A DNA stretch of 64,000 nucleotides from Phreatobacter sp. Lineage in GTDB: Bacteria > Pseudomonadota > Alphaproteobacteria > Rhizobiales > Phreatobacteraceae. The notes under the pieces were generated by a model, which was not told the origin of the DNA, did no database searches, and was given only the letters and a program-made list of their open reading frames with translations. This document shows, piece by piece, positions 1 to 64,000 of the stretch (position 1 is the first letter of the stretch; each line of letters begins with the position of its first letter). Position numbers and translations under genes: made by a program. Location: the NCBI RefSeq assembly GCF_027532945.1, contig NZ_JAPZTZ010000003.1, positions 186,001 through 250,000 on the forward strand. Reading direction: 5' to 3'.

Positions 1-112
1 CGGCATCAAGGAGAAGATCCTGCCGCTCGGCGACGACTTCACCGTCCTGCCCGGCCACGGTCCGGCGACGACGTTGGAACGCGAGCGCAAGAGCAATCCG
101 TTCCTGCAGTGA
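1..112 (+). CDS. MBL-fold metallo-hydrolase, C-terminal end (partial)
   Basis: Only the last 36 codons are in the window, in frame from base 2, ending at the TGA at 110-112. The fragment carries the LPGHG motif (fragment residues 16-20) followed by a [12 protein letters not shown] tail. This is the usual C-terminus of small glyoxalase II-like MBL-fold hydrolases, where the PGHG histidine is a late metal ligand. The catalytic HxHxDH motif lies outside the window, so substrate and full length cannot be judged. It could equally be a YcbL-type hydrolase or a true hydroxyacylglutathione hydrolase. Confidence 0.75.
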
Positions 113-244
113 CGCGGCGCGCGTCCGATCACACGACTGTCGCATGACATGGGCCAGTAACCTGGCCCGTGCTACTTGGCCCTTCCCGCGCGATTCCGCA
201 TCGCGCCGACCGCGAGACCGAGCCGCCCCGTGATCAAGACCACG

Positions 245-1303
245 ATGGACTTCCTGCGCGACCGCATCGGGCTGAAGCGCATCCTGCTCGTCGTCGCCGT
301 CGCGATGCTCACCACCGCAGGCTATGTGCTCTTCACCAAGCTCCGGCTGATCGACTGGGCCAAGGTCTGGGATGCGATCGGCCAGATCGGCACGCCGACC
401 CTGGTGCTGGCCGGCCTTTTCACCGCTGCCGCCTATGCGACCCTGACCGTCTACGACTATTTCGCCACGCGAACGATCGGCCGTGAGGATATCCCTTACC
501 CCGCCTGCGCCATCGGTTCGTTCAGCAGCTATTCCATCGCCCACAATCTCGGCGCGACGGTCTTCACCGCCGCCGTGGTGCGCTACCTCGTCTATTCCCG
601 CTACAAGATCACCGGCCCACAGGTGGTGAAGATCTGCTTCATCGCCGGCCTGACCTTCTGGCTCGGCAATGCAACCGTGCTCGGCCTCGGCTTCGTGCTG
701 GAGCCCTGGGTGGTGACGCCGGTGGTGGCGCCGCTCGGCATAAGCGGCGACATGGTGCGCGTGGTCGGCGTCCTTATCCTCGCCGTCCTTGCCGGCTGGC
801 TCTTCTTCGTCTCCCGCCCCCGCCAGTTCGGTTCGGGCACGTGGCAGATCAAGCTGCCGACGGCGAAGCTCACCTTCCTCCAGATGGTCATCGGTATCGT
901 CGATCTCGCCTGTACGGCGATGATCCTCTATGTGCTGCTCATGGCCATGCCGAACGCCCCGCCCGCGCCTTTCGTGGCGGTGGCGGTCATCTTCTGCTCG
1001 GCCATGCTGCTCGGCTTCGCCACCCACGCGCCGGGCGCGGCGGGCGCTTTCGAGGCGACGCTGCTGGTCGCCCTGCCGCCGCTCGGCTTCACGGCGGAGG
1101 CCGTTGTGGCGGCCTTCATCCTGTTCCGCCTGTACTATTTCATCGGGCCCTTCGTGCTGGCGCTGATTGTCGTTGCGATCCGCGAGTTTGCGGGAGGCCG
1201 GGCCTCACTCGACCATCTGAAAGAGAGCATGGCGGTGATCCGCGAGGCGGAGGCGAGCCAGGAGGCCGCCAAGGCGGGGGCGAAGCCCGGCACCCAGGCC
1301 TGA
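245..1303 (+). CDS. Lysylphosphatidylglycerol synthase-type transmembrane protein (UPF0104 family)
   Basis: This is a polytopic inner-membrane protein of about 352 residues with roughly eight hydrophobic segments. It resembles the flippase-like membrane domain of MprF/AglD-type proteins (UPF0104). Typical family features are the 'SYSIAHNLGA' stretch after the second helix, the 'FATHAPGAAGAFEA' segment and the aromatic 'RLYYFIGPF' near the end. The soluble lysyl-transferase domain of MprF is absent, so lysyl-PG synthesis is not expected; lipid transport is an inference. The C-terminus is a charged Ala/Lys-rich tail. I chose the ATG at 245; a GTG at 230 and a TTG at 176 are in frame, and none has a convincing ribosome site. 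It converges on the glycosyltransferase four bases downstream. Confidence 0.75.
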   Translation: MDFLRDRIGLKRILLVVAVAMLTTAGYVLFTKLRLIDWAKVWDAIGQIGTPTLVLAGLFTAAAYATLTVYDYFATRTIGREDIPYPACAIGSFSSYSIAHNLGATVFTAAVVRYLVYSRYKITGPQVVKICFIAGLTFWLGNATVLGLGFVLEPWVVTPVVAPLGISGDMVRVVGVLILAVLAGWLFFVSRPRQFGSGTWQIKLPTAKLTFLQMVIGIVDLACTAMILYVLLMAMPNAPPAPFVAVAVIFCSAMLLGFATHAPGAAGAFEATLLVALPPLGFTAEAVVAAFILFRLYYFIGPFVLALIVVAIREFAGGRASLDHLKESMAVIREAEASQEAAKAGAKPGTQA

Positions 1304-1307
1304 CAGG

Positions 1308-2540
1308 TCAGCGGCCGGATAGAGCCTCCACCCAGGCGATCTGGCGCGGCAGCGCGACCTCGGCCAGGTCGTAATCCCGCACGATCCGCCGCCGCGCCGC
1401 GACGCCGAAGCGCTCCCGCCGCGGTCGATCGGCGACGAGCGCCGCCACCGCCTGGGCCAGCCCCGGCGCATCGAAGAAATCCACCAGCTGCCCGTCCGTG
1501 CCGGAGGTGATCACCTCGCGGACCGGCGCCGTGTCGCTGGCGACGACGGCGCAGCCGCTGCTCATCGCCTCCAGAAGGCTCCAGCTCAGGACGAAGGGAT
1601 AGGTGAGGTAGACGTGGACCGTCGATACCTTCAGGAGCGCCAGGAAGCGGTCATAGGGGACCTGGCCGAGATGGTGGATGCGTGCGGCCTCCGATCCGGA
1701 CAGGGCCGGCCCGATCTCCCTGGCCATGGCCTGTTTCCAGCTCGTCCCGTCCTCGCGCGGCACGCCATAGCTGACGCCCTCCTGCCCGACGATGACCACC
1801 TCGGCATTGGGCCGAGCCTTCAGCAAGGCCGGCAGGGCACGCATGAAGACATGGTAGCCGCGATAGGGCTCCAGGCTGCGCGAGACGAAGGTGATGACCT
1901 CGTCGCGCCGGCTGAGGAGGCGGCCGTCGAGGGCAAAGGTCGCGCCGGGGTCGGGGGCGGCCGCTGCCGTGTCGATGCCGTCGTGGATGACGGCAATGCG
2001 CGACCGGAAGCTCTCGGGATAGGTGCTTGCCTGCCAGTGGGTCGGCGCAATAGCCGCGTCCGCGCCATCCATGGCGAGAAGCATGGCGGCATTCCTCAGG
2101 GTGACGCGGCTCGCTTCGGCCTCCGTGACCACGGAGGTCTCGGGGTCGAAGCCCACATCGGCGCCCTCGCTCCGATAGAAGAACTCGCCATAGAGGCCGA
2201 TGCGGGCCTTCGGCCAGACATGCCTCAGGAAAAGGCTTTCGCCCCAGCCGGGATGGGCAACGATGACGTCGGGTGAAAAGCCCTTGTCGCGCAATTGGAG
2301 CGCCGCCCGGAAACAGGCCTCGCCGCGGATGACCTTTGTCTCGAAATCCCCGGCCCAGGGATGGATGCCGCGGCTCGACCCGCGGGTGACGGCATAGGTG
2401 ACGACACGCACGCCCTTCAGCGCGGCGGGCGCCTGCCGACGCAGCGTCAGGGCTACGACCTCGTGGCCGGCAGCCGCGAGCGCGGGGGCGAGATGCTTGA
2501 ACTGGGCCGGAAAATTCTGGTGGACGAAGAGGACTTTCAT
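1308..2540 (-). CDS. Glycosyltransferase family 4 protein
   Basis: A 410-residue GT-B fold glycosyltransferase. The N-terminus (MKVLFVHQNFPAQF, then a Gly/Ala-rich stretch) is the first Rossmann strand. The C-terminal nucleotide-sugar half has a 'SRSLEPYRGYHVFMRAL' segment and 'LLEAMSSGCAVVASDTAPVREVI' (from about residue 322), whose Glu324 corresponds to the EX7E nucleotide-binding motif of GT4 enzymes. No signal peptide or membrane segment is seen, so it is cytosolic or peripheral. It probably transfers a sugar to a surface polysaccharide or lipid, but donor and acceptor cannot be read. There are no other polysaccharide genes nearby. It is divergent from the FMN reductase gene. Confidence 0.82.
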   Translation of the reverse strand: MKVLFVHQNFPAQFKHLAPALAAAGHEVVALTLRRQAPAALKGVRVVTYAVTRGSSRGIHPWAGDFETKVIRGEACFRAALQLRDKGFSPDVIVAHPGWGESLFLRHVWPKARIGLYGEFFYRSEGADVGFDPETSVVTEAEASRVTLRNAAMLLAMDGADAAIAPTHWQASTYPESFRSRIAVIHDGIDTAAAAPDPGATFALDGRLLSRRDEVITFVSRSLEPYRGYHVFMRALPALLKARPNAEVVIVGQEGVSYGVPREDGTSWKQAMAREIGPALSGSEAARIHHLGQVPYDRFLALLKVSTVHVYLTYPFVLSWSLLEAMSSGCAVVASDTAPVREVITSGTDGQLVDFFDAPGLAQAVAALVADRPRRERFGVAARRRIVRDYDLAEVALPRQIAWVEALSGR

Positions 2541-2671
2541 GCGATGCGCTACCGGCTGACCTGTCCCATCAAGCCCGAGCGGGCCGGCTCTGTCGAGGCG
2601 GCATGGCCGCGCGTTTACGCGCCGGGCGTGCGCCGCTACAAGGGCCCGATCTCACCGATCGGAGAACGGCC

Positions 2672-3250
2672 TTGGTCCGCATCCTCGTCTTCGCCGGCTC
2701 CATCCGTACGGGCTCGTTCAATGCGCGCCTTGCCGCCGCCGCTGCGCGGGAGCTCGCTCTCCTCGATGCCGACGTGTCGCTGGTCTCGCTCGCCGATTAT
2801 CCGATGCCGATCTATGACGGCGATATCGAAGCTGCCGAGGGCGTGCCGGAGAACGCGCTCAAGCTGAAGCGCCAGTTCTGCGCCCACCAGGGCATCTTCA
2901 TCGCCGGGCCCGAATACAATGCCGGCATGACGCCGCTCCTGAAGAACGCCATCGACTGGGTGAGCCGTGTCAGGGAAGAGGGCGAGAAGCCGCTTGCCGC
3001 CTATCACGGCCGCGTTTTCGCCCTCGGCTCGGCCTCGCCCGGCGGCTATGGCGGCTTCCGCTCGCAGATGGCGGCCCGCCAGGTGCTGGAGCTCGGCTGC
3101 GGCGCCCTGGTGATCCCGGAGAGCTGCGCGGTGGCGGCAGCCCACCAGGCCTTCGACGAGGACGGCCATCTCAAGGATGAGCGCACGCGGGCCATGCTCG
3201 TCGCCTGCTGCCGCTCGCTCGTCGCGACCGCCCGGAGCCTCGCCCCATGA
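2672..3250 (+). CDS. NADPH-dependent FMN reductase family protein
   Basis: A 192-residue flavodoxin-like protein. The N-terminal 'GSIRTGSFN' (residues 9-17) is the phosphate-binding loop of NADPH-dependent FMN reductases, and '[17 protein letters not shown]' (from about 80) is the flavin-ring contact region of the same family. It probably reduces FMN or quinones with NADPH in the cytosol; the physiological acceptor is not evident. I chose the TTG at 2672 because GGAG lies seven bases upstream and the beta strand starts immediately after it. An in-frame start at 2603 would add an unconserved Arg-rich leader. It overlaps pyrF by four bases (ATGA), so the two are translationally coupled. Confidence 0.82.
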
Positions 3251-3960
3251 CCCTGCGCAATCTGGACCCGCGGCAAAGGCTCTTCGTCGCCCTCGACCTG
3301 TCGAGCCTCGGCGAGGCCGAGCGTCTGGTCGATCGCCTCGGCGACACGGTGACGCACTACAAGATCGGCTACCGGCTCGGATACGCCGACGGCCTCGCCT
3401 TCGGGCGGGAACTCGCTGCGGCCGGCAAGACCGTGTTCTTCGACCTCAAGCTCCACGACATCGACAACACGGTGCGCGAGGGCGTGGAGTCGGTCGCGCG
3501 CATGGGCGCCCATTACCTCACGGTCCATGCCTATCCGCAGACCATGAAGGCGGCGGTGGCGGGCCGCGCGGGGACGGGCCTGAAAATCCTCGCTGTGACC
3601 ATTCTTACCTCCTGGAACGACCTCGACTGCGCGGAAGCGGGCTATTCCGGCACGGTTTCGACGCTGGTTCCGATGAAAGCGCGGCAGGCCGCGGCCATCG
3701 GAATCGACGGCATCGTCTGCTCGGCGCAGGAAACGGCGCAGTTGCGAGCCGTCGGCATCCCGCCCGCCATCGAGTTCGTGACGCCAGGGATCCGGCCCTC
3801 AGGCTCCGCATCTGGCGACCAGAAGCGCATCGTCACGCCCGCTGACGCCATTCGCGGAGGTGCCGACCGTCTCGTCGTCGGACGGCCGATCACGGCGGCC
3901 GCCGACCCCGTGGAGGCCGCACGCGGAATTTTGATCGAGATCGATGGGGCGGCGGCGTAA
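3247..3960 (+). CDS. pyrF: Orotidine 5'-phosphate decarboxylase
   Basis: This enzyme makes UMP from OMP, the last step of de novo pyrimidine synthesis, in the cytosol. The 237-residue length is normal for the bacterial enzyme. The catalytic Lys-Asp-Lys-Asp set is visible as HYKIGY (Lys39) and [12 protein letters not shown] (Asp66, Lys68, Asp71). The phosphate-binding 'TPGIRP' and 'VVGRPIT' loops near the C-terminus are intact. The ATG at 3247 overlaps the FMN reductase stop, so both are probably on one transcript. No pyrimidine-specific attenuator is seen upstream. Confidence 0.95.
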
Positions 3961-4053
3961 GAGCGTGTTAAGGTCTGAAATCCCTTATGGGGTCGATGTG
4001 CGCGTTCACCCGAGCCTTCCGCCTCGGCGGAGACCAGATGAAAGGCGTTGTCC

Positions 4054-4368
4054 ATGAACCGACCTGACGCAAACCGTCGTCTCGGCCCGATCGCCACTCT
4101 GTTCATCGCTCTCACCGGCGTCGCCGGCGGTCTGGTTGTCGCCCTCTACAGCTTTGTGCAGCTTCGCACAGCCTGGCTTGAGGGCGTCTTCGCTTTCGGC
4201 GACCCGGCGCGGACGCGCATCGATCTCGACTATGAGAGCGAGCCGCTGAGCTACATTCTCGCGATGTCCGCGCTCTATCCGACGGCCATCGTGGTCGGCG
4301 GGGGCCTGGCCATTGTCTGCGCCGTCATCGCCTATAAACAACTGGCCGGTCGCAGCCGGGCGCGCTGA
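4054..4368 (+). CDS. Small membrane protein of unknown function
   Basis: A 104-residue protein with two clear hydrophobic helices, at about 13-36 and 72-97. Between them is an acidic loop (RIDLDYESEPLSYIL) and at the end a basic tail (KQLAGRSRAR), suggesting both termini in the cytoplasm. I do not recognise a family. The ATG at 4054 follows an AAAGGCG sequence at suitable distance; a TTG two codons earlier is possible. It sits alone between pyrF and sppA with 93 and 122 bases of flanking sequence, so it probably has its own promoter. Confidence 0.6.
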   Translation: MNRPDANRRLGPIATLFIALTGVAGGLVVALYSFVQLRTAWLEGVFAFGDPARTRIDLDYESEPLSYILAMSALYPTAIVVGGGLAIVCAVIAYKQLAGRSRAR

Positions 4369-4490
4369 TGCGCCCGCCTTCTCCAGGGTGACACACGATT
4401 GCGGCGGCGGGCGATGCCTGCCACGCTTGCGCTGGCCCTGTCCGACAGCTACCTCAGGCCCACCGACCCGGCGATGAGAGGGAGCTCCCG

Positions 4491-5462
4491 ATGCCGCTCG
4501 AGACGGATGCCGTGCTTGATCGTCGGCTCCTGCGCCGCAAGGTGACCTTCTGGCGCGTCCTCGCCATCGGCGTGGCGGTGATCGCCGTGCTGGCGGTCGG
4601 CCTTGTCGGAGCCCAGCGTGCAGGCTGGCTCGGCTCCCTCGACCACGTGGCGCGCGTCGAGGTGCGTGGGGTCATCACCCAGAACGCCAATCTCATCCGC
4701 ACGATCGAAGGGCTCGGCCGCAACCGCAACGTCCGCGCGGTCATCGTCACCATCGATTCCCCCGGCGGCACGGTCGCGGGCTCCGAGGCGCTTTACACCG
4801 CCATCCGCGGCGTGGCGGCGGCCAAGCCGACCGTCGCCGTCATCGAGGGCACGGCCGCATCCGGCGGCTACATCGCCGCCATCGGCGCCGACCACATCGT
4901 CTCCCGCGAGACCTCCGTCGCCGGTTCCATTGGCGTCATCGCCCAGTTCCCCAACGTTGTCCGCCTGCTGGAGACCATCGGCGTGCGGGTCGAGGCGATC
5001 CGCTCAACCCCGCTCAAGGCCATGCCGAGCGGCGTCGAGCCGACGAGCCCGGAGGCCCTTGCGGCGCTGCGCGAGATCATCACCGACAGCTATGTCTGGT
5101 TCCAGCGCATCGTGAAGGATCGCCGGGGCCTCACGGACGCCGAGCTCGCGACCGTCGCCGACGGCCGGGTCTTCGTCGGCACGCGCGCCCAGCGGCTCAA
5201 GCTGGTCGATACGATCGGCGGCGAGCGCGAGGCCCGGACCTGGCTCGCCAGCAAGGGGGTTCCGACCGAGATGCGCGTCCAGCTGCACCGACCCGCGGCG
5301 CGAACGGACCTTACCTGGTTCGGAGCGGCGGCAAGCGGCCTTGCCGAGGCGGCGGGCCTGACGGAGTGGGCGGAAAACCTTCGCTCATCCTCCCTGGCGG
5401 TCCAGGTGGAGCGGACGTCGCTTGACGGGCTGCTGGCGCTCTGGCAGCCTCCAACCCCATGA
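4491..5462 (+). CDS. sppA: Signal peptide peptidase SppA, S49 family
   Basis: A 323-residue membrane-anchored serine protease that degrades cleaved signal peptides. One N-terminal helix (about 23-41) anchors it, with the protease domain outside. The Ser/Lys dyad is visible: Ser124 in [11 protein letters not shown] and Lys176 in STPLKAMPS. The PGG oxyanion region is at 91-93. The single-domain length matches the short SppA of alphaproteobacteria rather than the double-length E. coli enzyme. GAGGGAG precedes the ATG. It leads directly into ihfB, the order common in Hyphomicrobiales. Confidence 0.92.
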
Positions 5463-5508
5463 TAGATTTTGCATTTTCAGGGAGCGGCGCGACGGCGCCT
5501 TTGACCCC

Positions 5509-5793
5509 ATGATCAAGTCGGAACTCGTCCAGAAGATCGCCGAGCAGAACCCGCAGCTCTATCAGCGGGACGTCGAGAACATCGTCAACGCCATCCTCGA
5601 CGAGATCGTCGCGGCTCTGGCCCGCGGTGACCGGGTCGAGTTGCGCGGCTTCGGCGCCTTTTCCGTGAAGGCGCGCCAGGCGCGCGTCGGCCGCAATCCG
5701 CGCACCGGCGAGCATGTCTCTGTCGATGACAAGGTCGTGCCCTTCTTCAAGACGGGCAAGGAAATGCGCGAGCGACTGAACAAGGGCGCCTGA
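5509..5793 (+). CDS. ihfB: Integration host factor subunit beta
   Basis: A 94-residue member of the HU/IHF DNA-bending family, working as a heterodimer with IhfA. '[17 protein letters not shown]' is the IhfB-type start. The beta-arm tip RNPRTGE, with the DNA-intercalating proline, is intact, as is 'LRGFGAFSV'. The ATG at 5509 is chosen from the family N-terminus; an upstream in-frame extension is not conserved. The sppA-ihfB-lapA order and the one-base gap to lapA support an operon. Confidence 0.94.
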
Positions 5794-5794
5794 C

Positions 5795-6136
5795 ATGCGC
5801 CGCGCCCTCAACTGGCTGATAGTCCTGCCATTCGCCCTCGTCGCCATCGTGGTGGCGGTGGCGAACCGGACGCCGGTGACCCTGTCGGTCGATCCGTTTA
5901 CGCGGGACTCCACTGCCTTTTCGATCACCGCGCCGCTCTTTGCGGTGGTGATCCTCGCGGTCATCCTCGGCGTGATCGTCGGCGGTATTGCGGTGTGGTG
6001 GAAGCAGGGCCGCTATCGCAAGCGCTGCCGCGTTGCCGAACAGGAACTCGCCGAGGCGCGGCGCGAGATCGACACCCTGCGCCGCGACAGCCGTCCTGCC
6101 GGCCCCCTCGCCTTTCTCGACCGTCCGGCGGCCTGA
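5795..6136 (+). CDS. LapA family (DUF1049) inner-membrane protein
   Basis: A 113-residue protein with two membrane helices (about 6-27 and 46-68) and a charged cytoplasmic tail predicted as a short coiled coil (RVAEQELAEARREIDTLRR). This is the lipopolysaccharide assembly protein A (DUF1049) layout; in E. coli LapA works with LapB in controlling LpxC turnover, but here only the family membership is supported. Its ATG starts one base after the ihfB stop, so it is co-transcribed and probably coupled. Confidence 0.8.
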   Translation: MRRALNWLIVLPFALVAIVVAVANRTPVTLSVDPFTRDSTAFSITAPLFAVVILAVILGVIVGGIAVWWKQGRYRKRCRVAEQELAEARREIDTLRRDSRPAGPLAFLDRPAA

Positions 6137-6143
6137 GCCTCCC

Positions 6144-7103
6144 ATGCGCATCATCACCGCCGCCGAAATCGCCGGCGCCCTGACCCATGGCGCGCTGGTG
6201 GACGCGCTTGCCGACGCGTTTCGCTCCGACATCACCGTGCCGCTGCGCCATCACCACCCGATCCCGCAGCCTGATGGCGCGCCGGAGGCCATGCTGCTGC
6301 TGATGCCGGCCTGGACGCCGCCGGGCGAAGGCGCCTTCGTCGGCACCAAGCTCGTCTCGGTCTATCCTGGCAACGGTGCCCGCGGCCTTCCCTCGATCTA
6401 TGGCAGCTATGTTCTGTGCAACGGCGAGACCGGCGCACCGCTCGCCATTCTCGACGGCACCATGCTGACGGTGTGGCGTACGGCCTGCGCTAGCGCCCTC
6501 GCCTCCCGCTTCCTGTCGCGCAAGGATGCCTCCAGCATGGTGATGGTGGGGGCCGGGGCGCTCGCCCCTCACCTTATTCGCGCCCATGCCGCCGTGCGCC
6601 CCATCCGCAACGTCGCGCTGTGGAACCGCTCGCGTGAGAAGGCCGCGGCCCTCGCGGACGGGCTGGGTCGCACGGTGCCCGGCGTCTCCATCACGGTCGC
6701 CACCGACCTGCAGGCGGCGGTGGAGGAAGCCGACATCGTCAGCTGCGCCACCATTTCCGCCGAACCGCTGGTTTCCGGCGCCTGGCTCAAGCGCGGCGCG
6801 CATCTCGACCTCGTTGGCGGCTACACGCCGGCCATGCGGGAGGCCGATGATGCGGCGGTGACGCGCTCCAGCCTCTTCGTCGACACCCGCACGGGCGGCC
6901 TGAAGGAGGCCGGCGACATCGTCGATCCCATCCGCCGCGGCATCATTCGCACCGAGGACGTGCGCGCCGACCTGTTCGACCTGTGCCGTGGCCGCCATGC
7001 CGGCCGTGCGAGCCGCGACGAGATCACGCTGTTCAAGTCGGTCGGCACGGCGATCGAGGACCTCGCGGCGGCCATCCTTGTCTGGCGATCGCTTCCCGTT
7101 TGA
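6144..7103 (+). CDS. Ornithine cyclodeaminase / mu-crystallin family protein
   Basis: A 319-residue NAD(P)-dependent enzyme of the OCD/mu-crystallin family. 'DGTMLTVWRTACASALAS' (about 104-121) is the conserved substrate-carboxylate segment with the key Arg112. The Rossmann loop is 'VGAGALAPH' (135-143), and 'LVGGYTPAMREAD' is also typical. Family members act as ornithine cyclodeaminase, delta-1-pyrroline-2-carboxylate reductase or alanine dehydrogenase. The residues seen do not separate these options, so the reaction is left open. It starts seven bases after lapA and precedes trpF, inserting a catabolic-type gene into an otherwise housekeeping block. Confidence 0.85.
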   Translation: MRIITAAEIAGALTHGALVDALADAFRSDITVPLRHHHPIPQPDGAPEAMLLLMPAWTPPGEGAFVGTKLVSVYPGNGARGLPSIYGSYVLCNGETGAPLAILDGTMLTVWRTACASALASRFLSRKDASSMVMVGAGALAPHLIRAHAAVRPIRNVALWNRSREKAAALADGLGRTVPGVSITVATDLQAAVEEADIVSCATISAEPLVSGAWLKRGAHLDLVGGYTPAMREADDAAVTRSSLFVDTRTGGLKEAGDIVDPIRRGIIRTEDVRADLFDLCRGRHAGRASRDEITLFKSVGTAIEDLAAAILVWRSLPV

Positions 7104-7155
7104 GCGGATGTCACGGGGAGTATCCTTCGCCGGCCGAAGGGACTAGAGACGGGCC

Positions 7156-7811
7156 ATGCCCCTCCTGGTGAAGATCTGCGGCCTGAAGACCATGCGCGAC
7201 GTCGACGCCGCCATCGGCGCGGGCGCCGACATGATCGGCGTGGTCTTCTTCCCCAAGAGCCCGCGCAACGTCTCGCTGGCCACCGCCTGTGCCCTGTCGG
7301 GGCGCACCTGCGGCCGGGCGGGCGTCGTCGCGCTGGCGGTCGACCCTGACGACGATTTTGTCGCCGCGATCATGGCGAACCTGAAGCCCGACCTCATCCA
7401 GCTCCACGGCGCCGAGACGCCGGAGCGCGTCGCCGACATCCGCCAGCGCTTCGCCGTGCGCGTCATGAAGGCGATCGGTGTCGGCGCGGCGGAGGATCTG
7501 GCGCAGGTGCCGGCCTATGCGGCGGTCAGCGACATGCTGCTCGTCGATGCCAAGCCGCCGAAGACGCCGGACGGGCTTCCCGGCGGCAACGGGCTCACCT
7601 TCGACTGGCGTCTCGTCGCCGGCCTTGACCCCGGCCGTCCCGTCATGCTTTCCGGTGGCCTCCATCCCGGCAATGTGGCGGAGGCGATCCGGCTGACCCG
7701 ATTGCACGGCGTGGACGTATCGTCGGGTGTGGAAAGTTCTCCGGGCCGCAAGGACCCGGACAAGATCAGGGCCTTCGTCGAGGCCGCCCGCCTGACCGAG
7801 GCCGAGGGAGT

Positions 7812-7818
<7 letters not shown>
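7156..7818 (+). CDS. trpF: Phosphoribosylanthranilate isomerase
   Basis: TrpF converts phosphoribosylanthranilate to CdRP, the third step of tryptophan synthesis. The 220-residue TIM barrel has the catalytic Cys8 in KICGLK and the catalytic Asp131 in LLVDAKPP. The phosphate-binding ends '[10 protein letters not shown]' and '[17 protein letters not shown]' are textbook. Its stop overlaps the trpB start, so trpF-trpB-trpA form one coupled unit. No leader peptide with tandem Trp codons is visible in the 52 bases upstream, so classical trp attenuation at this point is unlikely. Confidence 0.95.
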
Positions 7819-9031
<1,213 letters not shown>

Positions 9032-9035
<4 letters not shown>

Positions 9036-9868
9036 CCACCCGCCTCGACACCCGCTTCGCCGCCCTCGCGCAGGAAGGCCGCGCCGGCCTCGTGACCTAT
9101 GTCATGGCCGGCGATCCCGACCGCGAGACCGCCCGCGCCATCCTCAAGGGTCTGCCGGCCGCCGGCGCCGATGTCATCGAGTTCGGCATGCCCTTCACCG
9201 ATCCGATGGCCGATGGGCCGTCGATCCAGGCGGCGGGCCTCAGGGCGCTCGGTGGCGGTCAGACGCTGGCGAAGACGCTCGAGGACATTGCCTGGTTCCG
9301 CAAGGATGACCCGGCGACCCCCATCGTGCTGATGGGCTACTACAACCCGATCTACATCTATGGCGTCGACCGCTTTCTGATCGACGCCAAGGCCGCCGGC
9401 ATCGACGGCCTCATCGTCGTCGACCTGCCGCCGGAAGAGGATGCCGAGCTCTGCATCCCCGCGCTGAAGGCGGGCCTCAACTTCATTCGCCTGGCGACGC
9501 CGACCACCGACGACAAGCGTCTGCCGACCGTGCTCGGCAACACCTCGGGCTTCGTCTACTACGTCTCGATTACCGGCATCACCGGCGCCGCGACTCCGGA
9601 TTTCGGCAAGACCGCCGAGGCGGTCGCCCGCATCAAGCGGCACACGGCGCTGCCAGTTGCCGTCGGCTTCGGCGTGAAGAATGCCGAGCATGCGAGCGCC
9701 GTGGCGCGCGGCGCCGATGCGGTGGTCGTCGGTTCGGCGCTTGTCGAGGCGCTGAAGGGGTCGCTCGACGGCGAGGGCAAGGCAACGGCCCGTTCGGTCT
9801 CCGCCGTGACCGATCTCGTCGCATCCATCGCCGCGGGCGTCCGCCATGCCCGCAAGGCCGCGGAGTGA
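9032..9868 (+). CDS. trpA: Tryptophan synthase alpha chain
   Basis: TrpA cleaves indole-3-glycerol phosphate and channels indole to TrpB. The 278-residue barrel has the catalytic Glu50 and Asp61 in '[16 protein letters not shown]', a mild variant of the usual ELGVPFSDPLADGP. 'VVDLPPEE' and the phosphate loop '[11 protein letters not shown]' are present. I place the start at TTG 9032, overlapping the trpB stop as TTGA. This gives the standard N-terminus ([11 protein letters not shown]) and explains why no ATG is found. Confidence 0.94.
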
Positions 9869-9916
9869 TGCGCAGCGCCTCGTGATTGGCTATATTGGCC
9901 GCGAGGAGGCTTGGTC

Positions 9917-10183
9917 ATGAGCGAGCCCGAGAACCTGATCCTGGCGCATCTGCGTGAGCTGCGGGCGGATATGCCCGCCCGCTTCAACGAGCTGGATGCG
10001 AAGTTCGACAAGCGGTTCGAAGCGATCGAGACCCGCTTGGACAAGCTCGACGCCAACGCCGTCAAGTTCATGCGCTCTTTCATCGGCCATCGCAGCATGA
10101 TCGAACGCACTTTCGCCAGTTTCGAGGTTCAGCTCGAACAGCTTGAGGCGCGCCTCACCCGTCTGGAACGCGCCGGCGCCTGA
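9917..10183 (+). CDS. Small coiled-coil protein of unknown function
   Basis: An 88-residue, highly charged protein. Heptad-like patterns ([24 protein letters not shown], then [19 protein letters not shown]) predict two coiled-coil helices separated by a short '[14 protein letters not shown]' link. There is no signal peptide or membrane segment. Similar short coiled-coil proteins are frequent beside accD or elsewhere in Hyphomicrobiales, but I know no assigned function. The ATG at 9917 has GAGGAGG seven bases upstream, one of the best ribosome sites in this region. It separates trpA from accD. Confidence 0.72.
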
Positions 10184-10211
10184 GCGCCCTCATCTTTCGC
10201 CACGAGGCCCC

Positions 10212-11105
10212 ATGAACTGGATCACCGACGTCCTGCCGCCGCGCATTCGCTCCTTCCTGAAGCGCGACACGCCGGAGAACCTGTGGATCAAATGCCCGGA
10301 GACCGGGCAAATGGTCTTCCACAAGGACCTGGAGAGCAATCTCTTCGTCATCCCCGGCTCGGGCGTGCACATGCGCATGGGCTCGACGGCACGGCTGAAG
10401 TCAATCTTCGACAACGGCACCTGGTTCGACGTGCAGCTGCCTGAGGCGCCAGTCGATCCGCTGAAATTCCGCGACGAGAAGCGCTATGTCGACCGGCTGA
10501 AGGACGCCAAGGCCAAGACCGGCCTCGCCGACGCGATCAAGGTCGGCTACGGCAAGCTCGAAGGCCTGCCGGTCACCGTCGCCGTGCAGGACATGGACTT
10601 CATGGCAGGCTCGCTCGGCACCGCGGCGGGCGAGGCCATCATCCGCGGCATGATGACGGCGGTCGAGAAGAAGACGCCCTTCATCATCTTCACGGCCTCG
10701 GGCGGTGCGCGCATGCAGGAGGGCATCCTGTCGCTCATGCAGATGCCGCGCACGACGGTCGCCGTGCAGGCGCTGCGCGATGCGCAGCTGCCCTATATCG
10801 TCGTACTCACCAACCCGACGACCGGCGGCGTCACCGCGAGCTATGCCATGCTGGGCGACGTGCACCTTGCCGAACCGGGCGCGCTCATCGGCTTTGCCGG
10901 CCCGCGCGTCATCGAGCAGACCATCCGCGAGAAGCTGCCCGAAGGCTTCCAGCGCGCCGAGTACCTGAAGGACCACGGCATGGTGGACCTCGTCGTCCAT
11001 CGCCACGACCTGCGCGCGACGCTGGCCCGCCTCTGCCGCGTCCTCACCAAGGCGCCCGCACCGGCTCCGGCCGAGGTCCCCGCTCCGGTCGCCGTGGCGT
11101 CCTGA
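10212..11105 (+). CDS. accD: Acetyl-CoA carboxylase carboxyltransferase subunit beta
   Basis: AccD, with AccA, moves the carboxyl group from biotin-BCCP to acetyl-CoA, giving malonyl-CoA for fatty-acid synthesis. The 297-residue protein has the crotonase-like carboxyltransferase core ('[20 protein letters not shown]' and '[14 protein letters not shown]'). The N-terminal zinc ribbon is degenerate: CPxC is C28-P-E-T31 and the second cysteine pair is replaced by VIPGSG (46-51). This matches what I recall for other Hyphomicrobiales AccD proteins, so it is a lineage trait rather than damage. The C-terminus is a Pro/Ala-rich tail. It is followed by folC, as in relatives. Confidence 0.94.
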
Positions 11106-11166
11106 CCCTTTCCTGTCCTTCATGGGGGTGCGCCGCGACGTGCGCCCTCGTCGCTGTCGAACGGCC

Positions 11167-12489
11167 ATGACGGTTCTCGCTCCCCCCATCGCCGAGATTC
11201 TCGACCGGCTCGCCAAGCTTCACCCGAAGCTGATCGACCTGTCGCTCGACCGGATGACCGGGGCTCTCGCCCGGCTCGGTGACCCGCATCTCGCGTTGCC
11301 ACCGGTGATCCATGTCGCCGGCACCAACGGCAAGGGATCCACCTCGGCCTTTGCGCGCGCCCTCCTGGAAGCCTCGGGGCGGACGGTGCATGTCTACACC
11401 TCGCCGCACCTCGTGAAGTTCAACGAGCGCTTCCGCCTCGGCGCGCCCGGCGGCGGCAAGCTTGTCGATGACGAAACCCTCGCCGACATCCTGCTCGAGG
11501 TGGAGCGGGTGAATGCGGGCGAGGCGATCACCCAGTTCGAGATCACCACGATCGCCGGCCTGATGCTCTTCGCCCGCCACCCCGCCGATGCGGTGATCCT
11601 CGAGGTCGGGATGGGGGGCCGGTTCGACGCCACCAATGTCGTGCCGAGACCGGCGGTGAGCGTCATCACCCCCGTCTCGATCGACCATGCGGAATTCCTC
11701 GGCGACACGATCGGCAAGATCGCCGGTGAGAAGGCCGGCATCCTCAAGCGCGGCCGGCCGGCGGTCATCGCCCGGCAGGAGCCTGAGGCCATGGCGGTGA
11801 TCGAGGCGGCGGCGGATGCTGCCCGCTCACGCCTCTCTGTCTCGGGCCTCGACTGGTTCGCGCGGCTGGAGAACGGCCGCTTTGTCTATCAGGACGACGA
11901 TGGGCTGGTGGATGCCCCCCCGCCGCGCCTGCCCGGCGCACACCAGGCGGAGAATGCCGGCACGGCCATCGCGGCAGTGAAAACCGCTGGCTTCGCGCTC
12001 GACGAGGCCGCCATCGCCCGCGGCCTGCAGACTGTGACCTGGCCGGCCCGCCTCCAGCGCCTCACTGGCGCGGTGGCCCAGGCCCTGCCAACGGGCGCAG
12101 AGGTCTGGCTCGATGGCGGGCACAATCCCGGCGGCGGCGAGGTCCTGTCGGCCGCCATCGCCGCCATGCAGGCGCGCCAACCGCGGCCGCTGGTGATGAT
12201 CGCCGGCATGATCTCGACCAAGGATCCGCGCGGCTTCCTGAACTTCTTCCGCCCCTTCGCGCCGAAGCTCCTCGCCGTGCCCTTCGCTTATCCGGCGGCA
12301 CTGTCAGCCGATGCCCTCGCCGTTGCGGCGCGCGACATCGGGCTCGACGCGCGGGCCATGCCGAGCCTCGACGCGGCGCTGGCCGCGGTCAAGACCGAAC
12401 CGGGCGCCCTGCCGCCGCGGGTGCTGCTCACCGGCAGTCTCTACCTCGCCGGCGAGGTGCTGAAGCAGGACGGCTGGACGCCATCCTGA
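11167..12489 (+). CDS. folC: Bifunctional folylpolyglutamate synthase / dihydrofolate synthase
   Basis: FolC adds glutamate to dihydropteroate and to folates. The 440-residue Mur-ligase-like enzyme has the P-loop 'AGTNGKGSTS' (51-60), the folate-contact 'YTSPHLVKFNERFR', 'ILEVGMGGRFDATN' and the linker 'SIDHAEFLGDTIGKIAGEKAGI' that carries the carbamylated lysine region. The 'WLDGGHNPGG' motif of the C-terminal domain is intact. The ATG at 11167 gives the family N-terminus; an upstream extension is Arg-rich and not conserved. It ends the accD-folC unit. Confidence 0.94.
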   Translation: MTVLAPPIAEILDRLAKLHPKLIDLSLDRMTGALARLGDPHLALPPVIHVAGTNGKGSTSAFARALLEASGRTVHVYTSPHLVKFNERFRLGAPGGGKLVDDETLADILLEVERVNAGEAITQFEITTIAGLMLFARHPADAVILEVGMGGRFDATNVVPRPAVSVITPVSIDHAEFLGDTIGKIAGEKAGILKRGRPAVIARQEPEAMAVIEAAADAARSRLSVSGLDWFARLENGRFVYQDDDGLVDAPPPRLPGAHQAENAGTAIAAVKTAGFALDEAAIARGLQTVTWPARLQRLTGAVAQALPTGAEVWLDGGHNPGGGEVLSAAIAAMQARQPRPLVMIAGMISTKDPRGFLNFFRPFAPKLLAVPFAYPAALSADALAVAARDIGLDARAMPSLDAALAAVKTEPGALPPRVLLTGSLYLAGEVLKQDGWTPS

Positions 12490-12534
12490 CGGAACCGCGG
12501 CGTCTCCCGACCGGTTGACCTCGGACACCGAGGA

Positions 12535-12690
12535 GGCCGCCTCCGTCAGGAGGTCGGCCACCAGCGCACCGGAGATGCCAGCGCCGACCACGACGACATT
12601 CGTCGTCAGGTTGCGCTTCAACAAGGTGTGCGGCAGCGCGCGGAGCGGGCGCGACATCCATCACCAACGGCCAGTACGCAGGTCCTTGCC
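12535..12690 (-). pseudogene. Remnant of an FAD-dependent oxidoreductase N-terminus
   Basis: On the minus strand one frame reads HGKDLRTGRW, a TGA stop, then WMSRPLRALPHTLLKRN and LTTNVVVVGAGISGALVADLLTEA before similarity is lost. The VVVGAGISGALVA part is an ADP-binding GxGxxG beta-alpha-beta fold. The preceding DLRTGR...W...P segment is the usual start of the DAO-type FAD oxidoreductases. The in-frame stop and the abrupt loss of similarity about 24 residues into the FAD fold show a dead fragment, with the rest of the gene deleted. It lies between folC and the DUF2272 gene. This call rests on motif recognition only. Confidence 0.6.
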
Positions 12691-12852
12691 ATGGGTCGCG
12701 ACAATCGGGTGCCTCACAGCGTCGGGCGGTCAGCTGATCGGCAATCGGTCGGTCGGCGCGACAATGCCCGGGGACCTGATCGGATTCCACGATACCGGCC
12801 CGATCGCATGACGATCTCGTCATCGTCGCCGAAACCTGCTTCTCTCCGCGCC

Positions 12853-13932
12853 ATGAGTTGGACGGTGTTGTCGCAGACGAAACGCCGGTGCCCTCCCAAG
12901 AGGTTTCTGGTGGCCCTCGCCTTCGCCTTGGGGGCCGGGATCGGACCGGCTTTCGCCGCGGGCGGACCGTGGGCCGGGTCGCGCGTGCTCGACCGCCTCT
13001 GTCGCGCCACCGGCGCGACGGCGCCCTCCCCTACAGCCCTCGCCATCGCCGCTGCGGCGGTGCGCGAGCACGAGACCTTCGGCGGCCACGTGATCGGCCG
13101 CGACGGCGTCTTCATCCGCTTCGGCGCGGTCGAGGCGGATGTCGCGCGCGACGAGGCGGCGGGCCGCGGCGTGCCCTGGCGGCAGGTCATGCGTTACTGG
13201 CAGAGCCTCGGTCCTTTGGACGAAGGTCCGCTGCAGCTGCGCCGGGTGCCGCGGGCGCTAGATGACGCATCCGTGGGCGGATCAGGCGACCTCGTTCCGC
13301 TCGCCGATGCGCTCGCCCGCCTGCGCGGAGCCACCATGCCGGAGACCGAACGCGAGGCGCTGCTCCAGTCTGCGCTGCGCGCGGCGGCTGTGGACATTCC
13401 CTGGTCTGCCGCCTTCGTCTCCCATGTGCTCCTGTCCGCGGGCGTGCCGCGCACGCGCTTCGCCGCGGCCATCGCCCATCTCGACTATGTCGCGGAAGCA
13501 GCACGGCGGAGCGAGGAGGAGGCCGACGGCCGGCCGGCGACGAGCTTCTACCGCGCCTGCGATCCCCGCCGCACAGCAATGCGCCCCGGTGACCTCCTGT
13601 GCCTGCACAGGCACGAGGCGGGCGCGCTTCCGATCGGCGGCGGCTATGCCGATCTTGTCCCGGCGCTCGCCCGCGGCGAGCGGCCCGTGTGGAACCTGCA
13701 CTGCGACATCGTCGTCGCCCGCGACGGCCGACGCGGCACGGCCAGCATCATTGGCGGCAATGTGCTGCAATCCGTGGCGAAGCGCGAGTTGCGCACTGAC
13801 CGCCGTGGCGCGCTGGGGAGGGCCCGCCCCGGCCCGTCCTGCGAGGCCGGCGGCCGGACCGGCACGCTGTGCCGACCGGAGGCGGCGCCATGGTTCGTGC
13901 TGTTGCAGGCGGTGGATCCCTCCGATCCCTGA
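12853..13932 (+). CDS. DUF2272 domain-containing secreted protein
   Basis: About 359 residues. The N-terminus (basic KRRCPPKR, then FLVALAFALGAGIGPAFAA) is a Sec signal peptide. The rest resembles DUF2272 proteins: 'IPWSAAFVSHVLLSAGVP' carries the conserved WSAAF(V/I)S segment, followed by 'MRPGDLLCLHR' and 'HCDIVVA', a pattern like NlpC/P60 or CHAP peptidases. DUF2272 has no firm biochemical role; a cell-wall amidase-like activity is only an inference. The start is uncertain: ATG 12853 gives a clean signal peptide, and ATG 12808 adds 15 residues. Neither has a good ribosome site. The gene follows an oxidoreductase remnant, so the upstream region has been rearranged. Confidence 0.68.
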   Translation: MSWTVLSQTKRRCPPKRFLVALAFALGAGIGPAFAAGGPWAGSRVLDRLCRATGATAPSPTALAIAAAAVREHETFGGHVIGRDGVFIRFGAVEADVARDEAAGRGVPWRQVMRYWQSLGPLDEGPLQLRRVPRALDDASVGGSGDLVPLADALARLRGATMPETEREALLQSALRAAAVDIPWSAAFVSHVLLSAGVPRTRFAAAIAHLDYVAEAARRSEEEADGRPATSFYRACDPRRTAMRPGDLLCLHRHEAGALPIGGGYADLVPALARGERPVWNLHCDIVVARDGRRGTASIIGGNVLQSVAKRELRTDRRGALGRARPGPSCEAGGRTGTLCRPEAAPWFVLLQAVDPSDP

Positions 13933-14023
13933 CGCCCTGCCAAATTTGCAGGCCTGCCCAGAACTGAGGCGCAACCACGCGCTGCAACATTTGCTATTGT
14001 GCGATGCAGCAACGGAGTCGCCC

Positions 14024-14686
14024 ATGTCGAAGCAGACGTCGATGGCCGATGATGCGCCCGCGTCACAGACCAAGCCGCTTGCCGATGTCGGCGTCAGGCA
14101 CCGTCTCCACGAAGACGCCATGGCCCTTGTCCTCGGCACGCTCTTCGTCTCGCTCGGCATCGCCTTCTACGCCAAGGCCTCGCTGCTGACGGGCAGCACG
14201 GTGGGCATCGCCCTTCTCCTCAGCTATGCGACGCCTGTCGACTTTTCGGCGCTGTTCCTGCTGGTCAACCTGCCCTTCTTCGCGCTGGCGCTCCTGCGGC
14301 TCGGCTGGTCCTTCACGGTGAAGACGCTCGCCGCGGTCTGCCTCGTCTCGGTCTTCTCGAAGCTCATGCCGCTCTGGCTGGAGATCGGCCATCTCAACCC
14401 GGTCTATGCGGCGATCGCCGGCGGCGGGCTCTTCGGCATCGGCCTCCTCATCCTCTTCCGCCATGGGATGAGCCTCGGCGGGGTGAGCATCCTCGCCTTC
14501 TACCTCCAGGAGAAGCACGGCATCCGCGCCGGCTATTTCCAGCTCGCTGTCGATCTCCTGGTGATGCTGGCAGCGCTGGCTGTTCTCAGCCTCGAGCTGG
14601 TGGCGCTCTCGGTCGCGGGCGTCACCGTTCTCTGCACCATCGTCGGGCTGAACCACCGCCCCGGCCGCTATGCCGGCGTGAGCTGA
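14024..14686 (+). CDS. YitT family membrane protein
   Basis: A 220-residue inner-membrane protein with about five helices. It shows 'LGTLFVSLGIAFYAKASLLTGSTVGIALLLSY' and 'GGGLFGIGLLILFRHGMSLGGVSILAFYLQ', the internally repeated 'G(x)tGSTvGia' and 'GmSLGGvsIl' elements of the YitT (DUF161) family. The transported substrate is unknown. The C-terminal DUF2179 cytoplasmic domain of longer YitT proteins is missing, leaving the short form common in proteobacteria. It converges with the MFS gene four bases downstream. Confidence 0.82.
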   Translation: MSKQTSMADDAPASQTKPLADVGVRHRLHEDAMALVLGTLFVSLGIAFYAKASLLTGSTVGIALLLSYATPVDFSALFLLVNLPFFALALLRLGWSFTVKTLAAVCLVSVFSKLMPLWLEIGHLNPVYAAIAGGGLFGIGLLILFRHGMSLGGVSILAFYLQEKHGIRAGYFQLAVDLLVMLAALAVLSLELVALSVAGVTVLCTIVGLNHRPGRYAGVS

Positions 14687-14690
14687 CCGC

Positions 14691-15887
14691 TCAGTAGGTA
14701 TCGCGGCGGCGGATCAGGGCCAGCGACAGCAGCGCGCCCACGGCGCCCGCGAGGCTGATCGCCACCATCGGCACCGTGCTCATCAGCGAACCGACCAGCG
14801 TGCCGGAGGCCTGCGCCGCCAAGGCGCCGAGCCCCATCTGCGAAAAGCCGACAAAGCCGGAGGCCGAGCCCGCCGCTTCCGGCCTGACGCTCACCGCGCC
14901 AGCGATGGCGCCGGGCAGTTGCAGGCCGTTGGCGAAGGCAATGGCGGCCTGCGGCAGGAACAGCCAGGCCGGATGCACCATCCAGCCGGCGAGCGCGATG
15001 GCGAACTGGACGAGGGTCATGACCAGCATCATCACGCTGCCCCAGCGGATCAGCCGGTCCGCACCGAAGCGGGCGGCATAGCGGCCGCAGACGGCGTTGC
15101 CGAGCATGTAGCCGCAGGCATTGACCATGAACCACAGGCCATAGACCGTCGAGCTCTGGCCCATCAGCGTCACCGAGGCGTGGGGAGCACCGCCGACGAA
15201 GGAGAAGAAGGTCATGGACGAGAGTGCGCCGATCAGCAGGTAGCCGAGAAACATCCGGTTGCGGACGAGGTCCCGGGCATCGCGCAGGAGCTGGCCGACG
15301 GTCGGCGAGGAGACCACCGCCCGCGTCTCGGGCAGCCGGATGGCGGCGAGCACTAGCGTCACGCCGGCGATGACGGCGGTCGCGGCGAAGACCCAGCGCC
15401 AGCCGATCGTCTCGGTCATCAAGCCGCCGATGGAGGGCGAGACCATCGGGGCGACGACCATGGCCATGGTGACCCAGCCGATCATCGAGGCGGCGCGGTC
15501 CTTGTCGAAGACGTCGCGGATGATGGCGCGGCCGATGACCTGGCCGGCAGAGGCGCCAAAGCTCTGGAGGACGCGCGCCAGGATGAGCATGGCGGCGCTG
15601 GCGGCAAGCGCCGCGAAGAGGCTCATCACCGCTGTGACGGCCAGCGCGCCGAGAATGACCGGGCGGCGGCCATAGCGGTCCGACAGAGGGCCGAGAAAGA
15701 GCTGCGCCACCGCCATGCCGGCGAGATAGAGCGTGATGGTGAGCTGGATCGTGCCGGGATCGGTGTCGAAATACAGGGCAAGACCCGGCACCGCCGGCAG
15801 CGGCAGGTTGAGGGCCATGGGGCCGATCGCGGCGAGGACGACGAGCAGCGGCACCAGGGCGCGCGGCGCGAGGCGGGGATCGGACAT
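14691..15887 (-). CDS. MFS transporter, Bcr/CflA drug-efflux type
   Basis: A 398-residue, 12-helix major-facilitator transporter. Motif A is 'GPLSDRYGRRPV' (66-77). The 'RVLQSFGASAGQVIGRAIIRDVF' stretch (helix 4/5) is typical of the Bcr/CflA subfamily of H+-coupled multidrug exporters (bicyclomycin, chloramphenicol, sulfonamide in characterised members). The substrate here is not predictable. The ATG at 15887 is preceded by GAGGG; a TTG four codons upstream is possible. Confidence 0.88.
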   Translation of the reverse strand: MSDPRLAPRALVPLLVVLAAIGPMALNLPLPAVPGLALYFDTDPGTIQLTITLYLAGMAVAQLFLGPLSDRYGRRPVILGALAVTAVMSLFAALAASAAMLILARVLQSFGASAGQVIGRAIIRDVFDKDRAASMIGWVTMAMVVAPMVSPSIGGLMTETIGWRWVFAATAVIAGVTLVLAAIRLPETRAVVSSPTVGQLLRDARDLVRNRMFLGYLLIGALSSMTFFSFVGGAPHASVTLMGQSSTVYGLWFMVNACGYMLGNAVCGRYAARFGADRLIRWGSVMMLVMTLVQFAIALAGWMVHPAWLFLPQAAIAFANGLQLPGAIAGAVSVRPEAAGSASGFVGFSQMGLGALAAQASGTLVGSLMSTVPMVAISLAGAVGALLSLALIRRRDTY

Positions 15888-15959
15888 CGGGGCCCTCAAG
15901 ACCTTGAGCCCCGATGTCGCCCATCGCAGGCGACGGGGTCAAGATGGTGGCGGGAATGG

Positions 15960-15991
15960 CCGCCCTGTCACCCGCCGGGGTGGCAGGACGG
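15960..15991 (-). terminator. Stem-loop between Bug protein gene and MFS gene
   Basis: A 14-bp stem (one mismatch, one G-T pair) with a GCCG loop: CCGCCCTGTCACCC at 15960-15973 and GGGTGGCAGGACGG at 15978-15991. It lies 14 bases after the stop of the minus-strand Bug gene. There is no T-run, so it may act as an RNA-stabilising or Rho-assisted end rather than a classical terminator. Confidence 0.45.
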
Positions 15992-16004
15992 AACTATCGC
16001 CCCA

Positions 16005-16979
16005 TCAGTTGGTCGGCGTGAAGCCGGACTCGGCGATGACCTGGCGCCACTTCGCGACCTCGCTCTCCAGCTTGGCGCGCGCCTCCGCCGGCCCGCGCTG
16101 GCCGGCCGGATAGGCGGTGGTGCCGAGATCGGCGAAGCGGGCGAGGACCGTCGGGTCCTTCAAGGCAGTCTCCAACGCCGCGGAGAGCCTCTGGACGACG
16201 GGTGCCGGCGTGCCGCGCGGCGCATAGAGCGCATGCCAGACGGTGACCTCGAAATTCGGCAGGCCCGCCTCATGCAGGGTCGGCAGGGTCGGCAATTGCT
16301 CGACCCGCTGCAACGCCGTTACCGCATAGGCCCGGATGCGCCCCCCCTGGATCTGCGGGATGGAGTTCGTTGTCTGGTCGCAAAGCGCGTCGAGCTGGCC
16401 GGCAACGAGGTCGTTCATGGCCGGGCCCGTGCCGCGATAAGGGATCTCGTTGAACTGCACCTTGAGCTGGGCCTGCAGCATCATGTTGCAGAGGTGAGAG
16501 CCAGAGCCGACGCCGGCCGTCCCGAAGCTGATGCCCTTTCCGGTCTTCTTCACGTGGTCGAGGAACTCGGCGATCGTCCTGGTCTCGAGGCCGGTCTTGG
16601 AGACGATGACGAAGGGCCCCTGGTTGATGAGGCCGATCGGCTCGAAGTCCCGGAGCGTGTCGTAGGTCAGGTTCCGGTAGAGCGTCGCGCCGGCCGCGAG
16701 CGCGAGGTGGTGGATGAGCAGGGTGTAGCCATCCGCGGCCGCCCGTGCCGTTCGCGCGGCACCGGTTGTGCCACCCGCGCCGCCGACATTCTCGATCAGG
16801 ACGCTCTGGCCAAGCGTCGCCGACATGGACTGGCCGATGAGGCGTCCGAGAACGTCGGACGGGCCGCCAGCGGCAAAGGGGACGATCAGCGTGATGGGGC
16901 GGTCGGGGAAGGTCTGGGCCATGGTCGGCATGGACAGGCCCATGACGATCGCGGCGGCGCTGGCAAGACGTCCGAGCAT
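16005..16979 (-). CDS. Bug-type substrate-binding protein of a tripartite tricarboxylate transporter
   Basis: A 324-residue periplasmic binding protein with a Sec signal peptide (first ~22 residues, ending TMAQ). The mature start 'FPDRPITLIVPFAAGGPSDVLGR' and 'VENVGGAGGTTGAA' are the hallmarks of the Bug/TctC family that binds carboxylated solutes. No TctA or TctB membrane genes are in the window, so it must share a permease or act as a sensor. It lies 67 bases downstream of the GntR gene on the same strand and divergent from suyAB. By position, its ligand is plausibly sulfolactate or a related C3 acid, since TTT systems have been linked to sulfolactate uptake in other bacteria. Confidence 0.9.
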   Translation of the reverse strand: MLGRLASAAAIVMGLSMPTMAQTFPDRPITLIVPFAAGGPSDVLGRLIGQSMSATLGQSVLIENVGGAGGTTGAARTARAAADGYTLLIHHLALAAGATLYRNLTYDTLRDFEPIGLINQGPFVIVSKTGLETRTIAEFLDHVKKTGKGISFGTAGVGSGSHLCNMMLQAQLKVQFNEIPYRGTGPAMNDLVAGQLDALCDQTTNSIPQIQGGRIRAYAVTALQRVEQLPTLPTLHEAGLPNFEVTVWHALYAPRGTPAPVVQRLSAALETALKDPTVLARFADLGTTAYPAGQRGPAEARAKLESEVAKWRQVIAESGFTPTN

Positions 16980-17046
16980 CGGTTTCCTCCTTGGGGGTGA
17001 CGGTATTGTCGTTGTTCAGCGTCCGGTCCGTCGAGCCGGCGCCATT

Positions 17047-17790
17047 TCATTTGAGATCCGAAGTGTAGTGGAATTGATCTGTCCTGCAGAGGGACACACG
17101 CCATTCCACCCTCTGCCCGTCAAGATCGAGGGCAAGGCGGTCGATGGCGAGAACGGGCGATCCGGCGGCAAGGCCGAGATGGGGGGCGTCGGCGGGCGGA
17201 CACGGCACCGCCTTGAGGCTCTCGCTGGCGCGGGCGATGGTCACGCCGTAGCGCTCGGCATAGAGGCCGTAGAGATTGTTCGGGACAGGATCGCAGGCAG
17301 CGAGGCCAGCGAAGCGGGCTGACGGCACGATGATGCTCTCGCTGACCGCGATGTCGCCACCAAGCGAGCGCAGGCGGTGGATGCGCACGACGCGCGTGCC
17401 GCGCCTGAGGCCGAGCCGCAGTGCGGCGTCAGCGTCGCACCGCTCTTCACCCACCGACAGCACGGTGCTGTCGGGAAAGACGCGGCGTCCGTCGTCGCGC
17501 GACAGCTTGAAGAACTGGAAGAGGATGCGGTCCTCGTCGTGGCTGGCGACGAAGGTACCGACGCCCTGGCGGCGGACGAGGAGGCGCTCGGCCGTCATCT
17601 CGTCGAGCGCCTTGCGCACCGTTCCCTGGCTGACGCCGAGTTCGGCGGCGATCTGCATCTCGGAGGGGATGGCGCGGCCGGCCTGCCATTCGCCGTCGGC
17701 GATGCGGCGCACGAGCCGCTCCTTCACCTGCCGGTAGAGCGGCAGGAAGCCGATGACACGCCCAGGATCCGCCTTGCCTGTGATGGCCAC
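17047..17790 (-). CDS. GntR family transcriptional regulator, HutC subfamily (UTRA domain)
   Basis: A 247-residue repressor-type protein. The N-terminal winged helix (about 15-85) has the classic 'LYRQVKERL...GEWQAGRAIPSEMQIAAELGVSQGTVRKALDEMTAERLLVRRQGVGTFV' layout, interrupted here to keep quotes short: key elements are PSE, LGVSQGTVRKAL and RRQGVGTFV. The C-terminal UTRA effector domain spans about 100-243 ('NNLYGLYAERYGVTIARASESL'). It is divergent from suyA with an 82-base gap. The GTCTT-ATAC-AAGAC palindrome at 17834-17847 overlaps the predicted suyA -10 and is its likely operator. The likely effector is a sulfonate or hydroxyacid intermediate (inference). Confidence 0.9.
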   Translation of the reverse strand: MAITGKADPGRVIGFLPLYRQVKERLVRRIADGEWQAGRAIPSEMQIAAELGVSQGTVRKALDEMTAERLLVRRQGVGTFVASHDEDRILFQFFKLSRDDGRRVFPDSTVLSVGEERCDADAALRLGLRRGTRVVRIHRLRSLGGDIAVSESIIVPSARFAGLAACDPVPNNLYGLYAERYGVTIARASESLKAVPCPPADAPHLGLAAGSPVLAIDRLALDLDGQRVEWRVSLCRTDQFHYTSDLK

Positions 17791-17811
17791 CGCAACCCTC
17801 TCCGCCGACGA

Positions 17812-17840
17812 TTGACAGCCTAGCAGGTCTTATGTCTTAT
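17812..17840 (+). promoter_or_regulatory. Predicted sigma70-type promoter of the suy operon
   Basis: TTGACA (17812-17817) matches the -35 consensus exactly. After a 17-base spacer, TCTTAT (17835-17840) matches the -10 at four of six positions. It lies 32 bases before the suyA start and points toward it. It is partly overlapped by the palindrome at 17834-17847. Confidence 0.55.
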
Positions 17841-17847
17841 ACAAGAC
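17834..17847. promoter_or_regulatory. Palindromic operator candidate for the GntR regulator
   Basis: GTCTTATACAAGAC is an inverted repeat with GTCTT/AAGAC arms and a 4-base centre. HutC-subfamily GntR proteins bind palindromes of the general type GT-N-(A/T-rich)-N-AC, so the match to the divergent gntR product is good. The site covers the suyA -10 region, which fits repression by steric block. A direct repeat of GTCTTAT (17827-17833 and 17834-17840) adds a half-site. Confidence 0.5.
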
Positions 17848-17872
17848 TAATAAGCCTACGGAGGAAACGCCC

Positions 17873-18160
17873 ATGGGGGCCCCGCATCTCTTGGTCCACG
17901 AGAAGAAGGACACGGTCGGCGTCGTGGTGGTGGAGGGCCTGAAGGCCGGCACCGACATGCTGGCGGTCGTCACCCACGACAATTCAGACTTCCGGATCGC
18001 GGCGAAGCAGGACATCCCGATCGGCCACAAGGTGGCACTGAAGGACATCAAAAAGGGCGAGACGATCTGGAAATACGGCCAGGACATCGGCATCGCCAAG
18101 GCCGACATCAAGAAGGGCGAACACGCCCACGTCCACAACATCAAGACCAAGCGCTGGTGA
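17873..18160 (+). CDS. suyA: Sulfolactate sulfo-lyase subunit alpha (UxaA-family SAF domain)
   Basis: A 95-residue SAF-domain protein: 'HDNSDFRIAAKQDIPIGHKVALKDIKKGETIWKYG' (split: HDNSDF..., IPIGHKVAL, IKKGE.IWKYG) is the small-subunit signature of the UxaA/altronate dehydratase superfamily. In SuyAB the small alpha and large beta subunits together split (R)-sulfolactate into pyruvate and sulfite. Altronate or galactarate dehydratase is the alternative from sequence alone. The separate small subunit and the flanking slcC, comC and exporter genes favour SuyA. GGAGG lies nine bases before the ATG. Confidence 0.8.
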   Translation: MGAPHLLVHEKKDTVGVVVVEGLKAGTDMLAVVTHDNSDFRIAAKQDIPIGHKVALKDIKKGETIWKYGQDIGIAKADIKKGEHAHVHNIKTKRW

Positions 18161-18223
18161 GGCCTGGCGCGGAGGCAAACGGCCTCCCCCGCCGCACACA
18201 GAACGCATAACGAGGAAACCGCC

Positions 18224-19507
18224 ATGTCGCTGATGGTCGCCAATTTCGCGCTGGTCGAGCGCAAGCTGAAGAACGTGAAGGGTCGCAAGATCGAGGCCGA
18301 GCCCTTCAAGGCGCCGGTGGTGAAGCGCCCGACGGGCCGCGCACTCGACACGATCTGGGGCTGGCGGCGCGAAAACGGCCGCGTCGGCGTGCGCAACCAC
18401 GTGCTGATCCTGCCCCTCGACGACCTGTCGAACGCCGCTTCCGAGGCGGTGGCGAACAACGTCAAGGGGACGCTGGCGATCCCCCACGCCTATGGCCGCC
18501 TGCAGTTCGGCGCCGATCTTGACCTGCACTTCCGCACGCTGATCGGCACGGGCTCGAACCCCAATGTCGCGGCCGTCGTGGTCATCGGCATCGAGGATCA
18601 GTGGACGAAGATCATCGTCGATGGCATCGCCAAGACCGGCAAGCCGGTGGTCGGCTTCGGCATCGAGGGCCACGGCGACATCGCCACCATCGCCAAGGCG
18701 AGCTACGTGGCCAAGGAATTCATGCAGTGGGCGAGCGAACTCCCGCGCGAGAAGTGCCCGATCACCGACCTCTGGGTTTCCACCAAGTGCGGCGAGAGCG
18801 ACACGACCACGGGCCTGTCCTCCTGCCCCACCGTCGGCGCCATGTATGACAAGCTGATCCCGCGCGGCATCTACGGTGTCTTCGGCGAGACCTCGGAGAT
18901 CACCGGCGCCGAGCATCTGTGCAAGGAGCGCGCGGCGACCAAGGCGGTCGGCGAGCGCTGGTACAAGATGTGGAAGGCCTATCAGGACGATGTCATCGAG
19001 GCCCACAAGACCAACGACCTCTCGGACTCGCAGCCGACCAAGGGCAACATTGCCGGCGGCCTGACGACCATCGAGGAGAAGGCGCTCGGCAACCTCGAGA
19101 AGATTGGCCGCGAGTGCCGCTACATCGACATCCTCGAGCCGGCCGAGGCGCCGGCCAAGGGCCCGGGCCTCTACTTCATGGACACGTCCTCGGCGGCGGC
19201 GGAATGCGTGACGCTGATGGCGGCCGGCGGCTATGTGATCCACACGTTCCCGACCGGCCAGGGCAATGTCATCGGCAACCCGATCGTCCCGGTCATCAAG
19301 ATCTCCGGCAATCCGAAGACCATCCGCACCATGCCCGAGCACATCGACCTCGATGTCTCCGGCATCCTCATGCGGACCATGACCATCCCGCAGGCGGGCG
19401 ACGCGCTGATCGAGAGCATCGTTCGCACCGCCAATGGCCGCCTCACCGCCTCGGAAGCCCTCGGCCATCGCGAATTCTCGATGACCAAGCTCTACCGCTC
19501 GGCGTGA
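18224..19507 (+). CDS. suyB: Sulfolactate sulfo-lyase subunit beta (UxaA-family large subunit)
   Basis: A 427-residue large subunit of the UxaA dehydratase superfamily. Family features are '[16 protein letters not shown]' (about 47-62), '[20 protein letters not shown]' near 190-210 and '[23 protein letters not shown]' near 345-367. The cysteines in KCGESD and SSCPT probably hold the metal centre. With SuyA it desulfonates sulfolactate in the cytosol. A classical altronate dehydratase would usually be one fused polypeptide beside uronate genes, which are absent here. GAGG precedes the ATG. The stop overlaps the GTG of the GNAT gene (GTGA). Confidence 0.82.
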
Positions 19508-20010
19508 GCGCGCGTCTCACAGCGCGCCTCATCCTGACGCCGGTCGGCGAAAGCGATTTCGCCGACCTCTGCGCCCTCACCGCGCATCCGGAAGTCGGCG
19601 GCAAGCTGAAGCACGGGGTGCTGACGCATGAGCAGACGCGGGCCCAACTCGACGATTACCGCGAGACCTGGGCGCGCGAGGGCTGGGGTGTCTTCGTCCT
19701 GAGACGGCGCGACTCGGGCGCCTTCGTCGGCATCGCGGGGCTCTGGGACCATGATGCGGGGATCGGTGTGGCCATGCGCTATGCGGTGATGCCGGAGCAG
19801 CGGGGCGCTGGCTTCACCAAGGAAGCCGCAAAATCCATCCTCGAATTTGCGCAAGAGCAGAACATTCATGCTGTCATGGCGGTGACGCGCGACAACAATC
19901 TTGTCTCGCAGCGCATTCTGGTCGATCTGGGATTCCAGCTGCGGGAGATCCGTGAGGTGGCTCACGGGAGGCTCGTGGTGTTCCAGCAGGCGACGGAGCC
20001 TTCCCCATGA
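19504..20010 (+). CDS. GNAT family N-acetyltransferase
   Basis: A 168-residue acetyltransferase of the RimJ/RimL-like group. The core reads '[20 protein letters not shown]' at the start and '[23 protein letters not shown]' for the acetyl-CoA loop, followed by '[18 protein letters not shown]', the usual end of the fold. The acetyl-CoA loop is RGAGFT, near the Q/RxxGxG/A motif. The GTG start at 19504 overlaps the suyB stop, and the gene's own stop overlaps the next ATG, so it is coupled on both sides. An acetyltransferase is not part of known sulfolactate pathways; its substrate is unknown. Confidence 0.85.
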
Positions 20011-21044
20011 CCCTGTCCGCGACGGCGACCGCGCGTCCGCTCATGCCGGGCATGGCCCTCGCCTGCGCCGTCGCCGTGGCGGCGGTCTTCGCCGAACCGG
20101 CCCTGAAGCAGGCGACGGGGGGACGCATCGCCCTCCCCGGCATGGTCATCGCCCTCATCATCGGCATCATGCTGCACGGCCTCGCCGCGCGCCCGCTCTT
20201 CGAACCCGGCCTCACCTTCGCGGTGAAGAAGCTGCTGCGCTGGGCCATCGGCCTGCTGGGGCTTCGCATCGCCTTTGGCGACATCCTCGGTCTCGGGCTC
20301 GGCACGCTGGTCGTCGTCGGCGGCTCCATGGCCGCGACGATTGCTGCGGGCATCTGGCTCGCCCGTCGCTTCGGCGTGGCGGATGGCTATGGCGCCCTCG
20401 CCGGCGCCTCGACGGCGGTCTGCGGCGCCTCCGCGGCGCTCGCCACCACCACCGTCCTGCCGAACTATCCGCAGAAGGCCGCCGACACCGCCTTTACGGT
20501 GGTCGCCGCCAATGCGCTCTCGACCCTTGTGATGCTTGCCTATCCGCCGCTCGCGGTGCTCCTCGGCTTCGACGCCACCAAGACCGGCATCCTGCTGGGC
20601 GCCACCATCCACGACATGGCGCAGGTGGTGGGCGCGGGCTACGCCGTCTCCGAGCCGGTCGGCAACACCGCCGTCGTGGTGAAACTCTTCCGCGTCTTCC
20701 TGCTGCTGCCGGTGGTGCTGGCGATCGGCTGGTGGTTCCTGCGCCAGGGCGAACAGGCGCAAGAGGCCCGCGTGCCCGTGCCGGTCTTTGCCCTCGTCTT
20801 CCTGGCGCTGGTGGTGGTGAACTCGATCCTGCCGGGTATCCCGTCGCTCGCGGGCTCCTACGCCCTGGTCAAGGGTTGGCTCGTCTCCGTCTCCAATGCC
20901 GGCCTGCTCATCGCCATCGCGGCGCTCGGGCTCGGCACCTCGATCACCGCCATCCTCACCATCGGCTGGCGACACGTCGTCATCTTCCTCGGCACCACGC
21001 TCGTGATCCTCGGGCTGGTGGTCGGGGGCATCCTCATCACCTGA
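20007..21044 (+). CDS. YeiH/TauZ-type putative sulfate/sulfite exporter (UPF0324)
   Basis: A 345-residue membrane protein with about ten helices of the putative sulfate exporter family. Diagnostic stretches are 'LPGMVIALIIGIMLHGL', 'LLRWAIGLLGLRIAFGDI', 'GASTAVCGASAALAT' and 'GATIHDMAQVVGAGYAVS'. In taurine and sulfolactate clusters such proteins (TauZ, SuyZ) sit beside the desulfonating enzyme and are thought to export sulfite or sulfate. The same role is inferred here from its place between suyAB and slcC-comC. Transport itself is not shown by sequence. ATG 20007 overlaps the GNAT stop. Confidence 0.85.
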   Translation: MTLSATATARPLMPGMALACAVAVAAVFAEPALKQATGGRIALPGMVIALIIGIMLHGLAARPLFEPGLTFAVKKLLRWAIGLLGLRIAFGDILGLGLGTLVVVGGSMAATIAAGIWLARRFGVADGYGALAGASTAVCGASAALATTTVLPNYPQKAADTAFTVVAANALSTLVMLAYPPLAVLLGFDATKTGILLGATIHDMAQVVGAGYAVSEPVGNTAVVVKLFRVFLLLPVVLAIGWWFLRQGEQAQEARVPVPVFALVFLALVVVNSILPGIPSLAGSYALVKGWLVSVSNAGLLIAIAALGLGTSITAILTIGWRHVVIFLGTTLVILGLVVGGILIT

Positions 21045-21053
21045 AGGCCCGGC

Positions 21054-21989
21054 ATGACCGACATCGTCATCTCTGAATTCATGGACGAGGCGGCGGTCGA
21101 GGACCTCAGGCGCGATTTTTCCGTCACCTATGACAAGGGGCTGGTGGACCGGCCAGACGAGCTTGCGCGCCTGATTGCCGGCGCGCGGGCGCTGATCGTG
21201 CGCAACCGCACGCAGGTGCGCGGCGCGCTGCTGGCGGCGGGCGCGAAGCTCGAGGCCATCGGCCGGCTCGGCGTCGGGCTCGACAATATCGATGTCGAGG
21301 CTGCCAAGGCGCGCGGCATTGCCGTGCTGCCGGCGACCGGGGCCAACGACGTCTCCGTCGCGGAATGGGCGGTGACGACGATCATGGTCCTGCTGCGCGG
21401 CGCCTATTACGCCACCGCCGACGTTGCCGCCGGCACCTGGCCGCGCGAACGGCTGATGGGCCGCGAGATCTCGGGCAAGGTGCTCGGGCTCGTCGGCTTC
21501 GGCGCCATCGCGCGCGAGACGGCCGTGCGCGCCAAGGCGCTCGGCATGGACATCATCGCCGCCGATCCCTTCGTTGCCGCCGACGACCCCGCCTGGGGAC
21601 GGATCGGCGCGCGCTCCGTGAGCCTCGACGCGCTGGTGGCCGAGGCCGATGCGGTGAGCCTGCACGTGCCGCTGACACCCGAGACCCGCAACCTCATCGA
21701 TGCCAGGCGCCTCGCCACCATGAAGCCCGGCGCGGTGCTGGTGAACGCCGCCCGCGGCGGCGTCGTGGACGAGGCCGCGCTCGCCGCGGCTCTCCGCGCC
21801 GGGACCATTGCCGGGGCAGCCCTCGATGTCTTCGATGTGGAGCCGCTGAAGGCGGGATCACCGCTCACCGGCTGCCCCAACCTCATCCTCACCCCCCACA
21901 TTGCCGGGGTGACGGTGGAGAGCAATGTGCGTGTCTCCTCGGTCACCGCCGCCAATGTCCGCCGCGTGCTCGAGGAGCGCCGTTCATGA
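21054..21989 (+). CDS. slcC: Probable (S)-sulfolactate dehydrogenase, D-2-hydroxyacid dehydrogenase family
   Basis: A 311-residue NAD-dependent 2-hydroxyacid dehydrogenase. The N-terminus 'VISEFMDEAAVEDL' and the C-terminal 'PHIAGVTVESNVRVS' resemble SlcC of sulfolactate degraders as I recall it. The Rossmann loop is 'GLVGFGAIARE' (about 143-153). The catalytic Arg is in 'NAARGGVVDE', the Glu in 'DVFDVEP' and the His in 'LTPHIAG'. SlcC oxidises (S)-sulfolactate to sulfopyruvate, which ComC then reduces to the (R) form for SuyAB. A phosphoglycerate-dehydrogenase-like role is the alternative on sequence alone. The stop overlaps the comC start. Confidence 0.8.
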   Translation: MTDIVISEFMDEAAVEDLRRDFSVTYDKGLVDRPDELARLIAGARALIVRNRTQVRGALLAAGAKLEAIGRLGVGLDNIDVEAAKARGIAVLPATGANDVSVAEWAVTTIMVLLRGAYYATADVAAGTWPRERLMGREISGKVLGLVGFGAIARETAVRAKALGMDIIAADPFVAADDPAWGRIGARSVSLDALVAEADAVSLHVPLTPETRNLIDARRLATMKPGAVLVNAARGGVVDEAALAAALRAGTIAGAALDVFDVEPLKAGSPLTGCPNLILTPHIAGVTVESNVRVSSVTAANVRRVLEERRS

Positions 21990-22978
21990 GCAAGGTCACG
22001 CTGGAGGCGGCGCGCGCCTGGGTCGCCGGGATCTTCATCGGGAACGGCGCCCGTGCCGAAGCCGCCCGTTCGGTCGCGGCGGCGCTGGTGCGCGCCGAGG
22101 CGGAGGGGCTGAAGGGTCACGGCCTGTCGCGCATCCCGACCTATCTGACCATGCTCACGAGCGGCAAGATTGATGGCGCCGCTGTGCCGACCACCAAGCG
22201 CGTGCGCGCCGCGACGCTCGCCATCGATGCCGCCAATGGTTTCGCCTATCCGGCCGTTGACCTCGCGCTGGCCGAACTCCCGGCCATTGCGGCGGAGACC
22301 GGCATCGCCGCAGCGACCATCGCCCGCTCCAACCATGCCGGCGCCCTCGGCGCGCATGTCGAGGCTCTGGCCGACCGCGGCCTCATCGCCCTGTTCTTCG
22401 CCAACACGCCCGAGGCCATCGCGCCGGCGGGCGGCACGAAAGCTGTCTACGGCACCAACCCCATCGCCTTCGCCTGCCCCCTGCCCGGTCGCCCCGCGAT
22501 CGTGGTTGATCTGGCGCTGTCCACGGTTGCGCGCGGCAACATCGTCGCCGCCAACCAGAAGGGCGAGGCGATCCCGGAGGGCTGGGCGCTCGATGCCGAG
22601 GGCCAGCCGACGACGGATGCCGCCAAGGCGCTGAAGGGCACGATGGTGGCGCTGGGCGGGCCGAAGGGGACGGCCCTCGCCCTCATGGTCGAGGTGCTGG
22701 CGGCAGCCCTCACCGGCGCCCATCTCGCCTTCGAGGCGTCCTCCTTCCTCGACGACAAGGGCCCGCCGCCCGGCACCGGCCAGACCATTCTGGCCATCGA
22801 CCCGGCGGGCTTCGGCCATGCCGGCTTCGGCGAGCGGATCACCACGCTTGCCGCCGCCATCGAGGCGCAGGCCGGCGCGCGCCTTCCCGGCCAGCGTCGC
22901 CTGGCGCTGCGGCAGAAAGCCGAGGCCGAGGGGATCGCGCTGCCCGCCGATCTCGTCGCCAAGCACGGACCGGCCTGA
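21986..22978 (+). CDS. comC: Probable (R)-sulfolactate dehydrogenase, malate/L-sulfolactate dehydrogenase family
   Basis: A 330-residue member of the Ldh/MDH-2 family, a fold unrelated to the classical lactate dehydrogenases. Characteristic stretches are 'RAEAEGLKGHGLSRIPTYL', 'IARSNHAGALGAHVE', with the catalytic His in SNHAG, and 'YGTNPIAFACPLPG'. ComC-type enzymes interconvert sulfopyruvate and (R)-sulfolactate with NAD(P)H. Together with SlcC it would act as a two-enzyme racemase feeding SuyAB. Malate or ureidoglycolate dehydrogenase activities exist in the same family, but the context favours ComC. The ATG overlaps the slcC stop by four bases. Confidence 0.82.
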   Translation: MSKVTLEAARAWVAGIFIGNGARAEAARSVAAALVRAEAEGLKGHGLSRIPTYLTMLTSGKIDGAAVPTTKRVRAATLAIDAANGFAYPAVDLALAELPAIAAETGIAAATIARSNHAGALGAHVEALADRGLIALFFANTPEAIAPAGGTKAVYGTNPIAFACPLPGRPAIVVDLALSTVARGNIVAANQKGEAIPEGWALDAEGQPTTDAAKALKGTMVALGGPKGTALALMVEVLAAALTGAHLAFEASSFLDDKGPPPGTGQTILAIDPAGFGHAGFGERITTLAAAIEAQAGARLPGQRRLALRQKAEAEGIALPADLVAKHGPA

Positions 22979-23091
22979 GGCTCCTCGGCGTTCCGCGCGA
23001 CAGCTCCGCCGCCGCGCGGCTTGCGCGTCTCGCGCCCTGTCGTTACCGGAGGGGCACATCCTTCTCACCGCCGACCGGCAGAGGACATTCC

Positions 23092-24339
23092 ATGAGCGTC
23101 GCCAACGGCCGTACCCTGCTCGCCATTCCCGGCCCGACCAATGTTCCCGACCGCGTGCTGCAGGCGATGATGCGGCCGGCCGAGGAGATCTATTCCGGCC
23201 CGATGGTGGCGCTGACGGACAGCCTCCTGGCCGACCTCAAGACCATCTTCGGCACCAAGGCGCGGACCTATATCTACGCCGCCAACGGCCATGGCGGCTG
23301 GGAGGCAGCGATCTCCAACGTGCTGTCGCGCGGCGACAAGGTGCTGGTGCTGGCGAGCGGCCGCTTCGCCATCGGCTGGGGCCAGATGGCCGCGTTCATG
23401 GGCGCCGATGTCGAGGTGATGGAAGGCTCCTGGCGGGCGGCCATCGACCCGGCCCAGGTCGAGGAGCGGCTGCGTCGCGACACCTCCCATTCCATCAAGG
23501 CGATCCTGATGGTGCAGATCGACACGGCCTCGGGCGTCGTCAACGACGTCAAGGCCGTGCGCCGCGCTATCGACGCGGCAGGCCATCCCGCCCTGTTCTT
23601 GGTGGATGGCGTCGCCTCGCTCGCCTGCATGCCCTTCGCCATGGACGAGTGGGGCATCGACGTCGCCATGTCGGCCTCGCAGAAGGGGCTGATGACGCCG
23701 CCCGGCCTCGCCTTCGTCGCCGCCAACGACAAGGCGCACAAGGCGCACGAGACCGCTGATATGAAGACGCTCTACTGGGACTGGACGGCGCGCCAGGGCA
23801 AGGAGCACTACATGAAATATTGCGGCACGCCGCCGGAGCACCTGCTCTTCGCGCTGCGCGCCGCGCTCGACATGATCATGGAAGAGGGCCTGCCCGCCGT
23901 GTGGAAGCGCCATGCGCTCCTCGCCGAGGCGACCCATGCCGCCATCGGCAAGTGGGCCGAGGGCCAGGTTATCGCCTGCAACATCCTCGAGCCGTCGCAG
24001 CGCTCAGCCTCGGTGACACCGGTCCTGGTGCAGGGGGCCGATGCCGAGGCGATTGCCACCTACACCCAGCGCATCTGCGGCGTGACGCTCGGCTCGGCCA
24101 TCGGCGAGCTCTCGGGCCGGGCCTTCCGCATCGCCCATATGGGCCACACCAATGCGCCGATGGTGCTCGGTACGCTCTCGGCGGTGGAGATGGCGCTCCA
24201 GGCGCTGAACATTCCCCACGGCTCCGGCGGCGTCGCGGCGGCGGTCGCGAGCCTCGCCAAGGGGGCCGGCCTGCCGGGCAAGCCGGCGGATCACGAGGTG
24301 CCGGAGAACGACCTGGCGCTCGCCACCGCTCCCGCCTGA
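23092..24339 (+). CDS. Class V aminotransferase, alanine/serine-glyoxylate aminotransferase family
   Basis: A 415-residue PLP enzyme. 'AIPGPTNVPDRVLQAMMRP' at the start and 'ANGHGGWEAAISNVL' are the SGAT/AGXT signatures. PLP binds Lys198 in 'SASQKGLMTPPG', after 'FLVDGVASLA' with the cofactor Asp172. Family members use glyoxylate or pyruvate as acceptors and serine or alanine as donors. It follows comC after 113 bases, as the last gene of the suy direction. A cysteate:2-oxoacid transaminase making sulfopyruvate would complete the pathway, but this is inference; serine-glyoxylate aminotransferase is the conservative call. Its stop lies in the loop of a 10-bp hairpin. Confidence 0.88.
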   Translation: MSVANGRTLLAIPGPTNVPDRVLQAMMRPAEEIYSGPMVALTDSLLADLKTIFGTKARTYIYAANGHGGWEAAISNVLSRGDKVLVLASGRFAIGWGQMAAFMGADVEVMEGSWRAAIDPAQVEERLRRDTSHSIKAILMVQIDTASGVVNDVKAVRRAIDAAGHPALFLVDGVASLACMPFAMDEWGIDVAMSASQKGLMTPPGLAFVAANDKAHKAHETADMKTLYWDWTARQGKEHYMKYCGTPPEHLLFALRAALDMIMEEGLPAVWKRHALLAEATHAAIGKWAEGQVIACNILEPSQRSASVTPVLVQGADAEAIATYTQRICGVTLGSAIGELSGRAFRIAHMGHTNAPMVLGTLSAVEMALQALNIPHGSGGVAAAVASLAKGAGLPGKPADHEVPENDLALATAPA

Positions 24340-24349
24340 GCGGGAGCGG
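24326..24349. terminator. GC-rich hairpin between convergent genes
   Basis: CCGCTCCCGC and GCGGGAGCGG form a perfect 10-bp stem with a CTGA loop. The loop contains the TGA stop of the aminotransferase gene. It lies 16 bases from the end of the convergent oxidoreductase gene and could stop transcription both ways. No T-run follows. Confidence 0.45.
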
Positions 24350-24364
24350 CGGGGCGCCCTACCG

Positions 24365-25381
24365 TCAGCCGACCTTCACGACCAGCTTGCCGAAGTTCTT
24401 GCCCTTGAGCAGGCCGATGAAGGCCTCCGGCGCGGCGTCGAGACCCTCGACCACGTCCTCGCGGTACTTGACCTTGCCCTCGGCGATCCAGCGGCTCATG
24501 TCGGTGAAGAAGGCCTTGGACTGGTCGGCAAAGTCGCGAACGATGAAGCCGCGGATGGTCAGACGCTTGGTCAGCGCGTCGCGCATCAGCAGCGACAGGC
24601 GGTCAGGGCCTTCCGGCAGCGACGTCGCGTTGTACTGGGCGATGAGGCCGCAGACCGGAATGCGCGCGAAGAAGTTCAGCAGCGGCAGCACCGCGTCGAA
24701 GACATGGCCGCCGACATTCTCGAAATAGACGTCGATGCCGTTCGGGCAGGCCTTCTTCAGGTCCTCCTTGAAGGTCGGCGAGCGGTGGTCGAGCGCCACG
24801 TCGAAGCCGAACTCCTCGGTGAGCGCGCGCACCTTGTCGGCGCCGCCCGCGATGCCGACGGCCCGCGCGCCCTTGATCTTGGCGATCTGTCCGACGGCCG
24901 AGCCGACCGGGCCGGTGGCAGCGGCGACAACCACGGTCTCGCCTTCCTTCGGCTGGCCGATGGTGAGCAGGCCCGTATAGGCCGTCATGCCGGGCATGCC
25001 GAGGACGCCGACAGCGGTCGAGATCGGCGCCAGGCTCGGATCGACCTTGCGCAGGTCCTTGGCGTCGGCAATGGCGTGGGACTGCCAGCCGGAATGGGAC
25101 AGCACGATGTCGCCGGGACGGAAGCGCTCGCTGTTGGAGGCGAGCACCTCGGCGACCGTGCCGCCCTCCATGACGCCGCCGATCGGCACCGGGGCGGCAT
25201 AGGACTTGGCGTCGTTCATGCGGCCGCGCATGTAGGGGTCGAGCGAGAGATAGCGGATCTTCAGCAGGACCTGGTCAGGACCGGGCGCGGGCAGCGCCGT
25301 CTCGACGATGGCGAAATTGGCGGGCGTCGGCTCACCGTGCGGACGGCTGGCGAGCGTGATCTGGCGTGAGATGGTGGACAT
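24365..25381 (-). CDS. NADP-dependent oxidoreductase, MDR family (CurA/YncB-like)
   Basis: A 338-residue zinc-free medium-chain dehydrogenase/reductase. 'LSLDPYMRGRMNDAKSY' and 'GGVMEGGTVAEVLAS' are characteristic of the leukotriene B4 dehydrogenase/2-alkenal reductase branch. The nucleotide-binding loop is 'AATGPVGSAVGQIAKIKG', and 'YFENVGGHVFDAVLPLL' also fits. Such enzymes reduce the C=C bond of alpha,beta-unsaturated carbonyls with NADPH, a detoxification role. It converges on the suy-side aminotransferase and probably is not part of that pathway. Confidence 0.88.
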   Translation of the reverse strand: MSTISRQITLASRPHGEPTPANFAIVETALPAPGPDQVLLKIRYLSLDPYMRGRMNDAKSYAAPVPIGGVMEGGTVAEVLASNSERFRPGDIVLSHSGWQSHAIADAKDLRKVDPSLAPISTAVGVLGMPGMTAYTGLLTIGQPKEGETVVVAAATGPVGSAVGQIAKIKGARAVGIAGGADKVRALTEEFGFDVALDHRSPTFKEDLKKACPNGIDVYFENVGGHVFDAVLPLLNFFARIPVCGLIAQYNATSLPEGPDRLSLLMRDALTKRLTIRGFIVRDFADQSKAFFTDMSRWIAEGKVKYREDVVEGLDAAPEAFIGLLKGKNFGKLVVKVG

Positions 25382-25622
25382 GGGACGTCTCTCCCGTAGG
25401 CGGGCCCGCAGGCGGCGGGCCTTTCGCGTTCCTCCCTTAATGAGCCGGGAGCGTCGGTACAATCTGCCGCAGGGTTAGGGTGGCGTCAGCGATCGCCGTC
25501 GCCTGCGGCTCGCCCGCATACTGGCGGATCCTTGCGAAACGGACGTGCCTCTTGGGTCTCGCGCGGCCGTGCACCATGCCAACCTTGTCCGGCAGCCGGG
25601 AATATTCTTGCTGTCGCCAAGA

Positions 25623-25644
25623 TTTTCCGAAGAAATTCGGAAAA
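25623..25644. repeat. Perfect inverted repeat TTTTCCGAA-GAAA-TTCGGAAAA
   Basis: Two 9-base arms separated by GAAA. As RNA this is a hairpin closed by a GNRA-type tetraloop; as DNA it is a strong dyad for a regulator. It sits about 50 bases upstream of the predicted rhlE promoter, so an operator reading is more likely than a terminator. Confidence 0.6.
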
Positions 25645-25693
25645 ACATCAGCACCGTTTCTGAGGTTTGCAGAGCCGTTTTTCGACGACGGGC

Positions 25694-25722
25694 TTGACTG
25701 GCGTGCAAACGTGCCTCATGCT
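25694..25722 (+). promoter_or_regulatory. Predicted promoter for rhlE
   Basis: TTGACT (25694-25699), 17-base spacer, CATGCT (25717-25722). The -35 matches five of six consensus bases; the -10 is weak. It is the best candidate in the region upstream of the helicase. Confidence 0.35.
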
Positions 25723-25781
25723 GCAAGCACCATCGTCGTGATTGCGCTGCGCCGCCTTCTGTGAGTAACCAGGCGTCGACA

Positions 25782-25795
25782 ACCGGATATCCGGT
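25782..25795. repeat. Perfect 14-base palindrome ACCGGATATCCGGT
   Basis: A self-complementary site in the predicted helicase leader, about 95 bases before the start codon. It could be an operator or the base of an RNA fold. Confidence 0.5.
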
Positions 25796-25891
25796 GCGAC
25801 AACGTTGTCTGGGCCGCCCGGCGCGCGGTTCGTGACTGTGAAACTGGAGGACGCAAGACGCGTTTCCGGTCGACTTGAAAGACTGATTTTC

Positions 25892-27112
25892 TTGAACAAT
25901 TCATCCTTCGTGGACCTCGGCCTGGCCGAGCCACTTTTGCGTTCCCTGCGTGATGCCGGGTACGAGACGCCCACGCCGATCCAGGCGAAGGCCATCCCTC
26001 ATCTGCTGGACGATCACGATCTCATCGGCATCGCCCAGACCGGCACCGGCAAGACCGCGGCTTTCAGCCTGCCGATCCTGCAGCACCTCTCCGAGGACCG
26101 CGTTCCCCTGCCGGCCAAGGGCGTTCGTGCCCTTGTGCTCGCGCCGACGCGCGAACTCGCGCTGCAGATCTTCGACAACGTCACCCGCCTGTCCAAGCAC
26201 CTGAAGCTGCGCCATGCGGTGATCTTCGGCGGCGTCGGGCAGAACCCGCAGGCCCAGGCCATCGCCCGTGGCATCGACGTGCTGGTGGCGACCCCCGGCC
26301 GTCTCATCGACCTGATGGGCCAGGGCCTCGTGCGGCTCGACACGGTCACCCACCTCGTCCTCGACGAGGCGGACCGGATGCTGGACATGGGCTTCATCCG
26401 CGACGTCCGGAAGATCCTCGCCAAGCTCCCCGAGCAGCGCCAGTCCATGCTGTTCTCCGCCACCATGCCGACGGAAGTGGCCAAGCTCGCCCGCGACATG
26501 CTCTGGGAGCCGATGCGGGTCGAGGTCACGCCGGAAATCGTCACGGTCGAGGCCATCGAGCAGCACGTCTTCCATGTCGGCACGTCCGACAAGCGTCAGC
26601 TCCTCGAGAAACTGCTCACCGACCCGGCGCTTGCCCGCGTCGTTGTCTTCACGCGCACCAAGCACGGGGCGAACCGCCTTGCCGGGCAGCTCGTGAAGTC
26701 CGGCTTCTCGGCCGACGCCATCCACGGCAACAAGAGCCAGAACGCCCGCCAGCGCGCGCTCGCGGCCTTCAAGTCCGGCGAGTGCCGCATCCTGGTGGCC
26801 ACTGACCTCTTCGCCCGCGGCATCGACGTGGCGGAGGTCACCCACGTGGTGAACTTCGACCTGCCCAACGAGCCCGAGAGCTACGTCCACCGCATCGGCC
26901 GCACCGGCCGCGCCGGCCGGACGGGCATCGCTCTTGCCTTCTGTGATACTTCAGAGCGCGGCCACCTCGCCGCGATCGAGAAACTGACGCGCGTGCGCCT
27001 CGCCGTGGCGGCGTCTCCCATCCAGGCCTCGTCGCCGGCACAGCGGACCGAATTCCGCCCGCCGGCGAAGAAGCCTGCCAGGCGTCCGCAGTCCCGCCCA
27101 CGGGCTGCCTGA
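25892..27112 (+). CDS. rhlE: DEAD-box ATP-dependent RNA helicase, RhlE type
   Basis: A 406-residue RNA helicase. Motifs are in order: the Q motif (Phe6 to Gln31), AQTGTGKT (48-55), PTRELA (85-90), TPGRL (134-138), DEAD (158-161), SAT, then [11 protein letters not shown] and [11 protein letters not shown] short basic tail ([14 protein letters not shown]) helps bind RNA. It unwinds structured RNA in ribosome maturation or decay, often during cold growth. The TTG at 25892 is chosen because the conserved '[14 protein letters not shown]' begins five codons later; no ATG fits. The cold-shock gene follows after 34 bases, suggesting a shared cold-adaptation unit. Confidence 0.9.
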
Positions 27113-27146
27113 CAATCCCTCCACCGCCAACATCGAGGAGCATTCC

Positions 27147-27356
27147 ATGGCGACCGGGACCGTGAAGTGGTTCAACCCCCAGAAGGGCTACGGCTTCATC
27201 CAGCCGTCCGACGGCGGCAAGGATGTGTTCGTGCACATCTCGGCCGTGCAGCGCGCTGGTCTCAACGACCTTCGCGAGGGCGAGCAGGTGTCGTATGAGC
27301 TCGCCACCGACCGCCGCACCGGCAAGCAGTCGGCTGACCAGCTGAAGCTGGCCTGA
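27147..27356 (+). CDS. Cold-shock protein, CspA family
   Basis: A 69-residue cold-shock domain protein, the normal length. RNP1 is KGYGFI (13-18) and RNP2 is VFVHI (27-31). These aromatic surfaces bind single-stranded RNA and DNA. The '[16 protein letters not shown]' start is typical of alphaproteobacterial CspA. GAGGAG lies seven bases before the ATG. It follows rhlE closely and is probably read from the same transcript, with a hairpin downstream. Confidence 0.95.
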
Positions 27357-27372
27357 CGATCCGCATCGGCGA

Positions 27373-27395
27373 CGGACCGGGGTCGTCCCGGTCCG
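27373..27395 (+). terminator. Hairpin downstream of the cold-shock gene
   Basis: CGGACCGGG and CCCGGTCCG form a perfect 9-bp stem with a GTCGT loop, 17 bases after the csp stop. No T-run follows, so it may be a weak or Rho-assisted terminator. Confidence 0.5.
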
Positions 27396-27436
27396 GATGA
27401 CGTCAATCGTGGTGCCGTGCGCGGCGCCGCGCCATC

Positions 27437-27706
27437 TCAATGCAGCCAGGCGCCGGCCCCCGACAGGCCGGAGCCGATGCGTTCCAATACGGCGATCTCC
27501 GGGTCGTCGCCGCCATTCGTCGCGGCGACCGAAAGGACGAGCACGCCGGGACGCCGCGCGGCCACGAAGCGCGCCACCACCTGCGCCTGTTCGTAGGTGT
27601 CGAGATAATGGATGTCCTCCACCACCATCTGCGGCCCACGCCGGATGAATGGCACAACCGCATAGCGGGTGCGTGCTGGCGACGCCGCCGGCCCGTCTTC
27701 TCCCAT
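27437..27706 (-). CDS. Small conserved-looking hypothetical protein
   Basis: An 89-residue protein with no signal peptide or membrane helix. 'YAVVPFIRRGPQMVVEDIHYLDTYEQAQVVARFVAARRPGVLVLSV' (in parts: VVPFIRRGPQMVVED, LDTYEQAQVVARF, PGVLVLSV) has the even hydrophobic pattern of a folded alpha/beta domain, unlike a chance frame in GC-rich DNA. I do not recognise the family. The ATG at 27706 has GAGG five bases upstream. It faces the cold-shock gene, tail to tail. Confidence 0.55.
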   Translation of the reverse strand: MGEDGPAASPARTRYAVVPFIRRGPQMVVEDIHYLDTYEQAQVVARFVAARRPGVLVLSVAATNGGDDPEIAVLERIGSGLSGAGAWLH

Positions 27707-27939
27707 GATGACCTCGCGGTGCGGATGCCCGCCCTGACCCGATTCCTCCGCTCATGATCACACGCCGCCTCGCCCGGCGAGACCGGGTTTTGACAGAGGG
27801 ATTGACGCTTAAGGGAAAGTCCGCGGTCCGCTGCCGGCGCGAAGAGCCCGGTACAACCCTGCATTGTCGCCGACAAAGCAATGAAGGCGGCGCCGCCGTC
27901 GCCGGCCGCGCCGCCCCTGCAAGAGCCCTTCGGGCCCCA

Positions 27940-28299
27940 TCAGCACTTCAGGAAGGTCTTCTCCAGGATGACCTTGCCGGCGACGCTCACCGTCACCCTG
28001 ACGCCCGTGGGAATGCCCCAGGTGGTGCAGATGTCGAGGCAGGCCTGGGCCGCTGTGCCGTCGGGGATGATCGAGGGGATCGGCAAGCAGTACTTGCCGA
28101 TGCCGAGCGGCAGGTTCAGACAGATCTTGCCGTTCTCGACCGTGACGCTGATGCACTGGGCGGCGATGCGGATGTGGCCGTCGTCGATCGGGTTGATCTC
28201 GCGGCGGTTCGACTCCAGCGCAGCAGCGTCATAGTGACGACTCGTCGCCTCGAGCACGGATGCAATGGCCTTGTCGTCGAAGGAATGGAACGTCGCCAT
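27940..28299 (-). CDS. Hypothetical protein
   Basis: A 119-residue soluble protein. It begins with a polar helical part (FHSFDDKAIASVLEATSRHYDAAALESNRREI) and continues with beta-like stretches (ISVTVENGKICLNLPLGIGKYCLPIP, VRVTVSVAGKVILEKTFLKC). Five cysteines (CIS, ICL, YCL, ACLDIC) are notable for a cytosolic protein and suggest metal binding or disulfides. I do not recognise the family. A GGAG lies 10 bases before the ATG, and an AT-rich stretch at 28381-28440 upstream is a likely promoter region. Confidence 0.55.
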   Translation of the reverse strand: MATFHSFDDKAIASVLEATSRHYDAAALESNRREINPIDDGHIRIAAQCISVTVENGKICLNLPLGIGKYCLPIPSIIPDGTAAQACLDICTTWGIPTGVRVTVSVAGKVILEKTFLKC

Positions 28300-28380
28300 G
28301 GGTCAGTCTCCACCTCTGGACCCCGGACCGGGCGCACCATGCGGTCTGGCCGGGACGCTCGCTCATAGCGCGACCTCCCG

Positions 28381-28444
28381 CTTAGTGTAACTTAGCGTTG
28401 TATCTCATTCATATTCTCTCGTTATAGATGTATATTGCGAGAGA
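28381..28444. promoter_or_regulatory. AT-rich island with inverted repeat upstream of hypothetical gene
   Basis: This stretch is strikingly AT-rich compared with all its surroundings. It contains the perfect inverted repeat TCTCTCG (28415-28421) and CGAGAGA (28438-28444) around an AT-only-like centre (TTATAGATGTATATTG). It lies 80-145 bases upstream of the minus-strand gene at 27940-28299 and is probably its promoter and operator. Confidence 0.45.
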
Positions 28445-28533
28445 CGCGCGCACGCCTTGCCGCCGCCGGATCGCACGGCGGGAGGTGGTGGAGGTCGGTC
28501 GGGAGAGGGAGCCGCTGCGCGCGGCTCCCGGCT

Positions 28534-31512
28534 TCACAGCGCGTGGCGCTGCTGCCACTCGCGCATCGCCGCCGCGTCGCGCGGCGTGATGTCCGGGAAG
28601 TCGGGATCGGCGGTGGCCGGATCGAAATACTTCCAGGAGCGCGCGCATTTAACGCCGGCCGCCTTGGCCGGTTCCACCGCGACGCCGCGGATGTCGTCGG
28701 CGCGATAGGCGGCCGCCGGCCCCTCCCCCGCCAGGACGCGGATGGCGGAGGTGATGGCGACCTCGGCAAGGTCGATGCCCTCCACCGCCGTCATCAGCTC
28801 GGGATCGGCGATATGGACCACCGGAGCGGCCTCGAGCGACGACCCCAGGCGCTTGGCGGCGCGCTCCAGCTCCAGAGCGCCGGTGACGGCGCGGCGAACC
28901 TTGCGGATCTTCTCCCAGCGGGCGTCGAGGGCCGGGTCGAGCCAGGCCTCGGGTGCCGTATAGAAGCCCTCGAGGTGAACCGAGCCGTCGCGGCCATAGC
29001 GGTCCCACCAGGCCTCCTCGGCGGTGAAGGACAGGACCGGCGCGAGCCAGGTCGTCACCGCCCTGAAGATCTCCTCGATGACCGCCAGCGCCACCTTGCG
29101 GGCGGGCGCCGAGACGGGATCGCAGTAGAGGCGGTCCTTGCGGATGTCGAAATAGAAGGCCGAGAGCTCGACGTTCATGAACTGCGTCAGCGCAGCGAAG
29201 ACCTTCTTGTAGTCGTAGTCGCGATAGGCGGCGTGGATCTGCGGGGTGAGTTCGGCGAGGCGATGCAGCATGAGCCGCTCGAGGTCCGGCAGGCCGGCGA
29301 CATCGGGCAGCGGCGCGCCGTCGTGATGGGCGAGCGCGCCGAGCATCCAGCGGATGGTGTTGCGCAGCTTGCGATAGGCGTCGGAGGTCGTCTGCAGGAT
29401 CTCCTTGCCGATGCGCAGGTCGTCCGAATAGTCGGAGGCCGCCACCCATAGGCGCAGGATGTCGGCGCCCGACTGCTTGATGACGTCCTGCGGGGCCACC
29501 GTGTTGCCCAGCGACTTCGACATCTTGCGGCCCTCGCCGTCGAGGACGAAGCCGTGGGTCAGCACCACGTCATAGGGCGCGCGGCCTCGCGTGCCGCAGC
29601 TCTCCAGCAGCGAGGAGTGGAACCAACCGCGGTGCTGGTCGGAGCCTTCGAGATACATGACCGTGTCGGCGCCGCCATCGACCTTGCGCTTGAGGCCGGC
29701 GAAGTTCGGGAAGTCCTGCGGCCGCTCCAGCGTGAAGGCATGGGTGGAGCCGGAATCGAACCAGACGTCGAGGACGTCGTCGACCTTGTCCCAGGCGGCA
29801 GCGTCATATTGCGGCCCGAGGAACCGCTCCTTGGCGCCGGCCTTGAACCAGGCATCGGCGCCCTCCTGGCGGAAGGCCTCGATGACGCGGAGGTCAACGC
29901 TCGGATCACGCAGGATCTCGCCGCTGTCGCGGTTGACGAAGACGGCGATGGGCACGCCCCAGGCGCGCTGACGCGAGACCACCCAGTCCGGACGGTTCTC
30001 GATCATGCCGCGGATGCGGTTCTCACCGGATTCCGGCACCCACTGCGTCTCGCCAATGGCCCTCAGCGCCCGCTGGCGGAGCGTCGTGCCGTCCGCATAG
30101 GGCTTGTCCATGGCGATGAACCACTGGGGCGTGTTGCGGAAGATGACCGGCTTCTTGGAGCGCCAGGAATGCGGATACTGGTGCTTCAGGCGGCCCCGCG
30201 CGACGAGGCGGCCGGCGGCCACCAGCGCGTCGATGACCGCCTGGTTGGCGTCACCTTTGTCGCCCTTGTCGGTGATGACATGGCGGCCCTCGAAGCCGGG
30301 GGCCTCCTTGGTGAGGCGGCCGTCGCCGTCCACCGTGTAGGGGATGCGGGTCTCGATGCCGCGCTCGGAGAGCATCCGGCCGCTCGCCATCCAGATCTCG
30401 AAGTCCTCGCGGCCATGGCCGGGGGCCGTGTGGACGAAGCCGGTGCCGGCATCGTCCGTGACGTGGTCGCCATCGAGCAGCGGCACCTCGAAGCCGTAGC
30501 CAAGATTGGCGAGCGGATGGGCGCAGGTGAGGCCGGCGAGTTCGTCGGCGGAGACATCGGCGACAAGTTCGAAGCCCTCGACCTTGGCCTGCTTGAAGAC
30601 GCCCTCGGCGAGCGCCTTGGCGAGGATGTAGGTGTTGCCGACGCGCGCCCAGTTGTCAGGCGGCGAGGCCATGACCCGGTAGAGGCCATAGGCGATGCGG
30701 TTCGAATAGGAGATCGCGCGGTTGCCCGGGATGGTCCAGGGCGTGGTGGTCCAGATGACGACGCTGGCGTTCCTGAGATGGGCAAGCTTGTCACGCGCCG
30801 CCGTGTCGGCAACGGCGGGTGCGACGGCCTTCACCGGGAAGGCCGCCCAGATCATGTCGCTCTGGTAATCGTGGTACTCGACCTCGGCCTCGGCCAGCGC
30901 GGTCTTCTCGACCACCGACCACATGACCGGCTTCGAGCCGCGATAGAGCTGGCTGCTGTCGGCGAACTTGATGATCTCCTCGGCGATCTGCGCCTCGGCG
31001 TGGAAGGTCATGGTCTGGTAGGGGTTCGCCCAGTCGCCGACGACACCGAGGCGCTGGAATTCGTCTCGCTGGATGTTCAGCCAGCGGGTGGCGAAGGCGC
31101 GGCATTCCTGGCGGAACTCGACGACGGGAACATCGTCCTTGTTCTTGCCCTTGGCGCGATATTCTTCCTCGATCTTCCACTCGATCGGCAGGCCATGGCA
31201 GTCCCAGCCGGGCACGTAGTCACTGTCGAAGCCGAGCATCTGCTGCGACTTCGTCACCATGTCCTTGAGGATCTTGTTGAGCGCGTGGCCGATATGGAGA
31301 TGGCCGTTGGCATAGGGCGGGCCGTCGTGAAGGACGAAGCGGTCGCGGCCGCGGGAGGCGCGGCGCAGGCGCCCGTAGAGGTCCATCTCCTCCCAGGATT
31401 TCAGGATCTGCGGCTCCTTCTCCGGCAGGCCCGCCCGCATCGGGAAGGGCGTCTCGGGCAGGAGAAGGGTCTTCGAATAGTCGAAGGAGTCGGTCGGGTT
31501 CTGGTCGGACAT
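28534..31512 (-). CDS. ileS: Isoleucine--tRNA ligase
   Basis: IleS charges tRNA-Ile. The 992-residue class I synthetase has HIGH at 73-76 ([11 protein letters not shown]) and KMSKS at 663-667. The editing domain (CP1) lies between. The C-terminal zinc-finger region keeps only Cys956 (KCARSW); the second cysteine is Ser959 and the final Cys pair is replaced by a [11 protein letters not shown] stretch. I recall the same in related alphaproteobacteria, so it is probably a lineage trait. No T-box leader is seen; 356 bases of non-coding DNA precede the start. Confidence 0.96.
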
Positions 31513-31868
31513 GGTGGGTCGGCCGGGACGAGCGGCGATGAGGCCGCGGAGAAGTCGGAGCGGGTGAAGAGCTTAAACCCCGGACCTCCGGGCGCACGCG
31601 AGGGGCCGCGCGGCCTTCAGGAGGCCGGGCCGGTAATTCGCGAAGCGGTGCGGGCGACGAAGCGCATGCCGTCCTTTAAGGGGAAGGCGGGCGGAAAGGC
31701 AAGCGCCGCGCGGCCCTGAGGGCATCCACGCGCCCGACGGAGGCGCCGAGCACCGACCCGGCCGCGGCGATATGGTCGCACGAGCGGTGGCCTGAACGTC
31801 CTCGACAGGCGGAAACGACGAAGCCCGGCCGATGGCCGGGCTTCTGCTTTGGGCAGACGGGGCGGGGC
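31513..31868. other. 356-base intergenic region upstream of ileS
   Basis: No gene is supported here. It contains the gcvPB terminator hairpin (31821-31843) and must contain the ileS promoter. I see no obvious T-box, tRNA or small ORF with a ribosome site. Confidence 0.6.
31821..31843 (-). terminator. Terminator of the glycine cleavage operon
   Basis: AAGCCCGGCC-GAT-GGCCGGGCTT is a perfect 10-bp stem with a 3-base loop, 25 bases beyond the gcvPB stop on the minus strand. Read in that direction it is followed by a T-containing tail (CGTCGTTTCC). Confidence 0.7.
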
Positions 31869-33443
31869 TTACTCCGCCGCCTCCGCATAGGGCTGCGGCC
31901 GGGTCCAGCGCAGGACCGGGTTGCGGGCCGCCCGCGTCTCGTCGAGGCGGCGGCGCGGCGCATGGAACGGCGCGTTCTTGAAGCGCTCGACCTGGCCGCG
32001 CTTCGCCGACAGGGCGAGGTCGCGCAGCGTGGCGATGAAGAGGTCGAGGGAGGCCTTCGATTCCGACTCCGTCGGCTCGATCAGCATGGCGCCGTGGACG
32101 ACCAGCGGGAAATACATGGTCATCGGGTGGTAGCCCTCGTCGATCATCGCCTTGGCGAAGTCGAGCGTGGAAACGCCGGTGTTCTTCAGCCACTCGTCGT
32201 CGAACAGCGCCTCGTGCATGCAGGGCTGGTTGCCGAAGGGCAGGCTCATCAGGTCGGCGAGCGAGGCGCGGATGTAGTTGGCGTTGAGCACCGCATCCTC
32301 GGAGGCCAGCTTCATGCCATCGGCGCCGTGGCTGAGCATATAGGCGAGTGCGCGGACGAACATGCCCATCTGGCCGTGGAAGGCCGACATGCGGCCGAAG
32401 GGCATCTCGCCCTTGTCGAGCTTGCCGCCCTCCTCCACCAGCGAGAAGCCCTTGCCGGCGCGGATGAAGGGATAGGGCACGAAGGCCGCGAGGCGCTCCG
32501 ACAGCACGACGGGACCGGCACCCGGACCGCCGCCGCCATGGGGCGTCGAGAAGGTCTTGTGCAGGTTGATGTGCATGGCGTCGACGCCGAGGTCACCCGG
32601 GCGGGCCTTGCCGACGATCGCGTTGAAGTTGGCGCCGTCGCAGTAGAAATAAGCCCCGGCGTCATGGATCGCCTTGGCGATCTCGACGATCTCCTTCTCG
32701 AAGATGCCGCAGGTGTTGGGGTTGGTGAGCATGATCGCCGCAACGTCCGGCGTCAGCGCCGCCTTGACGTCGGAGACATGGACCGTGCCGTCGGCCTGGG
32801 CCGGGACCGCCTTCACCTCGAAGCCAATGAGGGCCGCGGTGGCGGGATTGGTACCGTGGGCGGATTCCGGAACCAAAACGGTCTTGCGATGGCCCTCGCC
32901 CTTGGCCTCCAGCGCCGCCTTGATCGCCATCATGCCGGCGAGCTCGCCATGGGCGCCGGCCTTGGGGCTCATCGCCACGGCAGGCATGCCGGTGAGCTCC
33001 TTGAGATAGTCGGCGAGGCGGTCGATCAGCTCCAGCGCGCCCTGCACGGTCGAGACCGGCTGGAGCGGATGGATGTCACCGAAGCCGGGCAGGCGCGCCA
33101 TCTTCTCGTTGAGGCGGGCATTGTGCTTCATCGTGCAGGAGCCGAGCGGGAAGAGCCCGGTGTCGATGCCGAAGTTCTTCTGGCTGAGGCGCACGTAGTG
33201 GCGCATCGTCTCCGGCTCGGAGAGGCCCGGCAGGTCGATCGGCTCCTTGCGGGCGAGCTTGCCGAGGCGCGACTTCACCTTCTTCGGCTCCGGCATATCG
33301 ACGCCGGTGACCTCGGGACGGCCGATCTCGAAGATCAGCGCTTCCTCGATCTGCAGCGCCTTGTTGCCGGTGAAGGTCGGGTGGGCGGAGGCGGCACCGG
33401 CCTCGCCGGCGGCGGTGGGACGACCCTGGTTGTTCATGGACAT
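31869..33443 (-). CDS. gcvPB: Glycine dehydrogenase (decarboxylating) subunit 2
   Basis: The C-terminal half of the split P-protein, which decarboxylates glycine with PLP. In this 524-residue subunit PLP binds Lys296 in 'INLHKTFSTPHGGGGPG'. 'PLGSCTMKHNARLNEKMA' and 'VPESAHGTNPATAAL' are signatures of the PB subunit. A two-subunit P-protein is the form also found in many archaea and firmicutes. GAGGAG precedes the ATG by seven bases. It is the last gene of gcvT-gcvH-gcvPA-gcvPB, 11 bases after gcvPA. Confidence 0.95.
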   Translation of the reverse strand: MSMNNQGRPTAAGEAGAASAHPTFTGNKALQIEEALIFEIGRPEVTGVDMPEPKKVKSRLGKLARKEPIDLPGLSEPETMRHYVRLSQKNFGIDTGLFPLGSCTMKHNARLNEKMARLPGFGDIHPLQPVSTVQGALELIDRLADYLKELTGMPAVAMSPKAGAHGELAGMMAIKAALEAKGEGHRKTVLVPESAHGTNPATAALIGFEVKAVPAQADGTVHVSDVKAALTPDVAAIMLTNPNTCGIFEKEIVEIAKAIHDAGAYFYCDGANFNAIVGKARPGDLGVDAMHINLHKTFSTPHGGGGPGAGPVVLSERLAAFVPYPFIRAGKGFSLVEEGGKLDKGEMPFGRMSAFHGQMGMFVRALAYMLSHGADGMKLASEDAVLNANYIRASLADLMSLPFGNQPCMHEALFDDEWLKNTGVSTLDFAKAMIDEGYHPMTMYFPLVVHGAMLIEPTESESKASLDLFIATLRDLALSAKRGQVERFKNAPFHAPRRRLDETRAARNPVLRWTRPQPYAEAAE

Positions 33444-33454
33444 GGGACCGCTCC

Positions 33455-34810
33455 TCAGAGGCTGGCGCCGAGCGCGGCCACGAAGGCAGCGCGATCGTCG
33501 TCGGTGTTCACTTCGGTGTTGGCGACGAGGATGATGTCCTTCAGCGCCTTGTGCTTGGGCCAGAGCCGCGCGGCGGGAACACCCGCCAACACGCCCTTCT
33601 TCGCCATCTTCTCGACGACCTTCGCGGCATCGCCGGGCACGCGGATGGCGAACTCGTTGAAGAAGCTGCCGTTCAGCACCTCGACGCCATCGACATCAGC
33701 GAGACGGTCGGCGAGGTCGCAGGCATTGGCGTGATTGATGGCGGCGAGGCGGCGCAGGCCGGTCTCGCCAAGCAGCGTCATGTGGATGGTGAAGGCGAGG
33801 CACATCAGGCCGGAATTGGTGCAGATGTTGGAGGTCGCCTTCTCGCGGCGGATGTGCTGCTCGCGGGTGGAGAGCGTCAGCACAAAGCCGCGGCGGCCTT
33901 CCGCGTCGACCGTCTCGCCACAGAGGCGGCCCGGCATCTGCCGGACATATTTCTGCTTGGTGGCGAAGAGGCCGACATAAGGGCCACCGAAGTTCAGGCC
34001 GACGCCGATCGACTGGCCCTCGGCCACGACAATGTCCGCACCCATGGCGCCGGGCGGGGTCACCGCGCCGAGCGAGACCACCTCGGTGACGACGGCGATG
34101 AGCAGCGCGCCGGCATCCTGCGCCTTCTTGGCGATGGCGGTGAGGTCGTGGAGGTTGCCGAAGACATCCGGCGTCTGGATGACGATGCAGGAGGTCTCGG
34201 CATCGATGGCGGCGGCGACCGCCTTGAGGTCGGCGCTCGCATCGGCCGGGTTCGGCTCCAGCGAGACGAGCTCGTCGCCAGCCATCCGGGACAGCGTCTC
34301 GATCGTGTCGCGGTAATGCGGGTGGAGGTTGCCGGCGAGGATCGCCTTGCGCCGCTTGGTGACGCGGTGGGCCATGAGCACGGCCTCGGCCGCGCCGGTG
34401 GAGCCGTCATACATCGAGGCGTTGGCCACCTCCATGCCGGTGAGCAGCGCCACCTGCGTCTGGAACTCGAACAGGTACTGCAGCGTGCCCTGGGCGATTT
34501 CCGGCTGGTAGGGCGTGTAGCTCGTGAGGAACTCAGAGCGCTGGATCAGATGGTCCACCGAGGCCGGGACGTGGTGCTTATAGGCGCCGGCGCCGACGAA
34601 GAAGGGCACCTCGGAGGCCGTAATGTTCTCCGCCGCCATGGCGCCCATGATGCGCTCGACATCGAGTTCGCCCTTGGCCTTCGGCAGGTCGACGAGGCCT
34701 TTCAGCAGCTTCGATTTCGGCACGTTGGCGAAGAGGTCGTCAACGGCGGCGACGCCGATCTTGGCCAGCATGTCGGTGCGGTCTTGGGGCGTCAGCGGCA
34801 GGTAGCGCAT
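33455..34810 (-). CDS. gcvPA: Glycine dehydrogenase (decarboxylating) subunit 1
   Basis: The N-terminal half of the split P-protein, 451 residues. '[20 protein letters not shown]' is the standard start, and '[18 protein letters not shown]', '[15 protein letters not shown]' and '[10 protein letters not shown]'-like stretches follow. It pairs with GcvPB to form the PLP-dependent decarboxylase. It lacks the PLP lysine, as expected for this subunit. The ATG at 34810 is chosen from the family start; a longer frame to 34873 is unconserved. Confidence 0.94.
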
Positions 34811-34869
34811 TGCGGTCTCCGGGCGGTCGGATGGGGAGGCGCGGGCCGCGGCAAGCGGCCCGCCGGCAC

Positions 34870-35244
34870 TCACAGTGTGTCGAGGAAGGCCTTGTAGGCG
34901 GCCTCGTCCATGAGCTCGTCGAGCTCGGCGGGATTGGCGATCTTGACCTTGAAGAACCAGCCCTTGCCGGCCGGGTCGTCGTTGACGGTGGCGGGGGCGC
35001 CCTCAAGGTCGGGATTGGCCTCGACCACCTGGCCGGAAACCGGCGAATAGATGTCGGAGGCGGCCTTGACGCTCTCGACCACGGCGGCGCTGTCGCCCTT
35101 CTTCACGGCCTTGCCGCTGGAGGGCAGCTCCACGAAGACCACGTCGCCGAGCTGCTCCTGGGCGTAGTGGGAGATGCCCACCGTGCCGACATCGCCGTCG
35201 ATGCGGATATATTCGTGGTCCTTGGTGTATTTGGTCGTGGCCAT
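34870..35244 (-). CDS. gcvH: Glycine cleavage system H protein
   Basis: A 124-residue lipoyl carrier that shuttles the aminomethyl group between P, T and L proteins. The lipoylated lysine is Lys60 in '[17 protein letters not shown]'. '[12 protein letters not shown]' and '[19 protein letters not shown]' are canonical. I prefer the ATG at 35244 over 35250 because AGGGG then sits seven bases upstream; at 35250 the ribosome site would touch the start codon. Confidence 0.96.
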
Positions 35245-35274
35245 GGTCATCCCCTGGGTGGTTGGTTCGGCGGC

Positions 35275-36420
35275 TCAGCCGCGGACATAGCGATGCGGTG
35301 CGAAGGGCATGGTGACGACCTTGGCGGCCAAGTCCTTGCCGCGGACCTCGAGCAGCACGGGCGTGCCCGGCTCGGCGAAGCGGCGGTTGACGTAGCCCAT
35401 GGCGAGCGGGCCGTTGATGGTCGGACCAAATCCGCCGGAGGTGACCGTGCCGATGGGCTGACCATCGGCGGACTTCACCACCGTCCCCTCGCGCGCCGGA
35501 GCGCGGCCGTCGGGCAGGATGCCGACGCGCAGGCGCGGCGCGCCCTCGGCCAGTTCCTTCTGGATGCGGGCAGCACCGAGGAAGCCGCCCTCGGCGCGGC
35601 GGCGCTTCTGGATCGACCAGGTGAGGCCGGCCTCGATCGGCGAGGTCGTGGTGTCGATATCGTGGCCGTAGAGGCAGAGCCCGGCCTCGAGGCGCAGCGA
35701 GTCGCGGGCGCCGAGGCCGATCGGCTTGACGCGCGGATCGGCGAGGAGCTTGCGGGTCAGCGCCACGGCATCAGCGCTCTTCAACGAGATCTCGACGCCG
35801 TCCTCGCCGGTATAGCCCGTGCGCGAGACATGGGCCCAGATGCCATCAAGCGGCAGGTCCACCGAGGTCATGAACTTCAGGCCGGCGAGGCCGGGGGCGA
35901 GCGTCGCCACCGCGGCGACGGCCTCAGGGCCCTGGACTGCGATCAGTGCGAGGTCGTCGGCGACCTTCAGGGCCACGCCGGCCGGCAGGTGGGCGCGCAT
36001 ATGGGCGTAGTCGGCGTCCTTGCAGGCGGCGTTGACCACCAGATAGAGCCAGTGCTCATGCCCGGGATGGCCGAGCCGGGTGATCATCAGGTCGTCGAGA
36101 ATGCCACCCTCGGCATTGGTGAACTGGGAATAGCGCTGCTGGCCGGGCTTCAGGGCCATAACGTCGGCCGGCACCAGCGCCTCGAGCGCAGCGGCGGCGG
36201 TCTCAAAGCGGCCGTCGGCCGGAATGAGGAAGCACTGGCCCATATGGCTGACATCGAAGAGGCCGGCGCTGGCGCGGGTCCAGTTGTGCTCGGCGAGGAC
36301 GCCGGTCGGATACTGGACCGGCATGTCGTAGCCGGCGAAGGGGACCATCTTTGCCCCGAGCTCACCATGCAGGGCATGGAGAGGGGTCGTCAGCAAGGGT
36401 CCGGCCTGGGTCTCGCCCAT
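35275..36420 (-). CDS. gcvT: Aminomethyltransferase (glycine cleavage T protein)
   Basis: GcvT releases ammonia and passes the one-carbon unit from H protein to tetrahydrofolate. The 381-residue length is normal. 'VPFAGYDMPVQYPTGVLAEH', 'GLFDVSHMGQ' and the catalytic Asp region 'TNAEGGILDDLMITR' (102-116) are intact, as is 'RTGYTGEDGVEIS'. It is the first gene of the operon and is preceded by a tandem glycine riboswitch, so the whole operon should be switched on by glycine. Confidence 0.95.
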   Translation of the reverse strand: MGETQAGPLLTTPLHALHGELGAKMVPFAGYDMPVQYPTGVLAEHNWTRASAGLFDVSHMGQCFLIPADGRFETAAAALEALVPADVMALKPGQQRYSQFTNAEGGILDDLMITRLGHPGHEHWLYLVVNAACKDADYAHMRAHLPAGVALKVADDLALIAVQGPEAVAAVATLAPGLAGLKFMTSVDLPLDGIWAHVSRTGYTGEDGVEISLKSADAVALTRKLLADPRVKPIGLGARDSLRLEAGLCLYGHDIDTTTSPIEAGLTWSIQKRRRAEGGFLGAARIQKELAEGAPRLRVGILPDGRAPAREGTVVKSADGQPIGTVTSGGFGPTINGPLAMGYVNRRFAEPGTPVLLEVRGKDLAAKVVTMPFAPHRYVRG

Positions 36421-36496
36421 GGGTCCTGCACTCCGGCGCGCGGACGCGTCCGGTCCAGCCGAACACGTTCCGATTACGGGCTTGTCGCCCGCTCGC

Positions 36497-36718
36497 GCCC
36501 CTCTGTCGCAGGACCTGAGAGATTCACCGCGGCCCGCGAGGGCCAGCGCCCAAGGGCGCCATCGGTTTACTCCGTCGGTGGGCCGGGATTGGACCTCCGG
36601 CCACTTTCCAGAATGCCATTCCCCCAGCGGTCCTTTTGCCTGAGAGGTTCCGGGGCCGTTGCTCCTTCGGCGCCGGGGGATCCTGTCACTTCAAAGACCA
36701 CCCGGACTCTCCCGCCGG
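36497..36718 (-). ncRNA. Tandem glycine riboswitch upstream of gcvT
   Basis: The minus strand shows both aptamers. The first runs from GGCGGGAGAGTCC through CGCCGAAGGAGCAA to CCTCTCAGGCAAAAGGACCG. The second carries CACCGACGGAGTAAACC, then GGTGAATCTCTCAGGTCC and GACAGAGGGG. These are the conserved cores of the gcvT element (GGAGAG, CCGAAGG-GCAA, CTCTCAGG, GGAC). Two aptamers in tandem allow cooperative or tuned glycine sensing. About 75 bases separate it from the gcvT ATG and would hold the expression platform. Ends are approximate. Confidence 0.93.
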
Positions 36719-36737
36719 GTTCATATGGCACGGCATC

Positions 36738-36766
36738 GCAATGGCCGGATCATACGGCGAAGTCAA
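36738..36766 (-). promoter_or_regulatory. Possible promoter of the glycine riboswitch-gcv operon
   Basis: On the minus strand TTGACT (36761-36766) is followed, after 17 bases, by CATTGC (36738-36743). The -35 is good and the -10 poor. Position, about 20 bases before the first aptamer, is right. Confidence 0.35.
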
Positions 36767-36816
36767 GGCGAGCCTGTGGGCACGCCTGCCGCAAAGGGAG
36801 GCAGGCGCGGAGGACG

Positions 36817-37455
36817 TCAGCGCTGGGCGGCGCGGCCGCGGCGCTGGCGCTCGGGCTGCTGGGCCTGGTTGTCGAAGCCAACGAAGACGATGTAGGTGGC
36901 CAGTTCCGCCGCCTCCGGCAGGGGGAAGCTGACCTGATCCTCCACCTGCGTGAAGGACACGCTCGGCGAACCCGAGGGGATCTCGATCGGCACCTGGTAG
37001 AGGCGGGTCCAGACCGGCGTCGAAAGGCCGCGCGTCACGGCCACGCGGATCGGCAGCGTGACACGGCCGGCATCGCCCTTGGGCCCGACGAGGACGCGCC
37101 CCTCGACGCCGACGCGGATCGTCATGGTCTGGCCGTCGATGCGGCACTCGCGGGCGAGATCGGTGATCGTGCCCTGGTAGCGCAGTTCGGTGGGACCCTC
37201 GCCACCCTGGCGCCAGACGGCCGAGCCGTCACGCACCTCGATGCGGGGGCAGGCGTCGGCGGTCAGGGTCTGGGGGCCGGCCGGAACGGGCTGGCCGAAC
37301 AGGGCGGTGTGGACGGGTGAGCCGACGCCGGGCGGCGTCTGCGGCGCAGGCTGCGCCGCCTGCTGCGGCTGGCCGAAGAGATTGCCGCCGGTCGAGCCGC
37401 AGGCGCCCAGCGCCAGGGCCGTCATCAGCACGGCCGTTGCCTTCCAGATACGCAC
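36817..37455 (-). CDS. Lipoprotein of unknown function
   Basis: A 212-residue protein starting at a GTG with GAGGG upstream. The short signal peptide ends in a lipobox, LGAC (16-19), so it should be lipidated at Cys19. A low-complexity Gln/Pro/Ala linker (about 27-55) follows, then a beta-rich domain ('CPRIEVRDGSAVWRQGGEG', 'IRVGVEGRVLVGPKGDAG', 'IPSGSPSVSFTQVEDQVSFPLP'). I recognise no named family with confidence; it resembles outer-membrane or periplasmic lipoproteins common in Hyphomicrobiales. A basic Arg-rich tail ends the protein. It lies upstream of the riboswitch, same strand. Confidence 0.75.
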   Translation of the reverse strand: MRIWKATAVLMTALALGACGSTGGNLFGQPQQAAQPAPQTPPGVGSPVHTALFGQPVPAGPQTLTADACPRIEVRDGSAVWRQGGEGPTELRYQGTITDLARECRIDGQTMTIRVGVEGRVLVGPKGDAGRVTLPIRVAVTRGLSTPVWTRLYQVPIEIPSGSPSVSFTQVEDQVSFPLPEAAELATYIVFVGFDNQAQQPERQRRGRAAQR

Positions 37456-37658
37456 GCCCAAACCCTCGCATTGCCGTCGGGATCGGAGCTTATAGCAAGA
37501 GCCGTCGGGCGGAACAAAGGCGATCATGCTGCCATCCACCGGCCGTCGATACGGCCGTCCATCGGCTTCGCTGATGGACAAATCGCGCGTTTTTCATGAG
37601 AAGGGCCGAACGCCGCCGCTAAACTGGCGCGATCGCCCCGCCCCACAGGACACCCCGC

Positions 37659-38840
37659 ATGACCGCCGATCTCCTCGCCTCACTGCGCCCGGAAGCCTCG
37701 GGCGCCCCCGCCAGCGGCATTGTCGAGCTGTCGAAATATGCGCGGGCCGCCGGCGACGTGATCCAGCTGTGGGTCGGCGAGGGCGACACGCCCACCCCCT
37801 CGTTCATCTACGAGGCCGCGACCCGCTCGCTCGCGGCGGGCGAGACCACCTACACCTGGCAGCGCGGCATCCCCGAGCTGCGGCAGGCCATCGCCACCTA
37901 CGCCTCCGACCTCTATGGCCGGCCGCTGTCGCCCGAGCGCTTCTTCGTCTGCGGCTCAGGAATGCAGGCGATCCAGATCGCCATGACCATGGTGGCCGGT
38001 GCCGGCGACGAGATCCTCATTCCCTCCCCCACCTGGCCGAACGCCCCGGCGGCTGCGGGCCTGCGTGGCGCGACGCCGGTCTTCGTCGCGCTCGACCATG
38101 GCAATCGCGGCTGGCAGATCGACCTCGACAAGCTCGAGGCGGCGATCACGCCCAAGACCAAGGCGATGTTCATCAACACGCCCTCCAACCCGACCGGCTG
38201 GACCGCGACCCGCGAGGAACTCGCCGCGATCCTGGCACTCGCCCGCCGCCACGGCCTTTGGATCGTCGCCGACGAGATCTACACCCGCTTCGTCTGGACC
38301 GAGGGGTCGCCGCGCCGCGCGCCCTCCTTCCATGACGTGCGCGAGGACGGCGACCGCATCATCTGGGTCAACACCTTCTCGAAGAACTGGGCGATGACCG
38401 GCTGGCGCACCGGCTGGGTGGAGGCAGACCCGTCCCTCGGCGACGTCGTCGAAAACCTCATCCAGTATTCGACCTCGGGCTCGCCGGTCTTCGTGCAGCG
38501 CGCCTGCGCCGTGGCGCTCGAACGCGGCGAGAGCTTTCTCGCCCACCAGATCGCCAAGGCCCGCAAGGCCCGCGACATCGTCTCGGAGGCGATCGAGGCG
38601 ACGGGCCGCTGCCGCTTCTCCCGCCCCGATGGCGCATTCTACCTGTTCTTCGGCATCGACGGCGTCACCGATTCGAATGCCGCGGCGATGAAACTGGTCG
38701 ATATCGCCAAGGTCGGGCTCGCCCCCGGCAGCGCCTTTGGGCCGGGCGGCGAGGGCCACTTGAGGCTCTGCTACCTGCGCTCTCAGGAGCAGATCGAGAT
38801 CGCGGCGGAGCGTTTGCGCAAAGCCATCCCCCTTTTGTGA
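37659..38840 (+). CDS. Pyridoxal phosphate-dependent aminotransferase, class I/II
   Basis: A 393-residue fold-type I aminotransferase of the aspartate aminotransferase group. PLP binds Lys242 in 'VNTFSKNWAMTGWRTGW'. 'TYTWQRGIPELRQAI', 'NTPSNPTGW' (173-181) and 'VADEIYTRFVW' are standard, with Asn179-type and Asp205 cofactor contacts. The substrate-specific residues do not let me choose between aspartate, aromatic and branched-chain acceptors. It stands alone between a lipoprotein gene and a two-component system. Confidence 0.9.
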   Translation: MTADLLASLRPEASGAPASGIVELSKYARAAGDVIQLWVGEGDTPTPSFIYEAATRSLAAGETTYTWQRGIPELRQAIATYASDLYGRPLSPERFFVCGSGMQAIQIAMTMVAGAGDEILIPSPTWPNAPAAAGLRGATPVFVALDHGNRGWQIDLDKLEAAITPKTKAMFINTPSNPTGWTATREELAAILALARRHGLWIVADEIYTRFVWTEGSPRRAPSFHDVREDGDRIIWVNTFSKNWAMTGWRTGWVEADPSLGDVVENLIQYSTSGSPVFVQRACAVALERGESFLAHQIAKARKARDIVSEAIEATGRCRFSRPDGAFYLFFGIDGVTDSNAAAMKLVDIAKVGLAPGSAFGPGGEGHLRLCYLRSQEQIEIAAERLRKAIPLL

Positions 38841-39009
38841 TGCATTTTGGGGAAGGAAACCGCCCTTACCCGTTGCAATGCGCAAAACTCCGTAGCATGG
38901 TCCGGGGGGTGAGGCGAGTTGACGCAGGGGGCCATCCTGCGCAGCGCCAAGCGGAGGATCCCCCATTCAGCAGGTCGTCCCCCCACCGGCGAGTGTCTCG
39001 GAGGCACGG

Positions 39010-40083
39010 TTGTCGAGCGTTCTCGACATGGCCGGCGAAGGCATCGTCGTGCTGGATGCCGGCGGTACGATCCTCGTTTTCAACAAGGCCTGCGAGGCCA
39101 TGTTCGGCCGCACCACGGCCGATGTTGCCGGACGCAAGTTCGGCATCCTGCTGGCCGACCCGCATCAGCCGGAGGGCACGTTGCTCGCCACATGGGTCGG
39201 CGCGCCGCGCGAGATCGCCGGCCGCCACCGGGATGGCACGGCGCTGCCGCTGGAACTGTCGCTGGCCCGTGCCGATACGGCGGAGGGCGCGCAGTTTATC
39301 GCCATCCTCAGGGACCTTCGCCCCCGCCGCGCCACGCAGGAGCGGCTCGCTCGCCGCGAGTCCGAGCTGTCGCATCTCGCGCGCGTCGCGGCGCTCGATC
39401 AGATGGGCGCGGCGCTCGCCCATGAACTCAACCAGCCGCTGACCGCAGCAACCCTCTATCTCCAGGCCGCCGACAGGCTGCTCGACCCCCACGGGGCGGC
39501 GACCGAGGTCGTCGCCAAGGCGCGCCGCGAGGCGGAACGGGCCGGCCGCATCGTCCGCGCCATGCGCCAGTTCATCGCCAACCGCCCGCCGGAGCAGGTG
39601 CCCGTGACCTTGGCGCCGCTGGTCGAGGAGGCGGTGGAGCTGACGCTGATGGGCCGTCGCGCCTGCGGCGGTGTCAGCATCGAGGAGGCGGTGCGCGGCG
39701 TCTCGGTCGTCGGCGACGCGATCCAGATCCAGCAGATCGTCGTCAATCTCGTGCGCAACGCCCTGGACGCGGTTGGCGACCGGGAGGACGCGCGCATCAC
39801 CGTCACCATCGGCATTGCCGCCGACAAGGCGACCATCGCGGTCAATGACAATGGCACCGGCGTGCCGCCGGAGGCCGTCGCCGACCTTTTCACGCCCTTC
39901 GCCACCTCCAAGCGGTCCGGCCTCGGCCTCGGCCTCGCCATTTCCCGCACCATCGCCGAGGCCCATGGCGGCGACATCCATGTCGAGCCAGGCGGTGACG
40001 GCCGCGGCGCAACCTTCACGCTGATCCTGCCGCTAGAGACGGGACCGGCCCCTTCCCCCGATGAGCGGAGGTCCCTCCCGTGA
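39010..40083 (+). CDS. PAS-domain sensor histidine kinase, FixL-like
   Basis: A 357-residue soluble kinase without membrane helices. A PAS domain comes first (about 1-105; 'LDMAGEGIVVLDAGGTILVFNKACEAMFGR', given in parts: AGEGIVVLDAGG, FNKACEAMFGR). The phosphoacceptor is His138 in 'AHELNQPLTA', the FixL/DctB type. N box NLVRNALDAV, G1 DNGTGVPPE and G2 GLGLGLAIS follow. Whether the PAS binds heme is not clear, so fixL is not assigned. The start is a TTG with GGAGG five bases upstream; no ATG is available before the PAS core. It overlaps the regulator gene by four bases. Confidence 0.87.
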   Translation: MSSVLDMAGEGIVVLDAGGTILVFNKACEAMFGRTTADVAGRKFGILLADPHQPEGTLLATWVGAPREIAGRHRDGTALPLELSLARADTAEGAQFIAILRDLRPRRATQERLARRESELSHLARVAALDQMGAALAHELNQPLTAATLYLQAADRLLDPHGAATEVVAKARREAERAGRIVRAMRQFIANRPPEQVPVTLAPLVEEAVELTLMGRRACGGVSIEEAVRGVSVVGDAIQIQQIVVNLVRNALDAVGDREDARITVTIGIAADKATIAVNDNGTGVPPEAVADLFTPFATSKRSGLGLGLAISRTIAEAHGGDIHVEPGGDGRGATFTLILPLETGPAPSPDERRSLP

Positions 40084-40691
40084 GCACCCTTCACCGCAAT
40101 GACGTTTATGTGGTCGACGACGATCCGGCCGTGCGCGACGCGCTGAGCACCATCCTGTCGATGGAGGGTTTCGGCGTCACCGGCTTTGCGGACGGTCCGT
40201 CCTTCGTCACGGCGGCGCGGCATCGCCGACCGGCCTGCGTCATCCTCGACGTCAACATGCCGGGTACCTCCGGCCTCGACGTGTTGCGCCAGTTGAAGGC
40301 TTCCGCCTCCACGGCGCCGGTCTTCGCCATTTCCGGCCAGGCCGACATCCCCATGGCCGTCGACGCGATCCGCAACGGAGCGCTCGACTTCTTCGAGAAG
40401 CCCTTCGACGCCGGGCGCCTCGTTAGCCGCGTGCGTGAGGCCATTGCGCAGACCGAGCAGCCCGCGACGCAGCCCTCGCGCCTTGCCTCCCACTTCCCCG
40501 GCATGGAACTGCTGACACCGCGCGAGCGCGAGGTGCTCGAGCAGATCGCCGCCGGCTCCTCCAACAAGGAGGCGGGCCGCACGCTCGGCATCAGCCCGCG
40601 CACCGTCGAGGTGCATCGGGCCCGCATCATGGAGAAGCTCGGCGCCCGCAACGCTGCGGACCTCGTCCGCATCGTCCTCACTGAGCACTGA
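40080..40691 (+). CDS. Response regulator, FixJ-like (LuxR-type HTH)
   Basis: A 203-residue regulator. The receiver (about 8-122) has the acidic pocket VVDDD, phosphoacceptor Asp57 in 'VILDVNMPGTSGLDVL' and the conserved Lys in FFEKPFD. The LuxR-type DNA-binding domain spans about 138-200 ('LTPREREVLEQIAAGSSNKEAGRTLGISPRTVEVHRARIMEKLGA', in parts). Phosphorylation by the preceding kinase should turn it on. Targets are unknown; no FixK-type gene is nearby. The GTG start overlaps the kinase stop. Confidence 0.9.
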   Translation: MSTLHRNDVYVVDDDPAVRDALSTILSMEGFGVTGFADGPSFVTAARHRRPACVILDVNMPGTSGLDVLRQLKASASTAPVFAISGQADIPMAVDAIRNGALDFFEKPFDAGRLVSRVREAIAQTEQPATQPSRLASHFPGMELLTPREREVLEQIAAGSSNKEAGRTLGISPRTVEVHRARIMEKLGARNAADLVRIVLTEH

Positions 40692-40700
40692 GCGGCGGCG

Positions 40701-41729
40701 TCAGCCGCGGCTGACGGCGGCCTGTTCGAAGGTCGCCATGCCCTGATGGACGGCGAGCGCATTGCGGACGATGCCGCAGGCGAGCGCCGCTCCCGATCCC
40801 TCGCCGAGCCTCATGCCGAGATCGAGCAGCGGACGCTTGCCGATCTTCTCGAGCACGCGGCCATGGGCGGCCTCCGCCGAGCGATGGGCGGCGATGCAAT
40901 GGTCGAGGCTTGCCGGGTCAATCGCATGCAGGATGGCGGCGGCGGCGGTGACCACATAGCCGTCGAGCAGCACCGGGATGCGCTGCAGGCGCGCGGCGAT
41001 GATGGCTCCGACGGCAGCGGCGATCTCGCGGCCACCGACACGGCGCAGCACTTCCAGCGGATCGAGGCCGGGGCCACCGGCGCGGGCGACGGCGCGGGCC
41101 ACGACCTCGGCCTTGCGCGCAAGGCCCTCGTCATCGACGCCGGTTCCGCGGCCGACCCAGTCGGAGGCCTCGCCACCGTAGAGGGCGTGGTGGACGGCCG
41201 CAGCGATGGTGGTGTTGCCGATGCCCATTTCGCCGAGGCAGAGCAGGTCGGCCCCGACGATGGCCTCCATGCCGAAGGCGATGGTGGCGGCGCAGGCCGC
41301 CTCGTCGAAGGCATCATCCTCGGTGATGTCCGGGGTCGGCACGTCGATGGCGAGGTCAAAGACCTTGAGGCCGATGTCGTTGGCAACACAGAGCTGGTTC
41401 ACCGCGGCCCCGCCGGCGGCGAAATTGTCGAGCATCTGGCGGTTCACGGCGTCCGGGAAGGCCGAGACACCCTGCTTCGTGACGCCGTGCGACGTGGCGA
41501 AGATGGCGACGAGCGGCCGATCGACCCGCGGCTTAGGATTGGCGCTCCAGGCCGCCACCCATTCGACGATGGTCTCCAGACGGCCGAGCGCCCCCGCCGG
41601 CTTGGTCAATTCGGCGTCCCGGGCCCTGACGGCGGCGATCGCCGCCTCGTCCGGGCCAGGCATACGCGTCAACAGGTCGCGGATGTCGTCGAAGGGGAGG
41701 CCCGTCGGGCTGTGGGACGGCGAAGGCAT
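40701..41729 (-). CDS. cobT: Nicotinate-nucleotide--dimethylbenzimidazole phosphoribosyltransferase
   Basis: CobT makes alpha-ribazole phosphate for the lower ligand of cobalamin. The 342-residue enzyme shows 'LTKPAGALGRLE', 'ATSHGVTKQGVSAFP', 'GEMGIGNTTIAAAV' and the C-terminal 'LDLGMRLGEGSGAALA' with the catalytic Glu in GEGSGA. The ATG at 41729 gives the family start. It is divergent from cobS with a 90-base gap, too short for a cobalamin riboswitch. Confidence 0.94.
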   Translation of the reverse strand: MPSPSHSPTGLPFDDIRDLLTRMPGPDEAAIAAVRARDAELTKPAGALGRLETIVEWVAAWSANPKPRVDRPLVAIFATSHGVTKQGVSAFPDAVNRQMLDNFAAGGAAVNQLCVANDIGLKVFDLAIDVPTPDITEDDAFDEAACAATIAFGMEAIVGADLLCLGEMGIGNTTIAAAVHHALYGGEASDWVGRGTGVDDEGLARKAEVVARAVARAGGPGLDPLEVLRRVGGREIAAAVGAIIAARLQRIPVLLDGYVVTAAAAILHAIDPASLDHCIAAHRSAEAAHGRVLEKIGKRPLLDLGMRLGEGSGAALACGIVRNALAVHQGMATFEQAAVSRG

Positions 41730-41819
41730 GGAGCGCTTTCGAAATCGGATGGGGGGCGAGCGGTACCAGCAGAGGGTATCGGCGCACAAGCCGGCTGGCG
41801 GCGGGGCGCGGCACTGGCT

Positions 41820-42632
41820 ATGCCATTCGCCATGGACAATCCAGCCCTCTGGCGCGACACCGTCGTTGCGCTGCGCTTTTTCTCAAGGCTGCCACTGCCC
41901 GCCCTGCCCGGCGAGGCGGATCCCCATGGGCTGCCCGACTTCACCCGGCTCATTCGGGCGGTGCCGCTGGCGGGCTTCGTCCTCGGCGGCCTTGCCGGCG
42001 CCGTGGTGCTGGCCGCCTCGCTGGTCCTGCCGCCGGTGATCGCAGCACTGCTCGGTGTCGCGGCTGCGGTGGTGATGACCGGGGCCTTCCACGAGGACGG
42101 ACTTGCCGATTCCGCCGACAGCTTCGGCGGCATGACGACGGAGAGGCGCCTCGACATCATGAAGGACAGCCGCATCGGCACATTCGGTGCAGCGGCGCTC
42201 ATCCTCGGCCTCGGCCTGCGTGTCGCCGGCCTGACCGCTTTGGTGGCCGCGGTCGGTGGCGGGCGGACGGCGCTCGCCATGGCGGCGATCGGCGCTGCCT
42301 CGCGGACGGTGGCGCTCGGCCTGCAGGTCCATCTCGATCCCGCCCGCATCGAGGGCGCGGCCTATGCGACGGGACGCCCACAGGCAGCAGACTGGCATAT
42401 CGCCCTCGCCATCGCGGCGGGGCTCGCGCTGCTGCTCATCCCGGCCGGCGGCATCGCCGGGGCCTTCCTCGCCTTCGGCGTCGCCGGCCTCATCCTGCCG
42501 CTTGCCATCCGCTTCGCCTCAGCCCATGTCGGCGGTCAGACCGGTGACCTCACCGGCGCCACCCAGCAGGTCATCGAGATCGCCATGCTCCTCGTTCTCG
42601 TGGCCATCGCCGTGCCTGTGGGAGCTGCCTGA
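41820..42632 (+). CDS. cobS: Adenosylcobinamide-GDP ribazoletransferase (cobalamin synthase)
   Basis: CobS joins adenosylcobinamide-GDP with alpha-ribazole in the membrane. The 270-residue protein has about six helices and the family motif 'GAFHEDGLADSADSFGG' (88-104), with 'KDSRIGTFG' just after. The 'VGGQTGDLTGATQQ' segment near the end is also standard. Two ATGs (41820, 41832) are close; neither has a strong ribosome site. The DUF1289 gene overlaps its stop by one base. Confidence 0.93.
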   Translation: MPFAMDNPALWRDTVVALRFFSRLPLPALPGEADPHGLPDFTRLIRAVPLAGFVLGGLAGAVVLAASLVLPPVIAALLGVAAAVVMTGAFHEDGLADSADSFGGMTTERRLDIMKDSRIGTFGAAALILGLGLRVAGLTALVAAVGGGRTALAMAAIGAASRTVALGLQVHLDPARIEGAAYATGRPQAADWHIALAIAAGLALLLIPAGGIAGAFLAFGVAGLILPLAIRFASAHVGGQTGDLTGATQQVIEIAMLLVLVAIAVPVGAA

Positions 42633-42823
42633 TGAACGCGCCGCTGCCGCCGGTCTCCAGCCCCTGCATCCGCATCTGCCGCATCGACCCGCAGGCGCGC
42701 ATCTGCGAGGGCTGCGGCCGCAGCCTCGACGAGATCGCCAACTGGATGGCCATCGGCGAGGTTCGCCGCCGCGCCGTCATGGCGGAGCTGCCCGGCCGTC
42801 TCGCGCGACTGGCGGAGCGCTGA
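42632..42823 (+). CDS. DUF1289 domain-containing protein
   Basis: A 63-residue protein with four cysteines in the DUF1289 layout: Cys12 and Cys16 (PCIRIC), then Cys25 and Cys28 (CEGCGR), followed by 'EIANWMAIGEVRRRAV'. The cysteines probably bind zinc or an Fe-S cluster. Function is unknown. Its ATG shares a base with the cobS stop (TGATG), so it is coupled to cobS, and the protease gene follows after three bases. Confidence 0.85.
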   Translation: MNAPLPPVSSPCIRICRIDPQARICEGCGRSLDEIANWMAIGEVRRRAVMAELPGRLARLAER

Positions 42824-42826
42824 GCC

Positions 42827-43537
42827 ATGCGGCTGGTGCTGTGGATCCTGCTGGTCAGTGTCGTCCTGCTGGTGATGGTAGCGGCGATCCGCTCGGGCGG
42901 CCTCGCCGAGGGCAATCTCGACTCCGGCGACTGGGCCTCGATCATCGGCCTCACCATCCTCGCCAGCCTCAGCGGCGCGACCGTGCTCGGCATGTTCCGC
43001 GGCCGGGCCGGCGACGCGGTCCAGGCGGCCCTCGCCTGGCTCGGCATCTTCGCCGTGCTGGGCGTCGTCTACACCTATCGCTACGAATTCGAATCGGTCG
43101 GCCGCCGCGTCCTCGGCAACGTCATTCCCGGCATGGGCCAGGAGGGCGTCACCGGCAGCCGCGAGGTCACCGTGCCGCGCAGCGGCGGCTCGACCTTCGT
43201 CGCCCGCGTCTCGCTCAACGGCTCCAGGGCCGTTCCCATGCTGGTGGATACCGGCGCATCGGCGCTCGTGCTGACCGACGCCGATGCCCGCCGCGCCGGA
43301 ATCGACCCGGCGAGCCTGTCCTTTTCCATCCCGGTCCAGACCGCCAACGGCTCGGCCATGACCGCCGCGACAACCGTCGGCACCGTCACCCTCGGCCCGA
43401 TCGTCGAGCGCAATGTCCGGGCCCTCGTGGCGCGGCCGGAGGCGCTGACGACCAGCCTTCTCGGCCACACCTTCCTCGACCGGCTGGAAAGCTACGAGGT
43501 GCGCGGCGGCCGCATGGTGCTGCGCGGACGCAACTGA
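42827..43537 (+). CDS. Retropepsin-like aspartic protease, TIGR02281 family
   Basis: A 236-residue membrane protein. Three hydrophobic helices (about 3-21, 37-57 and 66-84) precede a single retropepsin-like domain. The catalytic motif is 'MLVDTGASALVL' (Asp141). 'GHTFLDRLESYEVRGGRMVL' closes the half-barrel. One such domain must dimerise to form an active site. Similar clan AA proteins are common in alphaproteobacteria; the substrate is unknown. It is in a tight run with cobS and the DUF1289 gene. Confidence 0.87.
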   Translation: MRLVLWILLVSVVLLVMVAAIRSGGLAEGNLDSGDWASIIGLTILASLSGATVLGMFRGRAGDAVQAALAWLGIFAVLGVVYTYRYEFESVGRRVLGNVIPGMGQEGVTGSREVTVPRSGGSTFVARVSLNGSRAVPMLVDTGASALVLTDADARRAGIDPASLSFSIPVQTANGSAMTAATTVGTVTLGPIVERNVRALVARPEALTTSLLGHTFLDRLESYEVRGGRMVLRGRN

Positions 43538-43594
43538 CGGCTTGCCAGCGTGGAGCCACCGGCGGCATGGTCCGCGCCGCAAAGAGGATGCCTG

Positions 43595-45121
43595 ATGAGC
43601 CCGATCTCCCGTCGTGACACCCTGACCGCAAGCCTCGGTGCGGGCCTCGCCGCCGTTGCGGGAAGCCAGGCCGGTGCGCAGACCCCGTCCCAGCCCGGCG
43701 CCACGGTCACGCTGCTGCTGGTCAACGACATCTACAAGATGGGCGATGAGAACGGCCGCGGCGGCTTCGCGCGCCTCAACGCCATCGTGAAGGCCGAGCG
43801 CGCCCGCGGCGTGCCGATGCTCTATGTCCATGCCGGCGACATGTTCTCGCCCTCGCTGATGTCCGGCTTCGACCAGGGCGCCCATACGGTCGAGCTCACC
43901 AACATCGCCCCGCCCGACGTCTTCGTGCCGGGCAATCACGAGTTCGATTTCGGGCCCGAGGCCTACATGAAGCGCCGGCAGGAATCGCGCTTCCCCTGGT
44001 ACGCGTCCAACATGCGCACCGCCGATGGCGGGCAATTGCCTGGCCATGAGGACGGGCGGATCATCGACCTCGGGGTGGTGAAGCTCGGCGTCTTTGGTGT
44101 CGTGCTGCCCAACTCGCCGGAGGTCTCCTCCACCGGCACGTTCCGCTTCCTGCCGACCATGGAGACGGTGCGCCGCGAGGCCGCGCGGCTGCGGCGCGAG
44201 GGCGCCGACCTCATCGTCTGCTGCGCCCATACCGACCGGAAGGACGACCTGGAGATCGTCCGGTCGCGTCTCGTGGACGTGCTGCTGACAGGCCACGACC
44301 ACGACCTCGCCATCGCCTATGACGGTCGCACCGTCATGGTCGAGAGTTCGGAAGAGGGCTACTACGTCACCGCCGTCGACCTGACGCTCTCCCGCGTCAC
44401 CGCAGACGGCGTGACGCGCATGGCGTTCACGCCCTCCTTCCGGGTCAATGACAGCCGGCAGGCCGTGCCCGATCCCGAGACGCAAGCACGGGTCGCGGAT
44501 TACGAGAAGATCCTGTCGGAGGAACTCGACGTCGCCATCGCCACGCTCACCGGTGAGCTCGATACGCGCACCGCGTCGGTCCGCTCCGGCGAACAGCCCA
44601 TCGGCAATCTCGTCGCCGACGCCATGCGCGCCGCCACCGGCGCCGATGTCGGGATCACCAATGCCGGGGCCATCCGCGGTAACCGCATCTATCCGGCGGG
44701 CCACAGGTTCACGCGGCGTGACGCGCTGAGCGAACTGCCCTTCGGCAACCGCACGGTCGTCGCCAAGGTCTCGGGCGCCGACCTGCGCCAGGCGCTGGAG
44801 AACGGCGTCAGCCAGGTCGAGCAGCGCGCCGGCCGCTTCCCGCACGTGTCGAACCTGACGGTGGAGGTCGATCCGCGCCGGCCGGCCGGCAGCCGGGTGG
44901 TCTCTGTGCAGGTTGGTGGCCAGCCGCTGGACGATGACCGGGTCTATACGGTAGCGACCAATGATTTCATGCTGCGTGGCGGCGACGGCTATACCAGCCT
45001 CGGCCTCAGAGCCCCGGACAAGGACGTGCAGGGCAAGCTGGTGGCATCCGATCTGATGACCCACATGCGCCGGCTCGGCACGGTCGCGGCGCAGCGCGAG
45101 GGCCGCATCATCCTGCGCTAA
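43595..45121 (+). CDS. Bifunctional metallophosphatase/5'-nucleotidase family protein
   Basis: A 508-residue periplasmic protein. The N-terminus (SRRDTLTASLGAGLAAVAGSQAGAQ) looks like a Tat signal. The metallophosphatase domain has Asp45 (VNDIY), AGD (80-82), GNHEF (113-117), AHTD and GHDHD (233-237). The usual DxH of the first motif is D-I-Y47 here, so one metal ligand seems replaced. The 5'-nucleotidase C-terminal domain follows ('EQPIGNLVADAMR', 'NAGAIRG'). It should release phosphate from nucleotides outside the cell. It lies 64 bases before the beta-lactamase gene. Confidence 0.88.
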   Translation: MSPISRRDTLTASLGAGLAAVAGSQAGAQTPSQPGATVTLLLVNDIYKMGDENGRGGFARLNAIVKAERARGVPMLYVHAGDMFSPSLMSGFDQGAHTVELTNIAPPDVFVPGNHEFDFGPEAYMKRRQESRFPWYASNMRTADGGQLPGHEDGRIIDLGVVKLGVFGVVLPNSPEVSSTGTFRFLPTMETVRREAARLRREGADLIVCCAHTDRKDDLEIVRSRLVDVLLTGHDHDLAIAYDGRTVMVESSEEGYYVTAVDLTLSRVTADGVTRMAFTPSFRVNDSRQAVPDPETQARVADYEKILSEELDVAIATLTGELDTRTASVRSGEQPIGNLVADAMRAATGADVGITNAGAIRGNRIYPAGHRFTRRDALSELPFGNRTVVAKVSGADLRQALENGVSQVEQRAGRFPHVSNLTVEVDPRRPAGSRVVSVQVGGQPLDDDRVYTVATNDFMLRGGDGYTSLGLRAPDKDVQGKLVASDLMTHMRRLGTVAAQREGRIILR

Positions 45122-45185
45122 GCCATGCCGGCGCCATGGTGACGCCGCGAAGGCGAGGCACGCCGGGGCAGCCCCGGAGGTTTCC

Positions 45186-46004
45186 ATGCCGCATGCCCCT
45201 GCCCTCACCCGCCGTGCCGTCGTCACCGCCGCCGCGGTGCTGCCCCTTGCGGGCGCGTCCCACGCCGCGGAGACGGTTGAACGGGATGACCTGCTCTCCG
45301 TCTTCCGCGAGAAGGGCCTCACCGGCTGCTTCGCGCTGGTCGATGCACAGACCGGCCGCAGGACGCTGGTGGGCGCGGCGCGCTCCCGCCAGCGCTTCGT
45401 GCCGGCCTCGACCTTCAAGATTCCCAACAGCCTCATCGCTTTCGAAACCGGCGTGGTGCGCGACGCCGACGAGGTGCTGCCCTATGGCGGCGGCCCTGTC
45501 GCGGTGCCGGCCTGGGGCCGCGACATGTCGCTGCGCGAGGCCATGCCGATCTCCAACGTGCCGATCTTCCAGGAGGTGGCGCGGCGTGTCGGCCTTGCCC
45601 GCTATCGCGACTGGCTCGCACGCCTCGACTACGGCAACCGCGATCCCGGCACGGTGGTCGACCGCTTCTGGCTTGACGGTCCCTTGCGGATCAGCGCGCT
45701 GGAGGAGGCGGCGTTCAACGCCCGCCTCGGCACCAGGGCACTGCCTGCCTCGCAGCGGGCGCAGACCCTTGTCCACGACATCATCCGCATCGAAAGCCGA
45801 GGCGGCGCGACGCTCCATGCCAAGACCGGCTGGTACGTTCAGCGCGGCCAGACCTCGATCGGGTGGTGGAGCGGCTGGGTGGAACGCAGTTCGCAGATTC
45901 GGGCGTTCACGCTGAACATGGACATGCCTCAGATGGCCATGGCGCCGCTGCGCCTCGAGATCGGACGTAACCTTTTGGCACGATTGGCCATTTTTTCCCT
46001 GTAG
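45186..46004 (+). CDS. Class D (OXA-type) beta-lactamase
   Basis: A 272-residue secreted serine beta-lactamase. All class D motifs are present and well spaced: Ser75-Thr-Phe-Lys78 (nucleophile and the lysine that is carbamylated), Ser123-Asn-Val125, Tyr149-Gly-Asn151, the omega-like 'FWLDGPLRIS' (161-170) and Lys213-Thr-Gly215 followed by Trp. The N-terminus is a signal peptide (TRRAVVTAAAVLPLAGASHA), possibly Tat. It is chromosomal with no mobile element nearby, so it is probably intrinsic. GGAGG lies eight bases before the ATG. Confidence 0.92.
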   Translation: MPHAPALTRRAVVTAAAVLPLAGASHAAETVERDDLLSVFREKGLTGCFALVDAQTGRRTLVGAARSRQRFVPASTFKIPNSLIAFETGVVRDADEVLPYGGGPVAVPAWGRDMSLREAMPISNVPIFQEVARRVGLARYRDWLARLDYGNRDPGTVVDRFWLDGPLRISALEEAAFNARLGTRALPASQRAQTLVHDIIRIESRGGATLHAKTGWYVQRGQTSIGWWSGWVERSSQIRAFTLNMDMPQMAMAPLRLEIGRNLLARLAIFSL

Positions 46005-46160
46005 CTCCCCGCCGCGGGAGCTGTCGAAACGGTTTCCAGATACCAATCGCCGTGACTTTCATGCCGCACTGGCAGGCCGTCATGGGGGGCGGGCTGCAGC
46101 GCGCCTTGTAACTCCGCGTTGCATGGGTAACGTGCCACCAGCCTAATTCAGGACACGCTC

Positions 46161-46856
46161 ATGACCTTTCGTACAAAACTCCTGTCCTCAGCCTGCCTGA
46201 TCGCGCTGTCGACCGGCGCCGTCCAGGCGCAAGGGCTCTCCGCGCCGAACACCGGCTGGACGGGCGGCTATGTCGGCGGCCTCATCGGCGTTGGCTTCGG
46301 GTCGAACCGGATGCAGGAGGATATTTCCGGCGGTCTCGGTGCCTTCAGCCCGGCCGGCACCGTGTACCGGCTGTCCGGAACTGGCGCCGTCTTCGGTGCC
46401 TATCTCGGCTACAATTGGCAGGTCTCGCCCACCGGCCTCGTCGGCATCGAGGCGGATCTGACCTACAATACAGCGTCGGGTTCAGCGGGAACGTTTTCTT
46501 TTGGCGTTACTGCCAATGGCAAGTCGCAATTCGCGGGCAGTCTCCGGGCTCGGGCCGGGCTCGTTGTCGACCGCGCCCTCTTCTATGTGACGGGTGGACT
46601 TGCCCTCGGCAATCCGTCGATCACCATCGATCAAGCCGGCTTCCCATCCCCCGCCCGTCAGGACTCCCTGCGGGCTGGCTTCGTCGTCGGCCTCGGCACG
46701 GAGTACATGGTCAGCCAGGCCTGGACTGTTCGTTTCGAGGGCCTATACTACGATTTCGGCTCGTTCCGCGTGACCGACCTGACGAACACCGGCTACATCT
46801 TCCCGGGCCGGGCGTCGCAGTTCCAGGCCCGCGTCGGCGCAAGTTACCGGTTCTGA
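46161..46856 (+). CDS. Outer-membrane beta-barrel protein, Omp25/31-like
   Basis: A 231-residue exported protein. The signal peptide ends near VQAQ (about 24). The mature part begins 'NTGWTGGYVGGLIGVGFG', the usual start of small Omp25/31-type barrels, and has alternating strands such as 'GAYLGYNWQVSPTGLVGIEADLTY' and 'GSLRARAGLVVDRALFYVTGGLAL'. It ends in Tyr-Arg-Phe, with the C-terminal Phe needed for outer-membrane assembly. It is slightly less GC-rich than its neighbours. It has its own upstream region of 156 bases. Confidence 0.87.
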   Translation: MTFRTKLLSSACLIALSTGAVQAQGLSAPNTGWTGGYVGGLIGVGFGSNRMQEDISGGLGAFSPAGTVYRLSGTGAVFGAYLGYNWQVSPTGLVGIEADLTYNTASGSAGTFSFGVTANGKSQFAGSLRARAGLVVDRALFYVTGGLALGNPSITIDQAGFPSPARQDSLRAGFVVGLGTEYMVSQAWTVRFEGLYYDFGSFRVTDLTNTGYIFPGRASQFQARVGASYRF

Positions 46857-46865
46857 TCGCTCCCG

Positions 46866-47843
46866 TTACGGAGCCGAAAGTCCCAGCCGATCCAGCAACG
46901 CCTTCATCTTCTGGCTTTCGCCAGCAAGGCGCTCCGCGAAGGCGGCCGCATCGCCATGGACCGCCTCGACGCCGGACAGCTGCACCGCGTTACGGAAAGC
47001 CGGCTCCGAAAAGGCGCGCCGGCAGGCCTGCTCCAGAGCGGCTTGCCTCCCGGGCCTCAAGCCCGCCCGCACGAACAGGCCTCCGAAAGCCTCCAGCGCG
47101 ACCGGATAGCCGAGGGACGGGATCGTCGGCAGGCCCGGATAGGCCGCCGACGGGCGCTGGCTGAAGGTTGCCAGCGGGCGAACCAGAGTGGGATCGAACG
47201 ATCCGGTCGCCAGCACCGCGCCGTCGAGCTGGCCATTGGCGAGATCCGCCAGCATCTGACCATGGGCGCGATAGGGAATGTCGTTGACGCTGATTCCGGC
47301 GCTGGTGGCGAACCCCATGAGCTGCAGATGGGTGGCGGCCGCACGTCCCTGGTGGCCCATGCGCAACGCGCCGGGGGCCGCCGCCGCCCTCCCCACCAGA
47401 TCTGGCACGTCAGCGATGCCGGAGGCCTTCGAGGCGACCAGCACGAAGGACAGTTCATAGACCTGGCAGAGCGGCAGATAGGCCGCCGGATCGAGGTGCG
47501 GTTCGCGCTTCAGATGCGGATGCACGGTGAGCTGGGTCGGTCCGGAAAAGACCAGCGTCAGGCCGTCCGGTTCGGCCTGGGCGAGATCGACGAAAGCCAG
47601 CGTACCAGCGGCGCCGTCGCGGTTTGCGACGACAGGACGACGCCCCAGAGCCGGCTCCAGCGCCTCGGCAAGAGCGCGGGCGAGCGCGTCGATGGTGGTG
47701 CCGGCCGAGAACGGCACAATGATTCGCACCTGTCCCGCATCCTGAGCCCGCGCCGCGCGGCCGAGAAAGGCGAGCCCCAGCAGTCCTGCGCCGAGACCGA
47801 AAGCCCGCCGTCCGATCAACGCCTGGTTGTCTCGATCACGCAT
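46866..47843 (-). CDS. Bug-type substrate-binding protein (second)
   Basis: A 325-residue periplasmic binding protein. The signal peptide holds two arginines (GRRAFGLGAGLLGLAFLGRAARAQ), suggesting Tat export. 'VRIIVPFSAGTTIDALARAL' and 'NRDGAAGTLAFVDLAQAEPDG' are Bug signatures, although the first is a variant of the usual PFAAGG. The ligand is unknown. It is divergent from an AMP-dependent ligase with a 91-base gap, so the ligand may be the acid that the ligase activates. ATG 47843 is chosen because it directly precedes the signal peptide. Confidence 0.87.
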   Translation of the reverse strand: MRDRDNQALIGRRAFGLGAGLLGLAFLGRAARAQDAGQVRIIVPFSAGTTIDALARALAEALEPALGRRPVVANRDGAAGTLAFVDLAQAEPDGLTLVFSGPTQLTVHPHLKREPHLDPAAYLPLCQVYELSFVLVASKASGIADVPDLVGRAAAAPGALRMGHQGRAAATHLQLMGFATSAGISVNDIPYRAHGQMLADLANGQLDGAVLATGSFDPTLVRPLATFSQRPSAAYPGLPTIPSLGYPVALEAFGGLFVRAGLRPGRQAALEQACRRAFSEPAFRNAVQLSGVEAVHGDAAAFAERLAGESQKMKALLDRLGLSAP

Positions 47844-47934
47844 GTCTGCCTGCCCTGCCCGTGCGACCGATCGCGACCCGCCGAAACTCGACCGACTGCC
47901 ATCGCCGATCTGCTGTAGCCTGCCACCGGCCACC

Positions 47935-49380
47935 ATGCCTATCCCGGACTCCGAGATGATCTTCGTCGACACGATCCACCTGAACGCCCGGCTGTTCCCG
48001 AACCGGCCCGCCCTGATGATGGCGGACCGGCTCGTGACCTATCAGATGCTGTCGGATGCCATCCATTGGCTCTCGGCCCGACTGCACCAAGCAGGCCTGA
48101 GGTCCGGCGACATGGTGCTGGTCGACATCGAAAACCCGGTCCGTCACGTCACGCTGGTGTCGGCGTTGATGAACCTGGGCATCGTCTCCATGACCGGCAG
48201 CGGTCAGATCGCACAGGTGCCGAAAGTCGGCATCACGACGGTGCTGGCGAGCCGTGCCATGGACGTCCCGCGCGGCATGCGCATGGTGGTGGTGGACGAT
48301 GGCTGGTTCCAGCCTCCGCAGGACGCGACTTATCCGAGCGACCCTGCATCGCGCGATCCGCGCCGCCTGATCCTGTTCGGCCTGACCTCGGGCACGACTG
48401 GCGAGCCGAAGGCCATCCCCTTCACGATTGGCGAGTTCGACCTGCGACTGCGCAACCTCATGCTCTATCACGGCGCGCCCGGCACCGAGCGCGACCTCGT
48501 GCTTATCGGCTTCGCCTCACAATGGGCCCTGTCGGAAACGGCGCGGGCGCTCGCCTCGGCGCGCACGGTGTGCCTTGCGCGCACCGCGGAAGAGGCCGTG
48601 CGGCTGGTCGACCAGTACCAGGTCGGCGTCATCCTTGGCTCGCCGCAGCAGTTTGCGGGGCTGCTGGCGGCGCTCCGCGACACTCCGGTCTCCTGTGCCT
48701 CGGTGCGACTGGCGTCGGTGGCGGGTGCGATGTTGGGGGCGGAACTCGGTGCCGCCATCCGCCGGCGGATCGCACCTCAGGTGCTCGTGGGTTATGGGTC
48801 CACCGAAGCCGGCAAGACCGCCATGGCCCATCTGGACAGCGTGGAGACGATCCCCGGCGCCGTCGGCCACGTGGTGCCATCGGCGCGCCTTGAGATCGTC
48901 GATGGCGACGACCGTCCGGTTCCCGCCGGCACGGTCGGCCGCATCCGCATCATGGCGGCCGGCGGCGGGCGGCCCTATGAGCCCGGCACGCTCTTTCCCG
49001 ACCGTACGCCGGACTGGTTCTACCCTGGCGACCTCGGACACCTGACGGCGGACGGAATGCTGGTGGTCGTCGGACGGTCTGACGACCTGATCAATGCCGG
49101 CGGCCTGAAGATCGCCCCGGAGCGCGTCGAGGAACTGGTCGCCGGCCATCCCGCCATTGCCGAGGCGGTGGCTTTCGCACTGCCAGGTGCGACGGGCATC
49201 GACGAGATCTGGCTGGCCGTGGTCGCCCGACAGCCGGTGAGCGCCGAGACGATCATCGCCCATTGCCGCAGCCGCAGCGAGACGCTGGCCCCGCGGCGCA
49301 TCCTCTTCCTGGAGGCCATGCCGCGGGCGGCGCTCGGCAAGCCCGATCGCATCCGCTTGCGGGCGCTGGCCAGCCGCTGA
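47935..49380 (+). CDS. AMP-dependent synthetase/ligase family protein
   Basis: A 481-residue adenylate-forming enzyme. Motif A3 is 'LTSGTTGEPKAIPF', A5 is 'GYGSTEAGKTAMA', A7 is 'YPGDLGHLTADGML', A8 is 'GRSDDLINAGGLKIAPERVEE', and A10 is 'PRAALGKPDR' with the adenylation lysine. It should activate a carboxylic acid as the acyl-AMP and probably make a CoA thioester; the acid is unknown. It is rather short, with a compact N-terminal half. It shares a divergent promoter region with a Bug protein gene. Confidence 0.87.
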   Translation: MPIPDSEMIFVDTIHLNARLFPNRPALMMADRLVTYQMLSDAIHWLSARLHQAGLRSGDMVLVDIENPVRHVTLVSALMNLGIVSMTGSGQIAQVPKVGITTVLASRAMDVPRGMRMVVVDDGWFQPPQDATYPSDPASRDPRRLILFGLTSGTTGEPKAIPFTIGEFDLRLRNLMLYHGAPGTERDLVLIGFASQWALSETARALASARTVCLARTAEEAVRLVDQYQVGVILGSPQQFAGLLAALRDTPVSCASVRLASVAGAMLGAELGAAIRRRIAPQVLVGYGSTEAGKTAMAHLDSVETIPGAVGHVVPSARLEIVDGDDRPVPAGTVGRIRIMAAGGGRPYEPGTLFPDRTPDWFYPGDLGHLTADGMLVVVGRSDDLINAGGLKIAPERVEELVAGHPAIAEAVAFALPGATGIDEIWLAVVARQPVSAETIIAHCRSRSETLAPRRILFLEAMPRAALGKPDRIRLRALASR

Positions 49381-49382
49381 GA

Positions 49383-50246
49383 TCAGGCAGCGCCGCGGGT
49401 GGCGAGGTCCCAGACGAAGCGCAGGCAGACGATCAGCAGGAAGATGCCGAAGGAGAGCTCTAGCTTGCGCTTCGGCAGCGAATGGGCGAGCCGCGCGCCC
49501 AGCGGGGCCGTCCACATCGAGGTCGGGATGAAGAGGAGGAAGCCGATCAGCGAGACATAGCCGAGGGCGAAGGGGAACTGGACCGCCGCGACGTTCGGAA
49601 ACTCCGCCGCCTTGGGCCAGCCGGCATAGATGAAGCCGAGGGCGCCGGGGATGGAGATGAGCACGCCGAGGCCCGAGGAGGTCGCCACCGCATTATGGAT
49701 GGTGCGGCCATAGGCCATCATCACGAGATTGCCGAGCTGGCCGCCGCCGATGCCCATGAGGCTCGACAGGACGCCGATGATGCCGCCGGACACCACCATG
49801 CCGGTCGGGCCGGGCATGCCGGTGCCGAAGTTCAGCTCCTTGCCCGTGAGCAGCCGCCAGGCCGAGAGGCCGGCGACGACGACGAAGACCGCCTTGAACA
49901 CGCCGGGCGGGGCATAGCGGGCGATGAGCGAGCCGACGATGACCCCGACAATGACGGGAACGGCCCAGGCCTTCAGGATCTCCATGTCGACGGCGCCCTT
50001 GGCCCGGTGCGCCTGGAACGAGCGGATCGAGGTCGGGATGATGATGGCAAGCGAGGTGCCGACGCAGAGCGGCATGCGCAGCTCGACCGGCACACCGACC
50101 ACGCCGAAGAGCTCGTAGAGCACCGGCACGATGACGGCGCCGCCACCGACCCCGAAGACGCCGGCGAGGATGCCCGTCACGGCGCCGGCGGCGAGCAGGC
50201 CGACGGCGAGAATGGCAAGTTGGTCGTAGGGAACGCCGAAGAGCAT
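49383..50246 (-). CDS. Sulfite exporter TauE/SafE family protein
   Basis: A 287-residue membrane protein with about eight helices and the internal repeat of the TSUP family: 'GILAGVFGVGGGAVIVPVL' in the first half and 'GVLSSLMGIGGGQLGNLVM' in the second. Members move sulfite, sulfoacetate or other small anions, but many have no known cargo. It is 29 kb from the suy operon, so a direct link is not supported. It converges with the AMP-ligase gene two bases away. Confidence 0.88.
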   Translation of the reverse strand: MLFGVPYDQLAILAVGLLAAGAVTGILAGVFGVGGGAVIVPVLYELFGVVGVPVELRMPLCVGTSLAIIIPTSIRSFQAHRAKGAVDMEILKAWAVPVIVGVIVGSLIARYAPPGVFKAVFVVVAGLSAWRLLTGKELNFGTGMPGPTGMVVSGGIIGVLSSLMGIGGGQLGNLVMMAYGRTIHNAVATSSGLGVLISIPGALGFIYAGWPKAAEFPNVAAVQFPFALGYVSLIGFLLFIPTSMWTAPLGARLAHSLPKRKLELSFGIFLLIVCLRFVWDLATRGAA

Positions 50247-50522
50247 GGGGACATCCGCGCGCGGGGATCACAGCGGGCGGCTTAAACCCGCATCTGCGTG
50301 CGAACAAGGCCCGGCGCCGCGTGTCCGGCCTGCACGGGTCCTCATTCGATCCGACAGGAGATCGGACAAGGCCGGCAACATGACGGTTACGGGGGAAATG
50401 CAGCGAGCCTCCCGCGGCGTCAGGCGGCAAAGGACGCCTGCGACAAGGGCGTCATCGGCGAACGGATCCGCAGGCCAGCAAGGCCACGGGACGCACCGCC
50501 CCAGTCAACAGGAGACAGGACC

Positions 50523-50777
50523 ATGACCTCGTTCAAGACCCTTGCCGTCGCCGCCCTCTTCGCGCTCAGCGCCGGTTCCGCCATGGCGCAGACCGCTGGC
50601 GGTGGCGCAGGCGGATCGGATGGCGGGGCCGGCGCCACCAGCTATGACCCTCCGGCGGCGATCCTTGTCGTGCCGGGCGTGCCCCAGCAGCCGCTTCGTA
50701 CGGACAGCGACTCGATCCTCACCTGCCGCTACGAGTTGCTGCGCGGCCGGTTCTGCGAAACTTACCACCTGCGCTGA
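50523..50777 (+). CDS. Small secreted protein of unknown function
   Basis: An 84-residue protein with a clear signal peptide ('MTSFKTLAVAALFALSAGSAMAQ', in short: TLAVAALFALSAGSAMA, cleavage near 22). The mature part is short: a Gly-rich stretch (AGGGAGGSDGGAG), a proline-rich middle (PPAAILVVPGVPQQPL) and an end with two cysteines (LTCRYELLRGRFCETYHLR) that could form a disulfide. I do not recognise the family. CAGGAGACAGG precedes the ATG. It stands alone. Confidence 0.65.
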   Translation: MTSFKTLAVAALFALSAGSAMAQTAGGGAGGSDGGAGATSYDPPAAILVVPGVPQQPLRTDSDSILTCRYELLRGRFCETYHLR

Positions 50778-50851
50778 TCGCGACCTGCGGCAAGATCGGG
50801 GGGCGGCCGCAAGGCCGTCCTTCATCGTTCCGGCCCTGAACCGACCTGGCC

Positions 50852-51877
50852 TCAGGCCGCGATCTCGCCAGGGCTGGGCCGTCCGGCGACGAGCGCCATG
50901 GCCTCGCGCAGCACCTCGACGCCCGCACCCGGTTTCACCGCCTCAACCGAGAGGTGGCGGCGGAACTGGCGGGCACCGGGGACGGCCTGGAACAGGCCGA
51001 GGATATGCCGGGTGATCGACGACAAGCGCACACCAGCGGCAAGCTGCCGCTCGACATAGGTCAGATAGGCCTCGAGCGCGGCAAGTCCGTCAGCGACGGG
51101 TGCGTCTGCGCCGAACAGCACCGGATCGACCTCACGCAGCAGGGCCGGCGACTGGTAGGCGGCGCGGCCGAGCATGACGCCGTCGAGCCGGACGCCGTCG
51201 CGAGGCGCCAGCAGCGCCTCCGCCTCGGCGATGCTGGCAATGCCGCCGTTGATGGCGACGGGAAGCGACGGGAACCTCGCCTTCAGACGGAAGACACGGT
51301 CATAGTCGAGCGGCGGGATCTCGCGGTTCTCGCGCGGTGACAGGCCCTGCAGCCAGGCCTTGCGGGCGTGGATGATCAGCGCGTCGGTGCCCGCCGCCAC
51401 CACCGCGTCGGCGAAGCGGTCGAGGGCGGGTTCGGGGTCCTGGTCGTCGATGCCGATGCGGCACTTGACGGTGACCGGCAGGCGCACCGCCGCCTTCATC
51501 GCCGCCACGCAGTCCGCCACGCGCTCCGGCTCCGCCATCAGGCAGGCGCCGAAATGGCCGCCCTGGACCCGGTCCGACGGGCAGCCGCAATTGAGATTGA
51601 TCTCGTCATAGCCATAGTCAGCGCCGATCCGCGCCGCCTCGGCCAGGGCCGTCGGGTCCGAGCCCCCGAGCTGCAGCGCCACGGGATGCTCGACTGCGTC
51701 GAAGCCGAGCAGGCGATCACTGTCGCCGTGAATGATGGCGTTGGCCGTGACCATCTCCGTGTAGAGCCTCGCCCGGCGCGACAGCACGCGATGGAAGACG
51801 CGGCAGTGCCGGTCCGTCCAGTCCATCATGGGGGCGACCGTGAAGCGCCAGGGGCTCATGTCAGCGTTGGGTGTCAT
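50852..51877 (-). CDS. dusA: tRNA-dihydrouridine synthase A
   Basis: DusA reduces uridines to dihydrouridine in the D-loop of tRNA with FMN and NADPH. The 341-residue TIM-barrel protein begins 'RFTVAPMMDWTDRHCRVFHR', the DusA start. The catalytic cysteine is Cys99 in 'INLNCGCPSDRVQGGHFGACLM'. 'IHARKAWLQGLSPRENREIPPL' is specific to the DusA subfamily. ATG 51877 is chosen; ATG 51859 would remove six poorly conserved residues. Confidence 0.93.
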   Translation of the reverse strand: MTPNADMSPWRFTVAPMMDWTDRHCRVFHRVLSRRARLYTEMVTANAIIHGDSDRLLGFDAVEHPVALQLGGSDPTALAEAARIGADYGYDEINLNCGCPSDRVQGGHFGACLMAEPERVADCVAAMKAAVRLPVTVKCRIGIDDQDPEPALDRFADAVVAAGTDALIIHARKAWLQGLSPRENREIPPLDYDRVFRLKARFPSLPVAINGGIASIAEAEALLAPRDGVRLDGVMLGRAAYQSPALLREVDPVLFGADAPVADGLAALEAYLTYVERQLAAGVRLSSITRHILGLFQAVPGARQFRRHLSVEAVKPGAGVEVLREAMALVAGRPSPGEIAA

Positions 51878-51980
51878 GCCGTCGTTCGTCGTCGCAGCGG
51901 GATGGCGGGGCTGACCGCCCACACCGGTTCTCCGGCCTGTCTAGCCTCTCCTGGAGGGGTGCATAGCACATCTGGAACGC

Positions 51981-53384
51981 TCATGCGGCGGCGCGGATCG
52001 CCTTGCGAAGCACGGCGAAGACGCGCGGGTCGGAGCATTGCGCGACGTTGAAGCGCAGGTGGCTGCGGGCCGTCTGCGACAGGCTGAAGGCGTTGCCGGG
52101 GGCGAGCACGACATTGTCGGCCAGCGCCCGGCGTGCGACCGCGGCGGCATCGATGTCGCCGGGCAGCCGGCACCACAGGAACATGCCGGCCTGCGGCTCG
52201 AGCCACGGAACGAGGCCGAGATCGCGGAGCTTGTCGGCGGTCTCGGCGCGGGCCGTGGCGAGGCGGGTGCGCAGTGCCGCCACATGGCGGCGGTATCCAC
52301 CATCGGTGAGGACGGCATGAACCAGTTCGGCCGCCAACCCGGCGCCGCCGAAACTGGTGGCGACCTTCAGGTCGGTGAGACCCTGGATCCAGGATGGCCG
52401 GGCGACGAGGTAGCCGCAGCGCAGCCCGGCGGACAGGGTCTTCGAGAAACTGCCGCAGGAGATCACCCGCTCGAGCCCGTCGAAGGCGGCGAGCCGCGGC
52501 GAAACTTCGACCTCGAAATCAGCGAAGATGTCGTCCTCGACGATGGTGAGATCCGCCCGCCCGGCGAGCGTCAGAAGCCGGTGGGCGACAATCGGCGACA
52601 GGGTCGCTCCGGTCGGATTGTGGACGCCGGCATTGGTCACGTAGAGCCGCGGACGGTGCTCGGCGAGCGCCCGCTCGAACAGCGCGAGGTCGGGGCCCTG
52701 CGCAGTGTAGGGGACCGGCACGACCTTGGCGCGGTGGGCGCGCAGCAGGGCGTGGAAATTGAAATAGCAGGGATCGTCGACCAGCACGGTGTCGCCGGGT
52801 TCGACGAGGAAGCGGCAGGCGAGATCGAGCGCCTGCGTGCCCGACTCGGTGATGATCACCTGGTCGGCGGCGGCCTCGATCCCCTGCCCCGTCACGCGGC
52901 GGGCGAGGAGGTGCCGCAGCGCCGGCAGACCCTGCGGCGTGCCGTAATCGGTGAGAGCGAGCGCATCGCCACGGGCGAGGCCGCGCAGAGCCCGCCGCAG
53001 GCTCTCTTGCGGCATCCAGGACGCCGGCAGCCAGCCGCAACCGGGCATCAGCAGGTCCGGATTGCGGCCAAGAGCCTGCCGCGTGATCCACAGCGGATCG
53101 ACTTCCTGGTCGAGCTTCGGCCCGAGATCGGCGAGGGAGAGCGGGGCGAGCGGCGCATCGACATAGAAGCCCGAACCCGGGCGCGAGGTAATGATCCCTT
53201 CCGCCGAGAGCCGGTCATAGGCCTCGACAACCGTGGATTTGGAGACCTTCATCGCCGCCGCAAAGGCGCGGATGGACGGCAGCCGCGCGCCGGGCGTCAG
53301 TGCCCGCTGCGCCACCCGCTGCTTCACCTCACGGACGACGCGGTCCGTCAGGGTCTCTGTCGCCGTCTCACCCTTCTCCAGCAT
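51981..53384 (-). CDS. MocR/GntR family transcriptional regulator with aminotransferase domain
   Basis: A 467-residue fusion. The winged helix (about 12-77) shows 'LPSIRAFAAAMKVSKSTVVEAYDRL' and 'RPGSGFYV'. The rest is a fold-type I aminotransferase-like domain with the PLP lysine Lys315 in 'SCGSFSKTLSAGLRCGY' and 'VHNPTGATLSP'. MocR proteins bind PLP or PLP-amino acid adducts and control vitamin B6 or amine metabolism or nearby exporters. It is divergent from a DMT transporter, its most likely target. Confidence 0.93.
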   Translation of the reverse strand: MLEKGETATETLTDRVVREVKQRVAQRALTPGARLPSIRAFAAAMKVSKSTVVEAYDRLSAEGIITSRPGSGFYVDAPLAPLSLADLGPKLDQEVDPLWITRQALGRNPDLLMPGCGWLPASWMPQESLRRALRGLARGDALALTDYGTPQGLPALRHLLARRVTGQGIEAAADQVIITESGTQALDLACRFLVEPGDTVLVDDPCYFNFHALLRAHRAKVVPVPYTAQGPDLALFERALAEHRPRLYVTNAGVHNPTGATLSPIVAHRLLTLAGRADLTIVEDDIFADFEVEVSPRLAAFDGLERVISCGSFSKTLSAGLRCGYLVARPSWIQGLTDLKVATSFGGAGLAAELVHAVLTDGGYRRHVAALRTRLATARAETADKLRDLGLVPWLEPQAGMFLWCRLPGDIDAAAVARRALADNVVLAPGNAFSLSQTARSHLRFNVAQCSDPRVFAVLRKAIRAAA

Positions 53385-53386
53385 CC

Positions 53387-53436
53387 GTACTGCTCATCGC
53401 CACCGGACAGTTCGCCTGGATTGTACTGAAGTGTCC
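53387..53436. promoter_or_regulatory. Candidate MocR operator region
   Basis: Two direct GTACTG repeats (53387-53392 and 53423-53428) lie 36 bases apart start to start. An imperfect inverted repeat is also present: GGACAGTTC (53405-53413) and GAAGTGTCC (53428-53436), eight of nine bases matching. Widely spaced direct repeats are the known binding pattern of MocR proteins such as GabR. The region is between the mocR-like and EamA genes. Confidence 0.4.
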
Positions 53437-53488
53437 CTTGAGGCGCCAGCGCCCGGCTGCCACTGCTGCGGCACGCGCGGAGGAGCGG

Positions 53489-54352
53489 ATGGACAGGACG
53501 ACAGACGGCTGGATCAGCGGCTTCACCGGCATGGTGATCTTCAGCGGCTCGCTGCCGGCGACGCGGGTCGCCGTGGCGGATTTCGACCCGGTCTTCCTCA
53601 CGGGGATGCGGGCGACCATCGCCGGCCTCCTCGCCCTGGCGCTGATCGGCCTGTTGCGGGTCGACCGCCCCCGGGCCAGTGACCTTGTGCCCCTCGCCAT
53701 CGTCTCGATCGGCGTCGTGGTCGGCTTTCCGCTGCTGACGGCGCTCGCCCTCCAGCATGTCGGCGCCGCCCATTCCGTCGTCTTCATCGGATTGCTGCCG
53801 CTGGCCACGGCCGCCTTCGGCGTGATGCGGGCGGGCGAACGGCCGCGGCCAATCTTCTGGCTGTTCTCGGGCCTCGGCAGCGCGCTGGTCGCGGGCTTCG
53901 CCCTGAGCCAGGGCGGGCGAGCCTCCCTCGTCGGCGACGGGTTGATGATCGCCGCCGTGCTGGTCTGCGGCCTCGGCTATGCGGAGGGCGCGAAACTGGC
54001 GCGCCGGCTCGGCGGCTGGCAGGTGATCTGCTGGGCGCTGGCGCTGTCGCTGCCGGTCATGGCGGTGCTGGCGGCGCTCACCTGGCCGCCCTCCTTCGCA
54101 GCGGTCTCGGGGGCGGCCTGGATCGGCCTCGGCTATGTGTCGCTGTTCAGCATGCTCATCGGCTTCGTGTTCTGGTATCGCGGGCTCGCCCTCGGCGGCA
54201 TCGGGGCTGTCGGTCAGCTCCAGCTGCTCCAACCCTTCTTCGGCCTGGCGCTTGCGGCAACGCTGCTCGGCGAACCGGTCAGCCTCGCCATGGTTGCGGT
54301 CACCGTGGCGATCGTCGCCTGCGTCGCGGGAGCCAAGCGATCGGCAGGGTGA
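53489..54352 (+). CDS. EamA/DMT family transporter
   Basis: A 287-residue membrane protein with about ten helices in two EamA repeats. 'MVIFSGSLPATRVAVADFDPVFLTGMRATIAGLLALAL' marks the first repeat and 'SLFSMLIGFVFWYRGLALGGIGAVGQLQLLQPFFGLALA' the second. DMT proteins often export amino acids or metabolites. Control by the divergent MocR protein suggests an amine or amino-acid related cargo (inference). ATG 53489 has GGAGGAG six bases upstream. Confidence 0.88.
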   Translation: MDRTTDGWISGFTGMVIFSGSLPATRVAVADFDPVFLTGMRATIAGLLALALIGLLRVDRPRASDLVPLAIVSIGVVVGFPLLTALALQHVGAAHSVVFIGLLPLATAAFGVMRAGERPRPIFWLFSGLGSALVAGFALSQGGRASLVGDGLMIAAVLVCGLGYAEGAKLARRLGGWQVICWALALSLPVMAVLAALTWPPSFAAVSGAAWIGLGYVSLFSMLIGFVFWYRGLALGGIGAVGQLQLLQPFFGLALAATLLGEPVSLAMVAVTVAIVACVAGAKRSAG

Positions 54353-54564
54353 CCCTCGCGCTCCAGGCCGCGATCATCGCCCAAAACCCTCCGCCGCACG
54401 CCAAAAAGCGCGACATGGCGGCCAGATCGGTGAGGTCCTGGCCGCATTGCTCAGCTGGCGTGCCGCAGCGCGGTGCGAACCGGCCCCTTGCGTGCGTTTT
54501 GCTGGACCCTGTCCCCCGTTCGCCCGGCTTGTCGTATCTTGTATCATCGGTGAGGGTCTTGGGC

Positions 54565-55725
54565 ATGGACAGGCTTCTCACCGAAGACCAGCGCCGGATC
54601 CTCGCGAGCGTCGACGGCTTCGCGGCACAGCACCTGCCGCCCGACGAGGTGCGCCGCCGCGACCGCGAGCACCAGACGCCCTATGACCTGCTGCCGGCCA
54701 TGGGCGAGGCGGGCTTCTTCGCCCTCGCTGTCCCTGAGGCCCATGGCGGGCTTGGCCTCGGCTGGCGCGAGGTGGCGCTGGTGCAGGAGCGCCTCGGCCG
54801 GCACGGCTACATGGCCGCCTCGATCTACAACCGCGTTGTCGGCTTCGGCGTCATGTCGGTGCTTGCCTATGGCTCTGAGGCACAGAAGGGGGACCTGCTG
54901 CCGGGCCTCCTCTCAGGGGCCTTTTTCATCGCCCTCGCCCTGACCGAACCGGGCGCGGGCAGCGATGCCGGGGCGCTGTGCATGCGGGCGCGTCGCACGG
55001 CCGGCGGCTATGTCATCTCCGGGGCGAAGATCTGGATCAGCGACGCGAAGGGCGCCCGCTTCCTGCTCACCGCCGCTCGCACCGGCGAGGCGGCCACGGG
55101 CAGCGACGGCGTCACGCTCTTCCTCGTGCCGAGCGATGCGCCGGGCCTGACGCTGTCGCCGCTCGCCAAGGTCGGCAACAACTGCATGCCGAGCTTCGAG
55201 ATCGGTTTCACCGATGTCGAGGTCGGCGAGGAGGCGGTGATCGGCGAGGTCGGTGGCGGCTTCCGCCACCTGATGTCGACCCTGCATTATTCGCGCGCGA
55301 GCATGGCGGCGACCGTCACCGGCGCGGCCCAGGCCGCCCTCGACGGCGTCATGGCCCATGCCCGCGAGCGCCAGCAGTTCGGCAAGCCCATTGGCTCGTT
55401 CCAGGTCCTCGCCCACCGCCTTGCCGACCTGCAGACGCGGGTCGACCTGTCGCGGCTGATGGTCCGGCATCTCGCGACGCTCATCGACAGCGGCCTGCCC
55501 TGCAAGCGCGAGGCGGCGCAGGCGAAGGTCGTCGCCACCGAAACGCTGCGCGACGTCGCAGACCAGGGCATGCAGATCATGGCCAGCGCCGGCTATGCCG
55601 CCGACAGCGACATCCAGCGCTTCTGGCGGGATTCGCGGCTCTACACCTTCGGCGAAGGCACCAACGAGATCCTGCGCGACGGCATGGCGCGCGAACTGGG
55701 ACTGACCGGGAGACAACCGACATGA
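54565..55725 (+). CDS. Acyl-CoA dehydrogenase
   Basis: A 386-residue FAD flavoenzyme that makes an alpha,beta double bond in acyl-CoA. 'LALTEPGAGSDAGAL', 'ISGAKIWISDAK', 'ERQQFGKPIGSFQVLAHRLADL' and the final 'RLYTFGEGTNEILRD', with the catalytic-region Glu in GEGTNE, follow the family order. Chain-length preference is not readable. It starts a three-gene coupled unit with the amidohydrolase-fold protein (4-base overlap) and acyl-CoA ligase (4-base overlap). A candidate TTGTCG/TATCAT promoter lies just upstream, around 54530-54546. Confidence 0.92.
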   Translation: MDRLLTEDQRRILASVDGFAAQHLPPDEVRRRDREHQTPYDLLPAMGEAGFFALAVPEAHGGLGLGWREVALVQERLGRHGYMAASIYNRVVGFGVMSVLAYGSEAQKGDLLPGLLSGAFFIALALTEPGAGSDAGALCMRARRTAGGYVISGAKIWISDAKGARFLLTAARTGEAATGSDGVTLFLVPSDAPGLTLSPLAKVGNNCMPSFEIGFTDVEVGEEAVIGEVGGGFRHLMSTLHYSRASMAATVTGAAQAALDGVMAHARERQQFGKPIGSFQVLAHRLADLQTRVDLSRLMVRHLATLIDSGLPCKREAAQAKVVATETLRDVADQGMQIMASAGYAADSDIQRFWRDSRLYTFGEGTNEILRDGMARELGLTGRQPT

Positions 55726-56582
55726 GCGCCGTCAAGGCCATCGACACTGTCGTGAACATCTGGACGCCGGAGGCCCTTGCCGGCCGGCCGGACCGCACCG
55801 GCTTCTACACCGAGAAGATGCGGGTCAATGCCCAGACCTTCGCCGGCGTCACCCACAAGGAGATGCTGGAGCGGATGGACCGCGCCGGCATCGAGAAGAG
55901 CTTCCTCATCGCCGCCAAGGTCGGCCAGCTGGGCCATCCCGCCTGCTACCATGTCCCCTACAAGCTGGTGGCGGACGCAGTGCAGGCCTATCCCGACCGC
56001 TTCTATGGCCTTGCCGGCCTCGACCCGACCGAGGGCATGACGGGTGTGCGGGAGCTCGAGCGATCCGTGCGCGAATACGGGTTCATCGGCGCGCATTTCT
56101 ACCCGCACTGGTTCGAACTCGCGCCCGACCATGCCAAATGGTACCCGTTCTACGCCAAATGCGTGGAGCTCGACGTGCCGATCCAGCTCCAGGTCGGCCA
56201 GTCCATGGTCTATGACCCGCGCTATCCGCGCCGCAGCGTCGGCCGGCCGATCACGCTGGATTCCGTCGCCTGCGACTTCCCCGAGTTGAAGATCGTCGGC
56301 ATCCATGTCGGCATCCCCTGGACCGACGAGATGATCGCCATGGCGTGGAAACATGCCAATGTCTATATCGGCTCGGACGCCCACAGCCCGAAATACTGGC
56401 CGGCCTCCTTCGTCCATTTCATCAAGAGCTTCGGCAAGGACAAGGTGCTCTTCGGCACCGACTTCCCCGTTCTCGACTTCGAGCGGACGATGAAGGAGAT
56501 CGACGCCCTCGGCTTCTCCGACGAGGTCCGGGCGAAGTTCCTGCGCGACAACGCCGTCAAGCTCTACAAGCTCGACCGATGA
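55722..56582 (+). CDS. Amidohydrolase family 2 (ACMSD-like fold) protein lacking metal ligands
   Basis: A 286-residue TIM-barrel protein of the amidohydrolase_2 (ACMSD) family, judged by 'IDTVVNIWTPE', 'GLAGLDPTEG', 'FIGAHFYPHWFEL', 'IVGIHVGIPWTDEM' and 'LFGTDFPV'. The family's first motif DxHxH reads Asp8-Thr-Val10-Val11-Asn12, so both histidines are gone. The usual strand-5 His is Gln157. His195 and Asp247 remain. A metal-dependent decarboxylase or hydrolase activity is therefore doubtful. It overlaps the genes on both sides and probably handles an intermediate of the same pathway. Confidence 0.85.
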   Translation: MSAVKAIDTVVNIWTPEALAGRPDRTGFYTEKMRVNAQTFAGVTHKEMLERMDRAGIEKSFLIAAKVGQLGHPACYHVPYKLVADAVQAYPDRFYGLAGLDPTEGMTGVRELERSVREYGFIGAHFYPHWFELAPDHAKWYPFYAKCVELDVPIQLQVGQSMVYDPRYPRRSVGRPITLDSVACDFPELKIVGIHVGIPWTDEMIAMAWKHANVYIGSDAHSPKYWPASFVHFIKSFGKDKVLFGTDFPVLDFERTMKEIDALGFSDEVRAKFLRDNAVKLYKLDR

Positions 56583-58042
56583 TGAACCTTGCCGACGCCC
56601 TCGACATCCATGCCCGGGCGCGGCCGGACCATCCGGCCATCATCGAGAACGGGCAGGTCATCACCCATGCCGCCTTCGCCGACGAGGTCCGCCGGCTAGC
56701 GGCGGTCATCCAGGCGAAGGTGCCGGACGAGACGGCTGTCGTCGGCCTCTGCCTCGCCGACACGGCGCGCTATGTGGTGGCGCTCTATGCCCTGGCACGG
56801 GCGGGACGCGCCATCCTCCCCATGGACCTGCGCTGGACGCAGGCGGAGCGGGAGAATGTGGCTGTGCATTTCGGCGCAGCACTGGTGCTCACCGAGCCAG
56901 GCGAGCCCGCCATCGCCGACATCCCGATGCTCGCCTGGGACGAGGCCCTGGACGCTGCCATCGCCGCGGCCGATCCGGCGACCGCCTTCACCTCCGATGG
57001 CGAGACGCCGCTGGTCCTGTCGCTGTCGTCCGGCACGACCGGGCGGCCGAAGGGGCCGCTCATCACCCATCGGCACTTCTTCCGCCGCTTCATGACGCAC
57101 TGGATCAATCTCGGCCTCAATGGCCGCGACCGCTTCGTCATGGCGACGCCGCTCTATTTCGGCGGCGGCCGGACCTTCGCCATGTCGGTCCTCTATTCCG
57201 GCGGCACGCTGATCATGAAACCGCCACCCTGTTCCGCCGAGGACCTCATCGCCACGCTCGCGCGGGAGGGCGGGACGAGCCTCTTCCTCGTGCCGACGCA
57301 GTTCCGGCGGCTGCTCGAACTGTCCGATGAGGCCCTTGCGCCGCTGAACGGGCTCAACCTGCTGTTCTCGTCAGGTGCGCCACTGTCCAGGGACGAGCGC
57401 CACGCCATCCGCGACCGCATGTGCGAGCGCTTCTTCGAGTACTACGCCTCGACCGAAGGCGGCGGCGTCACGCTGCTCGGGCCCGGCGACATCGCCGATC
57501 ACGGCGAGAGCGTCGGGCGTCCGGTCTTCGCCGTGGAGGTGGAGGTCGTCGATGACGAGGATTGTCCGCTTCCCGCCGGCTTTGTCGGCAGGCTGCGCTA
57601 TCGCGGCCCTGGCGTCGCGACCGCCTATCACCGCGACCCCGAGGCCTCGCTCGAGGCCTTCCGGCATGGCTGGTTCTATCCCGGCGACCTCGCCGAGATC
57701 GACGCGGCCGGCTTCGTCAGCCTCAAGGGCCGTGCGAAGGACATGATCATCCGCGGCGGCATCAACATCTATCCGGCCGATATCGAGGCGGTGCTGAATG
57801 CCCATCCGGCAGTAGCCGAGGCGGCGGTGGTCGGCTGGCCGTCGCGGGAATTCGGCGAGGAGATCGCCGCCTTCGTGCGCCTCACCAGCGTGACCTCCGA
57901 GGCGGAACTGATCGGCTTCGTCCGCCAGCGCCTCGCGCGCGCCAAATGGCCGCGCGGGATCTTCGTCGTCGACGACCTGCCGAAGAACGGCGCCGGCAAG
58001 GTGCTGAAGCGCGAACTTGTCCAGCGGCTGGGGCCTCTCTGA
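56579..58042 (+). CDS. AMP-binding acyl-CoA ligase
   Basis: A 487-residue class I adenylate-forming ligase. Motifs: 'LSLSSGTTGRPKGPLITH' (A3), 'EYYASTEGGGVT' (A5), 'WFYPGDLAEIDAAGFV' (A7), 'GRAKDMIIRGGINIYPADIEA' (A8) and 'DDLPKNGAGKVLKREL' (A10 with the catalytic Lys). It should convert a carboxylic acid to its CoA ester, giving the substrate for the acyl-CoA dehydrogenase two genes upstream. The ATG at 56579 overlaps the previous stop; a second ATG follows directly. Confidence 0.92.
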   Translation: MMNLADALDIHARARPDHPAIIENGQVITHAAFADEVRRLAAVIQAKVPDETAVVGLCLADTARYVVALYALARAGRAILPMDLRWTQAERENVAVHFGAALVLTEPGEPAIADIPMLAWDEALDAAIAAADPATAFTSDGETPLVLSLSSGTTGRPKGPLITHRHFFRRFMTHWINLGLNGRDRFVMATPLYFGGGRTFAMSVLYSGGTLIMKPPPCSAEDLIATLAREGGTSLFLVPTQFRRLLELSDEALAPLNGLNLLFSSGAPLSRDERHAIRDRMCERFFEYYASTEGGGVTLLGPGDIADHGESVGRPVFAVEVEVVDDEDCPLPAGFVGRLRYRGPGVATAYHRDPEASLEAFRHGWFYPGDLAEIDAAGFVSLKGRAKDMIIRGGINIYPADIEAVLNAHPAVAEAAVVGWPSREFGEEIAAFVRLTSVTSEAELIGFVRQRLARAKWPRGIFVVDDLPKNGAGKVLKRELVQRLGPL

Positions 58043-58046
58043 GGCG

Positions 58047-58676
58047 TCAGGCGGCGGGAAAGCTCGCCTCGCCCTCGTCCATGGCCGCCATCATCGCGTC
58101 GATCCCCACGACCCGGCCGAAGCCGAAGGCGATGGCCGCGAGCGAGGCCGCGTGGCGCGCCTCGTCGAAATCGGCGACGGCCTCGCGCACCACGAAGGTC
58201 CTGAGGTCGCGCTGGGCAGCGTCGCGCGCCGTGGTCTCGACGCACATCGACGTGGTGACACCGCCGACGACGAGGCTCCGGATGCCGTTGGCGGCGAGGA
58301 TCACGTCGAGGTCGGTACCGAAGAAGGCGGAGTAGCGGGGCTTGTCGACAATGATGTCGCCGGGCTGCGGACTGGCGCCATCGAACAGCTCGATATCCGG
58401 AGTGCCGCGCTTCAGCGCGCCGAGCTCGCCGAGGCGGGGCCGGATCTCGGTCACCAGCAGCCCGCCATCGGCATAGTCGGCGCGCAGGACATGGCGGGTC
58501 CAGATCACCTTCATGCCCGCCGCACGGGCCGCAGCGGCGAGCGCCACGCCGCGCAGCGCCGCCCGCTTGCTCGCGGAGACGTCCCGCCCCTGCACCGCGA
58601 CGAAGCCCTCCTCGTCGACGAAGCCGCGCTGCAGGTCGATGAGGATGAGGGCCGCCTCGCGCGCCGCAAACCGCAT
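58047..58676 (-). CDS. Cysteine hydrolase, isochorismatase-like family
   Basis: A 209-residue hydrolase with the Asp-Lys-Cys triad: Asp14 in 'LILIDLQRGF', Lys112 in 'VDKPRYSAFFGTDLD' and Cys145 in 'GVTTSMCVETTARDA', next to the cis-peptide segment. Family members cut amides such as nicotinamide, N-carbamoylsarcosine, maleamate or ureidoacrylate. The 'TSMCVETT' version resembles N-carbamoyl/maleamate-type hydrolases more than isochorismatases. The gene overlaps the stop of the ABC binding-protein gene (TGATG), so it belongs to the importer operon and may act on the imported substrate. Confidence 0.9.
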   Translation of the reverse strand: MRFAAREAALILIDLQRGFVDEEGFVAVQGRDVSASKRAALRGVALAAAARAAGMKVIWTRHVLRADYADGGLLVTEIRPRLGELGALKRGTPDIELFDGASPQPGDIIVDKPRYSAFFGTDLDVILAANGIRSLVVGGVTTSMCVETTARDAAQRDLRTFVVREAVADFDEARHAASLAAIAFGFGRVVGIDAMMAAMDEGEASFPAA

Positions 58677-59695
58677 CAGCGGATGGCCTTCTCGACGAAC
58701 TCGTTGGTGTAGAGCCCATCTGCCTTGCCGGGCGGGGTGAAGCCGGCAGCGGCCATGAGGTCATAGCCCTTCTGCCAGCGCTCCGGCACATGGCGCAGGA
58801 CGTTCTCGCGGCCAGCGGTCAGCCAGAACTGCATCTCATTGCGCAGGATGTCAGGGGCAACGGCGCGGTTGCGCATCTCGGCGATCTCGAAGCCCTCGAT
58901 GCGCTTCAGGGTGGTGGAGAGGTCGGTGTCGGCGAGCATGTCGTCGATCGAGCGCTTCACCGCCCGAAGGAAGCTCACCACGAGGTCGCCGTCGCGCTGC
59001 ACGCTCTCGCGCTTGGCGATGTAGCACTGGCCGGGGATGGGCGCGTATTCGTCGGTGTTCCACGACAGGAAGCGCTCGTTCGCGGCCCTGAGCGCAACGG
59101 GAACGCCGGCGCTGACGATATAGGCGTCGATGCGGCCCTGGGCGATCAGCGCCATGCCGGCCGGGGTGTTCGGCGCCTGAACGCGCTGGACCTGGGCCTT
59201 GTCGACGCCCTGCGCCACCAGCATGCAGTCGAGGGTGATCTCGGTGGCGCCGCCGACCGAGAGCACGCCGATGGTCTTGCCCACCATCTCCTTCGGCGTG
59301 CGCACCGGCTTGTCGGACGAGGAGATGACGAAGAAGGGCGAGCCCTGGCTGATCGTGCCGACGGAGATGAGCGCATCGCCGCCGGGACGGCTCGAGGCGC
59401 GGATATGGTCCGAGACGCCGGTGCGCGACAGGAGGCCACCGCCGCCAAGCACCTGCTGCACCGCCATGGCGGAGCCGCGGCCCTGCTCGATGGTGACGTT
59501 GAGGCCCTCGCGGTCGAAATAGCCGCCGCCCTTGGCGTGCAGGATGTCGACGAAGGCGAGGATGTAGGAGAAGGGCGTGATGAAGGTCATGGGCCGGGCG
59601 GCCTGGGCGCCGGCGCGGCCCACGGTGAGGGCTACGAACCCGCCTGCGCCGAGCGCGAGGGCGGAACGACGGGAGACGCTGGTGACGGGGCTCAT
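58676..59695 (-). CDS. ABC transporter substrate-binding protein, NMT1/SsuA-like
   Basis: A 339-residue periplasmic binding protein. The signal peptide is Tat-like (SVSRRSALALGAGGFVALTVGRAGAQ). The mature part has the SsuA/THI5 pattern: 'GGYFDREGLNVTIEQGRGSAMAVQQVLGG' and 'VRTPKEMVGKTIGVLSVGGATE'. Such proteins bind aliphatic sulfonates, pyrimidines, taurine, nitrate or aromatic acids; the ligand is not readable. The permease and ATPase genes lie upstream on the same strand. GGAGAG precedes the ATG at 59695. Confidence 0.9.
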   Translation of the reverse strand: MSPVTSVSRRSALALGAGGFVALTVGRAGAQAARPMTFITPFSYILAFVDILHAKGGGYFDREGLNVTIEQGRGSAMAVQQVLGGGGLLSRTGVSDHIRASSRPGGDALISVGTISQGSPFFVISSSDKPVRTPKEMVGKTIGVLSVGGATEITLDCMLVAQGVDKAQVQRVQAPNTPAGMALIAQGRIDAYIVSAGVPVALRAANERFLSWNTDEYAPIPGQCYIAKRESVQRDGDLVVSFLRAVKRSIDDMLADTDLSTTLKRIEGFEIAEMRNRAVAPDILRNEMQFWLTAGRENVLRHVPERWQKGYDLMAAAGFTPPGKADGLYTNEFVEKAIR

Positions 59696-59792
59696 GGTTC
59701 TCTCCGGGTCCTCGGGACGGTGATGAAGCTTACGGGACCCGGCGCGCGCGGCAATCGGATCACCCATGGAACAGATGCCCTGGCACGCGCGA

Positions 59793-60620
59793 TCAGGAGG
59801 CCCCCGTCGCGTGCCAGGGGATGAGGATGCGCTTCAGCAGCCCGATGGCAAAGTAGAAGGCGAAGCCGATCAGCGACATCTGGATCAGCACCGCGAACAT
59901 CTGGCTGGTCTCGAAGCCGTTCATGGCCTGGATGAGCAACTGGCCGAGGCCCTGGTTGCCGCCGAGATATTCGCCGACCACCGCGCCGATGATCGCGAGG
60001 ACGATGCCGACCTCGAAACCCGTGAGGATGTAGGGCAGCGCCGAGGGCAGCTCGAGCCGGCGGAAGACCTGCCAGCGCGTGGCATTGAGCGCCGTCATCA
60101 CGTCCCGGTGGCCCTCGTCGATGGATTTCACCCCGAGCACCGTGTTGGTGAGGATGGGGAAGAAGGCGAGCACCCCGGCGACGATGACCTTGGAGGTGAT
60201 GCCGAAGCCGAACCAGACGACGAAGAGCGGCACCAGCGCCACTTTCGGGATGACCTGCGTAGCGATGATGAAGGGGTTCAGCGTCAGTTCGAGCCAGCGA
60301 ATGCGGGCGATGAGCACGCCGAGGACGACGCCGATCAGCGCCGCCCAGAAGAAGCCGACGACAGTCGCATAGACGGTCATGCCGGTATGGAACCAGGCCC
60401 GGCGATTGCCGAGGAGCGCGACCCACTCCGCGAAGACGGCGCCCGGCGCCGGCAGGATGAAGGGGGAGATGCCGCTCATCCGCACATAGGCGTGCCAGAT
60501 TAGGACGATGATGGCGAGGAGCAGCGGCGTCGTGATCCAGGGAATGCGTGCCTCGCGGCTGGCGAGGAAGCCGCGCCGGGCGGCGAGCTGGGGCGGCGGG
60601 GTCGGATTGTCGGCGGTCAT
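59793..60620 (-). CDS. ABC transporter permease, SsuC/TauC-like
   Basis: A 275-residue membrane protein with six predicted helices. The cytoplasmic EAA loop that docks with the ATPase is visible as 'TALNATRWQVFRRLELPSALPYILTG'. 'PLFVVWFGFGITSKVIVAGVLAFFPILTN' is typical of the taurine/nitrate/sulfonate permease group. I prefer the ATG at 60620, which overlaps the ATPase stop, over the adjacent GTG. It works with the flanking binding protein and ATPase. Confidence 0.92.
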   Translation of the reverse strand: MTADNPTPPPQLAARRGFLASREARIPWITTPLLLAIIVLIWHAYVRMSGISPFILPAPGAVFAEWVALLGNRRAWFHTGMTVYATVVGFFWAALIGVVLGVLIARIRWLELTLNPFIIATQVIPKVALVPLFVVWFGFGITSKVIVAGVLAFFPILTNTVLGVKSIDEGHRDVMTALNATRWQVFRRLELPSALPYILTGFEVGIVLAIIGAVVGEYLGGNQGLGQLLIQAMNGFETSQMFAVLIQMSLIGFAFYFAIGLLKRILIPWHATGAS

Positions 60621-61420
60621 CACGAAATCTCCGCCAGACGCGCGCGCAGCGACAGGACGATCTCCTGGAACGCGGTGGTGGCCTGCAGCTCGAGCGTCCG
60701 CGGACGGGCGAAGGGCACGTCGACGATGCGGTCGATGCGGCCGGGCCGCGGCGACAGCAGCACGATCCGGTCGGCGAGGAACACTGCCTCGGTGATGGAA
60801 TGGGTGACGAGGACGATGGATTTCTCGGTGGCGAGGAAGATCCGCTCCAGCTCGATATTGAGGGCGTCGCGGGTCATGGCATCGAGCGCACCGAAGGGCT
60901 CATCCATGAGCAGGATCTTCGGATCGTAGGACAGGGCGCGGGCGATGGCCGCGCGCTGGCGCATGCCGCCGGAGAGTTCACGCGGCCATCGCCGCTCGAA
61001 GCCGCCAATGCCGACGAGCTTCATGAGGTCATGGGCGCGCGCCCGGCGTTCGGCCGGACGCATGCCCTTGAGCTCCAGCGGCAGGGCGATGTTGTCCTCG
61101 ATGGAGAGCCAGGGGAAGAGATTGGCCTCCTGGAACACCATGCCAAGATCGGCGAGGGCCTCGCTCTGCCGCTCGCCCCGCGCCCAGAGGGGCTTGCCGA
61201 CGATGGAGAGCTCGCCGGAGGTGGGCTCGATCAGGCCGCCGATCATGCGGAGCAGCGTGGTCTTGCCGCATCCTGAGGGCCCCAGCAGCACCACCAGTTC
61301 GCGGGAGCCGACATCGAGGTCGGTGGACGACAAGGCATGCACCGGTCGATCCCGCGTCCCGTACCATTTCTCAATGGAACGGAGGGCAATGACAGGACCG
61401 GGCAAGCGATCAGACAACAT
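60620..61420 (-). CDS. ABC transporter ATP-binding protein, SsuB/TauB-like
   Basis: A 266-residue ATPase. Walker A is 'GPSGCGKTT' (47-55), the Q loop 'MVFQEANLFPWLS', the signature 'LSGGMRQRAAIARAL', Walker B 'ILLMDEPFGALD' and the H switch 'LVTHSITEA'. It drives the importer encoded downstream. The ATG at 61420 has no clear ribosome site; a TTG four codons earlier is possible. A palindrome at 61441-61460 lies 20 bases upstream, a likely operator. Confidence 0.93.
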   Translation of the reverse strand: MLSDRLPGPVIALRSIEKWYGTRDRPVHALSSTDLDVGSRELVVLLGPSGCGKTTLLRMIGGLIEPTSGELSIVGKPLWARGERQSEALADLGMVFQEANLFPWLSIEDNIALPLELKGMRPAERRARAHDLMKLVGIGGFERRWPRELSGGMRQRAAIARALSYDPKILLMDEPFGALDAMTRDALNIELERIFLATEKSIVLVTHSITEAVFLADRIVLLSPRPGRIDRIVDVPFARPRTLELQATTAFQEIVLSLRARLAEIS

Positions 61421-61743
61421 AATACAAAGCAATCACGGACGCAGGTTGGCCACAACCTGCAAATTTCATGGGCTCCGGAGGAGAGCCATGCGCGTGGCGC
61501 GTCCCGCTGCGCGGCAGGGGACCATCAGGGCAAAGGCTGCGGGAGGGCCTCGGCGCGCCGATGATCGCCACAGACCGCGCGGGACGCCTTCATCGCCCGA
61601 GCAGATGACCGGCGATTGATGCACCGGGTTCAGCAAAGAGCCCGGAGCTTTCCTTTGCATGCCGGGAGCCACCATGGCGACATGCGCCACCTTCACCGGC
61701 TGGCGCCAGCGCGGGAGGGTGAGGCGCGGGGGGCAACCGGACG
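61421..61743. other. 323-base divergent intergenic region
   Basis: It separates the ABC importer operon (minus) from the dioxygenase gene (plus). It holds the palindrome at 61441-61460 and a wobble-containing 8-bp hairpin at 61624-61645 (CCGGGTTC-AGCAAA-GAGCCCGG). A 43-codon frame from an ATG at 61488 has GGAGGAG upstream but a composition unlike a real protein. Confidence 0.6.
61441..61460. promoter_or_regulatory. Palindromic operator candidate upstream of ABC importer
   Basis: GCAGGTTG-GCCA-CAACCTGC is a perfect inverted repeat with 8-base arms and a 4-base centre. It is 20 bases upstream of the importer's first start codon. The size and position fit a dimeric repressor or activator site; no regulator gene is adjacent. 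Confidence 0.5.
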
Positions 61744-62727
61744 ATGCAGGGACAGGGGATGGCGGGGCAAGGGACGTCCGGCAACGGGGAGACGCCGCGC
61801 GATCTCGCCCATCTCGGCCATGTCGAGATGCTCACCCCTCGGATCGAGGCGAGCCTTTCCTTCTTCACCGACGTCTTCGGCATGACGGAAGCGGGACGCG
61901 AGGGCCAGTCGGTCTATCTGCGCGGCTGGGACGACTATGAATTCGCCTCGCTGAAACTGACCGAGGCGCCCCTCCCCGGCCTCGCCCATGTCGCCTTCCG
62001 CACCTGGAGCCGCGAGGCACTGGCGCGGCGCGTGGCGGTGCTGGAGGCCTCCGGCCACGGCATTGGCTGGACCGAGGGCGACATGAGCCATGGGCCGTCC
62101 TACCGGGCGCATGGGCCGGACGGGCACGTCTTCGAGATTTATTTCGAGACGCGGAAGTACCAGGCGCCCGACGCCCTGCGGCCGGCGCTCAAGAACCAGG
62201 CACAGCGCTTCCCCGCCCGCGGCATGTCGGTGCGCCGGCTCGATCACCTGAACCTGCTCTGCTCGGAGGTCGAGCCCACCCGCGACTTCCTGCGCGACCA
62301 GCTCGGCATGCGACTCACCGAGGCCATCGTGCTGGATTCCGGCATCTGGGGCGGGGCCTGGATGACGGCCACCAACAAGACCTACGACATCGCCTTCACC
62401 CGCGACCATTCGGGACGGCGCGGCCGCTTCCACCACGTGACCTATGCCATCGACAGCCGCGAGGAGATCCTGCGCGCCGCCGACATCGCGCTGGAGGCCG
62501 GCGTTCCGATCGAGACCGGCCCGCGCAAGCACGCGGTCCAGCAGACCTTCTTCCTCTATCTCGAGGAGCCCGGCGGCAACCGCGTCGAGGTGGCCAATGC
62601 CGGCGCGCGCCTCATGCTCGATCCCGACTGGGAGCCGGTCATCTGGACCGAGACGGAGCGCAAGAAGGGCCAGGCCTGGGGCCTGAAGACCGTCGAGAGC
62701 TTCCATACCCGCGGGACACCGCCATGA
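61744..62727 (+). CDS. Catechol 2,3-dioxygenase-like extradiol dioxygenase (VOC family)
   Basis: A 327-residue two-domain VOC protein of the type I extradiol dioxygenases (XylE-like). The iron ligands lie in the C-terminal domain: His168 (RLDHLNLL), His230 or His231 (GRFHHVTYAI) and Glu282 (GNRVEVAN). Their spacing of about 62 and 51 residues matches XylE. 'RAADIALEAGVPIETGPRKHAVQQTFFLYL' is also XylE-like. It should open an aromatic diol ring next to the hydroxyls. The stop overlaps the following Bug gene, linking ring cleavage to an uptake protein. ATG 61759 is a possible later start. Confidence 0.87.
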   Translation: MQGQGMAGQGTSGNGETPRDLAHLGHVEMLTPRIEASLSFFTDVFGMTEAGREGQSVYLRGWDDYEFASLKLTEAPLPGLAHVAFRTWSREALARRVAVLEASGHGIGWTEGDMSHGPSYRAHGPDGHVFEIYFETRKYQAPDALRPALKNQAQRFPARGMSVRRLDHLNLLCSEVEPTRDFLRDQLGMRLTEAIVLDSGIWGGAWMTATNKTYDIAFTRDHSGRRGRFHHVTYAIDSREEILRAADIALEAGVPIETGPRKHAVQQTFFLYLEEPGGNRVEVANAGARLMLDPDWEPVIWTETERKKGQAWGLKTVESFHTRGTPP

Positions 62728-63695
62728 CCGACCGCCGCCGTTTCACCACGCTCTTCGCCTCTGCCCTGGCGGCGTCAGCCCTGCCGGCGCGAGCCCAGGC
62801 CTTCCCGTCGCGGCCGGTGACCCTCATCGTGCCCTTCGCCGCGGGCGGCGCGGTCGACATCGTGGCGCGGACCATCGCCGACCGCCTCGCCCAGCGCTGG
62901 GGCCAGCAGCCCGTCATCGAGAACCGGCCCGGCGCGGGCGGCATCGTCGCCTCGCAGGCGCTGGTGCGCGCCGCGCCCGACGGCCACACGCTGATGGTCG
63001 TCGCCAATGGCCACCCGCTGAACCCCTTCTTCCACGAGAAGCTGCCCTACGACACCGACCGCGATTTCACGCCGATCACCCAGATCGGCGCCTCGCCGCT
63101 GGTGATCTCGGTGCCGCCGGGCGAGACCGCCCGCGACGCCAAGGCCTTCTTCGAGGCGGCGAGGGCGAAACCCGACGGCATCGTCTTCGGTGTCTCCGGC
63201 TTCGGCACGTCCGCGCATCTTGCCGGCGTGCTGGCCTCGCAGGTGACCGGCGCGAAGCTCGTCGCCGTGCCCCACCGCTCCGGCTCTCAGGCGCTGCAGA
63301 CGGTGATGACCGGCGGGCTGCCGATGAGCATCAATCCGCTGCTGGAGGTGATCGAATTGGCGCGGGCCGGCAAGGTCCGCCCGCTGGCGGTGACCACGGC
63401 GGCCAGATCCGCCATCCTGCCGGACGTGCCGACCATGGCTGAGCAGGGCTATGCCGGTTTCGACACCGGCGTCTGGTGGGGCGTGGTGGCCCCTGCGGGC
63501 CTCGCCCCCGACATGGTCCAGCGCCTGTCGCGCGACCTCACCGACGCCATCCGCTCACCCGAAGCGACGACGCGGCTGCAGCAGCTCGGCGCAACGCCCG
63601 CCGCCTCGACGCCTGACGCCTTCCGCGCCTTCCTCGCCAGCGAGGCCGCCACCTGGGGGCCGGTCATCCGCGCCGCCAACATCCGGCTGGAATGA
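62724..63695 (+). CDS. Bug-type substrate-binding protein (third)
   Basis: A 323-residue periplasmic binding protein. The signal peptide begins with three arginines (TDRRRFTTLFASALAASALPARAQ), so Tat export is possible. 'FPSRPVTLIVPFAAGGAVDIVAR' and 'IENRPGAGGIVASQALVRAAPDG' are textbook Bug motifs. Its ATG overlaps the dioxygenase stop, so the two are coupled and the ligand is likely an aromatic or ring-cleavage acid. No TctAB genes are visible. Confidence 0.92.
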   Translation: MTDRRRFTTLFASALAASALPARAQAFPSRPVTLIVPFAAGGAVDIVARTIADRLAQRWGQQPVIENRPGAGGIVASQALVRAAPDGHTLMVVANGHPLNPFFHEKLPYDTDRDFTPITQIGASPLVISVPPGETARDAKAFFEAARAKPDGIVFGVSGFGTSAHLAGVLASQVTGAKLVAVPHRSGSQALQTVMTGGLPMSINPLLEVIELARAGKVRPLAVTTAARSAILPDVPTMAEQGYAGFDTGVWWGVVAPAGLAPDMVQRLSRDLTDAIRSPEATTRLQQLGATPAASTPDAFRAFLASEAATWGPVIRAANIRLE

Positions 63696-63796
63696 CGGCT
63701 CTTCCCAAGACCCGCATCAACCCCATGTGAATTGCGTCCGGCTCCCTTACGTCATCCACTCCCCGGCGCTCAGATAACCCCTTCAAGGAGGCTTCG

Positions 63797-64000
63797 ATGT
63801 CCACCACGTCCCGGCGTACCGTTCTCGCAGCCTCTGCCGGCCTCGGTGCCAGCATCGTCACCGGGCAGGTGGACGCGCAGGCGCAGACTGCCGCGCCTGC
63901 GGCCGGTGCTACGCTCCAGCAGCCGGGCTTCTACCGGATCAAGGTGGGCGAGGCGGAGATCACGGTGCTCCATGACGGCTTCGTCGGCCGCCGCGCCCAG
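63797..64000 (+). CDS. MBL-fold metallo-hydrolase, N-terminus (partial)
   Basis: Only the first 68 codons are present. A Tat-like signal peptide (TSRRTVLAASAGLGASIVTGQVDAQ) is followed by an Ala/Gly-rich linker and 'PGFYRIKVGEAEITVLHDGFVG', the usual first strands of secreted MBL-fold hydrolases. The metal motif is beyond the window. AAGGAGG lies six bases before the ATG. It is 101 bases downstream of the Bug gene and may belong to the same transcript. Confidence 0.78.
   Translation, partial: MSTTSRRTVLAASAGLGASIVTGQVDAQAQTAAPAAGATLQQPGFYRIKVGEAEITVLHDGFVGRRAQ

Follow-up and report, generated by a model that had tools for sequence, protein, structure and literature searches.

A run of genes in a Phreatobacter genome raises the question of whether this bacterium can use 3-sulfolactate and, if so, where the sulfolactate would come from. 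The sulfolactate pathway of SuyAB, SlcC and ComC was first described in Chromohalobacter salexigens. The window that we analysed is a stretch of 64,000 nucleotides, positions 186,001 to 250,000 of contig NZ_JAPZTZ010000003.1. Judging from homology and gene order, it is very probable that a suyA-suyB-GNAT-YeiH-slcC-comC operon in this window allows the organism to use 3-sulfolactate through SuyAB, SlcC, ComC and YeiH-type export.

Gene content and layout of the locus

All genes lie where the sequence-only reading had placed them, and each of the nine proteins scores above the Pfam cut-off for its expected family, the narrowest case being SAF (26.9 against 21 bits). The features, in window coordinates, are as follows.

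16005..16979, minus strand: Bug/TctC-type periplasmic binding protein, possible sulfolactate binder (PF03401, 185.9 bits)
17047..17790, minus strand: GntR/HutC-type (UTRA) regulator, divergent from suyA (Pfam GntR and UTRA)
17834..17847, no strand: predicted operator GTCTTATACAAGAC between the regulator gene and suyA (sequence, conservation)
17873..18160, plus strand: suyA, putative small SAF subunit of sulfolactate sulfo-lyase, 95 aa (PF08666)
18224..19507, plus strand: suyB, putative large subunit of sulfolactate sulfo-lyase, 427 aa (PF04295 and PF20629)
19504..20010, plus strand: GNAT acetyltransferase (PF13302)
20007..21044, plus strand: YeiH-type putative sulfite/sulfate exporter (PF03601, 193.6 bits)
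21054..21989, plus strand: SlcC-like putative (S)-sulfolactate dehydrogenase, D-2-hydroxyacid/SerA-like (TIGR01327, 292.2 bits, under the cut-off)
21986..22978, plus strand: ComC-like putative (R)-sulfolactate dehydrogenase, Ldh_2 family (PF02615, 321.6 bits)
23092..24339, plus strand: class-V aminotransferase, judged to be outside the pathway (Pfam; distribution)

The GNAT and Ldh_2 starts were picked from the sequence, the mechanical open reading frames beginning further upstream. With the chosen starts, suyB/GNAT, GNAT/YeiH and slcC/comC each overlap by 4 nt and YeiH is spaced 9 nt from slcC, and we therefore read suyA to comC as one operon. The aminotransferase gene follows comC after 113 nt; a simple scan of this spacing found no terminator-like site, so that read-through into the aminotransferase is possible. 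The order suyA-suyB-GNAT-YeiH-slcC-comC looks specific to the genus, and the pathway itself looks to be of a known kind.

Identity of SuyAB

By Pfam, SuyAB consists of two separate subunits, a small SAF protein and a large GD_AH protein, the latter with an N-terminal extension of ~41 aa. A suyA homolog lies just upstream of suyB in 44 of 44 neighbourhoods and in 80 of 80 named loci (the best 80 of 590 confirmed relatives, nearest to a Halomonadaceae query, with C. salexigens and P. pantotrophus outside the set). In the neighbourhood comparison, 38 of the stretches were drawn from strong SuyB matches, not at random, and absences in suy loci are upper bounds because many loci stop at contig ends. 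SuyB is 79.5% identical to its Paracoccus versutus relative and 64% to the protein of the Cupriavidus pinatubonensis hps-suy cluster, which sits in the hps-suyAB gene order published for that species (excerpt of PMC11382572). SuyB thus falls together with a SuyB from a described cluster and separate from UxaA/GarD. The sequence-only reading had taken SuyAB for a sulfolactate sulfo-lyase, and this identity holds: the nearest relatives belong to the SuyB clade and are not altronate or galactarate dehydratases.

It is most improbable that the pair instead dehydrates a sugar acid, as enzymes of the altronate, galactarate or split L-fuconate type do, with both dehydrogenases serving sugar-acid breakdown. 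The superfamily is the same, the PDB search gave a single relative, galactarate dehydratase 6u7l (118 bits), and an excerpt of PMC6336799 speaks of a split L-fuconate dehydratase, but SuyB shares at most 38% identity with UxaA-type relatives and 31% with the genome's own UxaA-type protein. The identity gap recurs across both collections searched. The best 13 of 316 plasmid records, the C. pinatubonensis protein among them, lie at 60-85% and the next at 38%, and among 297 genomes 69 fall in a strong SuyB group, the rest lying at ~37% or less, bar one second copy at 68%. Four cysteines are conserved in UxaA/GarD and not kept by SuyB, according to the same excerpt; matched by spacing in our alignment, three of the four are replaced or missing and one is kept in all seven distinct SuyB sequences. 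Against TIGR03248, the altronate/galactarate dehydratase model, SuyB scores 125.4 bits, under the cut-off of 730.85. In named records, suyB is flanked by hpsN and hpsO and by genes for a sulfate exporter and a sulfite oxidase.

SlcC and ComC

Of the 44 neighbourhoods, 32 have a SlcC homolog and 35 a ComC homolog close to suyAB, and suyA-suyB-slcC-comC neighbourhoods recur in Methylobacterium radiotolerans, Litchfieldella qijiaojingensis, Halomonas urmiana and Rhodococcus koreensis. The named suy loci (best 80 of 590 relatives) hold 40 SlcC and 49 ComC matches, of which four and two, respectively, reach no more than 34-36% identity and could represent different enzymes; in the same set, the suy-linked SlcC homologs of two Halomonadaceae reach 58-59% identity. 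VRNRTQV or a near variant is common to suy-linked SlcC homologs.

The SlcC, ComC, YeiH and SorA matches all fall below curated NCBIfam cut-offs. SlcC has its best NCBIfam match in phosphoglycerate dehydrogenase (cut-off 454 bits) and fits the SerA-like 2-hydroxyacid dehydrogenase class, in which SlcC is also placed in an excerpt of PMC6303947, inconsistently between trees. ComC scores 186.4 bits against NF040650, L-sulfolactate dehydrogenase (cut-off 500), and its PDB relatives include L-sulfolactate dehydrogenase 2x06 (132.5 bits), ranked behind three others.

Homology and synteny support the earlier proposal that both sulfolactate enantiomers yield pyruvate and sulfite, with YeiH-type export. 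SlcC and ComC would interconvert (S)- and (R)-sulfolactate via sulfopyruvate, SuyAB would take sulfite off the (R)-form, yielding pyruvate, and sulfite or sulfate may leave the cell through the YeiH-type protein.

One of the closest known systems is that of Paracoccus wurundjeri, whose four enzyme homologs are numbered consecutively as suyA, suyB, slcC and comC and are all up on sulfofucose (excerpt of PMC12421959); Phreatobacter, in contrast, has GNAT and YeiH between suyB and slcC. At that position, Litchfieldella and Halomonas urmiana carry a Bug gene and genes that, on visual inspection, resemble those for TctA and TctB.

The acetyltransferase-exporter pair

YeiH exceeds the PF03601 cut-off and scores 103.3 bits against the TIGR00698 subfamily, under its cut-off of 232.6. 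The GNAT gene occurs in 6 of 44 suy neighbourhoods, all from Phreatobacter, and in none of the named suy loci (best 80 of 590 relatives). The GNAT-YeiH pair is kept in relatives that lack suyAB and slcC-comC on both sides of it, so that its tie to sulfolactate is not exclusive. In a tree of three flanking proteins (midpoint rooting, no outgroup), the suy-less Phreatobacter clade is nested inside suy-bearing lineages, and that rooting makes the loss of two blocks more probable than suy insertion; a root on the suy-less branch would reverse this. We accordingly rejected the GNAT-YeiH-aminotransferase run as an older state into which suy was later inserted. Most of the YeiH tree has poor resolution, with 2 of 9 inner branches starred. 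It is conceivable, if rather unlikely, that GNAT-YeiH is a stand-alone module for export of sulfite or a related anion, with the acetyltransferase as a true partner, that joined the sulfolactate operon in Phreatobacter and persisted when suyAB and slcC-comC were lost on either side of it.

A regulator and its predicted operator

The palindrome GTCTTATAYAAGAC precedes suyA and, within the host's order, follows the presence of the regulator: it is found, with at most 2 mismatches, in all 26 same-order loci that have the regulator and in 1 of the 13 that lack it. Among the named loci, mostly beta- and gammaproteobacterial (best 80 of 590 relatives), a regulator homolog lies in the fetched stretch of 60 and the palindrome, within 2 mismatches, in 2. 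The exact predicted operator has a single match in the whole genome, that at 17834-17847, and with up to 2 mismatches 0.02 matches are expected in a shuffled window. A genome search allowing up to 2 mismatches gave 4 and 1 matches for the operator and likewise 4 and 1 for a backwards-pattern control. The divergent HutC-type GntR protein would control the operon at this palindrome, probably as a repressor. Control of the hps genes described below by the same regulator was rejected, since the genome holds no second exact copy of the palindrome.

The P. versutus pTAV3 locus, which we take to be of the P. pantotrophus type, shares the divergent GntR gene, suyA, suyB, the exporter gene and, within 1 mismatch, the predicted operator. 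Unlike Phreatobacter, it then runs into pyruvate carboxylase, transhydrogenase and sulfite oxidase genes, and the fetched stretch holds no slcC or comC homolog.

Possible sources of sulfolactate and possible fate of sulfite

The sequence-only reading called the locus complete, which is too strong for uptake, because the contig has no TctA gene (three lie on other contigs). In each of the 7 Phreatobacter loci of this kind, ours among them, the Bug gene adjoins the regulator gene, and this protein is all that was found of an uptake system at the locus.

Sulfolactate would come from outside the cell, or from dihydroxypropanesulfonate (DHPS) through an hpsNOP-type locus ~157 kb from the suy genes on the same contig. 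Its HpsN homolog is 71% identical to C. pinatubonensis HN-2 and adjoins homologs of HpsO (61%) and HpsP (44%); it carries GRYAH, in line with the HpsN motif G-R-Y-A/S-H. In C. pinatubonensis HpsN yields (R)-sulfolactate and, unlike here, is clustered with suyAB (these facts and the motif are from an excerpt of PMC11382572). The Phreatobacter run, called with a simple codon-bias script, further differs in having ABC transporter genes with an SsuA-like binding protein where C. pinatubonensis has an MFS carrier, and in including a DegT-type aminotransferase gene. Another genome, G101, has its hps genes next to its suy genes. SuyB and HpsN (cut ~1e-140; 13 of 71 listed genomes dropped) occur together in 39 of 297 genomes, suyB only in 30, hpsN only in 19 and neither in 209, counts that are uncorrected for relatedness. 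Because HpsN is missing from five of the eight other suy-bearing Phreatobacter genomes (G132, G184, G207, G246 and G279), DHPS is not a general source of sulfolactate.

Two genes on the contig encode proteins that score 241.4 and 251.8 bits against NF052245, below its cut-off of 600, and that we therefore call SorA-like only; the best PDB relative of the first is sulfite:cytochrome c oxidoreductase 2blf (191 bits). Such an enzyme could oxidise sulfite. A third Oxidored_molyb protein lies on C11. The Xsc route was rejected, with no match over the cut-off (best 272 of 676.4 bits); the Xsc model also gives sub-cut-off matches in 14 of 14 control genomes.

Cysteate and internal clearance as alternatives

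The sequence-only reading allowed for cysteate as a possible substrate, but nothing that we found points to it. In such a scheme the transaminase at the end of the locus would turn L-cysteate into sulfopyruvate, ComC or SlcC would reduce this to sulfolactate, and SuyAB would cleave the product. This scheme is compatible with sulfolactate use, and a reference title in an excerpt of PMC6336799 has Paracoccus pantotrophus using cysteate through sulfolactate sulfo-lyase. The transaminase is a different paralog from the one on C34, which matches 6pk1 better (364.9 bits, against 265.8 for the transaminase of the locus) and is the more probable serine-glyoxylate enzyme; nothing terminator-like parts it from comC, and cysteate could still enter via a general transaminase. 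Its distribution, however, argues against membership of the pathway: it occurs in all 12 Phreatobacter genomes searched (one as a fragment), three of which (G019, G160 and G227) have no SuyB-clade match, it is located elsewhere in G065 (Phreatobacter sp. NMCR1094, which carries both suy genes and hpsN), G184 and G279, and it is absent from the named suy loci (0 of the best 80 of 590 relatives). We regard a locus serving cysteate as decidedly unlikely and have ruled out this transaminase as a pathway member.

It is still less likely that the operon mainly clears sulfopyruvate or sulfolactate made in the cell, rather than supporting growth. The presence of an exporter and the lack of a complete uptake system at the locus fit such a role, but the operon has its own regulator and a conserved predicted operator, and the contig carries the hps locus, with its SsuA-like binding protein and ABC genes, and the SorA-like genes.

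Implications

Within the library searched, no paper contains both the words Phreatobacter and sulfolactate. The genus was described from freshwater and ultrapure water (PMC6742797), and our analysis places in it a likely use of sulfolactate and, in some strains, of DHPS. The conserved palindrome supplies a regulator-operator pair that can be tested, and within the host's order it serves to mark suy operons.

Gene content of the suy locus

The window sits on contig C26 of a draft genome of 4.13 Mb. All nine genes named in the sequence-only reading are present with the coordinates it assigned, each above the cut-off of its expected Pfam family, the start codons of GNAT and ComC being our choice within longer mechanical open reading frames. 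The main features are:

17834-17847, predicted operator GTCTTATACAAGAC, between the divergent regulator gene and suyA
17873-22978, plus strand, suyA (95 aa), suyB (427 aa; 63 nt between suyA and suyB), GNAT, YeiH, slcC, comC
23092-24339, class-V aminotransferase gene

The genes overlap by 4 nt at suyB/GNAT, GNAT/YeiH and slcC/comC, and 9 nt separate YeiH from slcC. The gap from comC to the aminotransferase gene is 113 nt, in which a simple scan found no terminator-like site.

SuyAB, SlcC and ComC

An altronate or galactarate dehydratase is the alternative to be weighed for SuyAB, and a PDB search found galactarate dehydratase as the sole relative. The NCBIfam galactarate dehydratase model gave 125.4 bits vs the 730.85 required, short of its cut-off, and SuyB shares 31% identity with the UxaA-type protein encoded in this genome. 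An excerpt of PMC6336799 states that enzymes of the UxaA/GarD group share four conserved cysteines, with sulfolactate sulfo-lyase as the exception. When aligned with our UxaA-type protein, all seven distinct SuyB sequences keep one of these cysteines, which we matched from their spacing, and have the other three replaced or missing.

SuyB-clade matches occur in 69 of 297 genomes of the order; in 65, ours among them, the match spans most of SuyB and is 74-100% identical, and in the other four it is a fragment. Apart from one 68% copy (genome G246), the remaining matches to the SuyB query, among those listed, are at about 37% or less. Plasmids yielded 316 records with a SuyB match, the best 13 at 60-85% identity and the next at 38%; one of the 13 sits in the gene order that a portion of PMC11382572 gives for the C. 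pinatubonensis hps-suyAB cluster. In a survey of the phylum, 15 of 398 genomes, own included, had a match at E<=1e-100. A SuyA homolog adjoins suyB in 44/44 loci of one neighbourhood survey (six plasmids and 38 genome stretches chosen for strong SuyB matches) and in 80/80 named loci (the best 80 of 590 confirmed relatives). The 68% copy belongs to a second, more distant suyAB in G246, whose fetched 20 kb (L045) hold no slcC, comC or regulator homolog. The segment 18224-18346 encodes an N-terminal extension (about 41 aa) shared by the SuyB proteins of Phreatobacter and a few relatives; the alignments of most other SuyB matches leave it uncovered.

In both surveys many fetched stretches end at contig ends; within them, SlcC and ComC homologs lie in 32/44 and 35/44 neighbourhoods, and in 40/80 and 49/80 of the best 80 named loci; in this named set, identity is only 34-36% for four of the SlcC matches and two of the ComC ones. 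SuyAB-linked SlcC-like proteins have VRNRTQV or a near variant, and all those printed have GRLGVGLDNID, loci L040 and L165 being the exceptions. Two relatives at greater distance (36-38%) depart from these motifs. The top-scoring model for SlcC is the NCBIfam phosphoglycerate dehydrogenase; in agreement, the part of PMC6303947 consulted puts C. salexigens SlcC inside or next to SerA. ComC scored 186.4 of the 500 bits needed for the NCBIfam L-sulfolactate dehydrogenase model, below the cut-off, so its identity is supported at family level and by synteny. The P. wurundjeri loci for SuyA, SuyB, SlcC and ComC are consecutively numbered, and all four proteins are up on sulfofucose, as a section of PMC12421959 reports. 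On plasmid pMRAD01 of Methylobacterium radiotolerans (L038) the order is suyA-suyB-dctA-slcC-comC, a DctA-type carrier gene splitting suyB from slcC.

A predicted operator

The exact sequence GTCTTATACAAGAC occurs once in the genome. With two mismatches allowed it matches three further genome sites, and a backwards-read control pattern matches equally often; shuffled windows gave 0.02 matches at <=2 mismatches vs 2 observed, both strands of the one site. The order yielded 39 suy loci, counting our own. The fetched DNA of 26 includes a regulator homolog, which is divergent from suyA in 23. A similar site (<=2 mismatches, within 250 nt before suyA) precedes suyA in 26/26 loci with the regulator and 1/13 without, counted from printed rows, eight of the 26 being Phreatobacter. 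In the 80 named loci taken from the 590 confirmed relatives, mostly beta- and gammaproteobacterial, 60 have a regulator homolog and only two the predicted operator at <=2 mismatches. Sites resembling GTCAT..ATATGAC were spotted by eye in a few named loci.

Gene order and the GNAT-YeiH pair

The gene order, unfamiliar in the sequence-only reading, proves to be genus-specific. A GNAT gene adjoins suyB in 6/44 loci, all Phreatobacter, and in none of the 80 best-matching named loci. The GNAT/YeiH 4-nt overlap is called in 9/11 genomes (own and eight of ten others); in the other two the gene caller picked another start. The class-V aminotransferase is present in 12/12 Phreatobacter genomes, once as a fragment, lies apart from the suy genes in three (G065, G184, G279), and is less close to serine-glyoxylate aminotransferase than a paralog on contig C34, the likelier such enzyme. 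For these reasons we judge it a neighbour of the operon.

Three genomes without suyB (G019, G227, G160) have MFS-GNAT-YeiH-aminotransferase-CurA at the same chromosomal site, as does G101 at a second place. Their DNA matching the window breaks and resumes at about 15922/19525, around Bug-GntR-suyA-suyB, and about 21020/23075, around slcC-comC. A tree of three flanking proteins places the four together inside suy-bearing lineages, with good support on 7/8 inner branches; the GNAT tree fits this but is weaker (3/8), and the YeiH tree is mostly without resolved branches. This nesting, under midpoint rooting with no outgroup, suggests that two blocks were lost and GNAT-YeiH kept.

Possible sources and fate of the sulfonate

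About 157 kb from suy, contig C26 carries genes for a LacI-type regulator, an ABC transporter, an SsuA-like binding protein and HpsN, HpsO and HpsP homologs. HpsN shares 71% identity with its C. pinatubonensis HN-2 counterpart, scores 697.5 bits against the solved sulfopropanediol dehydrogenase 8v35, and has GRYAH, fitting the HpsN motif in the consulted text of PMC11382572. HpsN occurs in 4/12 Phreatobacter genomes (own, G065, G101, G263), all with suyB; it was not found in the three suyB-less genomes or in five suy-bearing ones. In G101 another suy cluster lies next to the hps run and converges with it; this second cluster kind in the genus (L050) has hpsNOP convergent with comC-slcC-YeiH-suyB-suyA. 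A DegT/DnrJ-type aminotransferase gene lies inside our hps ABC-transporter run (L220:7255-8511), with a look-alike, by eye, in the same place in G101 (L050:582-1865). For the second cluster kind, G263 (L229) has hpsN, a YeiH gene and a fragmentary suyB on a single contig.

At 72 kb of C26 are genes for a SorA-like protein and a small SorB-like one, and at 304 kb a gene for a second SorA-like protein; all three score under curated cut-offs. Other contigs carry three TctA genes, one of which the Bug protein may borrow.

The genes are really there, and the core proposal of a sulfolactate locus is right to the extent that sequence can tell; the pathway is of an already known type. The predicted operator lends itself to testing, and the GNAT-YeiH pair poses a minor evolutionary puzzle.
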